Origin: Desulfobulbus propionicus
GTDB lineage: Bacteria > Desulfobacterota > Desulfobulbia > Desulfobulbales > Desulfobulbaceae
NCBI GenBank assembly: GCA_002748755.1
Contig: PDTD01000022.1
Coordinates: 1 to 51,880 of the forward strand
DNA length: 51,880 nt
Direction of reading: 5' to 3'
Part shown: positions 1 to 51,880 of the stretch, piece after piece
Numbering within the stretch: the first letter of the stretch is position 1
How the letters are laid out: every line of letters starts with the position of its first letter
Position numbers and translations under genes: made by a program
Notes under the pieces: generated by a model
What the model was told of the DNA's origin: nothing
What the model saw: the letters and a program-made list of their open reading frames with translations, nothing else
Database searches by the model: none

Positions 1-232
1 CACTGGATTTACTTACCCCGAAAGCTCGGCAAATCTCTGCCTGGGTGGCGCTTCCATTAACATGAAGCTGGCTGGTTATCATTTTGAACGAGCGGATATA
101 TTCGACATCATGGGTGAATATTGGCAGGTTCCCATATAGATACGTGATACTGTTGTCTTTTCGCATAAAGCCAACGTTTTGGTTGATCAGGGAAAAACCT
201 TCCGGGAAAAAGGGGAGTTGCAGCTGCGGCAT
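1..232 (-). CDS. HTH transposase-like protein, N-terminal part (runs off left edge)
   Basis: Translating the minus strand from an ATG at 232 gives 77 codons open to the window edge. The product starts MPQLQLPFFPEG. A stretch around residues 55-75 (SATQAEICRAFGVSKSS) has the spacing of a helix-turn-helix that continues into the missing part. From memory, this N-terminus resembles a group of HTH proteins associated with transposases in Desulfobacterota and Gammaproteobacteria; that assignment is family recall, not a search. The next element on the same strand is a broken DDE transposase, so this end of the window looks like mobile-element territory. Whether the gene is complete beyond the edge cannot be seen. 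It could instead be a stand-alone regulator. Confidence 0.55.
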   Translation of the reverse strand, partial: MPQLQLPFFPEGFSLINQNVGFMRKDNSITYLYGNLPIFTHDVEYIRSFKMITSQLHVNGSATQAEICRAFGVSKSS

Positions 233-384
233 AATGGTACTCCAGCGAAAAAAATGGATAAATCTGTGTTTACGGTAGCATATCGGAATCTTTGCCCTTG
301 GTACATCCTGTTTTATCTATGCGGGTGACTTTTTCGATGTTTGTACAGAAAATTAAGAAATTACACCGGCAAGCAGAGGATGGC

Positions 385-1185
385 TTAAATTGTCGAGGTC
401 AGGAGGTCTGTATTTTTACCATAGAGAAAAACCTCCTTCCTCTTTTCTACCATACAGGCAACTCGCTCATCCGATACTTTTTCCCATATTTCCGGGGACA
501 ACCTCTTTTTTGTCTGGGTGGGAAGATCGTACAAAGAGCTATCTTTTCTGACCTGCCCTATGCCGATAAAGGTATCTTTGAAAGAAGAGCAGAGTAATTT
601 CCTTTTCATGTACCAACTATCCATAAGGACAAAGGTTTTCTTCTCCATAAAAACGGGGGCAATAACCCTGATCAGAGTTTTTGCCGCCTCAAGTTTCCAC
701 GTATTGCCATTCGCCCTCATAAGCCTGGACAAGAGAGGAGCTGCGGAATGTTTCTTGCCGGTTGTGATGGATAGAGCCATGCTGAGCCAACACTGGCCTG
801 GGGCAGAAACAGGCGGTTGATTGTATTGCCGTGCTGGTGAAAAATTCCGCTGCCCAGAGCTTTTTTCGAGTTTTGGTATATAAATGTGTCGTCAAAGATC
901 AAAAACCAATGTGGTTGCGGGTAAAACCGTATAACCATCCTGGCCAGTTGCACGCCAAGTGCAACCCACGACCACTTACTCCTCTGTAGCCACTTATAAT
1001 AACTGGTCCAGGTTCGTAAGGGGTGTTTGCTAGCTAGGCTTGGGTAACGAACCCTGACTGCGTGATCATGGCTCCAACCAGTAACTCAATAATTGTTGGT
1101 ACGAAACGAAGTGGTAGAGCCCTGGTGAGATATGTGATACTCTCAAACAGGATACAGGGGATGGTAGAGCATCCTTTGTTTTCCA
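385..1185 (-). pseudogene. DDE transposase remnant, frameshifted (IS701/DDE_5-like)
   Basis: Three minus-strand reading frames join into one transposase-like sequence. The N-terminal piece (about 1185-1030) reads LPLRFVPTIIELLVGAMITQ and stops. The middle piece (about 1045-785) carries RTWTSYYKWLQRSKWSW and then FLIFDDTFIY, the first acidic motif of this family, followed by an HQHGN-type segment. The C-terminal piece (780-385) carries a second Asp in FVLMDSWYMKRKLL and then GIGQVRKDSSLYDLP. At least two frameshifts (near 1030-1045 and near 785) plus an early stop make it non-functional. The exact 5' end is uncertain because no clear start codon remains. Family placement (DDE superfamily endonuclease, IS701-like) rests on motif recall. 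No flanking inverted repeats were recognised. Confidence 0.75.
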
Positions 1186-1659
1186 TAGTGGCATCCAGAA
1201 AGGTTACATTTTTTCTCCTGAGAAAGCCTGGCTATCGCCGTTTATCTATTATGTCAACAAGGGAATTCCACTTTTATTTTTACTGCCCTTTCCCTAGCAA
1301 CAAGCAATAGGAAAAGGGCTACGAAACTCTAAACTCCAGTTGTGATTTATATCGAGTTTTTCCGGTTGTATCAGTGCATAATCATAATAAGTTTCATGGT
1401 AACTGATCACGGGAACTTCATCTTTGTCCGATCATTCTTTGCCATATACTCATGTACACAGAGCCTTACTTTGCTTGCTTACCTTCTCGAAAGAGTGCCT
1501 GCACAATTTTGTTGCATCTATGATCAGCTACACGTCAGCAACAGAGAATAACGTAGAAATACAGACCCCGTGATTGGTTTCCTTTATTTTCTCAAATATG
1601 GTCAAAAGTTCATGAGAAAGACGGGCTCACTTTTCACTGACATGATACATGTCTACCAG
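1186..1659. other. intergenic stretch with no recognisable gene; one imperfect inverted repeat
   Basis: No frame on either strand gives a convincing protein. There is an inverted repeat with 12-base arms (1285-1296 and 1308-1319, one mismatch, 11-base loop) lacking a clear T-run. The segment lies between the decayed transposase and the 3' end of selO and may be further mobile-element debris. Confidence 0.5.
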
Positions 1660-3189
1660 TTATGTTCCGCAAAAGGTCTGCAGGATTCGCTCTTCTGGTT
1701 GAGGTGAGTGCATGTATTCGGCATTCTCTGGCTGTTCTTCATAGGGGGTGGCAAGTATTTTGTTGAGTGTATGGACTTCGCTCAAATCTCCCTCTTGTTC
1801 AGCACGCTGAAGAGCGTGTTCAATCCTATGGTTTCTTGGAATGAAAGCAGGGTTAGCTCTGTTCATTACTGCTCTGATCTGTTCGAAAGACGTTGATTCT
1901 TGTTCGAGCCGTTTATGCCATTGCTTCAGCCAAGGCTGTATATGCTTTGTCTGTTGAAAAAGCGCAAGAAAACGAGAGTTGTCACCCCGTTCTTGGAGCA
2001 TGTCCGACAAATATCTGAAGGCCAGTGTATAATCAATTTCCTGCTGGAAAAGGATATGTAAAAAGGCCTGTACAAGCTCTTGGTCACCCTTTTGGACCGT
2101 GGATAATCCTACTTTGGTGTTCATTTGTTGTTGCCAGTATGCCAGGAAGGTCTCTTGAAAGGAGGCTAAGACCTGTTGCATTGCCTCAATGGCGCTTGCT
2201 GTCTCTGTCGTCATGATGGGCAGCAGGCAGTTACCTAAACTGGTGAGGTTCCAGACGATGATGTTGCTTTGCTGAGAGAATCTATAGCGACCGCTCTTGT
2301 CTATGGAACTGAAAACAATTTCTGGATTATAGTGGTCCATAAAAGCACAGGGGCCGTAATCAATAGTCTCTCCGGAGACTGCGGTATTGTCTGTATTCAT
2401 TACGCCGTGGATAAAACCTACTCTCATCCATTGAGCTACAAGTTTTGCTTGCTTGTCACAGACCAACTGAAAAAAATTGAGATAGGGGTCTTCTGTATGC
2501 TGCGCTCTAGGATAGTGACGGTTTATGCAGTAGTCTGCGAGTTGTTGAAGGGATGTGTAGTCTTCTCGGGCAAGGAAATATTCAAAAGTGCCGATCCTGA
2601 CAAAGCCGGAAGCAGCGCGGGTGAGTATTCCTCCAGGAATCAAGCCTTTTTCTCTGAGGACCGTTTCTCCTGTGGTTACCATGGCCAGGGCCCTGGTTGT
2701 GGGTATGCCCAGTTTGTGCATGGCTTCGCTGACAATGTATTCACGCAGAACCGGGCCAAGTGCAGAGCGACCGTCGCCCCCACGGCTGAAGGCTGTCCGG
2801 CCTGCTCCTTTTAACTGGATATCGTACCGATTCCCATCTCGCCCTCTTTTCTCCCCAAGCAGGATCGCTCTGCCATCTCCGAGTTGCGGTACAAAATAAC
2901 CGAATTGATGGCCCGCATAGACCATGGCAAGAGGTTGAGAATCGCTACTGACGGTGTTGCCGGAAAAAAGATCGGTCAGTTGTTGTGGGCTTAAGTGGCT
3001 GAGGTCGATATCAAGATCGTATGCAAGCTTTTGATTGTATGTGATGACATGAGGAGCGGCGACAGGTGTAGGAAAACATTGTTGATAAAAGTGCCTGGGC
3101 AGTTTGGCGTAGGAATTATGAAACCCCAGGGTACTTTTATGATGGACAGCTCGTGCGCCGTCTTCCTTTTGGCTTGTCGATGTCTTCAT
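1660..3189 (-). CDS. selO: SelO/YdiU protein adenylyltransferase (pseudokinase AMPylase)
   Basis: The 509-residue product matches the SelO (YdiU, UPF0061) family. Known members adopt a kinase fold with ATP bound in flipped orientation and transfer AMP to Ser/Thr/Tyr of target proteins, some of them in redox control. Visible hallmarks are AMVYAGHQFGYFVPQLGDGR near residues 88-107, the nucleotide-site segment QLKGAGRTAFSRGGDGRS (about 124-141), and the metal/catalytic region GVMNTDNTAVSGETIDYGP (about 258-276). It ends in TFCGT; the codon there is TGC, so it uses Cys rather than selenocysteine. Length is in the usual range. The ATG at 3189 is the only start in an upstream-open frame, although the Shine-Dalgarno is weak. 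It follows the amidase gene on the same strand after about 105 bases. Confidence 0.93.
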   Translation of the reverse strand: MKTSTSQKEDGARAVHHKSTLGFHNSYAKLPRHFYQQCFPTPVAAPHVITYNQKLAYDLDIDLSHLSPQQLTDLFSGNTVSSDSQPLAMVYAGHQFGYFVPQLGDGRAILLGEKRGRDGNRYDIQLKGAGRTAFSRGGDGRSALGPVLREYIVSEAMHKLGIPTTRALAMVTTGETVLREKGLIPGGILTRAASGFVRIGTFEYFLAREDYTSLQQLADYCINRHYPRAQHTEDPYLNFFQLVCDKQAKLVAQWMRVGFIHGVMNTDNTAVSGETIDYGPCAFMDHYNPEIVFSSIDKSGRYRFSQQSNIIVWNLTSLGNCLLPIMTTETASAIEAMQQVLASFQETFLAYWQQQMNTKVGLSTVQKGDQELVQAFLHILFQQEIDYTLAFRYLSDMLQERGDNSRFLALFQQTKHIQPWLKQWHKRLEQESTSFEQIRAVMNRANPAFIPRNHRIEHALQRAEQEGDLSEVHTLNKILATPYEEQPENAEYMHSPQPEERILQTFCGT

Positions 3190-3294
3190 CCTCGGTGCGG
3201 GGTTGCCATTTTCGTGCGAGGTTGAGTAGTGCGAGAAACCCGGCTTGCCATGCCTCCCCCCTCTGTGATTTCGAGATCTGTTGCGTCCTTTGTC

Positions 3295-5148
3295 CTAAGG
3301 CGTCAGAGAAACGCTGGTGTGGTGATTTATGTAGGACACAATACCCATCGCAATTTGTTTGGCTATGGTATTTGAGTAGTCATCACTGCGCAGGAGCTTT
3401 GCTTCCCTGGGATTGGTAAGAAAGGATATTTCCGTGAGAATTGCAGGCATTTTTGCTCCTATTAAAACGTAGAAAGGCGCCTGTTTGACACCGAGGTCTC
3501 TGGAGTCATAGGTGGGTTGTAGTTTCGAGACAAGATGCGTTTGGACATATTGGGCCAATCGGGATGACTCATGCATTTTGGAGTTTTTCATCAGGTCAGC
3601 CAATATGTCCTGCATCTCACTGATGTTATGTGTCGAGGTCGCGTTTTCAAAGGCCGCGACCCGCATGGATTCGGCGTTTGTAGCCAGATTCAGATAATAA
3701 GTCTCTATGCCGTGTACGTTTTTGTCAGCATGCGCATTCACATGAATGGAGACAAACAAATCCGCATTCAGGGTGTTGGCGATTGCTGTACGTTCTTCCA
3801 GAGGAATAAATATGTCGCGATCTCTGGTGAGAACCGTCTCATATCCGTAAGATGAAGAGAGGATATGCGCTACTTTTCTGGCTACCTGCAAGACAATATC
3901 TTTTTCACGTAAGCCGTACGCCACCGCACCAGGATCCTTACCACCGTGGCCGGGATCGATCACTATCTTGCTAACACCAAGACCGAGCTGCTGGGCAAGC
4001 GAGATTTCGTCTCGGTCCAGGGCCTTTTGGTTGCCCCTGGTATTTGGGACACGTTTTTTTACATCTTTTAAGGTAATGACAGGGTGGTCGGCGATCGGTT
4101 TTCTACTCACCACCTGTTTGGTCTTTGTCTGAACAACCTGTAGGCCAGTTTTTTGAAGGGGGGCAGGTTTTTTGGCAATCTTTGTTTTTTTTCTACCATG
4201 GACATCAACGATGACCCGAAAGGGGTCATTGAGACTGAAAATGTTGTAGTCTGAGATGGATTCGATATCTAGGACAACTCGGACGGTTGTGCGGTTATAT
4301 TGGCCAGATCGAACCTGTTTCAGTAAACCATCTTCGATGGGGATAGGCAGACGATATTGAGCAGGGATATGGCTTTGGTGAAAATCAATATATAATCTTC
4401 TTGGGTTGTCGGGACTTTTTTCCAGCAGATCAGAACTGAAATGCACTGGCCCGGACGAACGAATAACCACTCTGGTGTAGCTATCCGATGACCAGTACTG
4501 AACCGGGAGCACCTGGATCAGTCGTTGCTTTTCCTGACGGTTTTCTAGGGACTTCGGTAGATGTACATTTGCTGTGCTGCGCAGCTTTTCTATCTGGTTG
4601 AGAGCTTGCGCGTATTTATCACCCTCGGGGTACTTGTTGACTATCTGTACAAAGTGATCCGCAGCAAGCTGCGGGTTGTTTCGAATCTGCAGGTAAATGA
4701 TCGCCTTGTTGTAGAGGGCGTCATCTGCCAGTTTGTTGCTCGGAAAGATAGATGCGACATCGTTGAAATAGTCAAGGGCGTGATCAAGATCAATGGGGAA
4801 CTGAAATTGACTGTACATTTTTTTTTGCAACCTCCCCATCATGTATAAGGCTGAGGGGGCAAAGGGACCTTTGGGTTGTTGCAAATAGATTTTTCTGAAC
4901 CGGCGAACCCCGGCCAGCCAGTTGTGCCGTTGCTTGCCATACTGTCCTCCGCGTTCCAGGCGGTAATAATGGTCTTTGGCGGTCTTATAGGCGGCTTGGA
5001 TGGAGATCTGACCCGGCAGAGCATTGGCTCTGGCGAAAGGGATATAAACAGAACAAAGCACAGCAAGAAGTATAAAGAGCCCGAATACTCCCCGGCGAGA
5101 GAATAAAAACAGGACGCGCGGTATGGTAAGCTTGTTTCCGATTAACAC
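3295..5148 (-). CDS. N-acetylmuramoyl-L-alanine amidase, TPR-AMIN-Amidase_3
   Basis: A 617-residue exported peptidoglycan amidase that cleaves the MurNAc-L-Ala bond during daughter-cell separation. An N-terminal hydrophobic segment (about 18-42) serves as signal peptide or anchor. It is followed by a helical TPR-like region (about 50-195, with paired helices such as DALYNKAIIYLQIRN), an AMIN peptidoglycan/septum-targeting domain (about 210-318), a basic linker, and Amidase_3 (about 395-612). The zinc ligands are recognisable: His in VIDPGHGGKDPGA, Glu in REKD and His in SIHVNAH. The catalytic Glu sits in AILTEISFLTNP. The TPR-like N-terminus is an addition compared with E. coli AmiC. It is transcribed with selO. 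A 540-base non-coding stretch lies upstream. Confidence 0.93.
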   Translation of the reverse strand: MLIGNKLTIPRVLFLFSRRGVFGLFILLAVLCSVYIPFARANALPGQISIQAAYKTAKDHYYRLERGGQYGKQRHNWLAGVRRFRKIYLQQPKGPFAPSALYMMGRLQKKMYSQFQFPIDLDHALDYFNDVASIFPSNKLADDALYNKAIIYLQIRNNPQLAADHFVQIVNKYPEGDKYAQALNQIEKLRSTANVHLPKSLENRQEKQRLIQVLPVQYWSSDSYTRVVIRSSGPVHFSSDLLEKSPDNPRRLYIDFHQSHIPAQYRLPIPIEDGLLKQVRSGQYNRTTVRVVLDIESISDYNIFSLNDPFRVIVDVHGRKKTKIAKKPAPLQKTGLQVVQTKTKQVVSRKPIADHPVITLKDVKKRVPNTRGNQKALDRDEISLAQQLGLGVSKIVIDPGHGGKDPGAVAYGLREKDIVLQVARKVAHILSSSYGYETVLTRDRDIFIPLEERTAIANTLNADLFVSIHVNAHADKNVHGIETYYLNLATNAESMRVAAFENATSTHNISEMQDILADLMKNSKMHESSRLAQYVQTHLVSKLQPTYDSRDLGVKQAPFYVLIGAKMPAILTEISFLTNPREAKLLRSDDYSNTIAKQIAMGIVSYINHHTSVSLTP

Positions 5149-5689
5149 TCTGGGGCCATGCTGTCGTAATTCTGAACCGCTTGCCGTTCCTGAATCGAGC
5201 TGTCGATACGCCAGAATATACCTCTTTCTGGTCCGGCTGTCCTGTTGATACCGTATAAGTAAAGCTCGTTTTCAGGCCGTCATGGATCAAGGATCGCTTC
5301 TGCAACTGCTCTCATTGTCTTGCACAATGAGTAACCATAACTCAATATACTCTATGCAGGCGCATGAGTAAAAGATTTTGTACTCTCTTTGGCTTTCTTT
5401 TGCCTGAATCCAGATAGATTCTAACCCGGATTTCTTATCAGCTCGGCTGGCGACAGGTTCGGAAATTTTTGTACCTCATTCTACTTGGGTATATGGGGGC
5501 CAAGATACTGGTTAAAGTGGTACCACCTGGGGGGAGCGTTGGTGCACATTCCATAGAAATTTTCGTCTGCCTGCAGACATCATGATCTTCTGTTTTTACA
5601 GTTTTTTTCTAACAAAATAAAATGTTCATGGGGAATTGGGACGACGATCACGTAGGCGTAAGACCGTATTGTCCATGTAAGCCAGAGCG
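5149..5689. other. intergenic stretch holding repeat copy A
   Basis: No credible gene is seen on either strand between the amidase start and the mutS stop. The only structured element recognised is the inverted-repeat family member at 5423-5536. A promoter for the minus-strand amidase must lie here, but no convincing -35/-10 pair was identified. Confidence 0.55.
5423..5536 (+). repeat. interspersed TIR repeat, copy A (MITE/REP-like)
   Basis: This begins AACCCGGATTTCTTATCAGC and aligns over its whole length with the reverse complement of the 47219-47335 copy. Shared blocks include CAGGTTCGG, a TACCTCATTC...ACTTG core, CCAA.ATACTG and GTGGTACC.CCTGG. It lies in the amidase-mutS gap. The right terminal inverted repeat is degraded. 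Confidence 0.75.
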
Positions 5690-8362
5690 TCACAGATTCC
5701 TACTTTTCTGTAAGAGTTCGTGTATCTTGTAGAGAAGATCCAGAGCCTGACGCGGAGTAAGATCGTCAGGAGCCTTGTCCAGAAGGAGCTTGTGCACTTC
5801 ATCAGGTTGTGGTGCAAACAGAGAAAGCTGGCAAGGGGTGCGGTTCTGGCTCTGTGTGTGAGGAACGGGGCGAGGTTTGCCATGGTGGTCAAAGGCCCCC
5901 CGTTCGATGCTGGCCAAAATGGCATGGGCACGTTCTATGACCTGGGCGGGAACACCGGCGAGGGCGGCGACCTGTATACCATAACTCCGGTTCGTTGCCC
6001 CTTTGACAAGCTTGTGCAAAAAAAGTATTTTTTCATTCCATTCGCGAACGGAAATGGAATAGTTTTGCACCCGATGGTGTGAGAGGGCAAGATCTGTCAG
6101 TTCATGGTAATGGGTTGCAAACAGCGTTTTAATACCGACATTGTTTTTGTTGACCAGCTCTTCGGCAACGGACCAGGCTATGGCGAGACCGTCATAGGTT
6201 GAGGTGCCTCTGCCTATTTCATCAAGAATAACAAGACTGTCTTTTGTGGCGTTGTTGAGAATATTGGCTGTCTCATTCATTTCAACCATGAAAGTTGATT
6301 GCCCCCGGCGTAAATTGTCCATGGCACCGACCCTGGTGAAAATACGGTCAGTCAGGCAAATGGATGCGGACTCAGCAGGCACAAAGCAACCCAGGTGAGC
6401 CATTAGGACAATCAGAGCTGTTTGCCGGAGCACGGTGGATTTCCCAGCCATATTGGGACCTGTTATAATCAGCAGCTGATTGCTTTGTTGATCAAGAAGA
6501 ACATCGTTGGCCACAAAACGTCCTGAATCGAGAGAACGCTCAATAACCGGATGGCGGCCCTCCTTTATTTGTATTGTGTGATTGGTGTTAAATTGTGGTT
6601 TACAGTATTTATATCGGGCGCTGACTACGGCCAGGCTGGTCAGAAAATCAATTCTGGCGATCTGGTGCGCTGTCTGCAGAATACGACGGCTTTGTTCTGC
6701 GATATGGGTGCGAAGCTCCGTAAACAGTCTGTATTCGAGTGCCAGCCTCTCTTCTTGTGCTGATGAGATGGAGTTTTCCAGTTCTTTTAACTCCGGGGTG
6801 ATGAAACGTTCCGCATTGACCAGGGTCTGTTTACGGATGTATTCATCAGGCACAAGGCCTGCCTGGGCACGACTGACCTCAAAGTAGTATCCGAAAACCT
6901 TGTTGAACCCGACCTTGAGCTTGGCGATACCGGTTTTTTCCCTTTCGGTTGCTTCCAGGTTCAGGATAAGTTGCTTGCCGTCCCTAAGCAGATATATCAG
7001 GTGGTCCAATCGTTCGTTGTATCCTTCACGGATAAGCTGTCCTTCTCTCAATGAAATGGGCGCATCGTCGCGGATAGCTTTCTCAATGAGCTCCGAAAGG
7101 TCTTCCAGAGGATCAAGGCGTTTCTGTATGTCTTTCAAAAGAGGGGCGGAAAATGCTTGCAGGGTTTCCTGAAGAGCAGGTAACTGCTGGAAGGATGTTT
7201 TCAGGGCGATGACATCCCGGGCATTACCTTGCCCGAGAACCAGGCGGCTACATAGACGTTCCAGGTCATATACCTGGCCAAGTAGGGTGTGTATATGATC
7301 CCGTGAGCGTGGGGAGAGTAGCAGGTCTTCAACGGCGTCCAGTCGACGGCTGATACGAAGCGTATCCTTGAGCGGGGTAAGAATACGTTCTTTCAGCAGG
7401 CGTGCCCCCATGGGAGTAGTGGTGCTGTCCAGTATATCTAGAAGCGTTCCAGATCGGGTGCCGCCGAGAAGGGTTTCTGTCAGTTCAAGGTTTCTGCGGG
7501 ACGCCTCGTCGAGAATCAGCAGGCCTTCTCTGTTTATGGTATTAATGGTTTGAATGTGATCCAGACTGGTCTTCTGGGTGTCTTGTGTATGGGCAAGCAG
7601 AGCGCCGGCAGCCTGTATGGCGGTTGTCATCTGTTCACAGCCGAAACCGGCCAGGTTGATGGTATTAAAATGTTCAATCAGGGTGGTATGGGCGTGCTCC
7701 TGTTCGTAGAGATGGGGGGGCCGGGTGGTAATACAGATACCGGGCAGCACTGTCTGGATCAGATGTATGGTTGCCGAAAAGTCATTGGCCGCTGTTTCGC
7801 TGAGCAACAGTTCGGCTGGCTGGAACCTGGTGAGAGTATCAATGAGTTCAGGGTGGGTGTCGGGTTGATCAACCTGCTCCGTCAGCAGAAAACTGCCGGT
7901 GGAGGCGTCGAGAAAACTGATTCCAAGAACCATGCCCCTGCTGGATTTTCGGCCAAAAGCCAGGGAACAGATATAACAGTTTGTTTTTTCATCAAGTAAC
8001 TGGTCATCGGTTGTAACCCCGGGGGAGACAACGCGGACAACTTCGCGTTGAACAATCCCTTTCGCCTCCTTTGGATCCTCCACCTGCTCGCATATGGCCA
8101 CTCGATATCCTGCCTTAATCATTTTTCCCAGATACGAACCCAGGGCATGAAAAGGTACCCCGCACATGGGTACTTTATGGGCATCGCTTTTATTGCTACG
8201 GGAGGTGAGTGTGATCCCCAGGACCTTGGAGGCGGTTTCCGCATCCTCAAAAAAAATTTCGTAAAAATCACCCATACGGTAAAACAATATGGCATCGTTG
8301 TGCTGTTCCTTTATTTCAAGGTATTGGCGGAGCATGGGGGTGATTTTTGGAGATGTGGTCAT
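5690..8362 (-). CDS. mutS: DNA mismatch repair protein MutS
   Basis: An 890-residue MutS1 that binds mismatched or looped DNA and recruits MutL. Domain I contains the mismatch-contacting FYRMGDFYEIF near residue 28. Later come the connector, lever/clamp (about 260-580) and the ABC-type ATPase with Walker A GPNMAGKST near 630, the TFMVEMNETANIL segment, Walker B LDEIGRGTSTYDG and the His switch FATHYHEL. It is close to the E. coli length (853). The ATG overlaps the upstream HIT gene stop as ATGA, so translation is probably coupled. It is the last gene of a phosphoesterase-HIT-mutS unit. No mutL is in view. Confidence 0.98.
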   Translation of the reverse strand: MTTSPKITPMLRQYLEIKEQHNDAILFYRMGDFYEIFFEDAETASKVLGITLTSRSNKSDAHKVPMCGVPFHALGSYLGKMIKAGYRVAICEQVEDPKEAKGIVQREVVRVVSPGVTTDDQLLDEKTNCYICSLAFGRKSSRGMVLGISFLDASTGSFLLTEQVDQPDTHPELIDTLTRFQPAELLLSETAANDFSATIHLIQTVLPGICITTRPPHLYEQEHAHTTLIEHFNTINLAGFGCEQMTTAIQAAGALLAHTQDTQKTSLDHIQTINTINREGLLILDEASRRNLELTETLLGGTRSGTLLDILDSTTTPMGARLLKERILTPLKDTLRISRRLDAVEDLLLSPRSRDHIHTLLGQVYDLERLCSRLVLGQGNARDVIALKTSFQQLPALQETLQAFSAPLLKDIQKRLDPLEDLSELIEKAIRDDAPISLREGQLIREGYNERLDHLIYLLRDGKQLILNLEATEREKTGIAKLKVGFNKVFGYYFEVSRAQAGLVPDEYIRKQTLVNAERFITPELKELENSISSAQEERLALEYRLFTELRTHIAEQSRRILQTAHQIARIDFLTSLAVVSARYKYCKPQFNTNHTIQIKEGRHPVIERSLDSGRFVANDVLLDQQSNQLLIITGPNMAGKSTVLRQTALIVLMAHLGCFVPAESASICLTDRIFTRVGAMDNLRRGQSTFMVEMNETANILNNATKDSLVILDEIGRGTSTYDGLAIAWSVAEELVNKNNVGIKTLFATHYHELTDLALSHHRVQNYSISVREWNEKILFLHKLVKGATNRSYGIQVAALAGVPAQVIERAHAILASIERGAFDHHGKPRPVPHTQSQNRTPCQLSLFAPQPDEVHKLLLDKAPDDLTPRQALDLLYKIHELLQKSRNL

Positions 8363-8871
8363 GGCGAATAAGGGGTGGTGCTGAAGAGGTGTTGCATTTC
8401 TGGCTGGAGATGGTCAAAAGTGGCTTCTATATGCTGCGGAATCGTGCGTATTTCTGAGCAGATGGTCATGAAGTTGTGGTCATTTTTCCACCGAGGTACA
8501 ATATGGTAATGCAGATGGTCGGCAATGCCTGCACCTGCAGTTTCTCCCAGATTTAGGCCTATGTTTAGGCCATCGGGCCGAAGCGTGTTCCTCAGCGCTT
8601 GACAACATTGGGTGGTCGCCCACATCAGGGCAGCCTGTTCACTGTAGCCAAGAAGAGAAAGATCGGCCACATGCCGTTTGGGCGCGATGAGCAGATGGCC
8701 GTTGGCATAGGGAAACCTGTTAAGCAGAACCACGATGAACTGGTCACGGTACAAGAGAAGATGCTTTTTGTTGTGGCAGGCTGTTCCAGGTGGTTTGAAG
8801 ATACAGGTCAGTTTTGGATGGTGTTTGCCTAGCACATGCTCCATGCGCCAAGGAGCCCAGAGGGTTTTCAT
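8359..8871 (-). CDS. HIT family protein (nucleotide hydrolase/transferase)
   Basis: A 170-residue histidine-triad protein. The catalytic HxHxHxx motif is DHLHYHIVPRW near residue 130, preceded by the family segment LNRFPYANGHLLIAPKRHVADL. Family members hydrolyse or transfer nucleotides from dinucleoside polyphosphates and aminoacyl-adenylate-type substrates; the exact substrate is unknown. The start was placed at the ATG at 8871 (MKTLWAPWRMEHV), because that N-terminus is typical of the bacterial AP4A-phosphorylase-like HIT group and makes an ATGA overlap with the upstream phosphoesterase stop. A seven-codon-longer start is possible. The 3' end overlaps mutS by four bases. Confidence 0.92.
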   Translation of the reverse strand: MKTLWAPWRMEHVLGKHHPKLTCIFKPPGTACHNKKHLLLYRDQFIVVLLNRFPYANGHLLIAPKRHVADLSLLGYSEQAALMWATTQCCQALRNTLRPDGLNIGLNLGETAGAGIADHLHYHIVPRWKNDHNFMTICSEIRTIPQHIEATFDHLQPEMQHLFSTTPYSP

Positions 8872-9365
8872 AAGTACGCCGGGACCCTGCAAATGCGCCC
8901 GTGGAGTGCCTCATCTATGTCCACCACAGCATAGGTGCCCGGGGCACCGAATCGACCGGTGTCCCTGAACGAGCCTGGATTGATGATAAGGCGCCCTGCC
9001 ACGGTGTGACAGACTGCACGGTGGGTGTGTCCGTAGATGACGCAGTCTGCTTCAGGAAAAATATCCCATAGTCGAGACTCTATATCATGACCAAGGCCGT
9101 CACCATGGATCAGACCAAAAGAAAAGCCTCCCAGGGTAAAGGAGCGTTGTCTTGGCAGCTGACCATGCAGGTCCTGGTTGCACATATTGCCATGAACGGC
9201 ATAGAGCGTTTTATGGGAGAGAGCCTCCAGCAGGCTGGGGGCCGTCAGGTCGCCAGCATGAATGATCACCTGACAGTCATCAAAACAGTGTCGTATTTTC
9301 TTTTTGAACAGGCTGTCCACTTGGGTGAGGTGTGTATCGGATAAGATTCCAAGGCGTTGTTTCAT
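8868..9365 (-). CDS. YfcE/MJ0936-type metallophosphoesterase
   Basis: A 165-residue calcineurin-like phosphoesterase. The metal ligands are visible in order: GILSDTHL (residues 6-13), IHAGDL (about 35-40), AVHGNMCN (about 56-63), LIHGD and YGHTHRA (about 112-118), then a conserved NPGS. This is the compact single-domain form usually annotated as a phosphodiesterase. The physiological substrate is not evident. It is the first gene of a unit that continues, with four-base overlaps, into the HIT protein and mutS. The coupling may be organisational rather than functional. Confidence 0.92.
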   Translation of the reverse strand: MKQRLGILSDTHLTQVDSLFKKKIRHCFDDCQVIIHAGDLTAPSLLEALSHKTLYAVHGNMCNQDLHGQLPRQRSFTLGGFSFGLIHGDGLGHDIESRLWDIFPEADCVIYGHTHRAVCHTVAGRLIINPGSFRDTGRFGAPGTYAVVDIDEALHGRICRVPAYL

Positions 9366-9480
9366 AGGCGGGTCATGTCTCTATTCGTTTGTGGTCATTG
9401 ATCAAATGTAGTAAAGAAAGCCGATAAAGACAAGGATACCATAAAAGTGAACCTCTTTTTTTAGAGAGACACGGTACTCT

Positions 9481-9509
9481 TTGAAATTTGGCAGGCAATT
9501 GCCTATAGT
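9481..9509 (+). promoter_or_regulatory. sigma-70-type promoter for efp
   Basis: TTGAAA (9481-9486) and TATAGT (9504-9509) are separated by 17 bases. They lie 39 bases upstream of the efp start codon in the divergent gap with the phosphoesterase gene. Inferred from consensus match only. Confidence 0.6.
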
Positions 9510-9547
9510 GTCGAACCGGGACTATTACTCTAACTTAAGGGATTATC

Positions 9548-10111
9548 ATGTATTCAGCCTCAGACTTGCGGAAAGGGCTTAAAATCCAAATTGACGGCGA
9601 ACCGTACCTCATCATTGACTTTGAATTCAGTAAGCCAGGAAAAGGGCAGGCACTGTATCGTACCAAGATGAGAAATATGATTACCGGGAATCAGTTTTCC
9701 CAGACCTATCGTTCCAATGATAAGTTTGAAAAACCGAACCTGGAAGAGCGTACCATGCAGTATCTCTATGGCCAAGACAATGAATACCATTTTATGGATA
9801 CGACGACCTATGACCAGATTTTTCTGACCAAAGAGCAGCTGGCGGACAATTTGAACTACCTGGTAGACAATATGGAAGTCAATGTCCTTTTTTTTGGAGA
9901 AAGGCCCATTGACATAAGTCTGCCTACTTTTGTTAACCTGACGGTTACTGTTGCCGATCCTTGGGTTAAGGGGGATACATCGGGGACAGACACCAAGCCG
10001 GTGACGGTGGAAACAGGTTTCCAGCTGCAGGTGCCACCGTTTGTCGAGGAGGGGGATAAAATACAGATAGATACCCGTACCGGCGCATACATGACCAGAG
10101 TCAAAGAGTAG
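9548..10111 (+). CDS. efp: Translation elongation factor P
   Basis: A 187-residue EF-P that binds between the P and E sites and rescues ribosomes stalled at polyproline. Three beta-barrel domains are spanned. The loop that is post-translationally modified reads SKPGKGQA with the acceptor lysine at position 32, flanked as in the beta-lysylated class. A Shine-Dalgarno AAGGGA precedes the ATG. The gene for the cognate EpmA ligase starts one base after the stop codon, so modification enzyme and target are co-transcribed. Length and C-terminus (TRTGAYMTRV) are normal. Confidence 0.97.
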   Translation: MYSASDLRKGLKIQIDGEPYLIIDFEFSKPGKGQALYRTKMRNMITGNQFSQTYRSNDKFEKPNLEERTMQYLYGQDNEYHFMDTTTYDQIFLTKEQLADNLNYLVDNMEVNVLFFGERPIDISLPTFVNLTVTVADPWVKGDTSGTDTKPVTVETGFQLQVPPFVEEGDKIQIDTRTGAYMTRVKE

Positions 10112-10112
10112 T

Positions 10113-11042
10113 TTGGTGCTGGATGGTCATAGCCTGCACCAAAGGGCTCTTTTTTTTCAGGCGGTACGCTCTTTTTTTGTTGAGCACAACTATTTGGAGG
10201 TCGACACGCCGGTTCGTCTGCCGGTCGTTATACCGGAGGCGAATATCATACCCATTGAGAGCGTGGACGCCTTTTTACAAACCTCGCCTGAGATGTGCAT
10301 GAAAATGCTCATGGCCCATGGTTGTTCACAGCTGTTTCAGATATGCCGCTGTTTTCGAAAAGAGGAGATCGGGCGGTACCATCTTCAGGAGTTCTGTATG
10401 CTTGAGTGGTATCACGAGGGCCGGGATTATCGGGATCTCATGGTCGAATGCGAAGAATTAGTTTCTTTCCTCGCGCAATTGCCCAATCCATGGGCTGGTG
10501 TATCCGCTGACGGTGCACACCTTCTTGTGGGTGGAGAGATCGTCTCCCTGCGCCCTCCCTGGAAGCGCGTCACCGTTGCAGAGGCTTTCCAGGCATACGC
10601 TGGTATAGATGTGCAACAGGCCTTGGAGGAAGAGAGGTTTGACAAACTGCTGGTTGAAAAGGTTGAGCCTCAACTCGGTTGTGAACAGCCTGTCTTTTTA
10701 TATGACTACCCTGTTCAGCTTGCTTCTCTGGCCAAGAGTAAGGCAACAGATGCATCGGTTGCCGAGAGATTTGAACTGTACATAGCTGGTATTGAAATCG
10801 CTAATGGTTTTTCCGAACTATGCAGCCCACATATTCAGAGAGAGCGCTTTGGCCAGGAGTTGGAGGGTATTCGACGCCAGGGGCGCAGGGGAAAAATGCC
10901 TGAGTTTTTTTTAGACAGTCTCGCGCATTATCCAGAATCCGCTGGCATAGCTTTGGGGCTGGACAGACTGTTGATGCTGCTGACAGGTAAAGCAGATATA
11001 GCGTCCGTTGTACCGTTGACTTGGAGTGACCTTGGGGCTTGA
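10113..11042 (+). CDS. epmA: EF-P (R)-beta-lysine ligase EpmA
   Basis: A class II lysyl-tRNA-synthetase paralogue lacking the anticodon-binding domain (309 residues). It attaches (R)-beta-lysine to EF-P. Visible class II motifs are motif 2 FRKEE followed by HLQEFCMLEWY (about 87-105) and motif 3 GIALGLDRLLML near the C-terminus. IEIANGFSEL is the lysine-site segment. The gene follows efp with one base between stop and start, which strongly supports the specific EpmA assignment. The start is TTG (10113) or GTG (10116); both are weak and suit translational coupling. The N-terminus is slightly shorter than in E. coli. The lysine 2,3-aminomutase EpmB, needed to make beta-lysine, is not in the window. 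Confidence 0.93.
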   Translation: MVLDGHSLHQRALFFQAVRSFFVEHNYLEVDTPVRLPVVIPEANIIPIESVDAFLQTSPEMCMKMLMAHGCSQLFQICRCFRKEEIGRYHLQEFCMLEWYHEGRDYRDLMVECEELVSFLAQLPNPWAGVSADGAHLLVGGEIVSLRPPWKRVTVAEAFQAYAGIDVQQALEEERFDKLLVEKVEPQLGCEQPVFLYDYPVQLASLAKSKATDASVAERFELYIAGIEIANGFSELCSPHIQRERFGQELEGIRRQGRRGKMPEFFLDSLAHYPESAGIALGLDRLLMLLTGKADIASVVPLTWSDLGA

Positions 11043-11081
11043 CTGGCATTGGTGACGCTTTTGTCCGTCTTTCCATCTTGA

Positions 11082-11099
11082 GTCGGCCGATTGGCCGAC
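11082..11099 (+). other. perfect hairpin downstream of epmA
   Basis: A seven-base stem GTCGGCC/GGCCGAC with a four-base loop lies about 40 bases after the epmA stop. No T-run follows on either strand, so calling it a terminator is uncertain. Confidence 0.4.
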
Positions 11100-11194
11100 A
11101 AAGCTCATTGGTCTTGAATTCCATCTCTTGCTTTGGGGGTACTTTTTTGTTGTCTCCGGCCTCTTTTTTCACCGAATTTTTAGAGAGATAACAA

Positions 11195-12637
11195 GTGGTC
11201 AATATTGATATAGAGAGGATTGTAACGATCCTCAGGGAGGAGGTTTCACAGTACCAGGTACCTGTGGTGGATTTGATTGCAGCCCAGACCAATGATCCTT
11301 TTAAGATCCTTGTGGCCACAATTCTCTCTGCCCGAACCAAGGATGAAGTCACCGCTGCGGCGGTACTTCGTCTTTTCAAAAAGGTGAGTACGCCTGATGA
11401 TCTGGCAGCACTGAGCATCCACCAGCTGGAAAAAATTATCTATCCGGTCGGTTTTTTTCGTAACAAGGCAAAATATTTGACCCAGCTTCCTGTGGTCTTA
11501 CACCGGGAATTTGGCGGCCAGATCCCTGACACCATGGAGGGATTACTTGCTCTGCCCGGGGTCGGACGTAAAACAGCAAATCTTGTGTTGGCAGTGGCTT
11601 TCGGAAAACCGGCCATCTGTGTTGATACCCATGTTCATAGAATAATGAACATTTGGGGGTATGTAACAACCAGCACCCCCCTGCAGACAGAAATGGCGCT
11701 GAGGGAAATTTTGCCCAATAAGTATTGGATTGAGATCAATTCCATTCTTGTTGCCTTTGGTCAAGGAACCTGTACTCCCCAGCGACCGCACTGTGATCGC
11801 TGTGTTATCGCCCAATGGTGTCCACAAATCGGGGTGAGACCACGGACCATTAGGCAAGAAGAGCCCATGGGGGACGGATTGTTGCTTGTTTCCTGGAACG
11901 TGAACGGATTGCGTGCGGCGCTGAAAAAAGGATTTCTTGATATTTTCACAGATTTTAAGGCCGATATTTTTGCGTTGCAAGAAATTAAGGCCTATCCGGA
12001 ACAGCTCCCCCAAGAGATCCTGAGCATCCCAGGATACCACGTCTATTGGAACCCCGCAAAGCGTAAGGGCTATTCAGGTACGGCCATATTCAGTACAATG
12101 GAACCGGTTGCCGTCCGATATGGTATTGGGGTGGACGCTTTTGACGACGAAGGACGGGTGCTGACCCTGGAATTTGAAACCTTTTTCTTGGTTAATGCCT
12201 ATTTCCCGAATGCCCAGCCGGGTTTGAAGAGGTTGGCTTTCAAGGAAGAGTTTAACCATGCCATGCTGGAGTACTTGAAAGAGTTACGAGCTGCGAAGAC
12301 GGTGGTACTCTGTGGCGATTTGAATGTGGCGCATAAGCCTGTGGATTTGGCCAATCCGAAAAGGAATGAGCAGAATCCGGGGTACTCGCCGCAAGAGCGG
12401 GCATGGATGGATCAATATGTTCAGGCTGGGCTGGTTGACACCTTCCGAATGTTCACCCAGGAAGAGGGCAGGTATACCTGGTGGAGCTATCGATCCCGTG
12501 CCAGGGAAAAAAATATCGGGTGGCGTATTGACTATTTTTTGGTTGATGAGTCCGGACGTACTAGGATTCAGGAAGCATCTATTCATGAAAACATTATGGG
12601 GTCTGATCACTGCCCGGTGAGCATCAGACTGCAATAA
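11195..12637 (+). CDS. Bifunctional endonuclease III-exonuclease III (Nth-Xth fusion)
   Basis: One uninterrupted 480-codon frame encodes two base-excision-repair enzymes. Residues 1-215 are endonuclease III: the HhH motif LPGVGRKTANLVL with catalytic Lys126, VDTHVHRI with catalytic Asp144 (same 18-residue spacing as the E. coli Lys120/Asp138 pair), and a C-X6-C-X2-C-X5-C iron-sulfur loop (Cys193, 200, 203, 209). After a short linker, residues about 228-480 are an ExoIII-type AP endonuclease with SWNVNGLRA, LQEIK, GDLNVAH and a terminal GSDHCPV. Both halves look full length with catalytic residues intact. The glycosylase would create abasic sites that the fused AP endonuclease processes. The start (likely GTG at 11195) has only a weak upstream purine stretch. 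Confidence 0.93.
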   Translation: MVNIDIERIVTILREEVSQYQVPVVDLIAAQTNDPFKILVATILSARTKDEVTAAAVLRLFKKVSTPDDLAALSIHQLEKIIYPVGFFRNKAKYLTQLPVVLHREFGGQIPDTMEGLLALPGVGRKTANLVLAVAFGKPAICVDTHVHRIMNIWGYVTTSTPLQTEMALREILPNKYWIEINSILVAFGQGTCTPQRPHCDRCVIAQWCPQIGVRPRTIRQEEPMGDGLLLVSWNVNGLRAALKKGFLDIFTDFKADIFALQEIKAYPEQLPQEILSIPGYHVYWNPAKRKGYSGTAIFSTMEPVAVRYGIGVDAFDDEGRVLTLEFETFFLVNAYFPNAQPGLKRLAFKEEFNHAMLEYLKELRAAKTVVLCGDLNVAHKPVDLANPKRNEQNPGYSPQERAWMDQYVQAGLVDTFRMFTQEEGRYTWWSYRSRAREKNIGWRIDYFLVDESGRTRIQEASIHENIMGSDHCPVSIRLQ

Positions 12638-12761
12638 GACATGGCAAGGTAGAGAAGAGTCATTGTCTGGGCTGTTGAGAAATCAGGGCCAGCACCTCAG
12701 TCAGAGACCACTGTAAGTGGAGACACCGGGGGGTCGGCTCTTCTCAGGGGTCCGTCCTGAT

Positions 12762-13571
12762 TCAGGTGATTGTTCTCCGGACAAGTATCAGCCACAGTCC
12801 GATTCCCATACAGACCATAATCACGCTCAAGATCTGTCCCATGGACAAGCCTTGAAAGATCAAACCCAACTGCGGGTCAGGTTCGCGAAATATTTCGACC
12901 AGGAAGCGAGCTGTTCCATACCCTATCAGGAATAAGGACAGGATCGCACCATGTACCCAGGGGGGCTTGGGCTGTTCCTGACGCCATGGTTTCCCTTTCA
13001 GACTCCAGAGTATGCAGAACAGTACAAGACCTTCCAAGAAGGCTTCATACAGCTGGGATGGGTGACGGGGTAGTGGGCCTCCATGGGGGAAGATCATCGC
13101 CCAGGGCATATCCGTTGTCTTGCCATATAATTCGCCATTGATGAAGTTACCCAGTCGGCCGAAAAAGAGGCCTATGGGCACTGTAGCGACATAGAGGTCG
13201 GCAGCCTTCCAAAAAGCGAGCTTTTGGCGCCAGCAAAAGAGAGCGCCTGCGATAAGCACCCCCAGGCAGCCACCATGAAAGGACATGCCGCCCTCCCAGA
13301 CAGCAAGAATATGAACAGGGTTATCAAGATAGTAGGGAAGATTATACAGGAGGATATACCCCAGCCTACCACCCAGGATGACCCCGATGACAAGATGCAT
13401 GTTCAGGCTATCCACATATATGCGTAGTTTTTGCCACTGAAACTTGTTTGCCTGATACACAACCAGTATATAGGCGCCTATGAATCCAAGGACATACATG
13501 AGTCCGTACCAGCGAAAGTGTAACGGCCCGATGGAAAAGATTTCAGGGTCAATGTCAGGAAAGTGCAGCAT
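12762..13571 (-). CDS. lgt: Prolipoprotein diacylglyceryl transferase Lgt
   Basis: A 269-residue integral membrane enzyme that transfers diacylglycerol from phosphatidylglycerol to the lipobox cysteine of prolipoproteins. Several hydrophobic helices are evident. The Lgt signature region is present as GRLGNFINGELYG (about residues 138-150), together with HGGCLG and HPSQLYEA. The start was set at the ATG at 13571 (MLHFPDIDP), which matches usual Lgt N-termini. A TTG five codons earlier would overlap the mnmG stop. The gene follows mnmG closely on the same strand and is probably co-transcribed. Confidence 0.95.
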   Translation of the reverse strand: MLHFPDIDPEIFSIGPLHFRWYGLMYVLGFIGAYILVVYQANKFQWQKLRIYVDSLNMHLVIGVILGGRLGYILLYNLPYYLDNPVHILAVWEGGMSFHGGCLGVLIAGALFCWRQKLAFWKAADLYVATVPIGLFFGRLGNFINGELYGKTTDMPWAMIFPHGGPLPRHPSQLYEAFLEGLVLFCILWSLKGKPWRQEQPKPPWVHGAILSLFLIGYGTARFLVEIFREPDPQLGLIFQGLSMGQILSVIMVCMGIGLWLILVRRTIT

Positions 13572-13578
13572 GGTGTTC

Positions 13579-15450
13579 TCAGGCAAGCCCCAGGCGTTTC
13601 AAATGAATATGCAGGACCGAAATGGCCGCGGGAGTTATACCGGATATACGGGAAGCCTGTCCCAGCGAAGAGGGTTGAACCGTGGTTAATTTTTCAACGA
13701 CTTCGTTGGATAAGCCGGGCATCCCCTTGTACTCCATGGTATCAGGTATCTGTATCCGTTCGAGTTTTTTAAAGCGGGTAACCTGCTCCTCTTGCCGCTG
13801 AATATATCCCGAGTATTTCACCTGGAGTTCGATTTCCTGAAAAGAGGTATCCGCAGGCAGGGTGGTCCCACGTATCCGAAGGAGCTCCCGAATATCTTCA
13901 AGGCCAATTTCGGGACGACGGAGCAGGGCCGCCAGGGTATGACTTTGGGAGAGAGGAGCGGAATTTCTGGAGCGCAGAAAGGTGTTCACCGATAAAGAGG
14001 GGGGAATGCGGGTTGCTTCGAGGAACTGTACCCCCATTTCAAGGTGCTGTTTTTTCTTGCAGAATGTTCGCCAGGTGTTTTCGTCAACCAAACCGAGGGT
14101 ATAGCCTATCTCCCTCAGGCGCATATCCGCGTTGTCTTCACGCAGGAGAAGGCGGTATTCTGCCCGGGATGTGAACAGGCGATACGGTTCCTGGGTGCCC
14201 AGAGTGATCAAATCGTCAATGAGCACGCCAATGTACGCCTGGGAGCGGTCCAGGATGAGCGGTTGCTCTCGGCGTATGAATTGAACGGCATTGATGCCTG
14301 CAATTAATCCCTGTCCGGCGGCCTCTTCATACCCTGAGGTACCATTGATTTGACCGGCCAGGAAGAGGCCGGAGATGTTCTTGGTTTCCAGTGATGCCTT
14401 GAGTTCCCTGGGGTCAACATAATCATATTCAATCGCATAACCCGGTCGGATGATACGCGCGTTTTCCAGGCCGGGTATAGAGTGCACCATGGCAATCTGG
14501 GTATTGAGTGGCAGGCTTGTGGGAATGCCGTTGGGGTAGACTTCAACCGTATCCAATCCTTCGGGTTCTAGAAAAATCTGGTGCCTGTTTTTTTCTGGAA
14601 AACGCATCACCTTGTCTTCAATGGACGGGCAGTAGCGGGCACCGATGCCTTCGATTATGCCTGCATACATAGGCGACTGATCTATGGATTCGCGAATGAT
14701 CCGGTGGGTTTCCGCGTTGGTATAGGTGATGGAGCAAGGACGCTGTTCCAGAGCAGGACGACCCTGCGAGGAAAAAGAAAAAAAATGGGGCGGATCGTCA
14801 GAGTACTGGGCCTCTAACTTGCTGTAGTCGATGGTGTTCCCGTCGAGTCGGGGTACGGTTCCGGTTTTCATCCGCCCGACATGAAATTTGTTCTCTCTAA
14901 ACCACTGCGCTAAATGAACGGAGGGGATGTCGCCCATGCGTCCGGCAGGGAAATGTTTCAGGCCCACATGGATACGTCCGTCAAGAAACGTTCCCGTGGT
15001 AACGATCACTGCTGATACTCGCAAGAGTTCATCAAGGGAGGTACGGATACCGGTAACTTGGCCGTCCTTAACGAGAATTTCATCAACGACAGTCTGACGG
15101 ATCTCCAAGTTAGGCTGGTTTTCAAGGATGCTCTTCATTCGCAGCCGATAGAGAAGGCGATCGGCCTGGGCACGGGATGAGCGCACGGCTGGCCCTTTGC
15201 TGGTGTTGAGCTGCCTGAATTGGATGGCGGTCGCATCGATATTCCTGGCCATTTCTCCACCCAGGGCATCTATTTCCCGCACCACATGGCCCTTAGCCAA
15301 TCCCCCGATTGCTGGATTGCAGGACATAGCCCCGATGGTATCGGCGTTAATAACACAAACAACGGTCCGGCATCCCATGCGGGCGGAGGCGAGGGCTGCT
15401 TCGCACCCGGCATGGCCGGCCCCAATAACTGCTACATCAAATTCGGTCAT
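13579..15450 (-). CDS. mnmG: tRNA uridine-5-carboxymethylaminomethyl modification enzyme MnmG (GidA)
   Basis: A 623-residue FAD enzyme that, with MnmE, installs the (carboxymethyl)aminomethyl group on wobble U34 of certain tRNAs. The N-terminal dinucleotide fold [10 protein letters not shown] (residues 10-19) binds [24 protein letters not shown] follows near 45-65, and the conserved cysteine regions CSITYTN and YCPSIEDK are present. The C-terminal MnmE- and tRNA-interacting domain is complete. The partner mnmE is encoded at 19678-21069 on the other strand, so the mnmG/mnmE pair brackets the rpmH-jag run. Confidence 0.98.
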
Positions 15451-15762
15451 AGAAAAATGGTATCAAGTACTGGGATAGGATAAGGGAGGCTGTATGCGCC
15501 TAACTTGCTTGTTGAGCATGCGGCACAGGGAACTGTACATTATAGAAATAATACTTTCTTTTTGCAATGAAAACAGAGCGGTCAGCCGTACGCATTCCTG
15601 GTCGCATTGTTCAACAACCCAGGTGGTACCTGATGGGGTCGTTTCTGCTACCGCGGGGTAGCCGGATCTTTATGTGGGGACAATATTGGGTAAGAGGGGG
15701 AGCAAGAGTTGGGTTTCAAGACTCTTCTGTGCAGAACGTTTGCTGCCGTAGAGCGCCCAGGA

Positions 15763-15798
15763 GAGCATGAACTGAGAAAAGAGCATGAACTGAGAAAA
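15763..15798 (+). repeat. 18-bp perfect tandem duplication
   Basis: The unit GAGCATGAACTGAGAAAA occurs twice head to tail (15763-15780 and 15781-15798) with no mismatch, immediately beside repeat copy E. Confidence 0.9.
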
Positions 15799-15804
15799 TT
15801 TTCT

Positions 15805-15926
15805 TGATCCGCCCTGCGCACGGTCGGCCCCTCTTTGGCGGTATTTTAGTCACTCATACACCCAACTGGTATGAGGTCTTAAAAATTCCCGAACCCGGCA
15901 CCACCAGAGCTGATAGGAAACCCCGG
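15805..15926 (-). repeat. interspersed TIR repeat, copy E (MITE/REP-like)
   Basis: Read on the minus strand it starts CCGGGGTTTCCTATCAGCTC and continues GGTGGTGCCGGGTTCGGGAA, then a CCTCATACCAGTTGG.GTATGAG core and AAAATACCGCC. This is colinear with copies A and D. It sits in the mnmG-rpmH gap; the distal end is diverged. Confidence 0.7.
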
Positions 15927-15971
15927 CTCCATGTGCGCAAGCCTGTGATGGAACCTCCAGGATGAAATAAA

Positions 15972-16001
15972 TTGACAGAATGGGATGACTATGATTAAAA
16001 T
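15972..16001 (+). promoter_or_regulatory. candidate sigma-70 promoter for rpmH operon
   Basis: TTGACA (15972-15977) and TAAAAT (15996-16001) are spaced by 18 bases, about 190 bases before the rpmH start. Consensus match only; a long leader would result. Confidence 0.4.
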
Positions 16002-16192
16002 GTCCAGTTTCTGAAAAGAAAACCGGCGTGCCGACATGTTAAGAGGTTGCCTTCCTTTTTTTCCATGGAAATGATAGCATCCAGCCACTAACAGGGGCAG
16101 GTATACCTTTTTGCTTTCTTTTGCTTTCAAACGGGCAAGTACGGGTTTTCGACTCTTCAAGAAATCGTTACAGATGTGCAAGGAAATATATC

Positions 16193-16330
16193 ATGAGTAA
16201 AAGAACTTTTCAGCCAAGCAATACAAAACGACATCGCACCCATGGATTTCGGGTCCGCATGAAAACCCATGCTGGTCGCGCTGTTATAAAAAGACGTCGC
16301 GCACGAGGGCGCAAACAACTTGCTGTATAA
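16193..16330 (+). CDS. rpmH: 50S ribosomal protein L34
   Basis: A 45-residue, very basic protein with the family-wide sequence [19 protein letters not shown] followed by the Arg/Lys-rich tail. The ATG at 16193 is preceded by AAGGAAA at proper spacing; an in-frame upstream ATG at 16121 would add 24 atypical residues and is rejected. It heads the conserved rpmH-rnpA-yidD-yidC-jag-mnmE order, with rnpA starting five bases after its stop. Confidence 0.97.
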
Positions 16331-16335
16331 TTCCC

Positions 16336-16671
16336 ATGAAACGGTTTGGGCTCCCGAAAAAGGATCTGTTGAAAACTAACCGGGAGTTCAACAGAGTCTA
16401 TCAGGTTGGTCGCCGGTTGTATGGTGATGGTTTTATTATTATTTACCTGGCCAACAATCGGTTGCAGAGTCGTCTGGGGATAAGCGTTCAGAGAAAAGTT
16501 GGAAGCGCTGTGCAAAGAAATCGCATTAAGCGGTTGGTGCGGGAAGTGTTTCGCCTGCATCGAGACCAGTTTCCGGAACAGGCGGATATCGTTGTAGCGG
16601 TACGGCCGGGTATGTCATGGAAAACAGCCCATACACTCCATGAGGCAATGGTTTCTGTGCTCAGGCATTGA
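16336..16671 (+). CDS. rnpA: Ribonuclease P protein component
   Basis: A 111-residue basic protein subunit of RNase P, which matures tRNA 5' ends. The signature [13 protein letters not shown] (about residues 61-73) is intact and is preceded by [14 protein letters not shown]. The start is five bases after rpmH. Its stop lies in a TTGA context just upstream of yidD. No RNase P RNA gene is in the window. Confidence 0.96.
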
Positions 16672-16709
16672 GGAGAAAACCGCCATGCCATGGCGAACCG
16701 GGAGGCGAA

Positions 16710-16976
16710 ATGTCTGAGCCGAAAAAGATGACGAGTAAAGAGTTTGCCGTATCATCAGTACAGGGTGCAAAGAAGATCTGTTTTGTTCTCATTCGGGGAT
16801 ACCAGTTGTGTATTTCTCCCCTTTTTCCTCCTACATGCCGATTCAGTCCTACCTGTTCCCAATATGCCATGGAAGCCATAGAAAAATATGGTGTGTTTCG
16901 GGGTACAGGAAAAGCCGTACTGCGCATTCTCCGTTGCCACCCCTTTTCTAAAGGTGGGTATGATCCCGTGAATTAA
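16710..16976 (+). CDS. yidD: Membrane protein insertion efficiency factor YidD
   Basis: A small (88-residue) YidD protein thought to assist YidC/Sec membrane insertion. Characteristic segments are [31 protein letters not shown], and the C-terminal [12 protein letters not shown]. The start was placed at the ATG at 16710 because GGAGG lies five bases upstream. A TTG at 16668 overlapping the rnpA stop would give a longer, less typical N-terminus. It is flanked by rnpA and yidC as usual. Confidence 0.94.
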
Positions 16977-17045
16977 TCAAGGAGCAATCCTGACCTGTCA
17001 GTGAGCAGATGCATGGAGTTCATGCTGCTCCATAGAGGACCTATA

Positions 17046-18692
17046 ATGGATATACAAAGAGCCGTGTTGGCGGTTATCATATCTTTTTTCATTCTTTTCG
17101 GGTACCAGTATTTTTTTGTGAAACCAGTTTTTGAGCAGCAGCAGAAGGCTGCGCAGAAGGAGGAACAGAAGAAAACCCAAGTGTCTGATCAAAAGGTCGC
17201 CGAGGCGCACCGTGTTGCCGGTCAAACCCTCCCCAGTGTAGCCGCAGACACCCGGGCACGTGACATCACCGTTGAAACGCCTCTGTATACCGCTGTTATA
17301 AATGAGCAGGGAGGTGGTTTTAAAAGTTTTGTATTAAAAAAGTATCGTATTGATATCAAGCTTGATTCAGGGCCGATGCAGTTGGTTCTGAGTGAGAATC
17401 CGGCGTTTTTTCCAGGGGTTTTTTCTCTGGATAACGGCAATGGACAGTTGCCTGTCTTTACTGCGGAGACTGAAGCGGTAACTTTGTCAGGGCCAGGAGA
17501 AAAGACGAGTCTTGTTATGCACGCTTTTTTGCCTGGCAATGTCAAGGTCCAACGAACATTGACCTTTTATGCAGATACCTATCTGATTAATGATTCCTAT
17601 TCAGTGATCAACGAGGGGGAAACACCTGTCCAGGTTTCACCTGCCCTATCCATGGTGAATACACCCTTTACCCACTCAAGCCAGAATAGCCGGTTTCAAT
17701 TTTCAGGGCCTGCCTCCTTTGTCAACGGAGAACTGGTTGAAACCAAAGAAAAGAAATTAAAGGAAGGCCGTCTGGCCCTGCAGGGAAATATTGCCTGGAG
17801 TGGCTTTGTCGACAATTATTTCATGAACACTGTTGCCCTCAAAGAAAGCGCGAATACCACCGTATCCCTGCAAAAAGAGGATGAACGGGTGCGGACTCTG
17901 GTCTCTGAGGGGCTTCGGACACTGGGTGGACAGGAGACCATTGAGTACGACTATGATCTCTATTTTGGCCCCAAGAAACTTGAGGTCCTCAAACAGGCCG
18001 GTGACCAACTGGCAGAAGCCGTCAATTTCGGTTGGTTCGATGTGCTGGCCAAGCCCATGTTATGGCTGCTGAACTTTTTTTATTCCTATTTCAAAAATTA
18101 CGGCATCGCCATCATCTTGGTGACGGTGATCATCAAGGCAGTTTTTTGGCCGGTTACCCAGAAGGGTATGAAGTCCATGAAAAACATGCAGAAACTGCAG
18201 CCTAAGATGGCAAAAATCAAAGAAAAATATAAGGATGACCCTGCGAAGATGAACCAGGAAATGATGGCCATGTATAAGACATACAAGGTCAATCCGCTTG
18301 GGGGATGTCTTCCCATGTTTATCCAGATCCCGTTTTTCTTTGCCCTCTACAGAGTGTTGATGATTTCCATTGAGTTACGGCATGCACCGTTTATGCTTTG
18401 GATTAATGACCTTTCGGCGCCGGACAGATTGTGGGTAGGCTTTGATATTCCGTATTTGCACGGCATTCCGGTCCTGACATTGCTCATGGGGGCCTCCATG
18501 TATCTGCAGCAGAAAATGAGTCCGACCACTGCAGATCCGACACAGGCAAAAATAATGCAATTTTTGCCTGTGATTTTCACGGTAATGTTTCTTAATTTTG
18601 CCTCTGGACTTGTTTTATACTGGTTTGTGAACAATCTCCTTTCTATTTTACAGCAACAGTTGATCAATCGGGAGAGCAAGGCCAAGGTTTGA
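17046..18692 (+). CDS. yidC: Membrane protein insertase YidC
   Basis: A 548-residue YidC of the Gram-negative type. It has an N-terminal transmembrane anchor (about residues 5-24), a large periplasmic beta-sandwich domain (about 60-330), and the conserved insertase core with five-helix topology (about 345-540), containing KPMLWLLNFFYSYFKNYG and PLGGCLPMFIQIPFFFALYR. It inserts and folds inner-membrane proteins alone or with SecYEG. The ATG at 17046 with an upstream AGAGGA was preferred over an in-frame upstream start at 17001. The next gene encodes the cytoplasmic RNA-binding protein Jag. Confidence 0.97.
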   Translation: MDIQRAVLAVIISFFILFGYQYFFVKPVFEQQQKAAQKEEQKKTQVSDQKVAEAHRVAGQTLPSVAADTRARDITVETPLYTAVINEQGGGFKSFVLKKYRIDIKLDSGPMQLVLSENPAFFPGVFSLDNGNGQLPVFTAETEAVTLSGPGEKTSLVMHAFLPGNVKVQRTLTFYADTYLINDSYSVINEGETPVQVSPALSMVNTPFTHSSQNSRFQFSGPASFVNGELVETKEKKLKEGRLALQGNIAWSGFVDNYFMNTVALKESANTTVSLQKEDERVRTLVSEGLRTLGGQETIEYDYDLYFGPKKLEVLKQAGDQLAEAVNFGWFDVLAKPMLWLLNFFYSYFKNYGIAIILVTVIIKAVFWPVTQKGMKSMKNMQKLQPKMAKIKEKYKDDPAKMNQEMMAMYKTYKVNPLGGCLPMFIQIPFFFALYRVLMISIELRHAPFMLWINDLSAPDRLWVGFDIPYLHGIPVLTLLMGASMYLQQKMSPTTADPTQAKIMQFLPVIFTVMFLNFASGLVLYWFVNNLLSILQQQLINRESKAKV

Positions 18693-18713
18693 GTGTATCC
18701 AAGGAACTATTTT

Positions 18714-19703
18714 ATGACAAAAGGAAAGGATTTTTTTGGCAAAGATATAACCGGTGTCATTGAACAGGCGTGTATAGCGTTTCAAACAACTCAGGATGAG
18801 CTGGCCATTGAAATACTTGAAACCGGATCATCCGGTATTTTCGGGTTATGTAAAAAACAGGCGCATATACGGGTTACCCGTAAACCTCGAGACAAAGAAG
18901 AGCCTGAAGAGGCAGGCCCACCAAGGGGGAACTCATCCAAAGAGAAGGCTGCGGTGGATACTGCTGCTCCAAAAAAGAAAAGCCGATCCGGAACTGGACG
19001 GCGGAAAGGGGGCTCAGGCCAACAACAGAAATCTGTTGCAGAACCGAACTCTGTTTCGGAAACAGACCACGCGGCTTTGCCCGGGGAGGAAGAAGGGGCA
19101 GCCATGGATGGCCATGAGGTGGCAGAGTCCCTGCCTGCGGTTGCCGATAATCAAGTAGAGCCGGAAGTTGTAGAAATAGCCCCACCGGACCAGCATTCTC
19201 TTGATAACATTCAGGAGACGCTTTCTCAACTCCTCCAGCACATGAACTGTCCCGGTACTGTCACGGTAGGCTTTGTTCAGAACACGGTGACTTGCCAGAT
19301 CACCAGTGACTATGAGCAGGACATCATAGGACCCGATGGGAGAACCCTGGACAGCTTGCAGTATCTGCTGCGTAAAATGATTGTTCAATATCTTCCTGAT
19401 CGCGTTTTGTTGGCCGTTGATGTCGGTGCCTTTCGTGAACGGCGTGCGAAAGAACTCAAACAAAAAGCTGTAGAGCTGGCATCGCTGGTTAAGGAAGATG
19501 GAAAAACACAGGCTATTCCTGCTTTGAATCCTTCTGAAAGGCGCATAGTGCACATCGCCCTGCAGGAGGACAAGGCCGTTCGCAGCCGTTCCGTTGGAGA
19601 TGGGCTGTTTAAAAAAGTTTTGATCTATAAGTCCGGGAAGAGCCGTAAAGGATCGGGAAGAAAGAAACGGGGTCAGCATGGCAATCGGAGATCGGGCGAG
19701 TGA
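18714..19703 (+). CDS. jag: Jag/SpoIIIJ-associated KH-R3H RNA-binding protein (KhpB-like)
   Basis: A 329-residue protein with an N-terminal Jag_N domain (about residues 5-58, ending SSGIFGL), a long low-complexity charged linker (about 60-170), then a KH domain with DIIGPDGRTLDSLQYLLRKM and a C-terminal R3H domain with NPSERRIVH. Family members bind RNA and affect envelope growth and division in several bacteria. The linker is unusually long and rich in Glu, Pro and Lys. The ATG at 18714 has AAGGA upstream; an in-frame GTG at 18693 is an alternative. It overlaps the following mnmE by 26 bases in a different frame. Confidence 0.93.
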   Translation: MTKGKDFFGKDITGVIEQACIAFQTTQDELAIEILETGSSGIFGLCKKQAHIRVTRKPRDKEEPEEAGPPRGNSSKEKAAVDTAAPKKKSRSGTGRRKGGSGQQQKSVAEPNSVSETDHAALPGEEEGAAMDGHEVAESLPAVADNQVEPEVVEIAPPDQHSLDNIQETLSQLLQHMNCPGTVTVGFVQNTVTCQITSDYEQDIIGPDGRTLDSLQYLLRKMIVQYLPDRVLLAVDVGAFRERRAKELKQKAVELASLVKEDGKTQAIPALNPSERRIVHIALQEDKAVRSRSVGDGLFKKVLIYKSGKSRKGSGRKKRGQHGNRRSGE

Positions 19704-21069
19704 TACCATTGCAGCCATAGCCACACCACTGGGTACAGGAGGCATCGGTATAATCCGGATTTCCGGTGATCAATCCCTCCCCATCCTCAAGCACATATTT
19801 GTCCCCAAAGTTTCCAGTGCCAACTTCGTCAGCCATAAGTTGTATTTCGGACAGGTTGTCGGTAGTCGAGGACAGGTTCTGGATGAAATCCTGGCCGTGT
19901 TTATGCAAGCTCCTGCCACCTACACCCGTGAAGATGTGGTTGAACTGCATTGTCACGGTTCCTACCTCCTCCTGCAGTCCATTCTTCAACTGGTTTTTGA
20001 ACATGGAGCCAGGCCGGCTGATCCCGGTGAATTTACCAAAAGAGCCTTTTTAGCCGGACGTATCGATTTAACCCAGGCAGAAGCAGTTGTTGCATTACTT
20101 GAGGCGCGGACAGAGACCGGAGCGGCACTGGCTGTACAACAGCTGCAGGGGCGATTGACTGCCGAACTGGAACCAGTACGTGCTGCTTTGGTCCGAATAC
20201 TGGCCAGGCTGGAGGTCGCCATAGATTTTCCCGAGGACGATATTGAGCTTGTTGATCGAAAGAGAGTGTTGCAGGCAGTCGAGGAGGAGATCCTCAAGCC
20301 TGTGCAACAGCTCATTGCTTTGGCTTCCCAGGCCAAAATATACAGGGATGGTATCAGTGTGGTGATTGCAGGGCAGCCCAATGTGGGGAAGTCCAGCCTA
20401 CTCAACGCCCTGCTCAGGGAAGATCGGGCGCTTGTCACGGATCTGCCCGGAACGACACGTGATACCATAGAGGAATTTATTTCCATAAGAGGCATACCTG
20501 TCCGGCTGGTCGATACTGCCGGCATCCGTGCCCATACTGATCTGGTTGAGGAACTCGGTATAGAGCGGGCATTGGCCAAAATGCATCAGGCGGATCTGGT
20601 CCTCTACATGTTAGACGTCTCCAAACCTTATGATCAGAAAGATGCCGAACTCTATGCTCTTATCCAACATCAGCCTCATTTGGTTTTGTTTAACAAGATA
20701 GACAAGACCTCACCAGGAAAGCTGGCCGACTTGTCACAGAGTTGTCCTCTTCCTCAAGGCATTGGTATCTCAGCTAAACATGAGCAAGGTATGGATGCGC
20801 TTAAGACAGCCATATACCACGCGGTGCTGGGAGAGATACCAGACCGTGATACTGCCCGCTGTGCACCGAATACCAGGCACCTTGCTGTTTTAGAACAGGT
20901 CAGGGTTGGAGCTGTTGCCATGCAGAACGCCATTCAGGAAGACGCTCCCTACGATCTGATAGCCGTAGAAACGCAGGCCGTTCTTGGTTATCTGTCTGAC
21001 ATTGTGGGGATCACCACGCCCGAAGATGTGTTGGATAGTATTTTTTCTGAGTTTTGTATCGGGAAATAA
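19678..21069 (+). CDS. mnmE: tRNA modification GTPase MnmE (TrmE)
   Basis: A 463-residue, potassium-activated GTPase partner of MnmG in wobble-U34 modification. The N-terminal formyl-THF-binding domain starts DTIAAIATPLGTGGIGIIRI. The inserted G domain (about 215-380) has GQPNVGKSS (G1), DLPGTTRDT (G2 region), DTAGIR (G3) and NKID (G4). The protein ends in the diagnostic CIGK with the catalytic-class Cys. The start overlaps jag by 26 bases. The usual downstream rsmG/parAB genes are absent; a convergent bactofilin gene follows. Confidence 0.98.
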   Translation: MAIGDRASDTIAAIATPLGTGGIGIIRISGDQSLPILKHIFVPKVSSANFVSHKLYFGQVVGSRGQVLDEILAVFMQAPATYTREDVVELHCHGSYLLLQSILQLVFEHGARPADPGEFTKRAFLAGRIDLTQAEAVVALLEARTETGAALAVQQLQGRLTAELEPVRAALVRILARLEVAIDFPEDDIELVDRKRVLQAVEEEILKPVQQLIALASQAKIYRDGISVVIAGQPNVGKSSLLNALLREDRALVTDLPGTTRDTIEEFISIRGIPVRLVDTAGIRAHTDLVEELGIERALAKMHQADLVLYMLDVSKPYDQKDAELYALIQHQPHLVLFNKIDKTSPGKLADLSQSCPLPQGIGISAKHEQGMDALKTAIYHAVLGEIPDRDTARCAPNTRHLAVLEQVRVGAVAMQNAIQEDAPYDLIAVETQAVLGYLSDIVGITTPEDVLDSIFSEFCIGK

Positions 21070-21093
21070 GCGGGTTTTCTGAGAGGAACCCGC
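21070..21093. terminator. hairpin between convergent mnmE and bactofilin genes
   Basis: A perfect seven-base stem GCGGGTT/AACCCGC with a ten-base loop begins at the base after the mnmE stop. Neither side has a strong T-run (TTATTT on the minus strand), so a bidirectional terminator is inferred from position and stem. Confidence 0.45.
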
Positions 21094-21166
21094 ACAATGG
21101 AGGCGGTGTAGTGTGTCCTTTGTTCTTCTCTGGAACAGCCAGGAGGAACAAGCAGGCCGGTACCTG

Positions 21167-21652
21167 TCACGGATCCGCAGTGTTGTTGTCTGTCTGGGCG
21201 GCAGGATCTTCCGGTTCCGGCCCGTCCAAGGCAAGCGCTGCCAATTGTTTGCTGTCGTCCTTGTCATCAGCGGTGGATATCTCACCACTGAGTAAGGCAC
21301 CTGGTTCCACTGTGAGTTTGTTTGCAATGAGTTTGCCTTTTATGCAGGCTGTGCTGTGTATGGTGACCACCTTGGCGGTGATGTTGCCCGTCACTTGACC
21401 ATGACAGATGAATTCGCTGAGAATTATATCGCCCTCAATAATACCTGTCTCACTTAAAATAAGCGATTCTCCCTGCAGGTTTCCCCGAATTTGACCATCT
21501 ATCCGCGTCTTGCCTTGAAAACGCATTTCACCGATAATTTCCATCGGAGCCGCAATAACGGAAGATATGGCTTTGCCGATTTTTGTACGTTCTTTGCCTG
21601 TCTCGGACAGAGAAGGAGTATGGTGCATGTCTTTTTTTTTGAAAATTCCCAT
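21167..21652 (-). CDS. Bactofilin (polymer-forming cytoskeletal protein)
   Basis: A 161-residue protein with a central bactofilin (DUF583) domain at about residues 35-125. Short beta-helix turns recur, as in MRFQGKTRIDGQIRGNLQGE, ILSETGIIEGDI and VTGNITAKVVTI. It is flanked by a basic N-terminal tail and a negatively charged Asp/Glu/Ala-rich C-tail. Bactofilins self-assemble without nucleotide and localise cell-wall enzymes. The upstream gene on the same strand encodes an M23 endopeptidase, the same pairing seen with CcmA/Csd1-type shape systems, which suggests joint work on local wall remodelling. Repeat copy F lies between the two genes. Confidence 0.92.
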   Translation of the reverse strand: MGIFKKKDMHHTPSLSETGKERTKIGKAISSVIAAPMEIIGEMRFQGKTRIDGQIRGNLQGESLILSETGIIEGDIILSEFICHGQVTGNITAKVVTIHSTACIKGKLIANKLTVEPGALLSGEISTADDKDDSKQLAALALDGPEPEDPAAQTDNNTADP

Positions 21653-21681
21653 GATGTACTCGTGTGGATGTACGGTTTGTC

Positions 21682-21735
21682 AGCCCGGATCTCTCACTAA
21701 TTCAGGCAGTGCAAGATTCGGGAGTTTTTGGCAAG
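21682..21735 (+). repeat. interspersed TIR repeat, copy F (partial, degraded)
   Basis: The left end AGCCCGGATCTCTCACTAAT, then TCAGGCAGTGC.AGATTCGGGAGTTTTTGGCA, matches the left arms of copies A and C. The rest of the element is not recognisable. It lies in the M23-bactofilin gap. Confidence 0.55.
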
Positions 21736-21859
21736 GTAGTACCCCCTCTTTGCTCCACATTTTGGAGAAATTGACTACCAATCAATCCTTTTTCAACTGA
21801 TTGTTTATATATTTATGTATTTCTATACAAGAGTCATCAAAAATCCGGGTGCGGTGGTT

Positions 21860-22801
21860 TTATGGGCTCTTTAGGCGTGAAATTTGGACAAACTTGATGG
21901 GATCAATGGGTTTGCCTTTCTGGTGGAGTTCGTAGTGCAGATGCGACCCGGTACTCCGTCCAGTGCTGCCGACCAGACCGATGGTTTGACCGCGAGTCAC
22001 CTGTTTTCCTTTTTTCACCAGTCGTTTACTCAAATGTGCATAAAGGCTTCTGTAACCGTTTTTGTGTTGGATGACGATATAGTTGCCATACCCCTTTGAA
22101 TAGGCGGAGGTGCGCACTACGCCATTACCGGTGGCAGCCACCTTATCGCCTGTCCTGCCGCGAAAATCAATGCCCTCATGAAATCCCCTGCGGTGATTAA
22201 ACGGGTCTTTTCGGGGACCGAATTTTGAGGTGATGACCGTGTCAATCGGTTTACCGATAGGAGTGTGGTGTAGAATATCCAGGTATTGATTGGTCTGGTG
22301 AAGGAGTTTCTCCCCATACTGCATGTCTGCTAAGGGGATAAACAGACCGCCGCTATGCTCAGGTTCGTCTTTGACCTGGACCTCAACGCCCAGTGCATTG
22401 ATAAGCGCTTCAATGGATTTTGAACGCTCATCCAGCCGACTGATACTTTCTGCCAGCTTGGCATTGTGTTGATTTTGCCGAGCTGTCAGTTGCTGGTGAT
22501 ATTTCTTTAGAAGCGCTTCTTTGCTTTTGATATCCGCACGCAGAGCATCCGTGTTCTGTTGCTCAGTGATGCTGGCTGCAGCAGCTTGTTCAAGATCCCT
22601 GTGCAAGGCGTACACCTGCTGCCTCAATGTCGATGTGGTGCCAGCGTACTGAATCGCGCATAAGGTGCCGCAAAGCAAAAGCAGGAAGACACCAAGGGTG
22701 CAGCCGACTATTTTTTGCACCAGGCGTGTGCGGACAAGAAATGTTTTTCCCCGGCCTGACTCGCCGGTAACGATTATGTGGAGTTCTCTGTCTGGACGCA
22801 T
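21860..22801 (-). CDS. M23 family metallopeptidase, membrane-anchored, with coiled coil
   Basis: A 313-residue LytM/M23-type peptidoglycan endopeptidase. A short cytoplasmic N-terminus precedes one transmembrane helix (about residues 30-52). A coiled coil follows (about 60-130, rich in Gln/Ala/Glu heptads), and the catalytic domain is at about 190-305. Zinc ligands are visible as HEGIDF (His and Asp) and HLHYE. The extra catalytic His lies in YAHLS. All key residues are present, so it should be active rather than an EnvC-like activator. The neighbour bactofilin probably scaffolds it. Confidence 0.94.
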   Translation of the reverse strand: MRPDRELHIIVTGESGRGKTFLVRTRLVQKIVGCTLGVFLLLLCGTLCAIQYAGTTSTLRQQVYALHRDLEQAAAASITEQQNTDALRADIKSKEALLKKYHQQLTARQNQHNAKLAESISRLDERSKSIEALINALGVEVQVKDEPEHSGGLFIPLADMQYGEKLLHQTNQYLDILHHTPIGKPIDTVITSKFGPRKDPFNHRRGFHEGIDFRGRTGDKVAATGNGVVRTSAYSKGYGNYIVIQHKNGYRSLYAHLSKRLVKKGKQVTRGQTIGLVGSTGRSTGSHLHYELHQKGKPIDPIKFVQISRLKSP

Positions 22802-22844
22802 CGTATGGCCTTAAGGGGTATGGCAATACCCCAGGTAGAGGGGA

Positions 22845-23396
22845 TTACTGTTGTCCGAAGCTGCGGCTGAACAGGTCTTCAATGGCAGCAAGACCGTTTT
22901 CACTCAAGTATCGGGTTCCGGAACCAACAAAGGTTGTAAAGCTGATTGTAGGCGTGTCTTCCTGCCAGGAGCCGTCTTTCCAGGTAAACCACTGGGAACG
23001 TCCCTGATCAAAGACGTGGAGCGGTCTGTTGAAGAGTTTGGCCAGTTCAACGGCCCAACCTGTCCCGCCTTTTACGGAGTTATCCTCAAGGATGGTGCCA
23101 ACAACAAAGACTTGGTGACCTTTATTGACCATGTGAAAAATGGTCTGCAGGACTTTGCGAATTTTTTCAGTTTCATAGTAGGTTCTGTTCATCATCCGGG
23201 AGGCTATTTCCATGCTGATATCGCCCCGTTGTAATTCTTCCTCTGAGAGGATAACCGCGTTACGGTCACGATTCAGGCGGTGCCCCTCAAAGGAAAAAAT
23301 TCCTTCGTGGACTCCATATTTTTCGGCATGTTCGCCGAATATTGTTTCTGCTCCTTTCAGGCCTCCGTGGTACAGGGTACAGTCGCTTGCAATCAT
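22845..23396 (-). CDS. SLOG-like Rossmann-fold protein, function unknown
   Basis: A 183-residue soluble protein. It starts MIASDCTLYHGGLKGAETIF and contains alternating hydrophobic strands and a glycine-rich segment VKGGTGWAVELAKLFNRPLH (about residues 108-127). This resembles the nucleotide-binding GGT..A...A loop of SLOG/LOG-type Rossmann proteins. A second conserved-looking stretch is FVGSGTRYLSENG (about 155-167). The SLOG assignment is pattern-based and could be wrong. The gene sits 65 bases after cmoB and 43 bases before the M23 peptidase gene on the same strand, so it may be co-transcribed with either. The substrate is not evident. Confidence 0.6.
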   Translation of the reverse strand: MIASDCTLYHGGLKGAETIFGEHAEKYGVHEGIFSFEGHRLNRDRNAVILSEEELQRGDISMEIASRMMNRTYYETEKIRKVLQTIFHMVNKGHQVFVVGTILEDNSVKGGTGWAVELAKLFNRPLHVFDQGRSQWFTWKDGSWQEDTPTISFTTFVGSGTRYLSENGLAAIEDLFSRSFGQQ

Positions 23397-23461
23397 TCTT
23401 GGTTACCTATGTGTAGTTGTTGAAAGACAGTTGATACAGGTGGGGGTCACGAGTACCTGAT

Positions 23462-24415
23462 TTATTTTGTTACTTTAAAAAAAACGCGATGGGGGGCTGG
23501 ATATCCCTCTATAGTAAGCGCAGGGTTGTGCTTGTCAATAAAATCTTCATATGACTCAAAGGTCATCCATGGCGTTTTTCGTTGTTCTTCACCGGTCATG
23601 GGATGCTGGCAGAATAGTTCGATAGAGGAAAAGCCGACCCGTGCGAGCCAGTTGCGAAGGCAGGAAGCTGTGGGGACAAACCAGGTACCCGGGACCTTGG
23701 CATAGGTGGCCTCAGGAAAAAGTGCATAGGGTTGGTCACCTGGAATAGCTTGTGATTCGATGATGCCCACACCCTTTTCGGTGAGGGCTTCGTACAGATC
23801 GACCAGGGCAGCAATCGGTGATGCCCGGTGGTAGAGTATGCCCATACAGAATATAACATCAAAACATTGGGGGAAAAGCGCGAGGTCTTCGATGCCGAGC
23901 AGCTCTACCTGGAGATTGCCTTCCTGGGCAAAGGTGTTGAGGGTTTTAAAAGTATAATAATGATGGACATAGGGTTCGAATCCCAGCACAAATTTTGGCG
24001 CATGATGGGCCATACGGAACATGTAGTAGCCGTTATTGCAGCCGATATCGGCAACCATTTTGTCGCGGAGGTCCGGTAAGCAGGGGGTTATACGATTCCA
24101 TTTGCGATGACTGCGCCATTCGGAATCGATATCTACGCCGAAAACAGAAAAAGGGCCCTTGCGCCAGGGTATCAGGTTTTTCAGGCTGTTGAGTAGCATC
24201 TCCTGGTCAGGTGGCGACAGCTCCCCCGGAGTCCCAATCCGTACCATGTCACCGCTGTAATCACAGGATTGCGCCCTGAGGTGGGCAACCTGCTGCAGGG
24301 GTATCCGGTATCGTACAAATCCTTTCTTCGGCTGGGAAACCCACTGTTCTTTACGTTTAAGGAGCTGGCTTAGCTCCTTATGTCGGGCGTTTGGAAAAAG
24401 ATTGTGATGCTGCAT
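23462..24415 (-). CDS. cmoB: tRNA U34 carboxymethyltransferase CmoB
   Basis: A 317-residue enzyme that uses carboxy-S-adenosylmethionine (made by CmoA) to form 5-carboxymethoxyuridine at the wobble position. The methyltransferase-fold motif I is VADIGCNNGYYMFRMA (about residues 119-134). It is preceded by KGPFSVFGVDIDSEWRSHRK and followed by DVIFCMGILYHR, all typical of CmoB. It starts five bases after the cmoA stop, completing the two-enzyme pathway. Length is normal. Confidence 0.96.
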   Translation of the reverse strand: MQHHNLFPNARHKELSQLLKRKEQWVSQPKKGFVRYRIPLQQVAHLRAQSCDYSGDMVRIGTPGELSPPDQEMLLNSLKNLIPWRKGPFSVFGVDIDSEWRSHRKWNRITPCLPDLRDKMVADIGCNNGYYMFRMAHHAPKFVLGFEPYVHHYYTFKTLNTFAQEGNLQVELLGIEDLALFPQCFDVIFCMGILYHRASPIAALVDLYEALTEKGVGIIESQAIPGDQPYALFPEATYAKVPGTWFVPTASCLRNWLARVGFSSIELFCQHPMTGEEQRKTPWMTFESYEDFIDKHNPALTIEGYPAPHRVFFKVTK

Positions 24416-24420
24416 CGACC

Positions 24421-25155
24421 CTATTTAATGGCAACCCATGAGGAAAAATTGAACCAGGAAAAAAAGATTTCCACTTCACGAAATCCCGCTTCTTGCAAGA
24501 TGAATTTGTTTTCCTCCACTGAAAAAGGGATGAGGATGTTTTCAAGCGCTTCTCTTTTGGCGGCTATTTCTAGTTCGGAATAGCCCTGCTGCTTTTTAAA
24601 CTGGTGGTAGATGGCAATGAAATCCCGATTGAGGCGGCTGGCATGGGAAATGGTTTTTTCACTCAGAAACAGGAGCCCCTCTTCGGGCAGGGCCTGGTAG
24701 AGTCTGCGGAGAAACTGTCTGCGTTTGATAGGGCGCAAAAACTGCATGGTATAATTGCAGAGAAGAGCACCCGCATCGGGCAAAGGGGCGCTGGTGATAT
24801 CGGTAACCTGAAAGCTGAGCAGGTCATCTTTTTGATATTGGGTACTTTTTCTCCTGGCTTTTTCGATCATGGCTTCTGCATTATCCATCCCAACATACCG
24901 TAATTGTCTATGTGCCAGACGCCGACTGAGAGCCAGCAAGGTCGAACCGGTTGAGCAGCCCAGATCGTAAATGACCTGATTATCCTTCAATCTTCGTTCA
25001 AGAAGGTCGGCAGTCGCCTGGATGACCTGCTCATAACAAGGGATGGAACGATGCAACATGTCATCAAAGACATCGGCGACCTGTTCAGTAAAGGAAAAAT
25101 CTTGAGCAACGGCATGGGTTGCAAATAACCTATCCTGGGTCTGTTTCTCTCTCAT
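24421..25155 (-). CDS. cmoA: Carboxy-S-adenosyl-L-methionine synthase CmoA
   Basis: A 244-residue SAM-dependent enzyme converting SAM and prephenate to carboxy-SAM, the donor for CmoB. Visible family features are FTEQVADVFDDMLHRSIPCYEQ (as FTEQVADVF and DMLHRSIPCY) near residues 22-45, SAM-site YDLGCSTGSTLLALS (about 65-79), and YTMQFLRPIKR. There is no Shine-Dalgarno before the ATG, and the stop of a small upstream ORF lies three bases away, suggesting translational coupling. It is followed closely by cmoB. Confidence 0.96.
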   Translation of the reverse strand: MREKQTQDRLFATHAVAQDFSFTEQVADVFDDMLHRSIPCYEQVIQATADLLERRLKDNQVIYDLGCSTGSTLLALSRRLAHRQLRYVGMDNAEAMIEKARRKSTQYQKDDLLSFQVTDITSAPLPDAGALLCNYTMQFLRPIKRRQFLRRLYQALPEEGLLFLSEKTISHASRLNRDFIAIYHQFKKQQGYSELEIAAKREALENILIPFSVEENKFILQEAGFREVEIFFSWFNFSSWVAIK

Positions 25156-25158
25156 TGC

Positions 25159-25374
25159 TTAAGACGAATGATGTGTGCAGGGGTGATGGCCCGGATTTCT
25201 CATTGGCTCAGATACCGCCAAAGATGATAGCGGATGGGCCAACCTTTGGTGCATAGTTTGTTGAATGTTGAGCCTGATTGCGGTCATTACATCCACATGT
25301 TTTTGTTTTTTTTTCATATCTGAGACAAAAGGTTCATGAAAAAAGCGGGCAAGACCCAGGACGTAGCACACCAT
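25159..25374 (-). CDS. hypothetical 71-residue protein upstream of cmoA
   Basis: A short ORF of unknown family fills the gap between the GGDEF gene and cmoA. In favour of it: a GGAAGAG nine bases before its ATG, same strand as the operon, and a TAA only three bases before a cmoA start that has no Shine-Dalgarno of its own. The central part is basic and helical (MKKKQKHVDVMTAIRLNIQQ); the C-terminus is His/Pro/Ser-rich and may be non-native. No motif is recognised. It may be a coupling leader or a chance ORF. Confidence 0.4.
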   Translation of the reverse strand: MVCYVLGLARFFHEPFVSDMKKKQKHVDVMTAIRLNIQQTMHQRLAHPLSSLAVSEPMRNPGHHPCTHHSS

Positions 25375-25421
25375 CAGTCGGTTCTCTTCCTTGTCAGCTT
25401 CTTTGGGGTATATGTACGGTC

Positions 25422-26864
25422 TTAAATGGTCTCAACCCTGTTTCTACCTTTGTTTTTGGCCAGGTACAAGGCTTGATCTATCCGTTGGATGAGCCATTCC
25501 ATATCTTCCTCTTTCTGTTTCTCCACAATGCCTATACTGACCTGAACGTGGATGGGGGTGTTTTCGTAGATAATTGTTGTTTCCTGGATATCCTGACGGA
25601 TTTTGTCCACCAAGGCATACCCTGACTGCAGATTACTACCCTTAAGCAGCAGCAGGAATTCCTCGCCGCCCCACCGGCAAAGACAGTCTGTCCCTCGAAC
25701 CTCTTGGCTGATGGACTCGGCAACACTAATAAGAACCGCATTTCCGGCAAGATGGCCATGCAGGTCATTGAGCTCCTTGAAATGGTCCACGTCGAAGAGG
25801 GCAATGGATAAGGGTAAATGGTTTCTATCTGATTCTCGAAGCGCATGTTCAAAAACAGGTTCAAATGCGTGTCGATTGGTGAGCTGGGTAAGTTCGTCTG
25901 TTGTTGCCATGGAATCCAGCTTTGTCTGGTATGAGCTGATAAAGAAGGCGCAGATACCGCAAATCAGGACTCCTGTTCCCAGGAAAATGACTCCTGTCAG
26001 CAGAAATCCCGGCCAGAGAGCAAGAACATAGCCCCGCACCGGTTTTTCTATAAAAAGAAACCAGTTGAGTTCTGGTATCAAGCGGGCATGGAGAGCTATC
26101 CGCCGGTGGTTGAGGACATAATGCAGGGACTGGGGCTCAGGCAAGGGACTGTTGAGCACTGCATGGATCGGCTCGATGTCCCTGACAAAATGAAATGGCG
26201 GCATTTTGGGGGAACCGGACAGGACAACACGCCCCTGTCCATTGACAAAGAAGACGGTGGTTCCAAAACGACGGGTCTGGCTCTCCAGGATTTCTTGAAT
26301 GCTGGTGACCGGGAAGGTGCACCGGACGGCACCGATGTACGTTCCATCCTGGCCATGGACCTTGTGACTGATGATAATGGTCGGTGTTTTTTGTCCTTCC
26401 GGGCGTACCCCTGTCTCTATTTCATAGGCATCAGGCAGAGCGCGGATTCTGAAAAACCAGTCGTCTGCGGGCTCCTTCGGCTGCACGCTGTCAGGTTCCC
26501 CCCCATGCGTATAGTGCCGGTGCGAGGTAGCAGAAACAAAGGAAAGAGCAAGGGTGCCATTGTTCTGCTGCCAGCTGCGCAGGTGCCTGCTGATTTCTTC
26601 TGGATGCTGCTCACCTGCTGCGATCTGCTTTTCAAAAAAAGTGTCTAAGGCTAGTGCTTCGGAGCGGGACACCATGCTCAGGAGTGTCTGTTCCACCTGG
26701 GCGGTAATCGCTTCACCTGTGAGCGGGAGGATTTCTTTGTCCAGCTGTGTTTGGAAACAGCGCCAAGTGGTATAATAGTCCACCAGGCCGGTTAAGGCCA
26801 AACCAACGACAAGAAAAACACCAATACTCAAAATGAGCCGATTCGGGCGCAGAATACCTGTCAT
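25422..26864 (-). CDS. Membrane diguanylate cyclase with periplasmic sensor (GGDEF)
   Basis: A 480-residue c-di-GMP synthase. It has an N-terminal transmembrane helix (about residues 8-30), a periplasmic sensor region of about 250 residues resembling a dCache/PAS-like fold, a second transmembrane stretch (about 285-315) and a C-terminal GGDEF domain. The active-site loop is GGEEF, a functional variant. An RxxD inhibitory I-site (RGTD) lies five residues upstream, so product inhibition is expected. The ATG at 26864 overlaps the galE stop as ATGA; a longer ORF start inside galE was rejected. Coupling to galE may link c-di-GMP signalling with surface sugar supply, but that is inference. The ligand is unknown. 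Confidence 0.93.
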
Positions 26865-27892
26865 GTTTTTTGGCACCCTTCGTATCCGTTGGGGTTTACC
26901 GTCTGCCAGCGCCAGGTGTCTGCGCACATCTCGTCAAGAGAGCGCGTCGCTGTCCAGCCCAGATCTTTTCTGGCCAGAGCCGGAGCTGCAAAACATTGTG
27001 CGACATCTCCTGCTCGTCGAGGGGCAATGGTATAGGGAATCGGGCGGCCACAGGCTTTTTCAAAGGCATGGACCATTTCCAGTACCGAATAGCCTTGTCC
27101 CGTACCCAGGTTGTAGGTCACTAATCCCGGGTTTTCCATAAGCTTGTCTATGGCTTTGAGGTGCCCAATGGCCAGGTCTACGACGTGGATGTAGTCACGA
27201 ACTCCTGTCCCGTCTCTGGTGGGATAATCATTGCCAAAAACAGCCAGTTGTGTCAGTCTGCCCACAGCCACCTGGGAGATGTAGGGCATGAGGTTGTTAG
27301 GGATACCGTTTGGATCCTCACCTATCAGACCACTTGCATGGGCGCCGACCGGGTTGAAATAACGAAGCAGAGCGACATTCCAGCGAGGATCGGCTGTATG
27401 GAGATCGTTGAGGATCTCTTCGGTCATGAGTTTTGTGCGGCCATAGGGATTGGTGCATGACAGAGGGAAGTGTTCATATATGGGCACAGAAGCCGGATCT
27501 CCGTACACCGTGGCTGAAGAGCTGAAAACAATATTGTACACCCCGTTTTCCGCCATGACCTGACAGAGGTTGGTCGTCCCGGTGAGGTTGTTGTGATAGT
27601 ACATCAATGGTTTGCTCACAGATTCGCCCACAGCCTTAAGCCCTGCAAAATGAATGACGGCATCGACCTGATCACCTGAAGCGAATGCCTGCCGCAGGGC
27701 TGCAATGTCCAGGAGGTCGACCTGATGAAAGGTCAAGGGTGCACCCGTGATTTGCTGAACCCTGTGCAGCGAGATTTCGCTGCTGTTGCACAGGTTGTCC
27801 ACAACGGTGACGGCATGACCCGCTTCCAACAATTCCAGACAGGTATGGCTCCCAATGTAGCCTGCGCCACCTGTAACGACAATATGCATCAA
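26861..27892 (-). CDS. galE: UDP-glucose 4-epimerase GalE
   Basis: A 343-residue extended SDR enzyme interconverting UDP-glucose and UDP-galactose. The NAD-binding motif GGAGYIGSH is at residues 8-16, the catalytic Ser is in FSSSATVYG and the YxxxK pair is [13 protein letters not shown] and [15 protein letters not shown] are typical GalE signatures. The start is MMHIVV (first or second Met). It heads a minus-strand run that continues, via an ATGA overlap, into the diguanylate cyclase. It is divergent from the tautomerase-ligA unit. Confidence 0.96.
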
Positions 27893-28073
27893 TATATCCC
27901 CGGTTGTATCGTGATCTAGCGTGTCGGTGCGATGATGAGTATCCTATAAGCTGATCGACGAAATGATAATTATTTGCTATGAAGAAAATACAGGTTGTAC
28001 TCTTCACTAGAATTGAGTCGCTGGCAAGAACAATTTTTCATCATCAACAGTTTACCACAGGGAGGTTTCCCCT

Positions 28074-30271
<2,198 letters not shown>

Positions 30272-30412
30272 TGTTGACCGGTGCTTTATGTTTGTTTTTT
30301 TAAGATACGACACACCATATCCATGAGAAATCCGGGAGAGGCTGTTGCCGGGGACAACGAGGGGCAAAGAGCCCGTATGACTGTGTACGCAGGGAAAGGG
30401 TATAGCGATTGT

Positions 30413-30664
30413 ATGAAAAAGGTGCATATCCCAGCGGGAGAGCCCGCAGGAAGAATCAGTTGCCGCAAGTGTGGGAATACCAGGAATTTTGTTGAAATTG
30501 CGGAAAACGTTTTGGTGACGACGCGGTATTCCCAGAACAGCGACGGTTCGTTTACTCCCGAAGATAATGATACCGAAGTGTTCGGAGCAGTGCAGTTTAT
30601 TTGTGGGCAATGCGGTGAGGACCTCTCGCGTTATCATGCCCATTTCCTGGAGATGTCTTTTTAA
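30413..30664 (+). CDS. small zinc-ribbon protein, function unknown
   Basis: An 83-residue protein with two CxxC knuckles: CRKCG near residue 16 and CGQCG near residue 65. They flank a beta-rich core (NFVEIAENVLVTTRYSQN), a layout expected of a single zinc ribbon. The start was chosen at MKKVHIPAG (30413) rather than an ORF start at 30281, because the extension is unlike protein sequence and lacks a ribosome site. It lies 140 bases after ligA on the same strand. The repeat copy B begins at its stop codon. No specific function is recognised. Confidence 0.7.
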   Translation: MKKVHIPAGEPAGRISCRKCGNTRNFVEIAENVLVTTRYSQNSDGSFTPEDNDTEVFGAVQFICGQCGEDLSRYHAHFLEMSF

Positions 30665-30700
30665 CCCGAATTTTTTATCAGCTCAGCTTATCCCAGGTTG
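30663..30700 (+). repeat. interspersed TIR repeat, copy B (left end only)
   Basis: AACCCGAATTTTTTATCAGC followed by TCAGC and CCCAGGTTGCG matches the left ends of copies A and C. The remainder is replaced by other mobile-element sequence. It abuts the zinc-ribbon stop codon. Confidence 0.5.
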
Positions 30701-30805
30701 CGTCGATTGGGGGATACGGTGAGCTAACCGGCGAGTGAAACGAGTCCGGTGTAGCGCCTTATGTGTGCCGGGCAGGGCACAGGTTCTAAAGCCTTAAAGC
30801 AAACA

Positions 30806-30918
30806 GGAATTGTTGAGCAGAGCCTACAAACCGAAGCCGGTAAAGCGGGTAGAGATACCCGAGCCGGATGGCGGTGTTCGCCTGCTTGGCATCCCCACAG
30901 TGCTTGACCGTTTCATGT
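30806..30918 (+). pseudogene. group II intron reverse transcriptase fragment
   Basis: The plus strand encodes QELLSRAYKPKPVKRVEIPE, then PDGGVRLLGIPTVLDRFM and a stop. This is the N-terminal RT-0/RT-1 signature of group II intron-encoded proteins (PxPVRRVxIPKxDGGxRxLGIPTxxDR). Only about 37 codons remain; the frame breaks into an IS3-type fragment on the other strand. The upstream 30700-30800 may hold decayed intron RNA, but I cannot fold it with confidence. Confidence 0.7.
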
Positions 30919-31057
30919 AAACCTCATCCGGGGTTTTGTTCTCAAGAGAAGAATGGCCTCTTGCCAAATTGTAGTATTCGATCCACTTGGCAAGTCTGAG
31001 GCGGAGCGACCTGCCGTTTTCAAATTGTTTCGTCGTTTTCAATGGCTGCTCAAGCAA
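30912..31057 (-). pseudogene. IS3-family transposase OrfB C-terminal fragment
   Basis: The minus strand encodes LAKWIEYYNLARGHSSLENK followed by TPDEVYM. This is the C-terminal integrase-core end typical of IS3-group OrfB (Y/F-Y-N..R.H.SL...TP.EV). Upstream residues are short and degenerate, and the frame then runs into antisense of the RT fragment. No intact OrfA, catalytic D-D-E set or terminal repeats remain. Confidence 0.75.
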
Positions 31058-31390
31058 CCTTTGCCTTGCACTGTGGACTGTGCGTTTTGCGTTTTTTACC
31101 CCGTGTCAGATCCTTCTGAATGTGGTCTGACGTATAGCTTACCACATTGTCCAGTTTTTGGGCCACCTCCCGTCTCTGGCAACTTTCTGCCCGCTTCCAG
31201 ATAGCGGATGATCTCCTGCTTTTCCTGGTCGGTTAATTTGAGCATGTCTTGTCCTTGCTTGTATTCATGATGCAGATCCAGCAGGCCTTTGAAAGATAAC
31301 GCAGTATATCTGGAAACGTACTATCTTGATCTGGTGGGTGTGCTGACGTGCCCTGTTACTCGCCTAAAAAGGTCCCTCCGCTTTCGGCAT
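31058..31390. other. decayed intergenic sequence upstream of the dsrC terminator
   Basis: No intact gene. On the minus strand an ATG at 31245 opens MLKLTDQEKQEIIRYLEAGR before degenerating; from memory it faintly recalls N-termini of some DNA methyltransferases, which I do not claim. The rest is probably mobile-element debris. Confidence 0.4.
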
Positions 31391-31422
31391 AAAAAAAAAG
31401 GAGGTTGCTCTGGGCAACCTCC
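31391..31422 (-). terminator. rho-independent terminator of dsrC
   Basis: On the minus strand a hairpin with a nine-base GGAGGTTGC/GCAACCTCC stem and five-base loop (31400-31422) is followed by nine consecutive T (31399-31391). It lies about 50 bases after the dsrC stop. Confidence 0.88.
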
Positions 31423-31426
31423 TTGC

Positions 31427-31458
31427 GTGTTGTTCGACTGGAGTGTTGTTCGACTGGA
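31427..31458 (+). repeat. 16-bp perfect tandem duplication
   Basis: GTGTTGTTCGACTGGA is present twice in direct tandem (31427-31442, 31443-31458) between the dsrC stop and its terminator hairpin. Confidence 0.9.
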
Positions 31459-31473
31459 TTCTACTGCAGGGAA

Positions 31474-31794
31474 TCAGACGCAACCGGTAGGCTTGGGAAG
31501 GCCTGCCATTTTACATGCGCCTTTACCTGGTCCAGAGGGGAACAGCTCGTAGATGCGCTTCAGTGGGAAACCGGTGGTTTTGGAAAGAATACGAACCATG
31601 GGAGCGATACCATTTTTCTTGTAGTACTCCTGAAGAGCATCGATAACTTTCTGATGCTCGTCAGTGATTTCGGCAATACCTTCAACGCCTTTTACGTAGT
31701 CTATCCAGTTTTCATCCCAATCTTCAGCACCTTTCAGCAGGAAACCATCTTCGTCTACCTCGTAGGCTTTTCCATTGTGCTCGATTGTTGCCAT
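31474..31794 (-). CDS. dsrC: Sulfur-carrier protein DsrC (dissimilatory sulfite reductase gamma)
   Basis: A 106-residue DsrC. It has the family core (MVRILSKTTGFPLKRIYELF) and the flexible C-terminal arm with both redox cysteines, Cys94 (GACKMAGLP) and the penultimate Cys105 (PTGCV), ten residues apart. That pair marks true DsrC, which carries the trisulfide between DsrAB and the membrane complex DsrMKJOP, rather than single-Cys TusE/RspA relatives. The ATG at 31794 has a strong AAGGAGG upstream; a start six codons earlier overlaps that site and is rejected. It is monocistronic between its own promoter and terminator, away from other dsr genes, as is common for dsrC. Confidence 0.96.
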   Translation of the reverse strand: MATIEHNGKAYEVDEDGFLLKGAEDWDENWIDYVKGVEGIAEITDEHQKVIDALQEYYKKNGIAPMVRILSKTTGFPLKRIYELFPSGPGKGACKMAGLPKPTGCV

Positions 31795-31862
31795 GTGTTC
31801 CTCCTTGGCCAAATGATTAATATGAATGAGTAATATAATTCTAATTTTTAAAAATCAAGAAT

Positions 31863-31891
31863 TTATTACTATAGGGGTATGTGTTTGTCAA
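31863..31891 (-). promoter_or_regulatory. strong sigma-70-type promoter of dsrC
   Basis: On the minus strand TTGACA (31891-31886) and TAATAA (31868-31863) are separated by exactly 17 bases, followed by an AT-rich leader and the AAGGAGG ribosome site. The match suggests high expression. Confidence 0.75.
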
Positions 31892-32047
31892 GTAAACAGC
31901 CTTTTTTTTTGAGTGAGTGGTCAATCATTTTCCCGTCCTTTGCAATAGGTGCATTTTTCCCTGGTAACTTCTGGAAAAATTGAACATAATGCACCATTTT
32001 CCCTGCCGGGGAACAGAAAGAACACACCAGGAGGTTTTTGTTTTATC

Positions 32048-33922
32048 ATGTTGAATATACTAAGAAAAAGATCTCAATCAATCGTTATTCAGGGAGTGGT
32101 TTTAATCATCGCTGTCGTGTTTGTTTTTTGGGGGGTTGGAACATATACCAACAAGGGCAGAGACGCTGCTGCTGTGGTCAACAAGGTGGAAATATCACGA
32201 CAGGACTTCAGCCAGAGCTATGAGCGGGCAGCTGATCGATATCAGAAGCAATTCGGCGGTAGAATGACCGTGGATATGCTGAAACAGCTTGGCCTGAAGC
32301 AGCAGGTGTTGGAGCAGCTTATCCAAAAAGAGCTTCTTCGTCAGGGCGCGGAAACAATAGGTCTGCAGGTCAGCGATGAAGAACTGCAGCGAAAGATTCT
32401 GGAGATGGACGTTTTTCAGGAGGATGGTGTTTTCAGCCAAGACCGATATCAGAGCTTGCTCAAACGGCAGGGATTTACCCCGACTTCTTTTGAAGAAAGT
32501 CTGGAACACGACCTGGTCATTGAAAAAATAGTGGATACCCTTGGTACGTTTACCGCTGTCCCTCCTGCAGAGCTGGATGCATGGAAAGATTTCTCTCGCG
32601 AGAAGCTCAAGGTGGCCTATGTCAGCTTTGCCGCAGAGGAGTATGCTGACAAGGTTGCAGTGGACGATGATGAACTTGCTCCCTGGTTTGCCAGCCATGC
32701 TGAGGATTTTAAAACAGAGCCACAGATACAACTTGCGTACCTCCTGTTTCCTTTTTCAGAGGATGCAGCCACCGTACAGGTCACTGCAGATGAAATCCGG
32801 AAACGATACGAGGCACGCATGAGCGAGTACTATGTGCCGGAAGAACGTCATGTACGACACATCCTGTTTAAGGTGGAAGCTACCGACAGCAGCGAGCAGA
32901 AGGCTGCTCAGAAAAAGAAAGCAGAAGAGGTGTTGGATCTAGCGAAAAACGGAAAAGATTTTGCGGAACTTGCTGGTACCTATAGTGAAGGACCAACCAA
33001 AGACAGGGGCGGGGACTTGGGTTTTTTTCCCCAGGGTCAAATGGTTCCAGAGTTTGATCGCGTCGTTTTTTCAATGCATCCAGGAGAAATAAGCGATCTC
33101 GTTCAGACATCTTTTGGGTATCATATCATCCTTCTCGAGGACATCAAGCCTGCGGAGACAACAGCCTTTGAAACTGTCCAGGAAGAGATCGGTAAACAGA
33201 TGCAGGAAGAAAGTGGTCGTGACCTGACATTCAAGAAGGCCAGCCAGGCTTATGAAGATATTATGCGGGCCGGCAGCCTGGCAAAATATGCCGAGAACAA
33301 TTCGGTGACCCTTCAGGAAACGGGACTTTTTCCACGAAGTGAGGCACCGGAGAACATCGACGGCACACCGGCTCTGCTGGACGCGGCCTTTGCCTTGCAG
33401 AAAGGCGAATTGAGTTCATTGATTGCGCTGGACAACGGCTATGCCATTTTGTTTGTCCAGGAACGAAAGGAGCCGGAAATCCCAGAGCTGGCCTTGGTAC
33501 AGGGAGCTGTTACAGAAGCGTTTGTGCAGGAAAAGAGCAGGGAAATGGCCGCCAAAGAGGCTGAGCAGTTCTTGCAGCAGTGCCGGGAAAAAGATGCATT
33601 TGTGGATGGCCCTGTTCCCAGGGAAACTGAATTTTTTTCCCGAAGCGGGGGCGTTGAGGGCCTGCCCCAGCAGGTGGTTCAAGCTGTTTTCGCCTCAGAC
33701 GGCAAAACCAGCATGGGCGAGAATGTGGTCACAGTAGGTGACTCGTATTATCTATACAGAATTCTGGGAGTACAACTGGGTGAGGATGATCTGACCAAAG
33801 CGCAGCTGAACCAGCTGCAGGGACAGCTGCTAGAAAGTAAAAAAAGTCGGCTGGTGGGTCAGTGGCTGCAAAAACTGCGAGGCGAGGCCAAAATTTGGGT
33901 CAACCCGGATGTGCTGCGGTAG
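32048..33922 (+). CDS. ppiD: Periplasmic folding chaperone/peptidyl-prolyl isomerase PpiD-like
   Basis: A 624-residue inner-membrane-anchored SurA_N/parvulin protein. A transmembrane helix at about residues 15-36 precedes a long periplasmic chaperone part, a parvulin domain (about 264-370, with [26 protein letters not shown] and [11 protein letters not shown]), and a further C-terminal chaperone region. This is PpiD architecture and length (E. coli 623). The start was set at MLNILRKRS (32048) with AGGAGGT upstream. It helps newly exported proteins leave the Sec translocon. The SNF2 gene follows after 18 bases. Confidence 0.92.
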
Positions 33923-33940
33923 CCGCAGAGCATATGCAAA

Positions 33941-36900
33941 ATGGCGGAAACGAAACAAGCACCAGATAGCCCCAGGGGAGCACCAAACCTGACGTTCCAG
34001 GAACAGTTCATCCTTCAACTAATTTCAGTTGTTTATGAACCTGTCTCCATCACTTTTCTTGCTCAATGCATATCCCGGATCGACCTGGATATCTCCAGCG
34101 ACCGGAAACCGACAAAAGAGCAGATTAGCCGGTTGGTGAAGACCTGTAAAAGCTCCGGTTTGCTTAACAGGAAGAATCAGTTGCCGCCCGACCTTGCCGA
34201 GTACTATACCAGGCAGGCCATGGAACAGGGGCATTTCAATGCCTTTGCAACCGTTGTCGAGAAAGAAGCACCGGTCGACTTTACCCACGGCAGGTGGACT
34301 ACAAGATGTTGGCGCGCAGTACGCCAGTTTCGGATAGGGGTGTATGCACAGGATTTTGATAAACTGGACGAAGCGCTTTTGTTTATTGAAGATACCTGCG
34401 CTCAACATTTACAGACAGAGCCTCCGGCAGTACTGGTGGTGGCGCACGGCTTTGATCCCGACTGGCTCGGTCGGTTGCCCAGTTCTCTGCAATTTTATCT
34501 TCTTGAACAGGTGGTCAGGTACTCCCTGGAGAGTCTGAACCACTATCCGGCAGTCCTCGCCTACCTGGAAAATGAGGTGACGAACTCCATCTCTAACAGA
34601 GAGCTGGTTCCCTTCCATCGACTTCTGGCAAACTATTATCTTCTCCAGGGACGTTTTACAGACCTTGAGAACCTGCTCACTCGACATGAAGATTCCTTTC
34701 AGGGCTCCGGTTATGCCGGTTGTGTCGCATTTCTTTGTCGGGATAATGACGAGGCCTTGGCCCTGTTTGAAGAGGATCTGGCTGTGGTACGTTTGTATTC
34801 GGGCAACGAAGCCAGTTTCTTTTATGGCATAACAGGCCTGTTTTGTCTTTTTGCCTTTCTGGCCAGGAGTGCCCAGGGTGATCAGGTGCGTATCCAGGAG
34901 GCCATCAATATCGTCTTACAGCGATGCGCAGGATGCTCGGAGGAAATCCCCTACCAGTTCCTGGAGGCGGTGGTCCAGGCGCCGGAGGGAACGCTGCCCG
35001 ACATGATGCAGCTGACCGAACGCCTGGCTGCCGATGATCGCAGTCTGACGACCTTGGTGGCGGTGCTCTCTCTTTATTGGATAGGGGTTGCGATCCCTGA
35101 AGATTTCCGACAGGGGCTGGTGGCGCTGCATGAACAGGCCAATGCCAACACCTTTGATTGGCTGGCCATGGAGTCCTTGGAGCTGCTATCCACTGTGGAT
35201 GAGACCCAGGTAGAAAGGAGAAAACAGGCTAGAAAAATGGCGGAAGCCCTGGGGTGCAGCACACTCACGCATATATTGCAGCCTCTGAATGCCTGGGACA
35301 AGAGTCTGGATGAACTGATTCGTATAACCAGTCAGGCACGGGAGGCGGAGCAGGATGTGCGACTGGCTTGGTTTGTCCAGTATTCGCACAACAGCCTGTC
35401 GCTGCTGCCCAAGGAACAAAAAAGGACCTCTGCCGGGGTATGGACCAAGGGCAGGGCCGTTGCCCTCAACCGTTTGGCTGCGGTCGAGGACTTTGCGTAT
35501 TTAACCAGCCAGGATAAAAAGGTGTGCTCGACCATTCAACAGGTGGCAGAACCAACCGCAAAAAATGGCGGCTGTGATTTTGCGTATGAACAAGCCCTGC
35601 TTTTTTTGGTCGGCCACCCGTCGGTCTTTCTGGAAAAGTCTCCCCAGACACCTGTAGAGCTGGTTGCCGGAGAACCGGAGCTTGTGGTAGAGCAAACAGG
35701 AGACTCTCTCTTTATTCATTTTGCGCAGGAGATTGGTGAAGGCAACATTGCCGTATGGCGGGAGACCCCTACTCGTTTCCGAATAATAGAGATCAGCGAT
35801 GACCACCGAAAGGTTGCAGCTATAACTGGCGAAAAGGGCCTGTACGTTCCCTTGGAGGCCAGTAAAAAAGTCCTGGATGCCATCGGCAATATTGCCTCGT
35901 TTATGACCGTGCATTCAGCCATTGATGTGCTGGATGAGAACAAACCTGCCGAGCTGGTGGACAGCGATCCCAAGATCCATATTCATATCATACCCTACGG
36001 GAGCGGCTTTCGGCTTGAGATGTTTGTGCGGCCGTTTGCATCAGCCGGGCCCTATCTCAAACCAGGAGAGGGCGTTACTAATGTCGTGGCTGAGATAGAT
36101 GGCAGGCGGCTGCAGACGCGCCGAAATTTGGCTTTGGAAGAGAAAAAGGCCAGGGAAATCGAAGAAAGCTGCCCCATGCTTGACTTGGCTATTGATCTTG
36201 AGCAGGAGAACCATCGGGAATGGCATTTATTTGACCCTGAGGAGTGTCTGCAGGTCTTGCTTGAGATTGAGGCTATCCGCAACCAGGTCGTACTGGAATG
36301 GCCAGAAGGTGAGAAGCTGTCCGTACGCAGGCAGATCGGCGCCAATCATCTCAACCTCAACATACGAACCGGTCAGCAGGATTGGTTCGCCCTGTCTGGG
36401 GAGCTGGAGGTGGATCAGGACGAAGTCATTGAGTTGAAACCCCTCCTGGAAAAGATGGTTGCCGTGAAAAGTCGTTTTATACCTTTGGGTGACGGACAAT
36501 TTCTGGCCTTGACCCAGGAATTTCGCAACCGGCTCGAAGAGCTGATTTTGTATGGGGGTGGCACCCAGGACAGCACGGACGAGATAACTATTCATCCCCT
36601 TGCCGCCCTGGCTTTGGAGGATTTGACGCAACAGGCCAACACCAAGGCCGACGATGGCTGGCGCCGACAACTCCAGCGCATTACCGCCTCCATGGAGTAT
36701 GTGCCTCGCGTCCCTTCGACCTTGAAGGCGGAACTGCGCGATTACCAGGAGGAAGGAGTTATCTGGATGAGTCGGCTGGCCCAGCTTGGCATTGGCGCCT
36801 GTCTTGCCGATGACATGGGTTTGGGAAAAACACTGCAGGCGATAACAGTCCTCCTGAGTCTTGCTGACCAGGGGCCTACCCTGGTGGTTGCACCGACCTC

Positions 36901-38101
36901 TGTGTGTATGAACTGGGAAGCCGAGGTCAATCGGTTTGCGCCCACCTTCAATATCCATATCTTTGCTGGCCAGAATCGGGAACAACTAGTTGACAATATG
37001 GGAAAATTTGACCTTCTCATAACGAGTTACACTTTGCTGCAGCAGGAAATTGACCTCTTAAAGAAAGTCTCCTGGCAGTCTGTTGTCCTAGATGAAGGGC
37101 AGGCTATTAAAAACGCGGCCACGAAGCGTTCCCGGGCAGCCATGCAGATTGAGGCCAAGTTCAAGTTGATTACAACCGGGACACCCATAGAAAATCACCT
37201 GGGTGAGCTCTGGAATCTGTTCAGCTTTATCAATCCAGGTTTGTTGGGCAGCTACAAACAGTTCAACCGGCGTTTCGGCATCCCCATTGAAAAGTATCAT
37301 GATCGGGATGCCAGGAAATCCCTGAAAAAATTGATCCGGCCTTTTATGTTACGCAGGATCAAATCGCAGGTTCTTGACGAATTGCCGCCGCGTACAGAGA
37401 TCACACTCAGGGTGGAAATGCAGCCTCAAGAGATGCAGTTTTACGAAGCCCTTCGGCAGCAGGCCATTGAGAATATCGAGGGGAGTGCAGAAAAAAGCGG
37501 TCGTCATCTGCGTATCCTGGCCGAAATTATGCGCCTGCGCAGAGCTTGCTGTAATCCCAGGCTGATTAATGCCAACGTCGATATTGCCTCCACCAAACTG
37601 CAGGTTTTTGCCAACATCATTGAAGAGCTGCTGCAGAGCAAGCATAAGGCGCTGGTCTTTAGCCAGTTTACCGGGCACCTGGCCCTTATCCGGTCTTTTC
37701 TGGATGACAAAAAAATTACCTACAAGTACCTAGATGGAACGACGCCGACCAGGGAACGCCAGCGGCAAGTGGAGAGCTTTCAGGCCGGTGATGGTGACTT
37801 ATTTCTTATCAGCCTCAAGGCTGGAGGACTTGGATTGAACCTGACTGCTGCGGATTATGTCATCCACATGGATCCCTGGTGGAACCCTGCTGTAGAGGAC
37901 CAGGCAGCAGACCGTGCCCACAGGATCGGTCAGAAACGGCCCGTCACTGTATACCGCTTGGTCACGGCCGGAACGATTGAGGAAAAAATCGTTCGACTGC
38001 ACCAGGAAAAAAGAGATCTTGCCAATTCATTGCTGGAAGGAACAGATATCAGTGCCCATATCAGCGCGGAGGAACTGTTAGAGTTGATCAGAGGCAGTTA
38101 A
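33941..38101 (+). CDS. Large SNF2-family helicase with uncharacterised N-terminus
   Basis: A 1386-residue protein whose C-terminal third (about 930-1386) is a SNF2/Rad54-type ATPase. It has DYQEEGVIWMSRL, motif I DDMGLGKT (about 956), motif II DEGQ (about 1050), motif III TGTPIENHLGELW, motif V GGLGLNL and motif VI DQAADRAHRIGQ. Such enzymes translocate on DNA and displace proteins. Residues 1-75 have a winged-helix-like pattern (FQEQFILQLISVVYEPVSIT). About 80-520 looks like helical repeats. About 600-900 is mixed alpha/beta without a recognisable domain. No SWIM zinc finger is seen. The ribosome site is weak. Role unknown: repair, transcription recycling or defence are all possible. Confidence 0.9.
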   Translation: MAETKQAPDSPRGAPNLTFQEQFILQLISVVYEPVSITFLAQCISRIDLDISSDRKPTKEQISRLVKTCKSSGLLNRKNQLPPDLAEYYTRQAMEQGHFNAFATVVEKEAPVDFTHGRWTTRCWRAVRQFRIGVYAQDFDKLDEALLFIEDTCAQHLQTEPPAVLVVAHGFDPDWLGRLPSSLQFYLLEQVVRYSLESLNHYPAVLAYLENEVTNSISNRELVPFHRLLANYYLLQGRFTDLENLLTRHEDSFQGSGYAGCVAFLCRDNDEALALFEEDLAVVRLYSGNEASFFYGITGLFCLFAFLARSAQGDQVRIQEAINIVLQRCAGCSEEIPYQFLEAVVQAPEGTLPDMMQLTERLAADDRSLTTLVAVLSLYWIGVAIPEDFRQGLVALHEQANANTFDWLAMESLELLSTVDETQVERRKQARKMAEALGCSTLTHILQPLNAWDKSLDELIRITSQAREAEQDVRLAWFVQYSHNSLSLLPKEQKRTSAGVWTKGRAVALNRLAAVEDFAYLTSQDKKVCSTIQQVAEPTAKNGGCDFAYEQALLFLVGHPSVFLEKSPQTPVELVAGEPELVVEQTGDSLFIHFAQEIGEGNIAVWRETPTRFRIIEISDDHRKVAAITGEKGLYVPLEASKKVLDAIGNIASFMTVHSAIDVLDENKPAELVDSDPKIHIHIIPYGSGFRLEMFVRPFASAGPYLKPGEGVTNVVAEIDGRRLQTRRNLALEEKKAREIEESCPMLDLAIDLEQENHREWHLFDPEECLQVLLEIEAIRNQVVLEWPEGEKLSVRRQIGANHLNLNIRTGQQDWFALSGELEVDQDEVIELKPLLEKMVAVKSRFIPLGDGQFLALTQEFRNRLEELILYGGGTQDSTDEITIHPLAALALEDLTQQANTKADDGWRRQLQRITASMEYVPRVPSTLKAELRDYQEEGVIWMSRLAQLGIGACLADDMGLGKTLQAITVLLSLADQGPTLVVAPTSVCMNWEAEVNRFAPTFNIHIFAGQNREQLVDNMGKFDLLITSYTLLQQEIDLLKKVSWQSVVLDEGQAIKNAATKRSRAAMQIEAKFKLITTGTPIENHLGELWNLFSFINPGLLGSYKQFNRRFGIPIEKYHDRDARKSLKKLIRPFMLRRIKSQVLDELPPRTEITLRVEMQPQEMQFYEALRQQAIENIEGSAEKSGRHLRILAEIMRLRRACCNPRLINANVDIASTKLQVFANIIEELLQSKHKALVFSQFTGHLALIRSFLDDKKITYKYLDGTTPTRERQRQVESFQAGDGDLFLISLKAGGLGLNLTAADYVIHMDPWWNPAVEDQAADRAHRIGQKRPVTVYRLVTAGTIEEKIVRLHQEKRDLANSLLEGTDISAHISAEELLELIRGS

Positions 38102-38124
38102 TCCTGTCTAGCCGGGAGGGGGCA

Positions 38125-38886
38125 TCAGGGAAACAGCGAGATCAGTGCCTTCCAGCCGGTAAGATCATGCTGCAGGAGGTGTAGGGAGAAGCGGTGGAGT
38201 GTTGTCACAGCCTGTTGTATAGCCGGATCCGGCATCTGCAGCCGGTTGAGATGACTGAGTTCGACCTGCTGGGCCCGTTGCAGGAACTTCAGCGTCTGCA
38301 CTGTTACCTGTATGCTGTCGCGGTTGAAGGCCTTGGGTATACAGGAAGAGCAGGCAATTGCGCCTCCTTCTGGCAGTACATGGTAGGTCTGACTCCGCTG
38401 TATCGGCTGCCCGCAAGCGGTGCATTTGGACAGGACAGGCTGGTACCCTGAAAGCCCCATCAGTCGTATATGGAACAAGGCAACAACTTGCAGCTCCTTT
38501 TTCCCTTTCTCAAGCGACGAAAAGCCCCATTCAAGAAGAGCAAATATGGCGGAATCGCTGTCATGGTCGCCTGTCCATTTGAGAATCAGTTCTGCCAGGT
38601 AGGAGGCTGCAAGGTAACGGTTATAGGCCCGTCGCAAGGAGAGAGACGCTGTGATGAGTTCCGCTTCATGGATAAAAAAGAGACTGCCTGTACGCGGCTG
38701 GGAATACATGATGTCCAGCCGGGTGAAAAGCTCCAGCTTGTTAACAAAGCGGCGTTTGCTTCGCTTGGCGCCTTTGGCTATGCCCGTAATCTTACCGTGA
38801 TCGCGACTGTAGCAGGTCACCAGTTTATCTGATTCGCCGTGATCCTTGGTGTTGAGCACAAAACAGTCGGCTGTATGTGTTTTCAT
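38125..38886 (-). CDS. recO: DNA repair protein RecO
   Basis: A 253-residue RecO, which anneals ssDNA and loads RecA with RecR/RecF. It has an N-terminal OB fold with VLNTKDHGESDKLVTCYSRD (residues about 10-29) and AKGAKRSKRRFVNKLELF, a helical middle, and a four-Cys zinc finger (CTACG...CSSC) near 160-185. The start was placed at the ATG at 38886, which shares one base with the upstream stop (TGATG); a GTG three bases earlier is equivalent. It is the last gene of surA-rodZ-recO. Its 3' end is 23 bases from the convergent SNF2 gene. Confidence 0.95.
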   Translation of the reverse strand: MKTHTADCFVLNTKDHGESDKLVTCYSRDHGKITGIAKGAKRSKRRFVNKLELFTRLDIMYSQPRTGSLFFIHEAELITASLSLRRAYNRYLAASYLAELILKWTGDHDSDSAIFALLEWGFSSLEKGKKELQVVALFHIRLMGLSGYQPVLSKCTACGQPIQRSQTYHVLPEGGAIACSSCIPKAFNRDSIQVTVQTLKFLQRAQQVELSHLNRLQMPDPAIQQAVTTLHRFSLHLLQHDLTGWKALISLFP

Positions 38887-39677
38887 CACTCGGGGCTGAA
38901 TACCTGAACATGGAGCAGGTAGGCACTGTTCTGTTTTCTAGGAAAAAGGTGGGGAGAACCGTTGAGTTTGAGTTCAGCGCAGTCCGGCTGGGGAAAGGTG
39001 ATCCGCATTTCTTGGTCTGCCTGCCAGGTGGCGTGGGCGCCTTGGCCATAGATTTCCTTTGAGGGGGTGCTGCTGTCAATGGACACATGGATGGTGGTAT
39101 CCTTGTGAAAGAGGGCTTCAAGCTGTAAGAAGTCTGCCTCGATAATTTCCGGTTTGGGCTTCTGAAAAGGGGGATGAGCTTCCGGAATCGTGGTGGAAAG
39201 GGCTCTGGTTTTTTCAGGTATACAAGCAAATGGGTTCCAGCCTGTGTAGAGGCAAAAGGTGGCCAAAGACAGGGCAATCAAAACGAAGAGGATAATAGCC
39301 ACCGTGGAAGAGCGTATATGGTTTGGTTCTGCCAGCCTTTTTACTGAAAGTGTTTTCGCGTCACCAAAGCAATTGCTGGGAGACTGCCCGAGTTTTTTCC
39401 CTTGCGCATTTCGCGCTTGGAGGAATGTAGCTGCCACCTTGGCGCCATCGAGCCCCAAGTAGTCAGCGTAAATGGCCAATTGCCCACGGGCAAAGGTGTT
39501 AGCAGGGAGGCGCGCATAGTCATGGGTTTCTATGGCTTTTAGGTTGCTCTTGGAAATTCTGGTGTCAGCAAACACCTGCTCGTAGCTCAGACCCTGCTCC
39601 TCGCGCTTTTCCTTCAAGAAAAGGCCGATTCTCTCCGGTACTTCCGGCTCCTGAGATGTTGTATCTTTTCCCCGCAT
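38886..39677 (-). CDS. rodZ: RodZ-like cytoskeletal/HTH membrane protein
   Basis: A 263-residue protein with a cytoplasmic XRE-type HTH of the RodZ/HTH_25 class (IGLFLKEKREEQGLSYEQV ... TRISKSNLKAIE, about residues 17-55), a basic linker, one transmembrane helix (about 123-147), a Pro-rich periplasmic linker and a DUF4115-like C-terminal beta domain (about 185-260). RodZ links MreB to the elongation machinery. No mreB is nearby, so the exact role is inferred from architecture. The stop overlaps the recO start (TGATG). Confidence 0.88.
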   Translation of the reverse strand: MRGKDTTSQEPEVPERIGLFLKEKREEQGLSYEQVFADTRISKSNLKAIETHDYARLPANTFARGQLAIYADYLGLDGAKVAATFLQARNAQGKKLGQSPSNCFGDAKTLSVKRLAEPNHIRSSTVAIILFVLIALSLATFCLYTGWNPFACIPEKTRALSTTIPEAHPPFQKPKPEIIEADFLQLEALFHKDTTIHVSIDSSTPSKEIYGQGAHATWQADQEMRITFPQPDCAELKLNGSPHLFPRKQNSAYLLHVQVFSPE

Positions 39678-39695
39678 GGTTGTTGTGCCCAGGTC

Positions 39696-40688
39696 TCAGA
39701 GAATTTTTATGTATGCCTTTTCTTTAATGCCCTGAAACCATTGTTTGAACCGGGAGTGCAGCTCCTTTTCATAGAGAATTTCCCGTATTTCATCTTTAAC
39801 GGAATCATAGGGTACCTTGGTGATGACTTCTCCTTTTTTTAAGGAGAGAATTGTGAAAAATTGGTATCCGCCAGGCGTTTCCACAATGGGACTGATTTCA
39901 CCTGGATCCAAGTCGATCACGGCCTGTTTCATGAAAGGGGCCATTTCCTGTTCCTGAAATGTTCCCAAATCACCTCCATCAGAGGCCGAGGGGAGTTCTG
40001 AATGTTCTCTTGCCAGGGTTTTGAAGTCTTGGCCGCGTTTGGCCAGAGCATGTATTTTTTCTATTCTTTTTCTGGCTTGCTTTTTTGCGGCCGCGCTGTT
40101 GATACCCTCTGAAGTCACTGCTTTTGTACCTATCTGCAGGATGTAATACCCACCGCCCTGCGATTCCGTGTAGTTCTGGGTATAGTAGGCGATAATTTGT
40201 TCTTCTGGTACAGCAATTTTGGAGCGAACCTCGTACCCGACAAGTTTGGATGAGAGAATTTGTCCTCGCAGATCCTCACGATATTGTTTTTCGCTCATGC
40301 CCATATTCCGTAAATCTGCCTGGAACTGTTCTCTGGTAATCTGGTTCTTTGTGATGATCCGTTCCACTGCCTGGTCTATTTCCGAGTCGGAAACGCGCAT
40401 GTTCAGCCGGTTCGCCTCCTGTTTCAGAAGGGTTTCCTCAATGAGCCGTTCTATGACACTGCGTCTGACTTGCATCATAACGGCCGGGAGTTGATCAGCG
40501 TGTGCCTCTGCGGCAGCTTTTTGGAACAGGGGCGCTCCTAATTCGTTCACCTCTGACATGGTGATGACCTCGTTGTTGACCACAGCCACACTTTTATCCA
40601 CCACTTCAGAACCGGCAAGGGAGGTCAGGATACAGCTACAACTGGCGAGAAGGAGTACAAAGAAGAGGCGTCGCATGTTTTTTGTCAT
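39696..40688 (-). CDS. SurA-like periplasmic chaperone/parvulin isomerase
   Basis: A 330-residue exported protein with a SurA_N domain (about residues 25-160, starting VDKSVAVVNNEVITMSEVNE) and one parvulin domain (about 180-285, with GGDLGTFQEQEMAPFMKQAV and ETPGGYQFFTIL). SurA-type proteins assist outer-membrane protein folding. There is one parvulin domain instead of the two in E. coli SurA. The start is MTKNMRRLFF (40688), or five codons... four residues later at the second Met. The signal peptide ends in LLLASC, which fits a lipobox, so the protein may be lipid-anchored; a signal peptidase I site after SLAG is an alternative. Confidence 0.88.
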   Translation of the reverse strand: MTKNMRRLFFVLLLASCSCILTSLAGSEVVDKSVAVVNNEVITMSEVNELGAPLFQKAAAEAHADQLPAVMMQVRRSVIERLIEETLLKQEANRLNMRVSDSEIDQAVERIITKNQITREQFQADLRNMGMSEKQYREDLRGQILSSKLVGYEVRSKIAVPEEQIIAYYTQNYTESQGGGYYILQIGTKAVTSEGINSAAAKKQARKRIEKIHALAKRGQDFKTLAREHSELPSASDGGDLGTFQEQEMAPFMKQAVIDLDPGEISPIVETPGGYQFFTILSLKKGEVITKVPYDSVKDEIREILYEKELHSRFKQWFQGIKEKAYIKIL

Positions 40689-40855
40689 AAATATATTTGG
40701 TTGGTTCCTGTCCCAAGAGTGAACTATATGCCGTTCCATGTCAGGCAGGGATGTTTTTTCACTGTAGAGTCGGCTGTGCCATCCAGCTGATTCAACTTTC
40801 TAATCCTTCAGAGAGAAAGGTGCAATCTTTTTTGGTGCAATCATCCGGGCGGCGA

Positions 40856-40871
40856 TGGTCTGGTATTTGCT
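40856..40871 (+). promoter_or_regulatory. possible sigma-54 (-24/-12) promoter before the rod-like gene
   Basis: TGG at 40856-40858 and TTGC at 40867-40870 give the required GG-N10-GC spacing. The intervening bases do not match the full consensus. It lies about 42 bases before the ATG of a flagellar-type gene, a class often controlled by sigma-54. A chance match is possible. Confidence 0.3.
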
Positions 40872-40912
40872 TTGGAGTCCTGGAGTGAAGAATAATCATA
40901 GGGAGGTGTGCG

Positions 40913-41266
40913 ATGATGTCAGGATTGAGCAGCGCTTTGTCCGGCCTGCAGGCCGTGCAGACCAAGGTAGAAAATAATGCAAATAATATCGCGAATCTGA
41001 ATACGGATGGATTCAACAAAAGCAGGGTGTTGCTTACCGAAAAGTCTCCCCAGGGAGTGCAGGCCGAGGTTGAAGAGGTGGATACCCCGGGATACTACCA
41101 GCTTGAAAGGACTGGCGATGGCCAGGAAATGATAGAAAAATCCAATGTTGATCTTGGCGAGGAAATCCCTGAAATGATCGTGAACAAAAAGAGTTATGGC
41201 GCCAACCTGAAAACCATTGAGACCATTGATCAGATGACAGGTCAACTGCTCGATACCCAGGCATGA
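40913..41266 (+). CDS. orphan flagellar basal-body rod-like protein (FlgC/FlgG family ends)
   Basis: A 117-residue protein carrying both hallmarks of axial flagellar proteins. The N-terminal rod motif is SALSGLQAVQTKVENNANNI followed by ANLNTDGFNKSR, and the C-terminal Flg_bbr_C-type helix is EEIPEMIVNKKSYGANLKTI followed by ETIDQMTGQLLD. The central part is minimal, close to FlgC size (about 134 in E. coli) but shorter. A good GGAGG lies before the tandem ATGs. No other flagellar gene is present in 52 kb, so it is an orphan here. It may be a rod homologue used outside a flagellum or a remnant. Confidence 0.85.
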   Translation: MMSGLSSALSGLQAVQTKVENNANNIANLNTDGFNKSRVLLTEKSPQGVQAEVEEVDTPGYYQLERTGDGQEMIEKSNVDLGEEIPEMIVNKKSYGANLKTIETIDQMTGQLLDTQA

Positions 41267-41428
41267 TCCCCCGGCGAGAGTGGCGAAAGTCATTTCGCTA
41301 TCGAAATTGGGAATACCGTATGGTAATAATGGCGTCTGTGGGAGCCGCAAATCGTGACTGTCTGCCAGGCGAGTGGTCCTCTGCAGCGTTCTCTTTTTGG
41401 TAATCCCTTGAAACCCATGGAATTCTAG

Positions 41429-41457
41429 TTGACAAGAACCTCCTAATTGCGTACCTT
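41429..41457 (+). promoter_or_regulatory. candidate promoter of the small secreted protein gene
   Basis: A perfect TTGACA (41429-41434) is followed after 17 bases by TACCTT (41452-41457), a weak -10. The gene's AAGGAGA and ATG follow 45-60 bases later. Confidence 0.4.
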
Positions 41458-41515
41458 TTTAAAAAAGGAGTATAGGTCCAGGAAACCAAAATTTCATATT
41501 CATAAGGAGATAATC

Positions 41516-41719
41516 ATGAAAAGAATACTATCTGCTTTCCTAGCGGTCGCCTTTCTCACGAGCGCAAGTGTGGTGTTTGCTGCTTCTGTCAAGTGCACTG
41601 TTGACAGTGTAGAAGGTGAAAAAGTGACCATGACCTGTAGCAAGGCTGATAAACTGAAAGCCGGTGATAGCGTGAAGGTGAAAGTATCTAAAAAGAAAGC
41701 AGCTCTAGAGGGTTGCTAG
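41516..41719 (+). CDS. small secreted lysine-rich protein with three cysteines
   Basis: A 67-residue precursor. MKRILSAFLAVAFLTSASVV plus FA forms a textbook signal peptide with an AxA-type site near residue 22-24. The mature part is about 45 residues, Lys/Val-rich, with a beta-hairpin-like repeat pattern (CTVDSVEGEKVTMTCSKADK, then KAGDSVKVKV) and three cysteines, at about residues 27, 41 and the C-terminus (EGC). AAGGAGA precedes the ATG at 41516; the longer ORF start at 41447 is not used. It is monocistronic, ending well before a strong terminator. The family is not recognised. A small OB/SH3-like extracytoplasmic protein is a guess. Confidence 0.75.
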   Translation: MKRILSAFLAVAFLTSASVVFAASVKCTVDSVEGEKVTMTCSKADKLKAGDSVKVKVSKKKAALEGC

Positions 41720-41823
41720 ATCACAGATGCGCACCTGGAAAAGTTGAGGATGCTGTCCGTCAAGATGTGAACTGGCGGACAAAGACTTGCTGTTTCTGGT
41801 GTACCGCAGTTGAAATGATGATG

Positions 41824-41856
41824 CGGGGTGGTTTTTTTATCGCCCCGTTTTTTTTT
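41824..41856 (+). terminator. rho-independent terminator
   Basis: CGGGG (41824-41828) pairs with CCCCG (41843-41847), extended by wobble pairs, and nine T follow (41848-41856). It lies about 100 bases after the small secreted protein gene and only 26 bases before the uppP start. Confidence 0.8.
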
Positions 41857-41882
41857 GGCTTTCATTTTCTATCTGTCTCTAA

Positions 41883-42692
41883 ATGGAACTAATAAAAGCT
41901 ATTCTCTTGGGAGGCGTCCAGGGGCTTACTGAGTTCCTTCCTGTCTCCAGTTCTGGTCATCTGGTCATCGGGGCGCAGATTCTGGATTTTCATGATCCCG
42001 GAATCGCCTTTGAGGTCTTCCTACACTTGGGAACTTTACTTGCCGTCATTATTGCCTTTTACAAAGATATTCTTCTGATGATTAGGGCAGTTTTTGTTGC
42101 TCCGGCCGTGAGGCGGGCTGATCCGCAATTGCACCAAGCCTTCATGTGGGATATATACATAGTGACGGCAACTGTTCCGGCAGTTTTTGTCGGCCTGTTG
42201 CTCAAGGGTTCCATCGAGGCTCTCTTTGATAATATCCTGGTGACCTACACTATGCTTGCTGTGACCGGTACCATTCTCGTGCTGACTCGCACCATCAAGG
42301 CAAGCGATGTACGTATCAACGGCCCCCGCTCCCTGATCATTGGCTGCAGCCAGGCCATGGCCATCCTGCCAGGTCTCTCCAGGAGCGGAACGACAATATG
42401 CACCGGTATGCTGTTGGGGGTGGAGAGGGAAACGGCTGCACGCTTTTCGTTTCTCATGTCGATTCCGGCTATATTGGGCGCAGGAGTGCTGAAGCTGAGC
42501 GAACTGGTGGCCGCCCCCCCGGCCAGGGAACAGATTATTGCCCTGGGAGCGGGAACTATTACCTCCGCGTTCTCCGGGTATCTGGCCATACTGTGGTTGA
42601 TGCGTTTTGTGCGACGAGGACAACTGCACTGGTTCGGGTACTACTGTTACCTTGTTTCCGCCCTGGGGTTTCTTCATTATTATATGAGCTGA
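41883..42692 (+). CDS. uppP: Undecaprenyl-diphosphatase UppP (BacA)
   Basis: A 269-residue integral membrane phosphatase that recycles undecaprenyl pyrophosphate for peptidoglycan and polysaccharide synthesis; overexpression gives bacitracin resistance in known cases. The signature QGLTEFLPVSSSGHLVI is at residues 13-29 and PGLSRSGTTI is near 165-174, both with intact catalytic residues, amid about eight hydrophobic helices. There is no Shine-Dalgarno before the ATG, and the start lies immediately after a strong terminator, so expression signals are unusual. Confidence 0.96.
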   Translation: MELIKAILLGGVQGLTEFLPVSSSGHLVIGAQILDFHDPGIAFEVFLHLGTLLAVIIAFYKDILLMIRAVFVAPAVRRADPQLHQAFMWDIYIVTATVPAVFVGLLLKGSIEALFDNILVTYTMLAVTGTILVLTRTIKASDVRINGPRSLIIGCSQAMAILPGLSRSGTTICTGMLLGVERETAARFSFLMSIPAILGAGVLKLSELVAAPPAREQIIALGAGTITSAFSGYLAILWLMRFVRRGQLHWFGYYCYLVSALGFLHYYMS

Positions 42693-42735
42693 AGGCCGTA
42701 ACACGCCTTTTCAGCAGAGAAAAAAGAAGTGATTC

Positions 42736-43428
42736 ATGGATCCAATGACTCTGCCAGAACGTGAACTGGCACTCTATAATGCCATTCGAAAGCAGTATAA
42801 GGTTGCTTTTGAACCCCTCAAGATTAAAACGTATCGCCTGAATATTCTGAAACCGACAGACCTGGAGCAATTCCTTGAGGGCAAGGACCCCTTTGCCCAT
42901 GCTTCGGCCTTTCCTGCCTGGGTAAAGGTTTGGGAAGCAGCCATTGTACTGGCCGATTATTTTGCCAGTCACCAGGTTGAGCCAGGGACCCGGTTACTGG
43001 AGGTGGCAGCAGGGCTTGGGATAAGCGGTCTTGTGGCTGCTGCTGCCGGCTATCAGGTTACGCTCAGCGATCATGAGGAACGCATTCTCGATTTTCAGCG
43101 GGTGAGTGCTGCGGCCAGCAAAATCGACAATGTCCGCTTTGAACTACTTGACTGGCTCACCCCCCCGCAGGGACAACAGTATGATATTATCACTGCGGCA
43201 GAAGTGCTCTATCATGAGGATTATTTTCAGCCCCTGCTTGACGTCTTTGACCAGGCCCTCAAGCCCGGTGGCGTCATCCTGCTGGCCCATGACGAGAGAC
43301 GGCAGAGTATCGCTTCCTTTCTCGATCTTGCCCAGAAAGAGTACACCATCAATGTGGCAAAGCGGCGGCTGAAAAGTCTGGAAGGGGATAGAACCATTCT
43401 CCTTACCAGGATGGCTCGAAAAGAATAA
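42736..43428 (+). CDS. SAM-dependent methyltransferase (Methyltransf_16/METTL-like)
   Basis: A 230-residue class I methyltransferase. The N-terminal segment PAWVKVWEAAIVLADYF (about residues 60-76) and motif I LLEVAAGLGISGLVAAAAGY (about 88-107) match the protein-lysine/nicotinamide N-methyltransferase-like group (Methyltransf_16). YDIITAAEVLYHEDYF is the post-motif segment. The actual substrate is unknown; a protein lysine target is plausible from the family. It sits 44 bases after uppP and 82 bases before the siroheme synthase gene and may be transcribed with either. Confidence 0.85.
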   Translation: MDPMTLPERELALYNAIRKQYKVAFEPLKIKTYRLNILKPTDLEQFLEGKDPFAHASAFPAWVKVWEAAIVLADYFASHQVEPGTRLLEVAAGLGISGLVAAAAGYQVTLSDHEERILDFQRVSAAASKIDNVRFELLDWLTPPQGQQYDIITAAEVLYHEDYFQPLLDVFDQALKPGGVILLAHDERRQSIASFLDLAQKEYTINVAKRRLKSLEGDRTILLTRMARKE

Positions 43429-43509
43429 CCTTGTGGATAGGGGGGTGGGGATTGCGCTGGAGAGCCGCATGTTATTTTTTCCTTAAAGAGTTGTTTTTCA
43501 GACACGGCT

Positions 43510-44181
43510 ATGTATCCTATTTTTGTTGACCTGCACAGCAGGTTGTGTGTTGTTGTCGGCGGTGGCCATGTGGCGGAGAGAAAAGTTCAAGGGATACTTG
43601 CTCATGGGGGCAAAATTCGATTAATAAGCCCAGAGGTTACCTCTGAACTTGCTGAAATGATACATGAACATCGCCTTGAGTGGCGAAATCGCTACTATGA
43701 GCCAGGCGATCTGGCAGGTGCTTTTCTGGTTTTTGCCGCGACCTCATCCCCAAAAACGCAGGAGCAGATACGGCGTCAGGGCGAGGCTCAGGGGGTGCTT
43801 GTCAATCTCGCCGACAGTCCTGAGCAAAGCGGGTTCCATGTCCCGGCCTCCTTTACCAGAAAAGATCTCTGTGTCACTGTGTCCACCCATGGTAAAAGCC
43901 CGGCTATGGCAGCCATGGTGAAAAGAATGCTTGAGCAGGATATTGGCCCAGAATACGGGGTCTTGTTGCAACTTATGTCGCAGATCCGGGAGGCTGTGCT
44001 GGCAGCCTCTACTTATGAGGGGGAAAAAGAACCAAGAGATCTGTTTCACGCCATTCTGCAGCCGGAGATGCTTTTGTGGATTAAATCTGGTCAATGGGGG
44101 AAAGTGCGGGAACACGTCTCAACTATCGTAGGAACTACGCCTGATATTGACTGGGATGTCTTCACACAGGATACGCTATGA
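43510..44181 (+). CDS. Precorrin-2 dehydrogenase/sirohydrochlorin ferrochelatase (CysG N-domain, Met8-like)
   Basis: A 223-residue bifunctional enzyme for the last steps of siroheme synthesis. An NAD-binding fold starts LCVVVGGGHVAERKV (residues 12-26) with the conserved catalytic Asp in VNLADSPEQSGFHVPA (about 98-113). The C-terminal dimerisation region resembles Met8/SirC. No uroporphyrinogen methyltransferase domain is fused. Siroheme is needed by dissimilatory sulfite reductase, consistent with the dsrC gene in this window. Its stop overlaps the next gene as ATGA, and hemA follows, making a tetrapyrrole unit. Confidence 0.93.
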   Translation: MYPIFVDLHSRLCVVVGGGHVAERKVQGILAHGGKIRLISPEVTSELAEMIHEHRLEWRNRYYEPGDLAGAFLVFAATSSPKTQEQIRRQGEAQGVLVNLADSPEQSGFHVPASFTRKDLCVTVSTHGKSPAMAAMVKRMLEQDIGPEYGVLLQLMSQIREAVLAASTYEGEKEPRDLFHAILQPEMLLWIKSGQWGKVREHVSTIVGTTPDIDWDVFTQDTL

Positions 44182-44996
44182 GTGTTGCTTTTTTTCAACT
44201 CAGTTTATTTGGTTATTTCCTTGCGGCGATAGGGTATCTGATTTTCTTTTTTTCGCAGAAAAAGAAAATCCGCCTGGTGGCGAGCAAGGTGTTTTTGTTC
44301 TCAGCCGTCTTCCAGACCCTTACCATCGTCGTTCGTTATCTTGAGACCGGGCACACACCGAGTACCAGCCACCATGAAACGGTCTCCTTTTTTGCCTGTG
44401 CGGTTGCCTGGTGTTATCTTTCTTTTCGCTGGCGGTACACGGTGAAGAGCCTGGACACTTTTGCCTCGGTTCTTGTGTTGCTGCTCATGATAGTCGCGGC
44501 TTTTTCCTCTCAAGCGATACTGCCCCTATCCCCTGTTGATCAATCCTGGTGGCGGCCGGTTCACGCATCTGTCACCTTGGTGGCCAATGCGTTTTTTGCC
44601 ATTTCCTGTTTGGGTAGCATCATGTATCTGCTGCAGGAAAGGGAGATAAAGGGGAAACGTTTTGGCCTGTTTTATCCCCGTCTTCCCTCTCTGGAAGTCC
44701 TGAACACGTTAAGCCAGCATTGTTTGAATATTGGTTTTGCTCTGCTCACCCTGGGGATTGTAACCGGTCTCATTTGGGCAAAACAGGTATGGGGCGTTTA
44801 TTGGCACTGGGACCCTAAGGAGACCTGGGCCCTGATAACCTGGATGCTTTATGCTGCTGTTATGCATCTGCGTTTTACTGTGAAATGGCGGGGAAAAAGG
44901 GTCGCTATATTAAGTATAGTTGCTTTTCTTTCCGTTCTTTTTACCCTGTGGGGAGTCTCCTTTTTTATGAAAGGGGCGCACTATTATGCCGCGTGA
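44178..44996 (+). CDS. Cytochrome c assembly membrane protein CcsA/HemX-like
   Basis: A 272-residue protein with about eight transmembrane helices and the tryptophan-rich heme-handling (WWD) motif WGVYWHWDPKETWALITW near residues 208-225. Conserved His residues flank it (for example in RPVHAS and MHLRF). It belongs to the CcsA/CcmC superfamily. The same type of protein beside hemA is called HemX in several bacteria, so a role in heme export/cytochrome c maturation or in adjusting HemA level are both possible. It overlaps the previous gene by four bases and hemA by eleven. Confidence 0.9.
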   Translation: MSVAFFQLSLFGYFLAAIGYLIFFFSQKKKIRLVASKVFLFSAVFQTLTIVVRYLETGHTPSTSHHETVSFFACAVAWCYLSFRWRYTVKSLDTFASVLVLLLMIVAAFSSQAILPLSPVDQSWWRPVHASVTLVANAFFAISCLGSIMYLLQEREIKGKRFGLFYPRLPSLEVLNTLSQHCLNIGFALLTLGIVTGLIWAKQVWGVYWHWDPKETWALITWMLYAAVMHLRFTVKWRGKRVAILSIVAFLSVLFTLWGVSFFMKGAHYYAA

Positions 44997-46281
44997 AGCT
45001 ATTATCCTCCTTGGAGTTAATCATAAAACCACGCCCTTGGCTATTCGTGAAAAGCTGGCCTTGTCAGGGGGGTACGATGAACCCTTGCATGCTCTTGGCA
45101 GGATTACTGCGCTCAAAGAGCGTTTTCTGCTCTCCACCTGCAATCGGATGGAAGTCCTGTATACCTGCGAAGCGGAAAGCGTGGAGGAGGTGAGAGAGCA
45201 GGTGCTTGATCTCCTGTTCGCAAATAATGTGAGTAGACAGGAACTGGAACAGTATGTCTATACGCATCAGGACAGTCAGGCCATAGAGCATCTTTTTACG
45301 GTTGCATCAAGCCTGGACTCCATGATAGTCGGTGAAGCGCAGATTCTCGGGCAACTGAAAGAAGCCTATCGGCATGCAACCAGGAATAAATCAAGCGGGC
45401 AGGTTCTCAATAAACTGCTGCATAAATCATTTTCCGTGGCCAAACGGGTGCGGACTGAAACCCGTATCGGCGCCAATGCCGTATCGATAAGTTTTGCCGC
45501 AGTGGAGCTGGCAAAAAAGATTTTCGGCAGCTTGGATGATAAAAAAGTCCTTCTGGTAGGCGCCGGAGAAATGGCCGAGCTTGCTGCGGAGCACCTTGTG
45601 AGGCAGGGGGTTACGCAGGTGATAGTGGCCAATCGCACCCTGCAGCGCGCTGTGCTCCTTGCCCGCTGTTATAATGGCCAGGCCGTGGCCATAGAGGAAC
45701 TCATCGATCAATTACGACATGTGGATATCATTATCAGCTCTACCGGGGCCACGGATCTGATCCTGGAGAAAGAGGATGTCCGTTCCGTCATGCGAGGACG
45801 TCATAATCGTCCGCTGTTCTTTATTGATATTGCCGTTCCCAGAGATTTGGATCCCGGCATTAATGATCTGGATAACGTGTATCTGTATGATATCGATGAT
45901 TTGAACAACGTGGTGGAGCTGAACAAGACAGAGCGCGAAAGAGAAGCTCTCAAGGCCAGACGGATAGTGCAGGAAGAAACGGGAACAATACAGCAGTGGC
46001 TCGAAGGCAGGGAGACCATACCGACCATTGTCGAGCTGCGCAATAGGGTGAGTGGTTTGGTGGAAAAAGAGGTGGCAAGAACCATGGGAAGGCTACCCAA
46101 TTTAAACCCTGATGAGCAGCAGGCCATTGAACGTATGGCCGCTTCCATTGCTAATAAAATCTTACATCATCCCATGCAATACTTGCGTGCGGAGCAGCAT
46201 TGCTCGGACCGGACGGAGCGGATTGGGTTGGTGCGGGCTCTTTTTCACCTTGATGATAACAGCCGGAGATGTATCAAATGA
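44986..46281 (+). CDS. hemA: Glutamyl-tRNA reductase HemA
   Basis: A 431-residue, first committed enzyme of C5-pathway tetrapyrrole synthesis, reducing Glu-tRNA to glutamate-1-semialdehyde. The catalytic Cys52 lies in LLSTCNRMEVLYT. VASSLDSMIVGEAQILGQLK (about 108-127) is the family signature. An NADPH-binding domain (VLLVGAGEMAELAAEHL) and C-terminal dimerisation domain follow. The ATG lies within the 3' end of the CcsA/HemX gene (11-base overlap). Placement beside siroheme synthase suggests joint supply of siroheme and heme. Confidence 0.97.
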   Translation: MPREAIILLGVNHKTTPLAIREKLALSGGYDEPLHALGRITALKERFLLSTCNRMEVLYTCEAESVEEVREQVLDLLFANNVSRQELEQYVYTHQDSQAIEHLFTVASSLDSMIVGEAQILGQLKEAYRHATRNKSSGQVLNKLLHKSFSVAKRVRTETRIGANAVSISFAAVELAKKIFGSLDDKKVLLVGAGEMAELAAEHLVRQGVTQVIVANRTLQRAVLLARCYNGQAVAIEELIDQLRHVDIIISSTGATDLILEKEDVRSVMRGRHNRPLFFIDIAVPRDLDPGINDLDNVYLYDIDDLNNVVELNKTEREREALKARRIVQEETGTIQQWLEGRETIPTIVELRNRVSGLVEKEVARTMGRLPNLNPDEQQAIERMAASIANKILHHPMQYLRAEQHCSDRTERIGLVRALFHLDDNSRRCIK

Positions 46282-46772
46282 CCGGGGTCAGCCGTGATCA
46301 TATCCTGGCAGAGGAAGCGCTTATTGTACGGCATTCCGGCGAGCTGCCTGAGGTCATCCTGCATGCATCTCTGGCGTATCTCTGTGAAGACCGGGAGGGA
46401 CCGCGCCTGCAACTGGCGCCAGAGGAGAGGGCGGTCTTGGAACAGGCAGCCAGGGAGCGTTACCTGGAAATAGTCTGCAGAGACTTGGAGCCAGATAACC
46501 GTGATCTCTCCATGTTTCGGGGCATGCAGCGGGCCTATGTCAACTGGCAGCGCCTGCTCCGGTTTTGCGAGCGCGTGGGAGACGATCCCGCTCCGTTCAT
46601 TGGCACGGTAGCCGATTGCGTCCTCCGATATCTTTGTCAGGAACTGGAAGACGTAAGCGCAGGCAGACGGACTACATCGCTGAACTGTTCCCCCAAGGAG
46701 GTGCTTGACTTTATCAGGCTGCTCGGCCTTGTACCGGCAGATCTGCCGGAAGGCTGGGAGCAGCTTTGCTGA
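46278..46772 (+). CDS. conserved-looking hypothetical protein coupled to hemA
   Basis: A 164-residue protein of no family I recognise. It is acidic and mostly helical (for example LAPEERAVLEQAARERYLEI and CSPKEVLDFIRLLG), without a signal peptide or transmembrane helix. It contains five scattered cysteines, including the terminal QLC. The ATG at 46278 overlaps the hemA stop as ATGA; an alternative ATG three codons upstream exists. Tight coupling to hemA implies a role in, or at least co-expression with, tetrapyrrole synthesis. Nothing indicates enzymatic activity. Confidence 0.75.
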   Translation: MTGVSRDHILAEEALIVRHSGELPEVILHASLAYLCEDREGPRLQLAPEERAVLEQAARERYLEIVCRDLEPDNRDLSMFRGMQRAYVNWQRLLRFCERVGDDPAPFIGTVADCVLRYLCQELEDVSAGRRTTSLNCSPKEVLDFIRLLGLVPADLPEGWEQLC

Positions 46773-47396
46773 TTATTTCCGCCAAGGATTTTCCATGCCC
46801 AGTGTACTGTCCATGTTTTTGAGGCCTTGCGTACTATAACCGGGCTGGAGGTATTGCTGGTCATGGTCGCAATTAGAAAGTGGTGCAACAAAAGTTTGAA
46901 AGACCAAAAGCAGCGATATCAGCATGGACACCCCGGTGTATACCATTGTGTTCTGCAGTGCAGGATTGGGAAGTATTTGTGTGAGGCCAGGGTGAAAACC
47001 CCGTACCCGCCGAGGAGGAGTATGCCTCTGTCAGGCATGTTTGTTGGCCGCAGATGATGCACGTTGGGTTGAGGTGGCCAAGAGCAATTTCTCCTCGATT
47101 GATACGGCGAGGACGCTGGCCCGAATAGTCCATGGATATTGTTTGGAAATTAAAAAATATTGTATAAAGACAATTTGTTATAGATGGCTTGTGGTCAATT
47201 GCTCCAGAATGTGCACCCAAGCTCAGCCCAGGCGGTACCATCTTCGGCAGTATTTTGGCAACACATGAATTCAAGTGGAATGAGGTACCAAAATTCCCGA
47301 ACCTGGGACCATCTGAGCTGATGCGAACTTCGGGCAGGTGTCCGTAAGCAGCTCTGGATTTCCCCGGGACGTTTGCGGGAAACCCGGGTGCATGGA
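46773..47396. other. 624-base convergent gap with repeat copy D
   Basis: Lies between the hemA-operon hypothetical gene and the purH-type stop. No credible ORF is seen on either strand. Repeat copy D occupies 47219-47335. The part from 46950 to 47060 is GC-rich with short inverted segments, but I could not match it to a known riboswitch or small RNA. Confidence 0.5.
47219..47335 (-). repeat. interspersed TIR repeat, copy D (MITE/REP-like)
   Basis: The plus strand runs AGCTCAGCCCAGGCGGTACC, ATCTTCGGCAGTATTTTGGC, and ends GGGACCATCTGAGCTGATGC. Both inverted ends (CTCAGCC / TGAGCTGAT) are visible. The reverse complement is colinear with copy A across the whole element. Confidence 0.8.
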
Positions 47397-48686
47397 TCAA
47401 TGTTTGAAGGAACGCTGTCCGGTAAACATCATGGCAACCTGCGGCGACGCCTGGTTACAAGCCTCAATGGCTTCAAAGTCCCGAATAGAACCACCGGGCT
47501 GAAGGATGGCCGAAATACCTTCGCGGATCCCCACATCCACCCCATCCCTGAAGGGAAAAAAGGCATCTGAAATCATAACCGATCCGGGAATACCAGCGTG
47601 ATCTTCCCGGACTTGCCGGTCAATGGCGTCCAGTTCTTCCTGATCACGACTCCCCTGGGACACCTGTACAGCCAGTTCGGCATAGGACATTGTGTGTTTA
47701 TCAAAGCAGAGTAGGTCAGCGTATTTCACATAGGCTTTGTGCACGGCAATCTCGGCCACACCCACACGATCCTGCTCACCAGTACCAATGCTGACCGTGC
47801 AGCCGTCCTTCACATAGAGAACCGAGTTGGAGGTAACTCCATGCTCTATGGCCCAGCCAAAGATCATGTCATCTTGTTCCTGTACCGTCGGCTGCCGTTC
47901 ACAGGCATAGGAGACACCATTTCGTTCGGTGGCAGCAGGCAGCAGATCTTTTGGATCACGGATGGTATTGATGGCAGACTGCTGCAGGATGATTCCGCCG
48001 TCCATAAGGGACTTGAAGTCCAGGAAACGGTACTGTTCAAAATCCGCCAGCTTGTGTATGCCGTCCATACGGATGATGCGAAGATTCTTGCGCGAGGAGA
48101 GAATATCCAGTACGCCTTCTTCGAAATCCGGCGCACACACCACTTCCAGATAGTTCGTCGCCATCAGGGATGCGGTTTCTCTGTCAATGGGCATGCTGGT
48201 AATGACAGCGCCGCCAAAGGCTGCGATCCTGTCTGCCCGGTTTGCCTTATTGTAGGCCTCTGCAAGGGTACCAGCAACAGCTGCCCCGCAGGGATTGTTG
48301 TGTTTGAGGATAACCGCAGCGGGCCTTTCCACCAGGTACTTGATGATATTGAGTCCGTTATCCACGTCGGTAAGGTTTATTTTTCCGGGGTGCTTGCCTA
48401 CCTGGAGCATATCCTCCACCGTGATTCCGCTGACCAATCCGTTACCGGGGTCGATAAAGGTACATTCGCCCAGGGTCAGGTTGCCGTTGACCAGCTCGTA
48501 GAGCGCTGCTTCCTGGTTGGGGTTTTCCCCATAGCGCAGCCCTCGCTCTTCATCTGTGCCGTCTTCCCGGGTTATCTTCCAGGTTTTTTTGCGATAGACC
48601 AGAGTTTGACCACCCAGGGTAATGGTCATATCCATGGGAAAGGAATCTCCCAGGATGGACGAATACATTTTTTTGATGTCACTCAT
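47397..48686 (-). CDS. AICAR formyltransferase, single-domain PurH
   Basis: A 429-residue protein corresponding to the C-terminal AICAR transformylase domain of PurH, which formylates AICAR with 10-formyl-THF late in purine synthesis. Catalytic-site segments are KHNNPCGAA (about residues 128-136), DAFFPFRDGVD and the terminal GQRSFKH. Early LRYGENPNQ is typical of this domain. The N-terminal IMP cyclohydrolase (MGS-fold) domain of about 195 residues is absent: the protein begins only about 50 residues before LRYGENPNQ, and no cyclohydrolase gene is in the window. IMP cyclisation must come from another protein. Confidence 0.9.
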   Translation of the reverse strand: MSDIKKMYSSILGDSFPMDMTITLGGQTLVYRKKTWKITREDGTDEERGLRYGENPNQEAALYELVNGNLTLGECTFIDPGNGLVSGITVEDMLQVGKHPGKINLTDVDNGLNIIKYLVERPAAVILKHNNPCGAAVAGTLAEAYNKANRADRIAAFGGAVITSMPIDRETASLMATNYLEVVCAPDFEEGVLDILSSRKNLRIIRMDGIHKLADFEQYRFLDFKSLMDGGIILQQSAINTIRDPKDLLPAATERNGVSYACERQPTVQEQDDMIFGWAIEHGVTSNSVLYVKDGCTVSIGTGEQDRVGVAEIAVHKAYVKYADLLCFDKHTMSYAELAVQVSQGSRDQEELDAIDRQVREDHAGIPGSVMISDAFFPFRDGVDVGIREGISAILQPGGSIRDFEAIEACNQASPQVAMMFTGQRSFKH

Positions 48687-48862
48687 AGTGAGCCTCCGTA
48701 TTGGGGTAGATAATGGTAGCCGAATGTCTGATGAATAGAGTGCAGTAGTTATAAAATTATAAGTAAAACAATGGTCTATAGAAAAAATGCGTGGTGGTCA
48801 GGCTGCAAAAAAAGCACCGAGCATCATGGTTTGTTCTGGATACGTTTTGCTGTCTTTATAGC

Positions 48863-49873
48863 TCAACCGACTCGGTGCACCAGGGGGGGAACATACTCCT
48901 TGTCAGCGATCGAGCAGTTTTCTAGAACTGCGTTGGCACCGACTACTACCCCGTTGCCGAGGACACAGTTGCTGATCACCGCACCCCGTCCAATGATGCA
49001 GTTTTCACCAAGCCGACTTGTACCGGTGACCGTAGCACCTGTATCAAGAATACAGTCTTGCCCCAACGAACACTCGGGAGCAATTAAAATGGTGTCCGGA
49101 TGGAGGATGGTCACACCGGCAAGCATCAGCTTGCGATTGTGCCGCATCTGTAATTCCAAATGCGCCTGGGCAAGCTCTACCCTGGAGTTTACTCCAAGTA
49201 CATCAATGGGCCGAGGATGGGAAAATCGTTGAACGGGCAGGCCATTGCGCACGGCAATGGCGACAATATCTGTCAAGTACACCTCTTTCTGGCTGTTGTT
49301 CGTTCCCACCTGTTGCAGTGCAGCAAAGAGGAAGGAACGTTTCACCAAGTATATACCTGCGTTGATTTCGGTGATGTGCAACTGATCCGGCGTGGCATCT
49401 TTTTGCTCAACAATGGCCGTGACTGCCTGGTTGTTATCCTGTACTATCCTGCCGTAGCCAAAAGGGTTGTCCAGGGTGGTGGTCACCAGGGTGATGGCAG
49501 CCTCCGTGCGCAGGTGCCGGTTGATCAGTGCCTCAAGGGTGGCGCTTTCAATGAGGGGAGTATCCCCGCAGAGAATGAGGACATGGTCAGCATTTGCGCA
49601 GGCTTCTGCGGCGCAAAGAACGGCGTGGCCCGTGCCGAGCTGTTCTCTCTGCTCAACAGGGATGCAATTATAGCCCTGCAGGGTGGCGAGCACTGCATTC
49701 TGTTGGTGTCCAACAATGAGTACCGTTCGTTCAACCCGGCACTGGACGACGGCATCAAGAACATGGTGCACCATGGGCTTGAAAAACAACTGGTGCAGGA
49801 CTTTGGCTTTTGCAGACTTCATCCTCGTCCCTTTGCCTGCTGCCAGGATGACTGCGGTGATGGATGGCATCAT
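48863..49873 (-). CDS. GlmU-type UDP-GlcNAc pyrophosphorylase with shortened C-terminus
   Basis: A 336-residue protein. The N-terminal uridyltransferase domain (about 1-230) is intact, with LAAGKGTRMKS AKAKVL-type signature (residues 10-24), QLGTGHAV, LCGDTPL and DIVAIAVRNGLPV. The linker VLGVNSRVELAQAH follows. Only about 75-80 residues of left-handed beta-helix remain (GVTILHPDTILIAPECSLGQ onward). Normal GlmU has about 456 residues, and the acetyltransferase active site lies in the missing part. So it should make UDP-GlcNAc from GlcNAc-1-P but probably cannot acetylate GlcN-1-P. The stop is a real in-frame codon with no obvious continuation downstream. Confidence 0.88.
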   Translation of the reverse strand: MMPSITAVILAAGKGTRMKSAKAKVLHQLFFKPMVHHVLDAVVQCRVERTVLIVGHQQNAVLATLQGYNCIPVEQREQLGTGHAVLCAAEACANADHVLILCGDTPLIESATLEALINRHLRTEAAITLVTTTLDNPFGYGRIVQDNNQAVTAIVEQKDATPDQLHITEINAGIYLVKRSFLFAALQQVGTNNSQKEVYLTDIVAIAVRNGLPVQRFSHPRPIDVLGVNSRVELAQAHLELQMRHNRKLMLAGVTILHPDTILIAPECSLGQDCILDTGATVTGTSRLGENCIIGRGAVISNCVLGNGVVVGANAVLENCSIADKEYVPPLVHRVG

Positions 49874-49924
49874 TTTTTCACTCCTTAGTTTGGGCTCATC
49901 AACATGTCCATGGGGTGTATGCCT

Positions 49925-50041
49925 AGCCTGGATTTCTGATCAGCTCAGGTGGTGCCAGATTCGGTAGTTTCTGGCCACTGATTATACAAAGGTATATGAG
50001 TTGGCAAAATATTACCCAAGATGGTACTGCCTGAGCTGATC
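49925..50041 (+). repeat. interspersed TIR repeat, copy C (best-preserved ends)
   Basis: The core 49938-50041 (104 bp) is bounded by a perfect 12-base inverted repeat GATCAGCTCAGG/CCTGAGCTGATC. Imperfect pairing continues inward (GGTGGTGCCAGATTCGGTAG versus the complement of TATTACCCAAGATGGTACTG). The external flank AGCCTGGATTTCT is shared with copies A and F. It has no coding capacity and lies between glmU-type and WYL genes. Confidence 0.85.
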
Positions 50042-50131
50042 TGTGGTGCGCATTTTGTCGAAACTTGAGCCTGCTTATGATTAGCTTATATATCTGTTTT
50101 TTTGTATTTTTCAGACGAGATACAGTCTTCA

Positions 50132-51088
50132 TTAGCAATCCGGGCTGGGTACATGGTATTCGGAATACAGGGTTGCCATGGCAGCAATTTCAGCGGCTAT
50201 CTTTTTTTTAAGAGAGCAGGGTGACAGCACGCGAGCCTGGCGACCGAATTGGAGAATTTTCATCATTATCTCCCGTTCATCGGCAACAGGGAGGGTCAAA
50301 ATGATTCCCTGACTGTTTTTTTGTATAGTTTGCCGGGGATGCCAGCGCTGGTATTGAACTGTTTGTGCGGCATTGGCCGTAAATTGGATACGTACGGTCG
50401 TCCTGACCTGTCCCTTGAATATGCCGAACACCCCGGTTATATCGGCGGCATTGTCTTCCAGTGTATGGGCAACAGGGCTCGGCTCCACCTGTGCCCGGGT
50501 GATTCGCGACAGATGAAACAGCCTTTTTTCTTGTCTGAGCATGCACCAACTGTAGAGATACCAGCGCCCTTGATAATGGATGAGCTTCAGGGGGTCAACA
50601 GTTCTCTCGGTTACAATACTCCCTGGATCATACACGATCCTGAGTTGAACCTTTTGCTGAAAACTGTCGAGTACTATCCGAAGGATGGATGCCGACACAG
50701 GCTCGGTTTCAATCCATTCGCAGTGGACCACCTTGTGCAAAGCGGTGTGATCGGGAGAGACCATCTTGGCCAGTTTCTCCCGCAACTGGACTAATTCCGG
50801 CAGGTCGGCCAGGCCTGCTTCGCTTCCAATGGTGGTCAATAGGCCGAGAAAAAGAATTGTCTTGCTACTGTCTTCAAAGGGCAGCCGGAATCCTTCTGTG
50901 GTGTAATAATAGCCATTTTTTTTCTGACTGAAGGCCAAGGGCGCCAGCAATCGATCTCTGAGGTAAGTGATGTCCCGATGGGCGGTGGCCTGCGATATCT
51001 CGAACTCGTCCATGAGTTCGGTGGCATTGGGGAATTGCTGCTGTTGTATACGGTTGTGAAAAAAATAGATACGTTCAAGCAGGCTCAT
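50132..51088 (-). CDS. WYL-domain transcriptional regulator
   Basis: A 318-residue regulator with an N-terminal winged HTH (residues about 1-60, ISQATAHRDITYLRDRLLAP), a WYL domain (about 135-215, with DPLKLIHYQGRWYLYSWCML and LFHLSRI) and a WCX-type C-terminal domain. WYL proteins sense nucleic-acid-like ligands and commonly control DNA-damage, phage-defence or CRISPR genes. Here no defence genes are adjacent on the left; the right neighbour is beyond a 720-base gap. It may be autoregulated. Confidence 0.9.
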   Translation of the reverse strand: MSLLERIYFFHNRIQQQQFPNATELMDEFEISQATAHRDITYLRDRLLAPLAFSQKKNGYYYTTEGFRLPFEDSSKTILFLGLLTTIGSEAGLADLPELVQLREKLAKMVSPDHTALHKVVHCEWIETEPVSASILRIVLDSFQQKVQLRIVYDPGSIVTERTVDPLKLIHYQGRWYLYSWCMLRQEKRLFHLSRITRAQVEPSPVAHTLEDNAADITGVFGIFKGQVRTTVRIQFTANAAQTVQYQRWHPRQTIQKNSQGIILTLPVADEREIMMKILQFGRQARVLSPCSLKKKIAAEIAAMATLYSEYHVPSPDC

Positions 51089-51773
51089 TGTATGGCCATC
51101 GATCTGGTCGGATCAAAAAGTGATTGTTCATAAACATGTTGTTGTCTTTGAGAAAACAACTCTTTAAAAAGTCTTTGAAGCCGTGGGTAAACGCAAATTA
51201 CGACCAATGGACCACCAAAAAGTAAGCCCGGCCGAACTATCTTCGGCAGACAGCCTAATCCAATCCAGCCTGAGCAGATGAGCAGTCATGCCTGGCGGGC
51301 TTGTGCGGGCAGTTGTGGCCGTTCAAAGAGGGGCCAACTGCGGCAATACCTTTAGCCAAGGGGTACTGGGCAGACTTTGGATGCCTCAACCCCATGGAAA
51401 GCACGCAAGCCGGTGCACGGGCAGAGTTTTTGGCAAAGAATATTTCGCATCGTCAGACAAATCTGTGGGTACAATTCGGTACAGGCAAATTCTCAAGGTT
51501 ATGATATAGCACGATTTTTCTCGGTGTATCGCTTTTGAAATCAAACGATTTTCTCATAGTCAGTTTCGCTTTTTCAAAAAAAACATCTGCATTTTTTTTT
51601 AAAGGCAGGCTTGCCCTCCGCCTGGAGTTCTGGGTACTCGCTACAAAAAAGCTCTTGTACCCCCAGAATTGCTAGAAGAGGCAATATTTCGTGTATAAAA
51701 AGCTGGGGTTGCTCACTATATGACAAACCTCCCCTGGTAGAGTCAAGAAAAACGATTCGCAAGGAGGTTGATA
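51089..51773. other. gene-poor stretch upstream of the WYL gene
   Basis: Several ORFs of 60-75 codons exist on both strands, but none has recognisable protein character or a ribosome site. A degraded repeat copy may lie at 51223-51285. The stretch should contain the WYL gene promoter (minus strand), which was not pinpointed. Confidence 0.45.
51223..51285 (-). repeat. possible degraded TIR repeat, copy G
   Basis: AAGCCCGGCCGAACTATCTT CGGCAG resembles the left end of copy D (AGCCCAGGCGGTACCATCTT CGGCAG), and CCTGAGCAGATGAGC recalls the right end. The centre is missing. Confidence 0.35.
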
Positions 51774-51806
51774 ATGGCATTTAAAATGAGGGTCTATGTC
51801 CGGTAG
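51774..51806 (+). other. ten-codon ORF behind a strong ribosome binding site
   Basis: AAGGAGGT is followed five bases later by ATG and the reading MAFKMRVYVR then TAG. The Shine-Dalgarno is the best in this part of the window, so this may be a leader peptide or the truncated start of a gene. A short GTAGG/CCTAC inverted repeat (51803-51820) overlaps its stop. Confidence 0.35.
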
Positions 51807-51811
51807 GTATT

Positions 51812-51880
51812 ATGTCCTACAGATCAAAATGGAATGTCATCACCGATAATCGGATTATGACCTTTCTGTTTATCGATCTC
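51812..51880 (+). CDS. possible gene start running off the right edge
   Basis: An ATG at 51812 opens 23 codons (MSYRSKWNVITDNRIMTFLF, then IDL) to the window end without a stop. There is no strong Shine-Dalgarno of its own. It could be translated after the preceding ten-codon ORF. Far too short for a family assignment. Confidence 0.3.
   Translation, partial: MSYRSKWNVITDNRIMTFLFIDL

Follow-up and report, generated by a model that had tools for sequence, protein, structure and literature searches.

A single open reading frame of Desulfobulbus propionicus joins an endonuclease III (Nth) to an exonuclease III-type AP endonuclease (ExoIII), and this joined form is the usual one in its order, where the halves are connected in frame in 116 of the 146 genomes scanned. 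Judged from sequence, each half appears to have a full catalytic set and to be under selective constraint, and the fused gene probably makes one bifunctional base-excision-repair enzyme in which both halves work and the tether helps. To our knowledge, an Nth-ExoIII fusion is not standard in bacteria at large. It is apparently an undescribed combination of two known enzyme families; no description was found in open-access titles and abstract openings. The frame lies in the 51,880-nucleotide stretch of DNA analyzed here (contig PDTD01000022.1, hereafter the window) and comprises the following elements:

11195..12637, + strand: whole fused gene, 480 codons, GTG start and TAA stop, with full-length relatives in public genomes
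11195..11821, + strand: endonuclease III half, residues 1-209 (Pfam HhH-GPD, HHH and EndIII_4Fe-2S; NCBIfam nth)
11570..11572, + strand: Lys126, present in 96 of 97 fused rows
11624..11626, + strand: Asp144, present in 96 of 97 fused rows, the remaining row having a gap
11771..11821, + strand: Cys193, Cys200, Cys203 and Cys209, invariant in 97 of 97 fused rows
11822..11890, + strand: linker, residues 210-232 (23 residues), basic across the family, with low model confidence at 219-224
11867..11869, + strand: in-frame ATG (Met225) within the linker, a possible internal start, not conserved
11891..12634, + strand: ExoIII/APE1-type AP endonuclease half, residues 233-480 (Pfam Exo_endo_phos, NCBIfam xth, nearest solved folds)

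The first-pass annotation had read this frame as Nth followed by a complete ExoIII-type enzyme, a reading borne out by the open frame and by the Pfam and NCBIfam domains in both halves. On the Nth half, HhH-GPD (PF00730, 81 bits, residues 40-174) and HHH (PF00633, 37 bits, residues 106-133) both exceed their cut-offs, and EndIII_4Fe-2S covers residues 193-209. The NCBIfam nth model (TIGR01083) matches residues 31-200 over profile positions 23-192 of 192 with 185.4 bits, under its cut-off of 211.7, and is still the best equivalog of this half. Lys126, which we take to be the lyase lysine, Asp144, presumably the catalytic aspartate, and the four iron-sulfur cysteines are found where the annotation had placed them and are near-invariant or invariant among the 97 aligned fused rows, six of which are duplicates of a contig already represented. 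The ExoIII half matches Exo_endo_phos at residues 232-472 and, far over the cut-off (313 bits vs 99), NCBIfam xth (TIGR00633) at residues 231-479. It retains Asn235, Glu263, Tyr336, Asp375, Asn377, Asp446 and His472, each in 96 or 97 of the 97 rows, which we assume to be the equivalents of E. coli N7, E34, Y109, D151, N153, D229 and H259 in catalysis. Both HhH-GPD and Exo_endo_phos are matched by all 44 members of the family alignment. A fusion-specific change at Arg47 of the Nth half was considered and rejected, the residue being common to 15 of 20 outgroup Nth rows.

Similar to endonuclease III (TIGR01083, PF00730), the window protein has the HhH-GPD fold, the catalytic Lys/Asp and the four-cysteine cluster, but it differs by its C-terminal linker and second enzyme, and by the nth score below cut-off. 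With the ExoIII/class II AP endonucleases (TIGR00633, PF03372) it shares the catalytic residues, whereas the fused Nth sets it apart. Identity to Mth212, B. subtilis ExoA, H. pylori XthA and APE1 is about 44-52% over the whole ExoIII domain, and among the matches listed the nearest solved folds to this half are Mth212, HP1526, ExoA and APE1. No solved chain covers both halves among the best 60 of 94 and the best 50 of 350 matches listed. In the case of Mth212, the three uracil-pocket residues compared are Lys125, Ser171 and Arg209 (PMC8307549); in an alignment read by eye, Lys125 and Arg209 are matched by Lys350 and Arg433, whereas Ser171 is replaced by Pro395. Since one of these three pocket residues is changed, we do not claim uracil incision for the ExoIII half.

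A missed stop at the junction, a concern raised in the first-pass annotation, is not borne out by the wider sampling. A scan of public species genomes gave 182 stretches with a relative, of which the best 80 were kept. All 80 align over nearly the full protein, and 79 do so in a single frame, the exception (L072) being split by one in-frame stop next to a repeat insertion. The fused relatives, type-strain isolates among them, include Desulfogranum japonicum DSM 18378, with a fused protein 78% identical to that of the window, D. marinum DSM 2058, D. mediterraneum DSM 13871, Desulfobulbus rhabdoformis DSM 8777 and D. alkaliphilus DSM 24258. Since the two halves are read through in frame in independently assembled genomes of many species, the junction reflects neither chance nor a missed stop. 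Thus, although the window genome is a draft of 44 contigs, the 79 one-frame loci rule out an assembly or sequencing artefact that deleted a stop for all practical purposes. Decay of the ExoIII half is likewise ruled out by the kept catalytic residues together with dN/dS values of 0.04-0.22 in both halves (eight pairs with estimable dS). A phage or plasmid origin was also rejected, as no near-full-length match exists on such records: at least 80% query coverage is reached in 0 of 569 plasmid and 0 of 41 phage records having a match, and each of 13 viral-contig loci matches at most one half, one of them also taking in part of the linker region.

Our census rests on the scan of 146 genomes of the order; the class scan comprised 257 genomes. 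The 116 joined cases consist of 108 with a full-length or nearly full-length match in one frame, three with one frame and a long linker (G018, G059, G129), four in which a contig end cuts the gene, yet the junction is in frame (G010, G015, G042, G118), and one with a frame change within the Nth half and the junction in frame (G040). Two separate adjacent genes occur in eight genomes (G020, G036, G045, G064, G087, G091, G092, G102). Two others (G049, G137) have Nth at the locus and a different ExoIII elsewhere in the genome, and in six more the matching locus encodes Nth alone (G006, G013, G030, G031, G047, G132). The junction was not judged in 14 genomes, namely G113, whose contig ends within the linker, and 13 with weak or partial matches only, two of these without any match. 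Three genomes have two fused copies each, G138 (contigs C43, C84), G141 (C287, C111) and G187 (C4, C41), which are either mixed bins or real duplications.

The eight split genomes carry what the annotation had named as evidence against a fusion, relatives whose junction has both a stop and a start. Such relatives do exist, but both trees nest six of the eight clearly within the fused clade, which makes them look like later fissions. For the trees, we used a fast search with SH-aLRT support values and no bootstrap, on 142 rows for the Nth part (in which L109, L116 and L144, labelled nth-only, are actually truncated by a contig end) and 127 rows for the ExoIII part. Five split g38 rows (L072, L102-L105) form one clade with 11 fused rows (support 100 and 98), and split L101 groups with fused Electronema (93 and 100 in the two trees). 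The split rows L106 and L110 have fused neighbours, and the forks that place them are weakly supported; of all fused rows, L077, L049 and L052 branch deepest in both trees. The simplest reading of these topologies would be a single old fusion with several fissions later, many deep forks being weakly supported.

In all six split loci that have a frame change (L101-L106), ExoIII is read at offset 2 (-1) relative to Nth, and its frame is already open where Nth reaches its stop, with overlaps of 25, 34, 73, 361, 403 and 7 nt, and a run of 6-8 A stands just ahead of that stop in L102, L103, L104 and L106. Across 95 rows, 47 of 256 runs of at least six A fall in the linker, which makes up 5.3% of the length. 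Slippage could possibly express the ExoIII half in these six loci, bearing in mind that the counts ignore shared ancestry.

Besides fission, the attached ExoIII can be exchanged. In f12, 11 Nth-alone genomes (G049, G137, G236-G243, G256) form one clade in the Nth tree (99), and 10 of them have, elsewhere in the genome, an ExoIII of another lineage that is 42-46% identical. Seven of these f12 ExoIII sequences were included in the tree; they group apart from the fused clade, within a nine-member clade (99), and the placement points to loss of the attached ExoIII in this group and use of another instead. Stand-alone ExoIII genes of f47 branch within groups of fused rows (support 87-92), and that of G523 (L098) lies in a clade of six with support 96. 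Three-frame translations of about 330 bases upstream of the single xth genes L091, L092, L093 and L098 held no Nth remnant.

Elsewhere in the phylum the fusion is rare. The phylum scan covered 394 genomes, 19 from the order itself and 375 from outside it. Three of the latter have a single match reaching across both halves: G319 and G615 of family f60 and G431 of f87, which is represented by one genome only. That Nth and ExoIII are normally separate proteins thus agrees with nearly all phylum-scan genomes outside the order, where the same pathway and the same two activities are expected from separate nth and xth genes; the annotation's description of the architecture as not standard stands there and fails inside the order. 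Family f60 has the fusion in five of 46 genomes (G319, G615, G642, G644, G652). These five have neither the family's approximately 40% Nth nor its approximately 30% ExoIII, so that the fused gene seems to replace both enzymes. Four of the five fused genes form one clade in the Nth and ExoIII trees (SH-aLRT 99 and 100), which fits acquisition of the fused gene by an f60 subclade that then inherited it. In the case of G652 contamination is possible, since it branches elsewhere and is 71% complete. Nine other f60 genomes (G344, G636, G637, G639, G640, G641, G646, G647, G651) have an unrelated nth and xth placed tail to tail, with about 115-468 bp between the match ends, and this linkage seems to be of separate origin.

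The linker itself is flexible, basic and variable in length. From the last iron-sulfur cysteine to the SWN motif there are 20-33 residues in 91 of 97 rows, 39 in one and 52-61 in five. Its composition, determined on 90 rows after dropping five without the motif, is basic, with 26% Lys+Arg vs 12% and 5% Asp+Glu vs 12% in the rest of the protein. AlphaFold models two confident domains with a disordered linker between them (mean pLDDT 84, low confidence at 219-224); as pTM is 0.57, the model does not predict how the domains are positioned relative to each other. Between the window and D. japonicum, dN is 0.15 in each half and 0.30 in the linker, with synonymous sites saturated in both halves. Linker dN is above that of both halves in seven of nine pairs, including L056/L063, where a linker Cys shortened the stretch counted as linker. 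A dispersed palindromic repeat is inserted in the linkers of L073/L117, L119, L121 and L072/L118. In three genomes this insertion preserves the frame; L072/L118 has an in-frame stop directly upstream of it. The long linkers of g38 contain such a dispersed repeat, of which a 24-base piece (at most three mismatches) has 38, 57, 23 and 42 copies in G059, G129, G138 and G045, and none in the window genome or G091; a reversed-pattern control gave zero in all six genomes.

The repeated fissions, the replacement of the attached ExoIII and this freedom of the linker indicate that the link is not essential and helps at most. Together with the tolerated repeat insertions and the raised linker dN, they are also what speaks for a nearly neutral relic, in which both enzymes work and the link gives equal co-expression with no kinetic coupling. 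We regard such a relic as somewhat unlikely, given that most genomes of the order retain the halves joined in frame and that f60 received the two halves as one gene, when separate genes would have been enough.

The in-frame ATG at 11867 raises a further alternative, that an internal start in the linker, or else proteolysis, yields separate enzymes in the cell. A Met occurs in the final 12 linker residues in 35 of 90 rows, linker Met amounts to 2.2% vs 1.4% in the rest, and the free ExoIII frame of the split g38 relatives has a Met just ahead of the domain. However, the other 55 rows have no such Met, leaving a conserved internal start unsupported, and a flexible linker that survives order-wide needs no cleavage; we therefore consider the generation of separate enzymes improbable.

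In the window genome (G000, 90.7% complete), three genes match the protein: the fused gene, a MutY (299 bits vs a cut-off of 287) and a glycosylase for which the top NCBIfam hit, 3-methyladenine DNA glycosylase, falls short of the cut-off. The assembly shows no further match to Nth or ExoIII, and none to Nfo; as it is incomplete, missing genes may simply be unsequenced. The Nfo cut-off is passed in 12 of 19 genomes searched, and no Nfo match occurs in G011, G002 and G001 (99, 99 and 93% complete). Where Nfo is missing, the fused gene may be the sole AP endonuclease of these two families. Upstream, at 9548-11042 on the + strand of the window, lie frames that we take to be efp and an epmA/genX-type gene, and downstream, at 12762-15450 on the - strand, presumably lgt and mnmG. 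Among 35 loci with both 6-kb flanks, relatives of lgt and mnmG are present in 13 and an epmA relative in 11.

Enzymes of the Nth family combine glycosylase and beta-lyase chemistry, and those of the ExoIII family incise AP sites and clean up 3' ends. In the single bifunctional enzyme that we favor, the Nth half would excise oxidised pyrimidines, and beta-elimination by Lys126 would nick the strand and leave a 3'-unsaturated-aldehyde block; alternatively, an AP site would be left. The ExoIII half, on its flexible basic tether, would clear the 3' block or incise the AP site, giving a 3'-OH ready for polymerase. We infer that both halves are active within the fused protein and that product may be handed from one active site to the other, as the first-pass annotation proposed. 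The tether would most plausibly help by holding the second enzyme near the first cut and so raising its local concentration, instead of forming a rigid channel. A channel is doubtful since the linker is flexible, basic and variable in length, and since some relatives have separate genes without the link. The domains, the conserved catalytic sets, the constraint on both halves, the prevalence of the joined form, the f60 replacement and the lack of another Nth, ExoIII or Nfo match in the window genome argue for a bifunctional enzyme. The sub-cut-off nth score speaks against it, and the eight split genomes, the f12 replacement and linkers of 20-61 residues speak against the link being essential.

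A stronger version holds that the fusion is a selected hand-off device, by which the 3'-blocked nick made by Nth reaches ExoIII on the same DNA with no release. We view it as unlikely, at about one chance in four; if true, it would allow these anaerobes to avoid piling up blocked breaks during bursts of oxidative damage. Whether dangerous base-excision-repair intermediates are passed directly between enzymes has long been asked, mainly in work on separate proteins. Here, one bacterial order has kept the enzymes of two consecutive steps in a single gene, and in close relatives this gene has split naturally; these matched fused and split variants, some of them in cultured strains, make direct tests of coupling possible.
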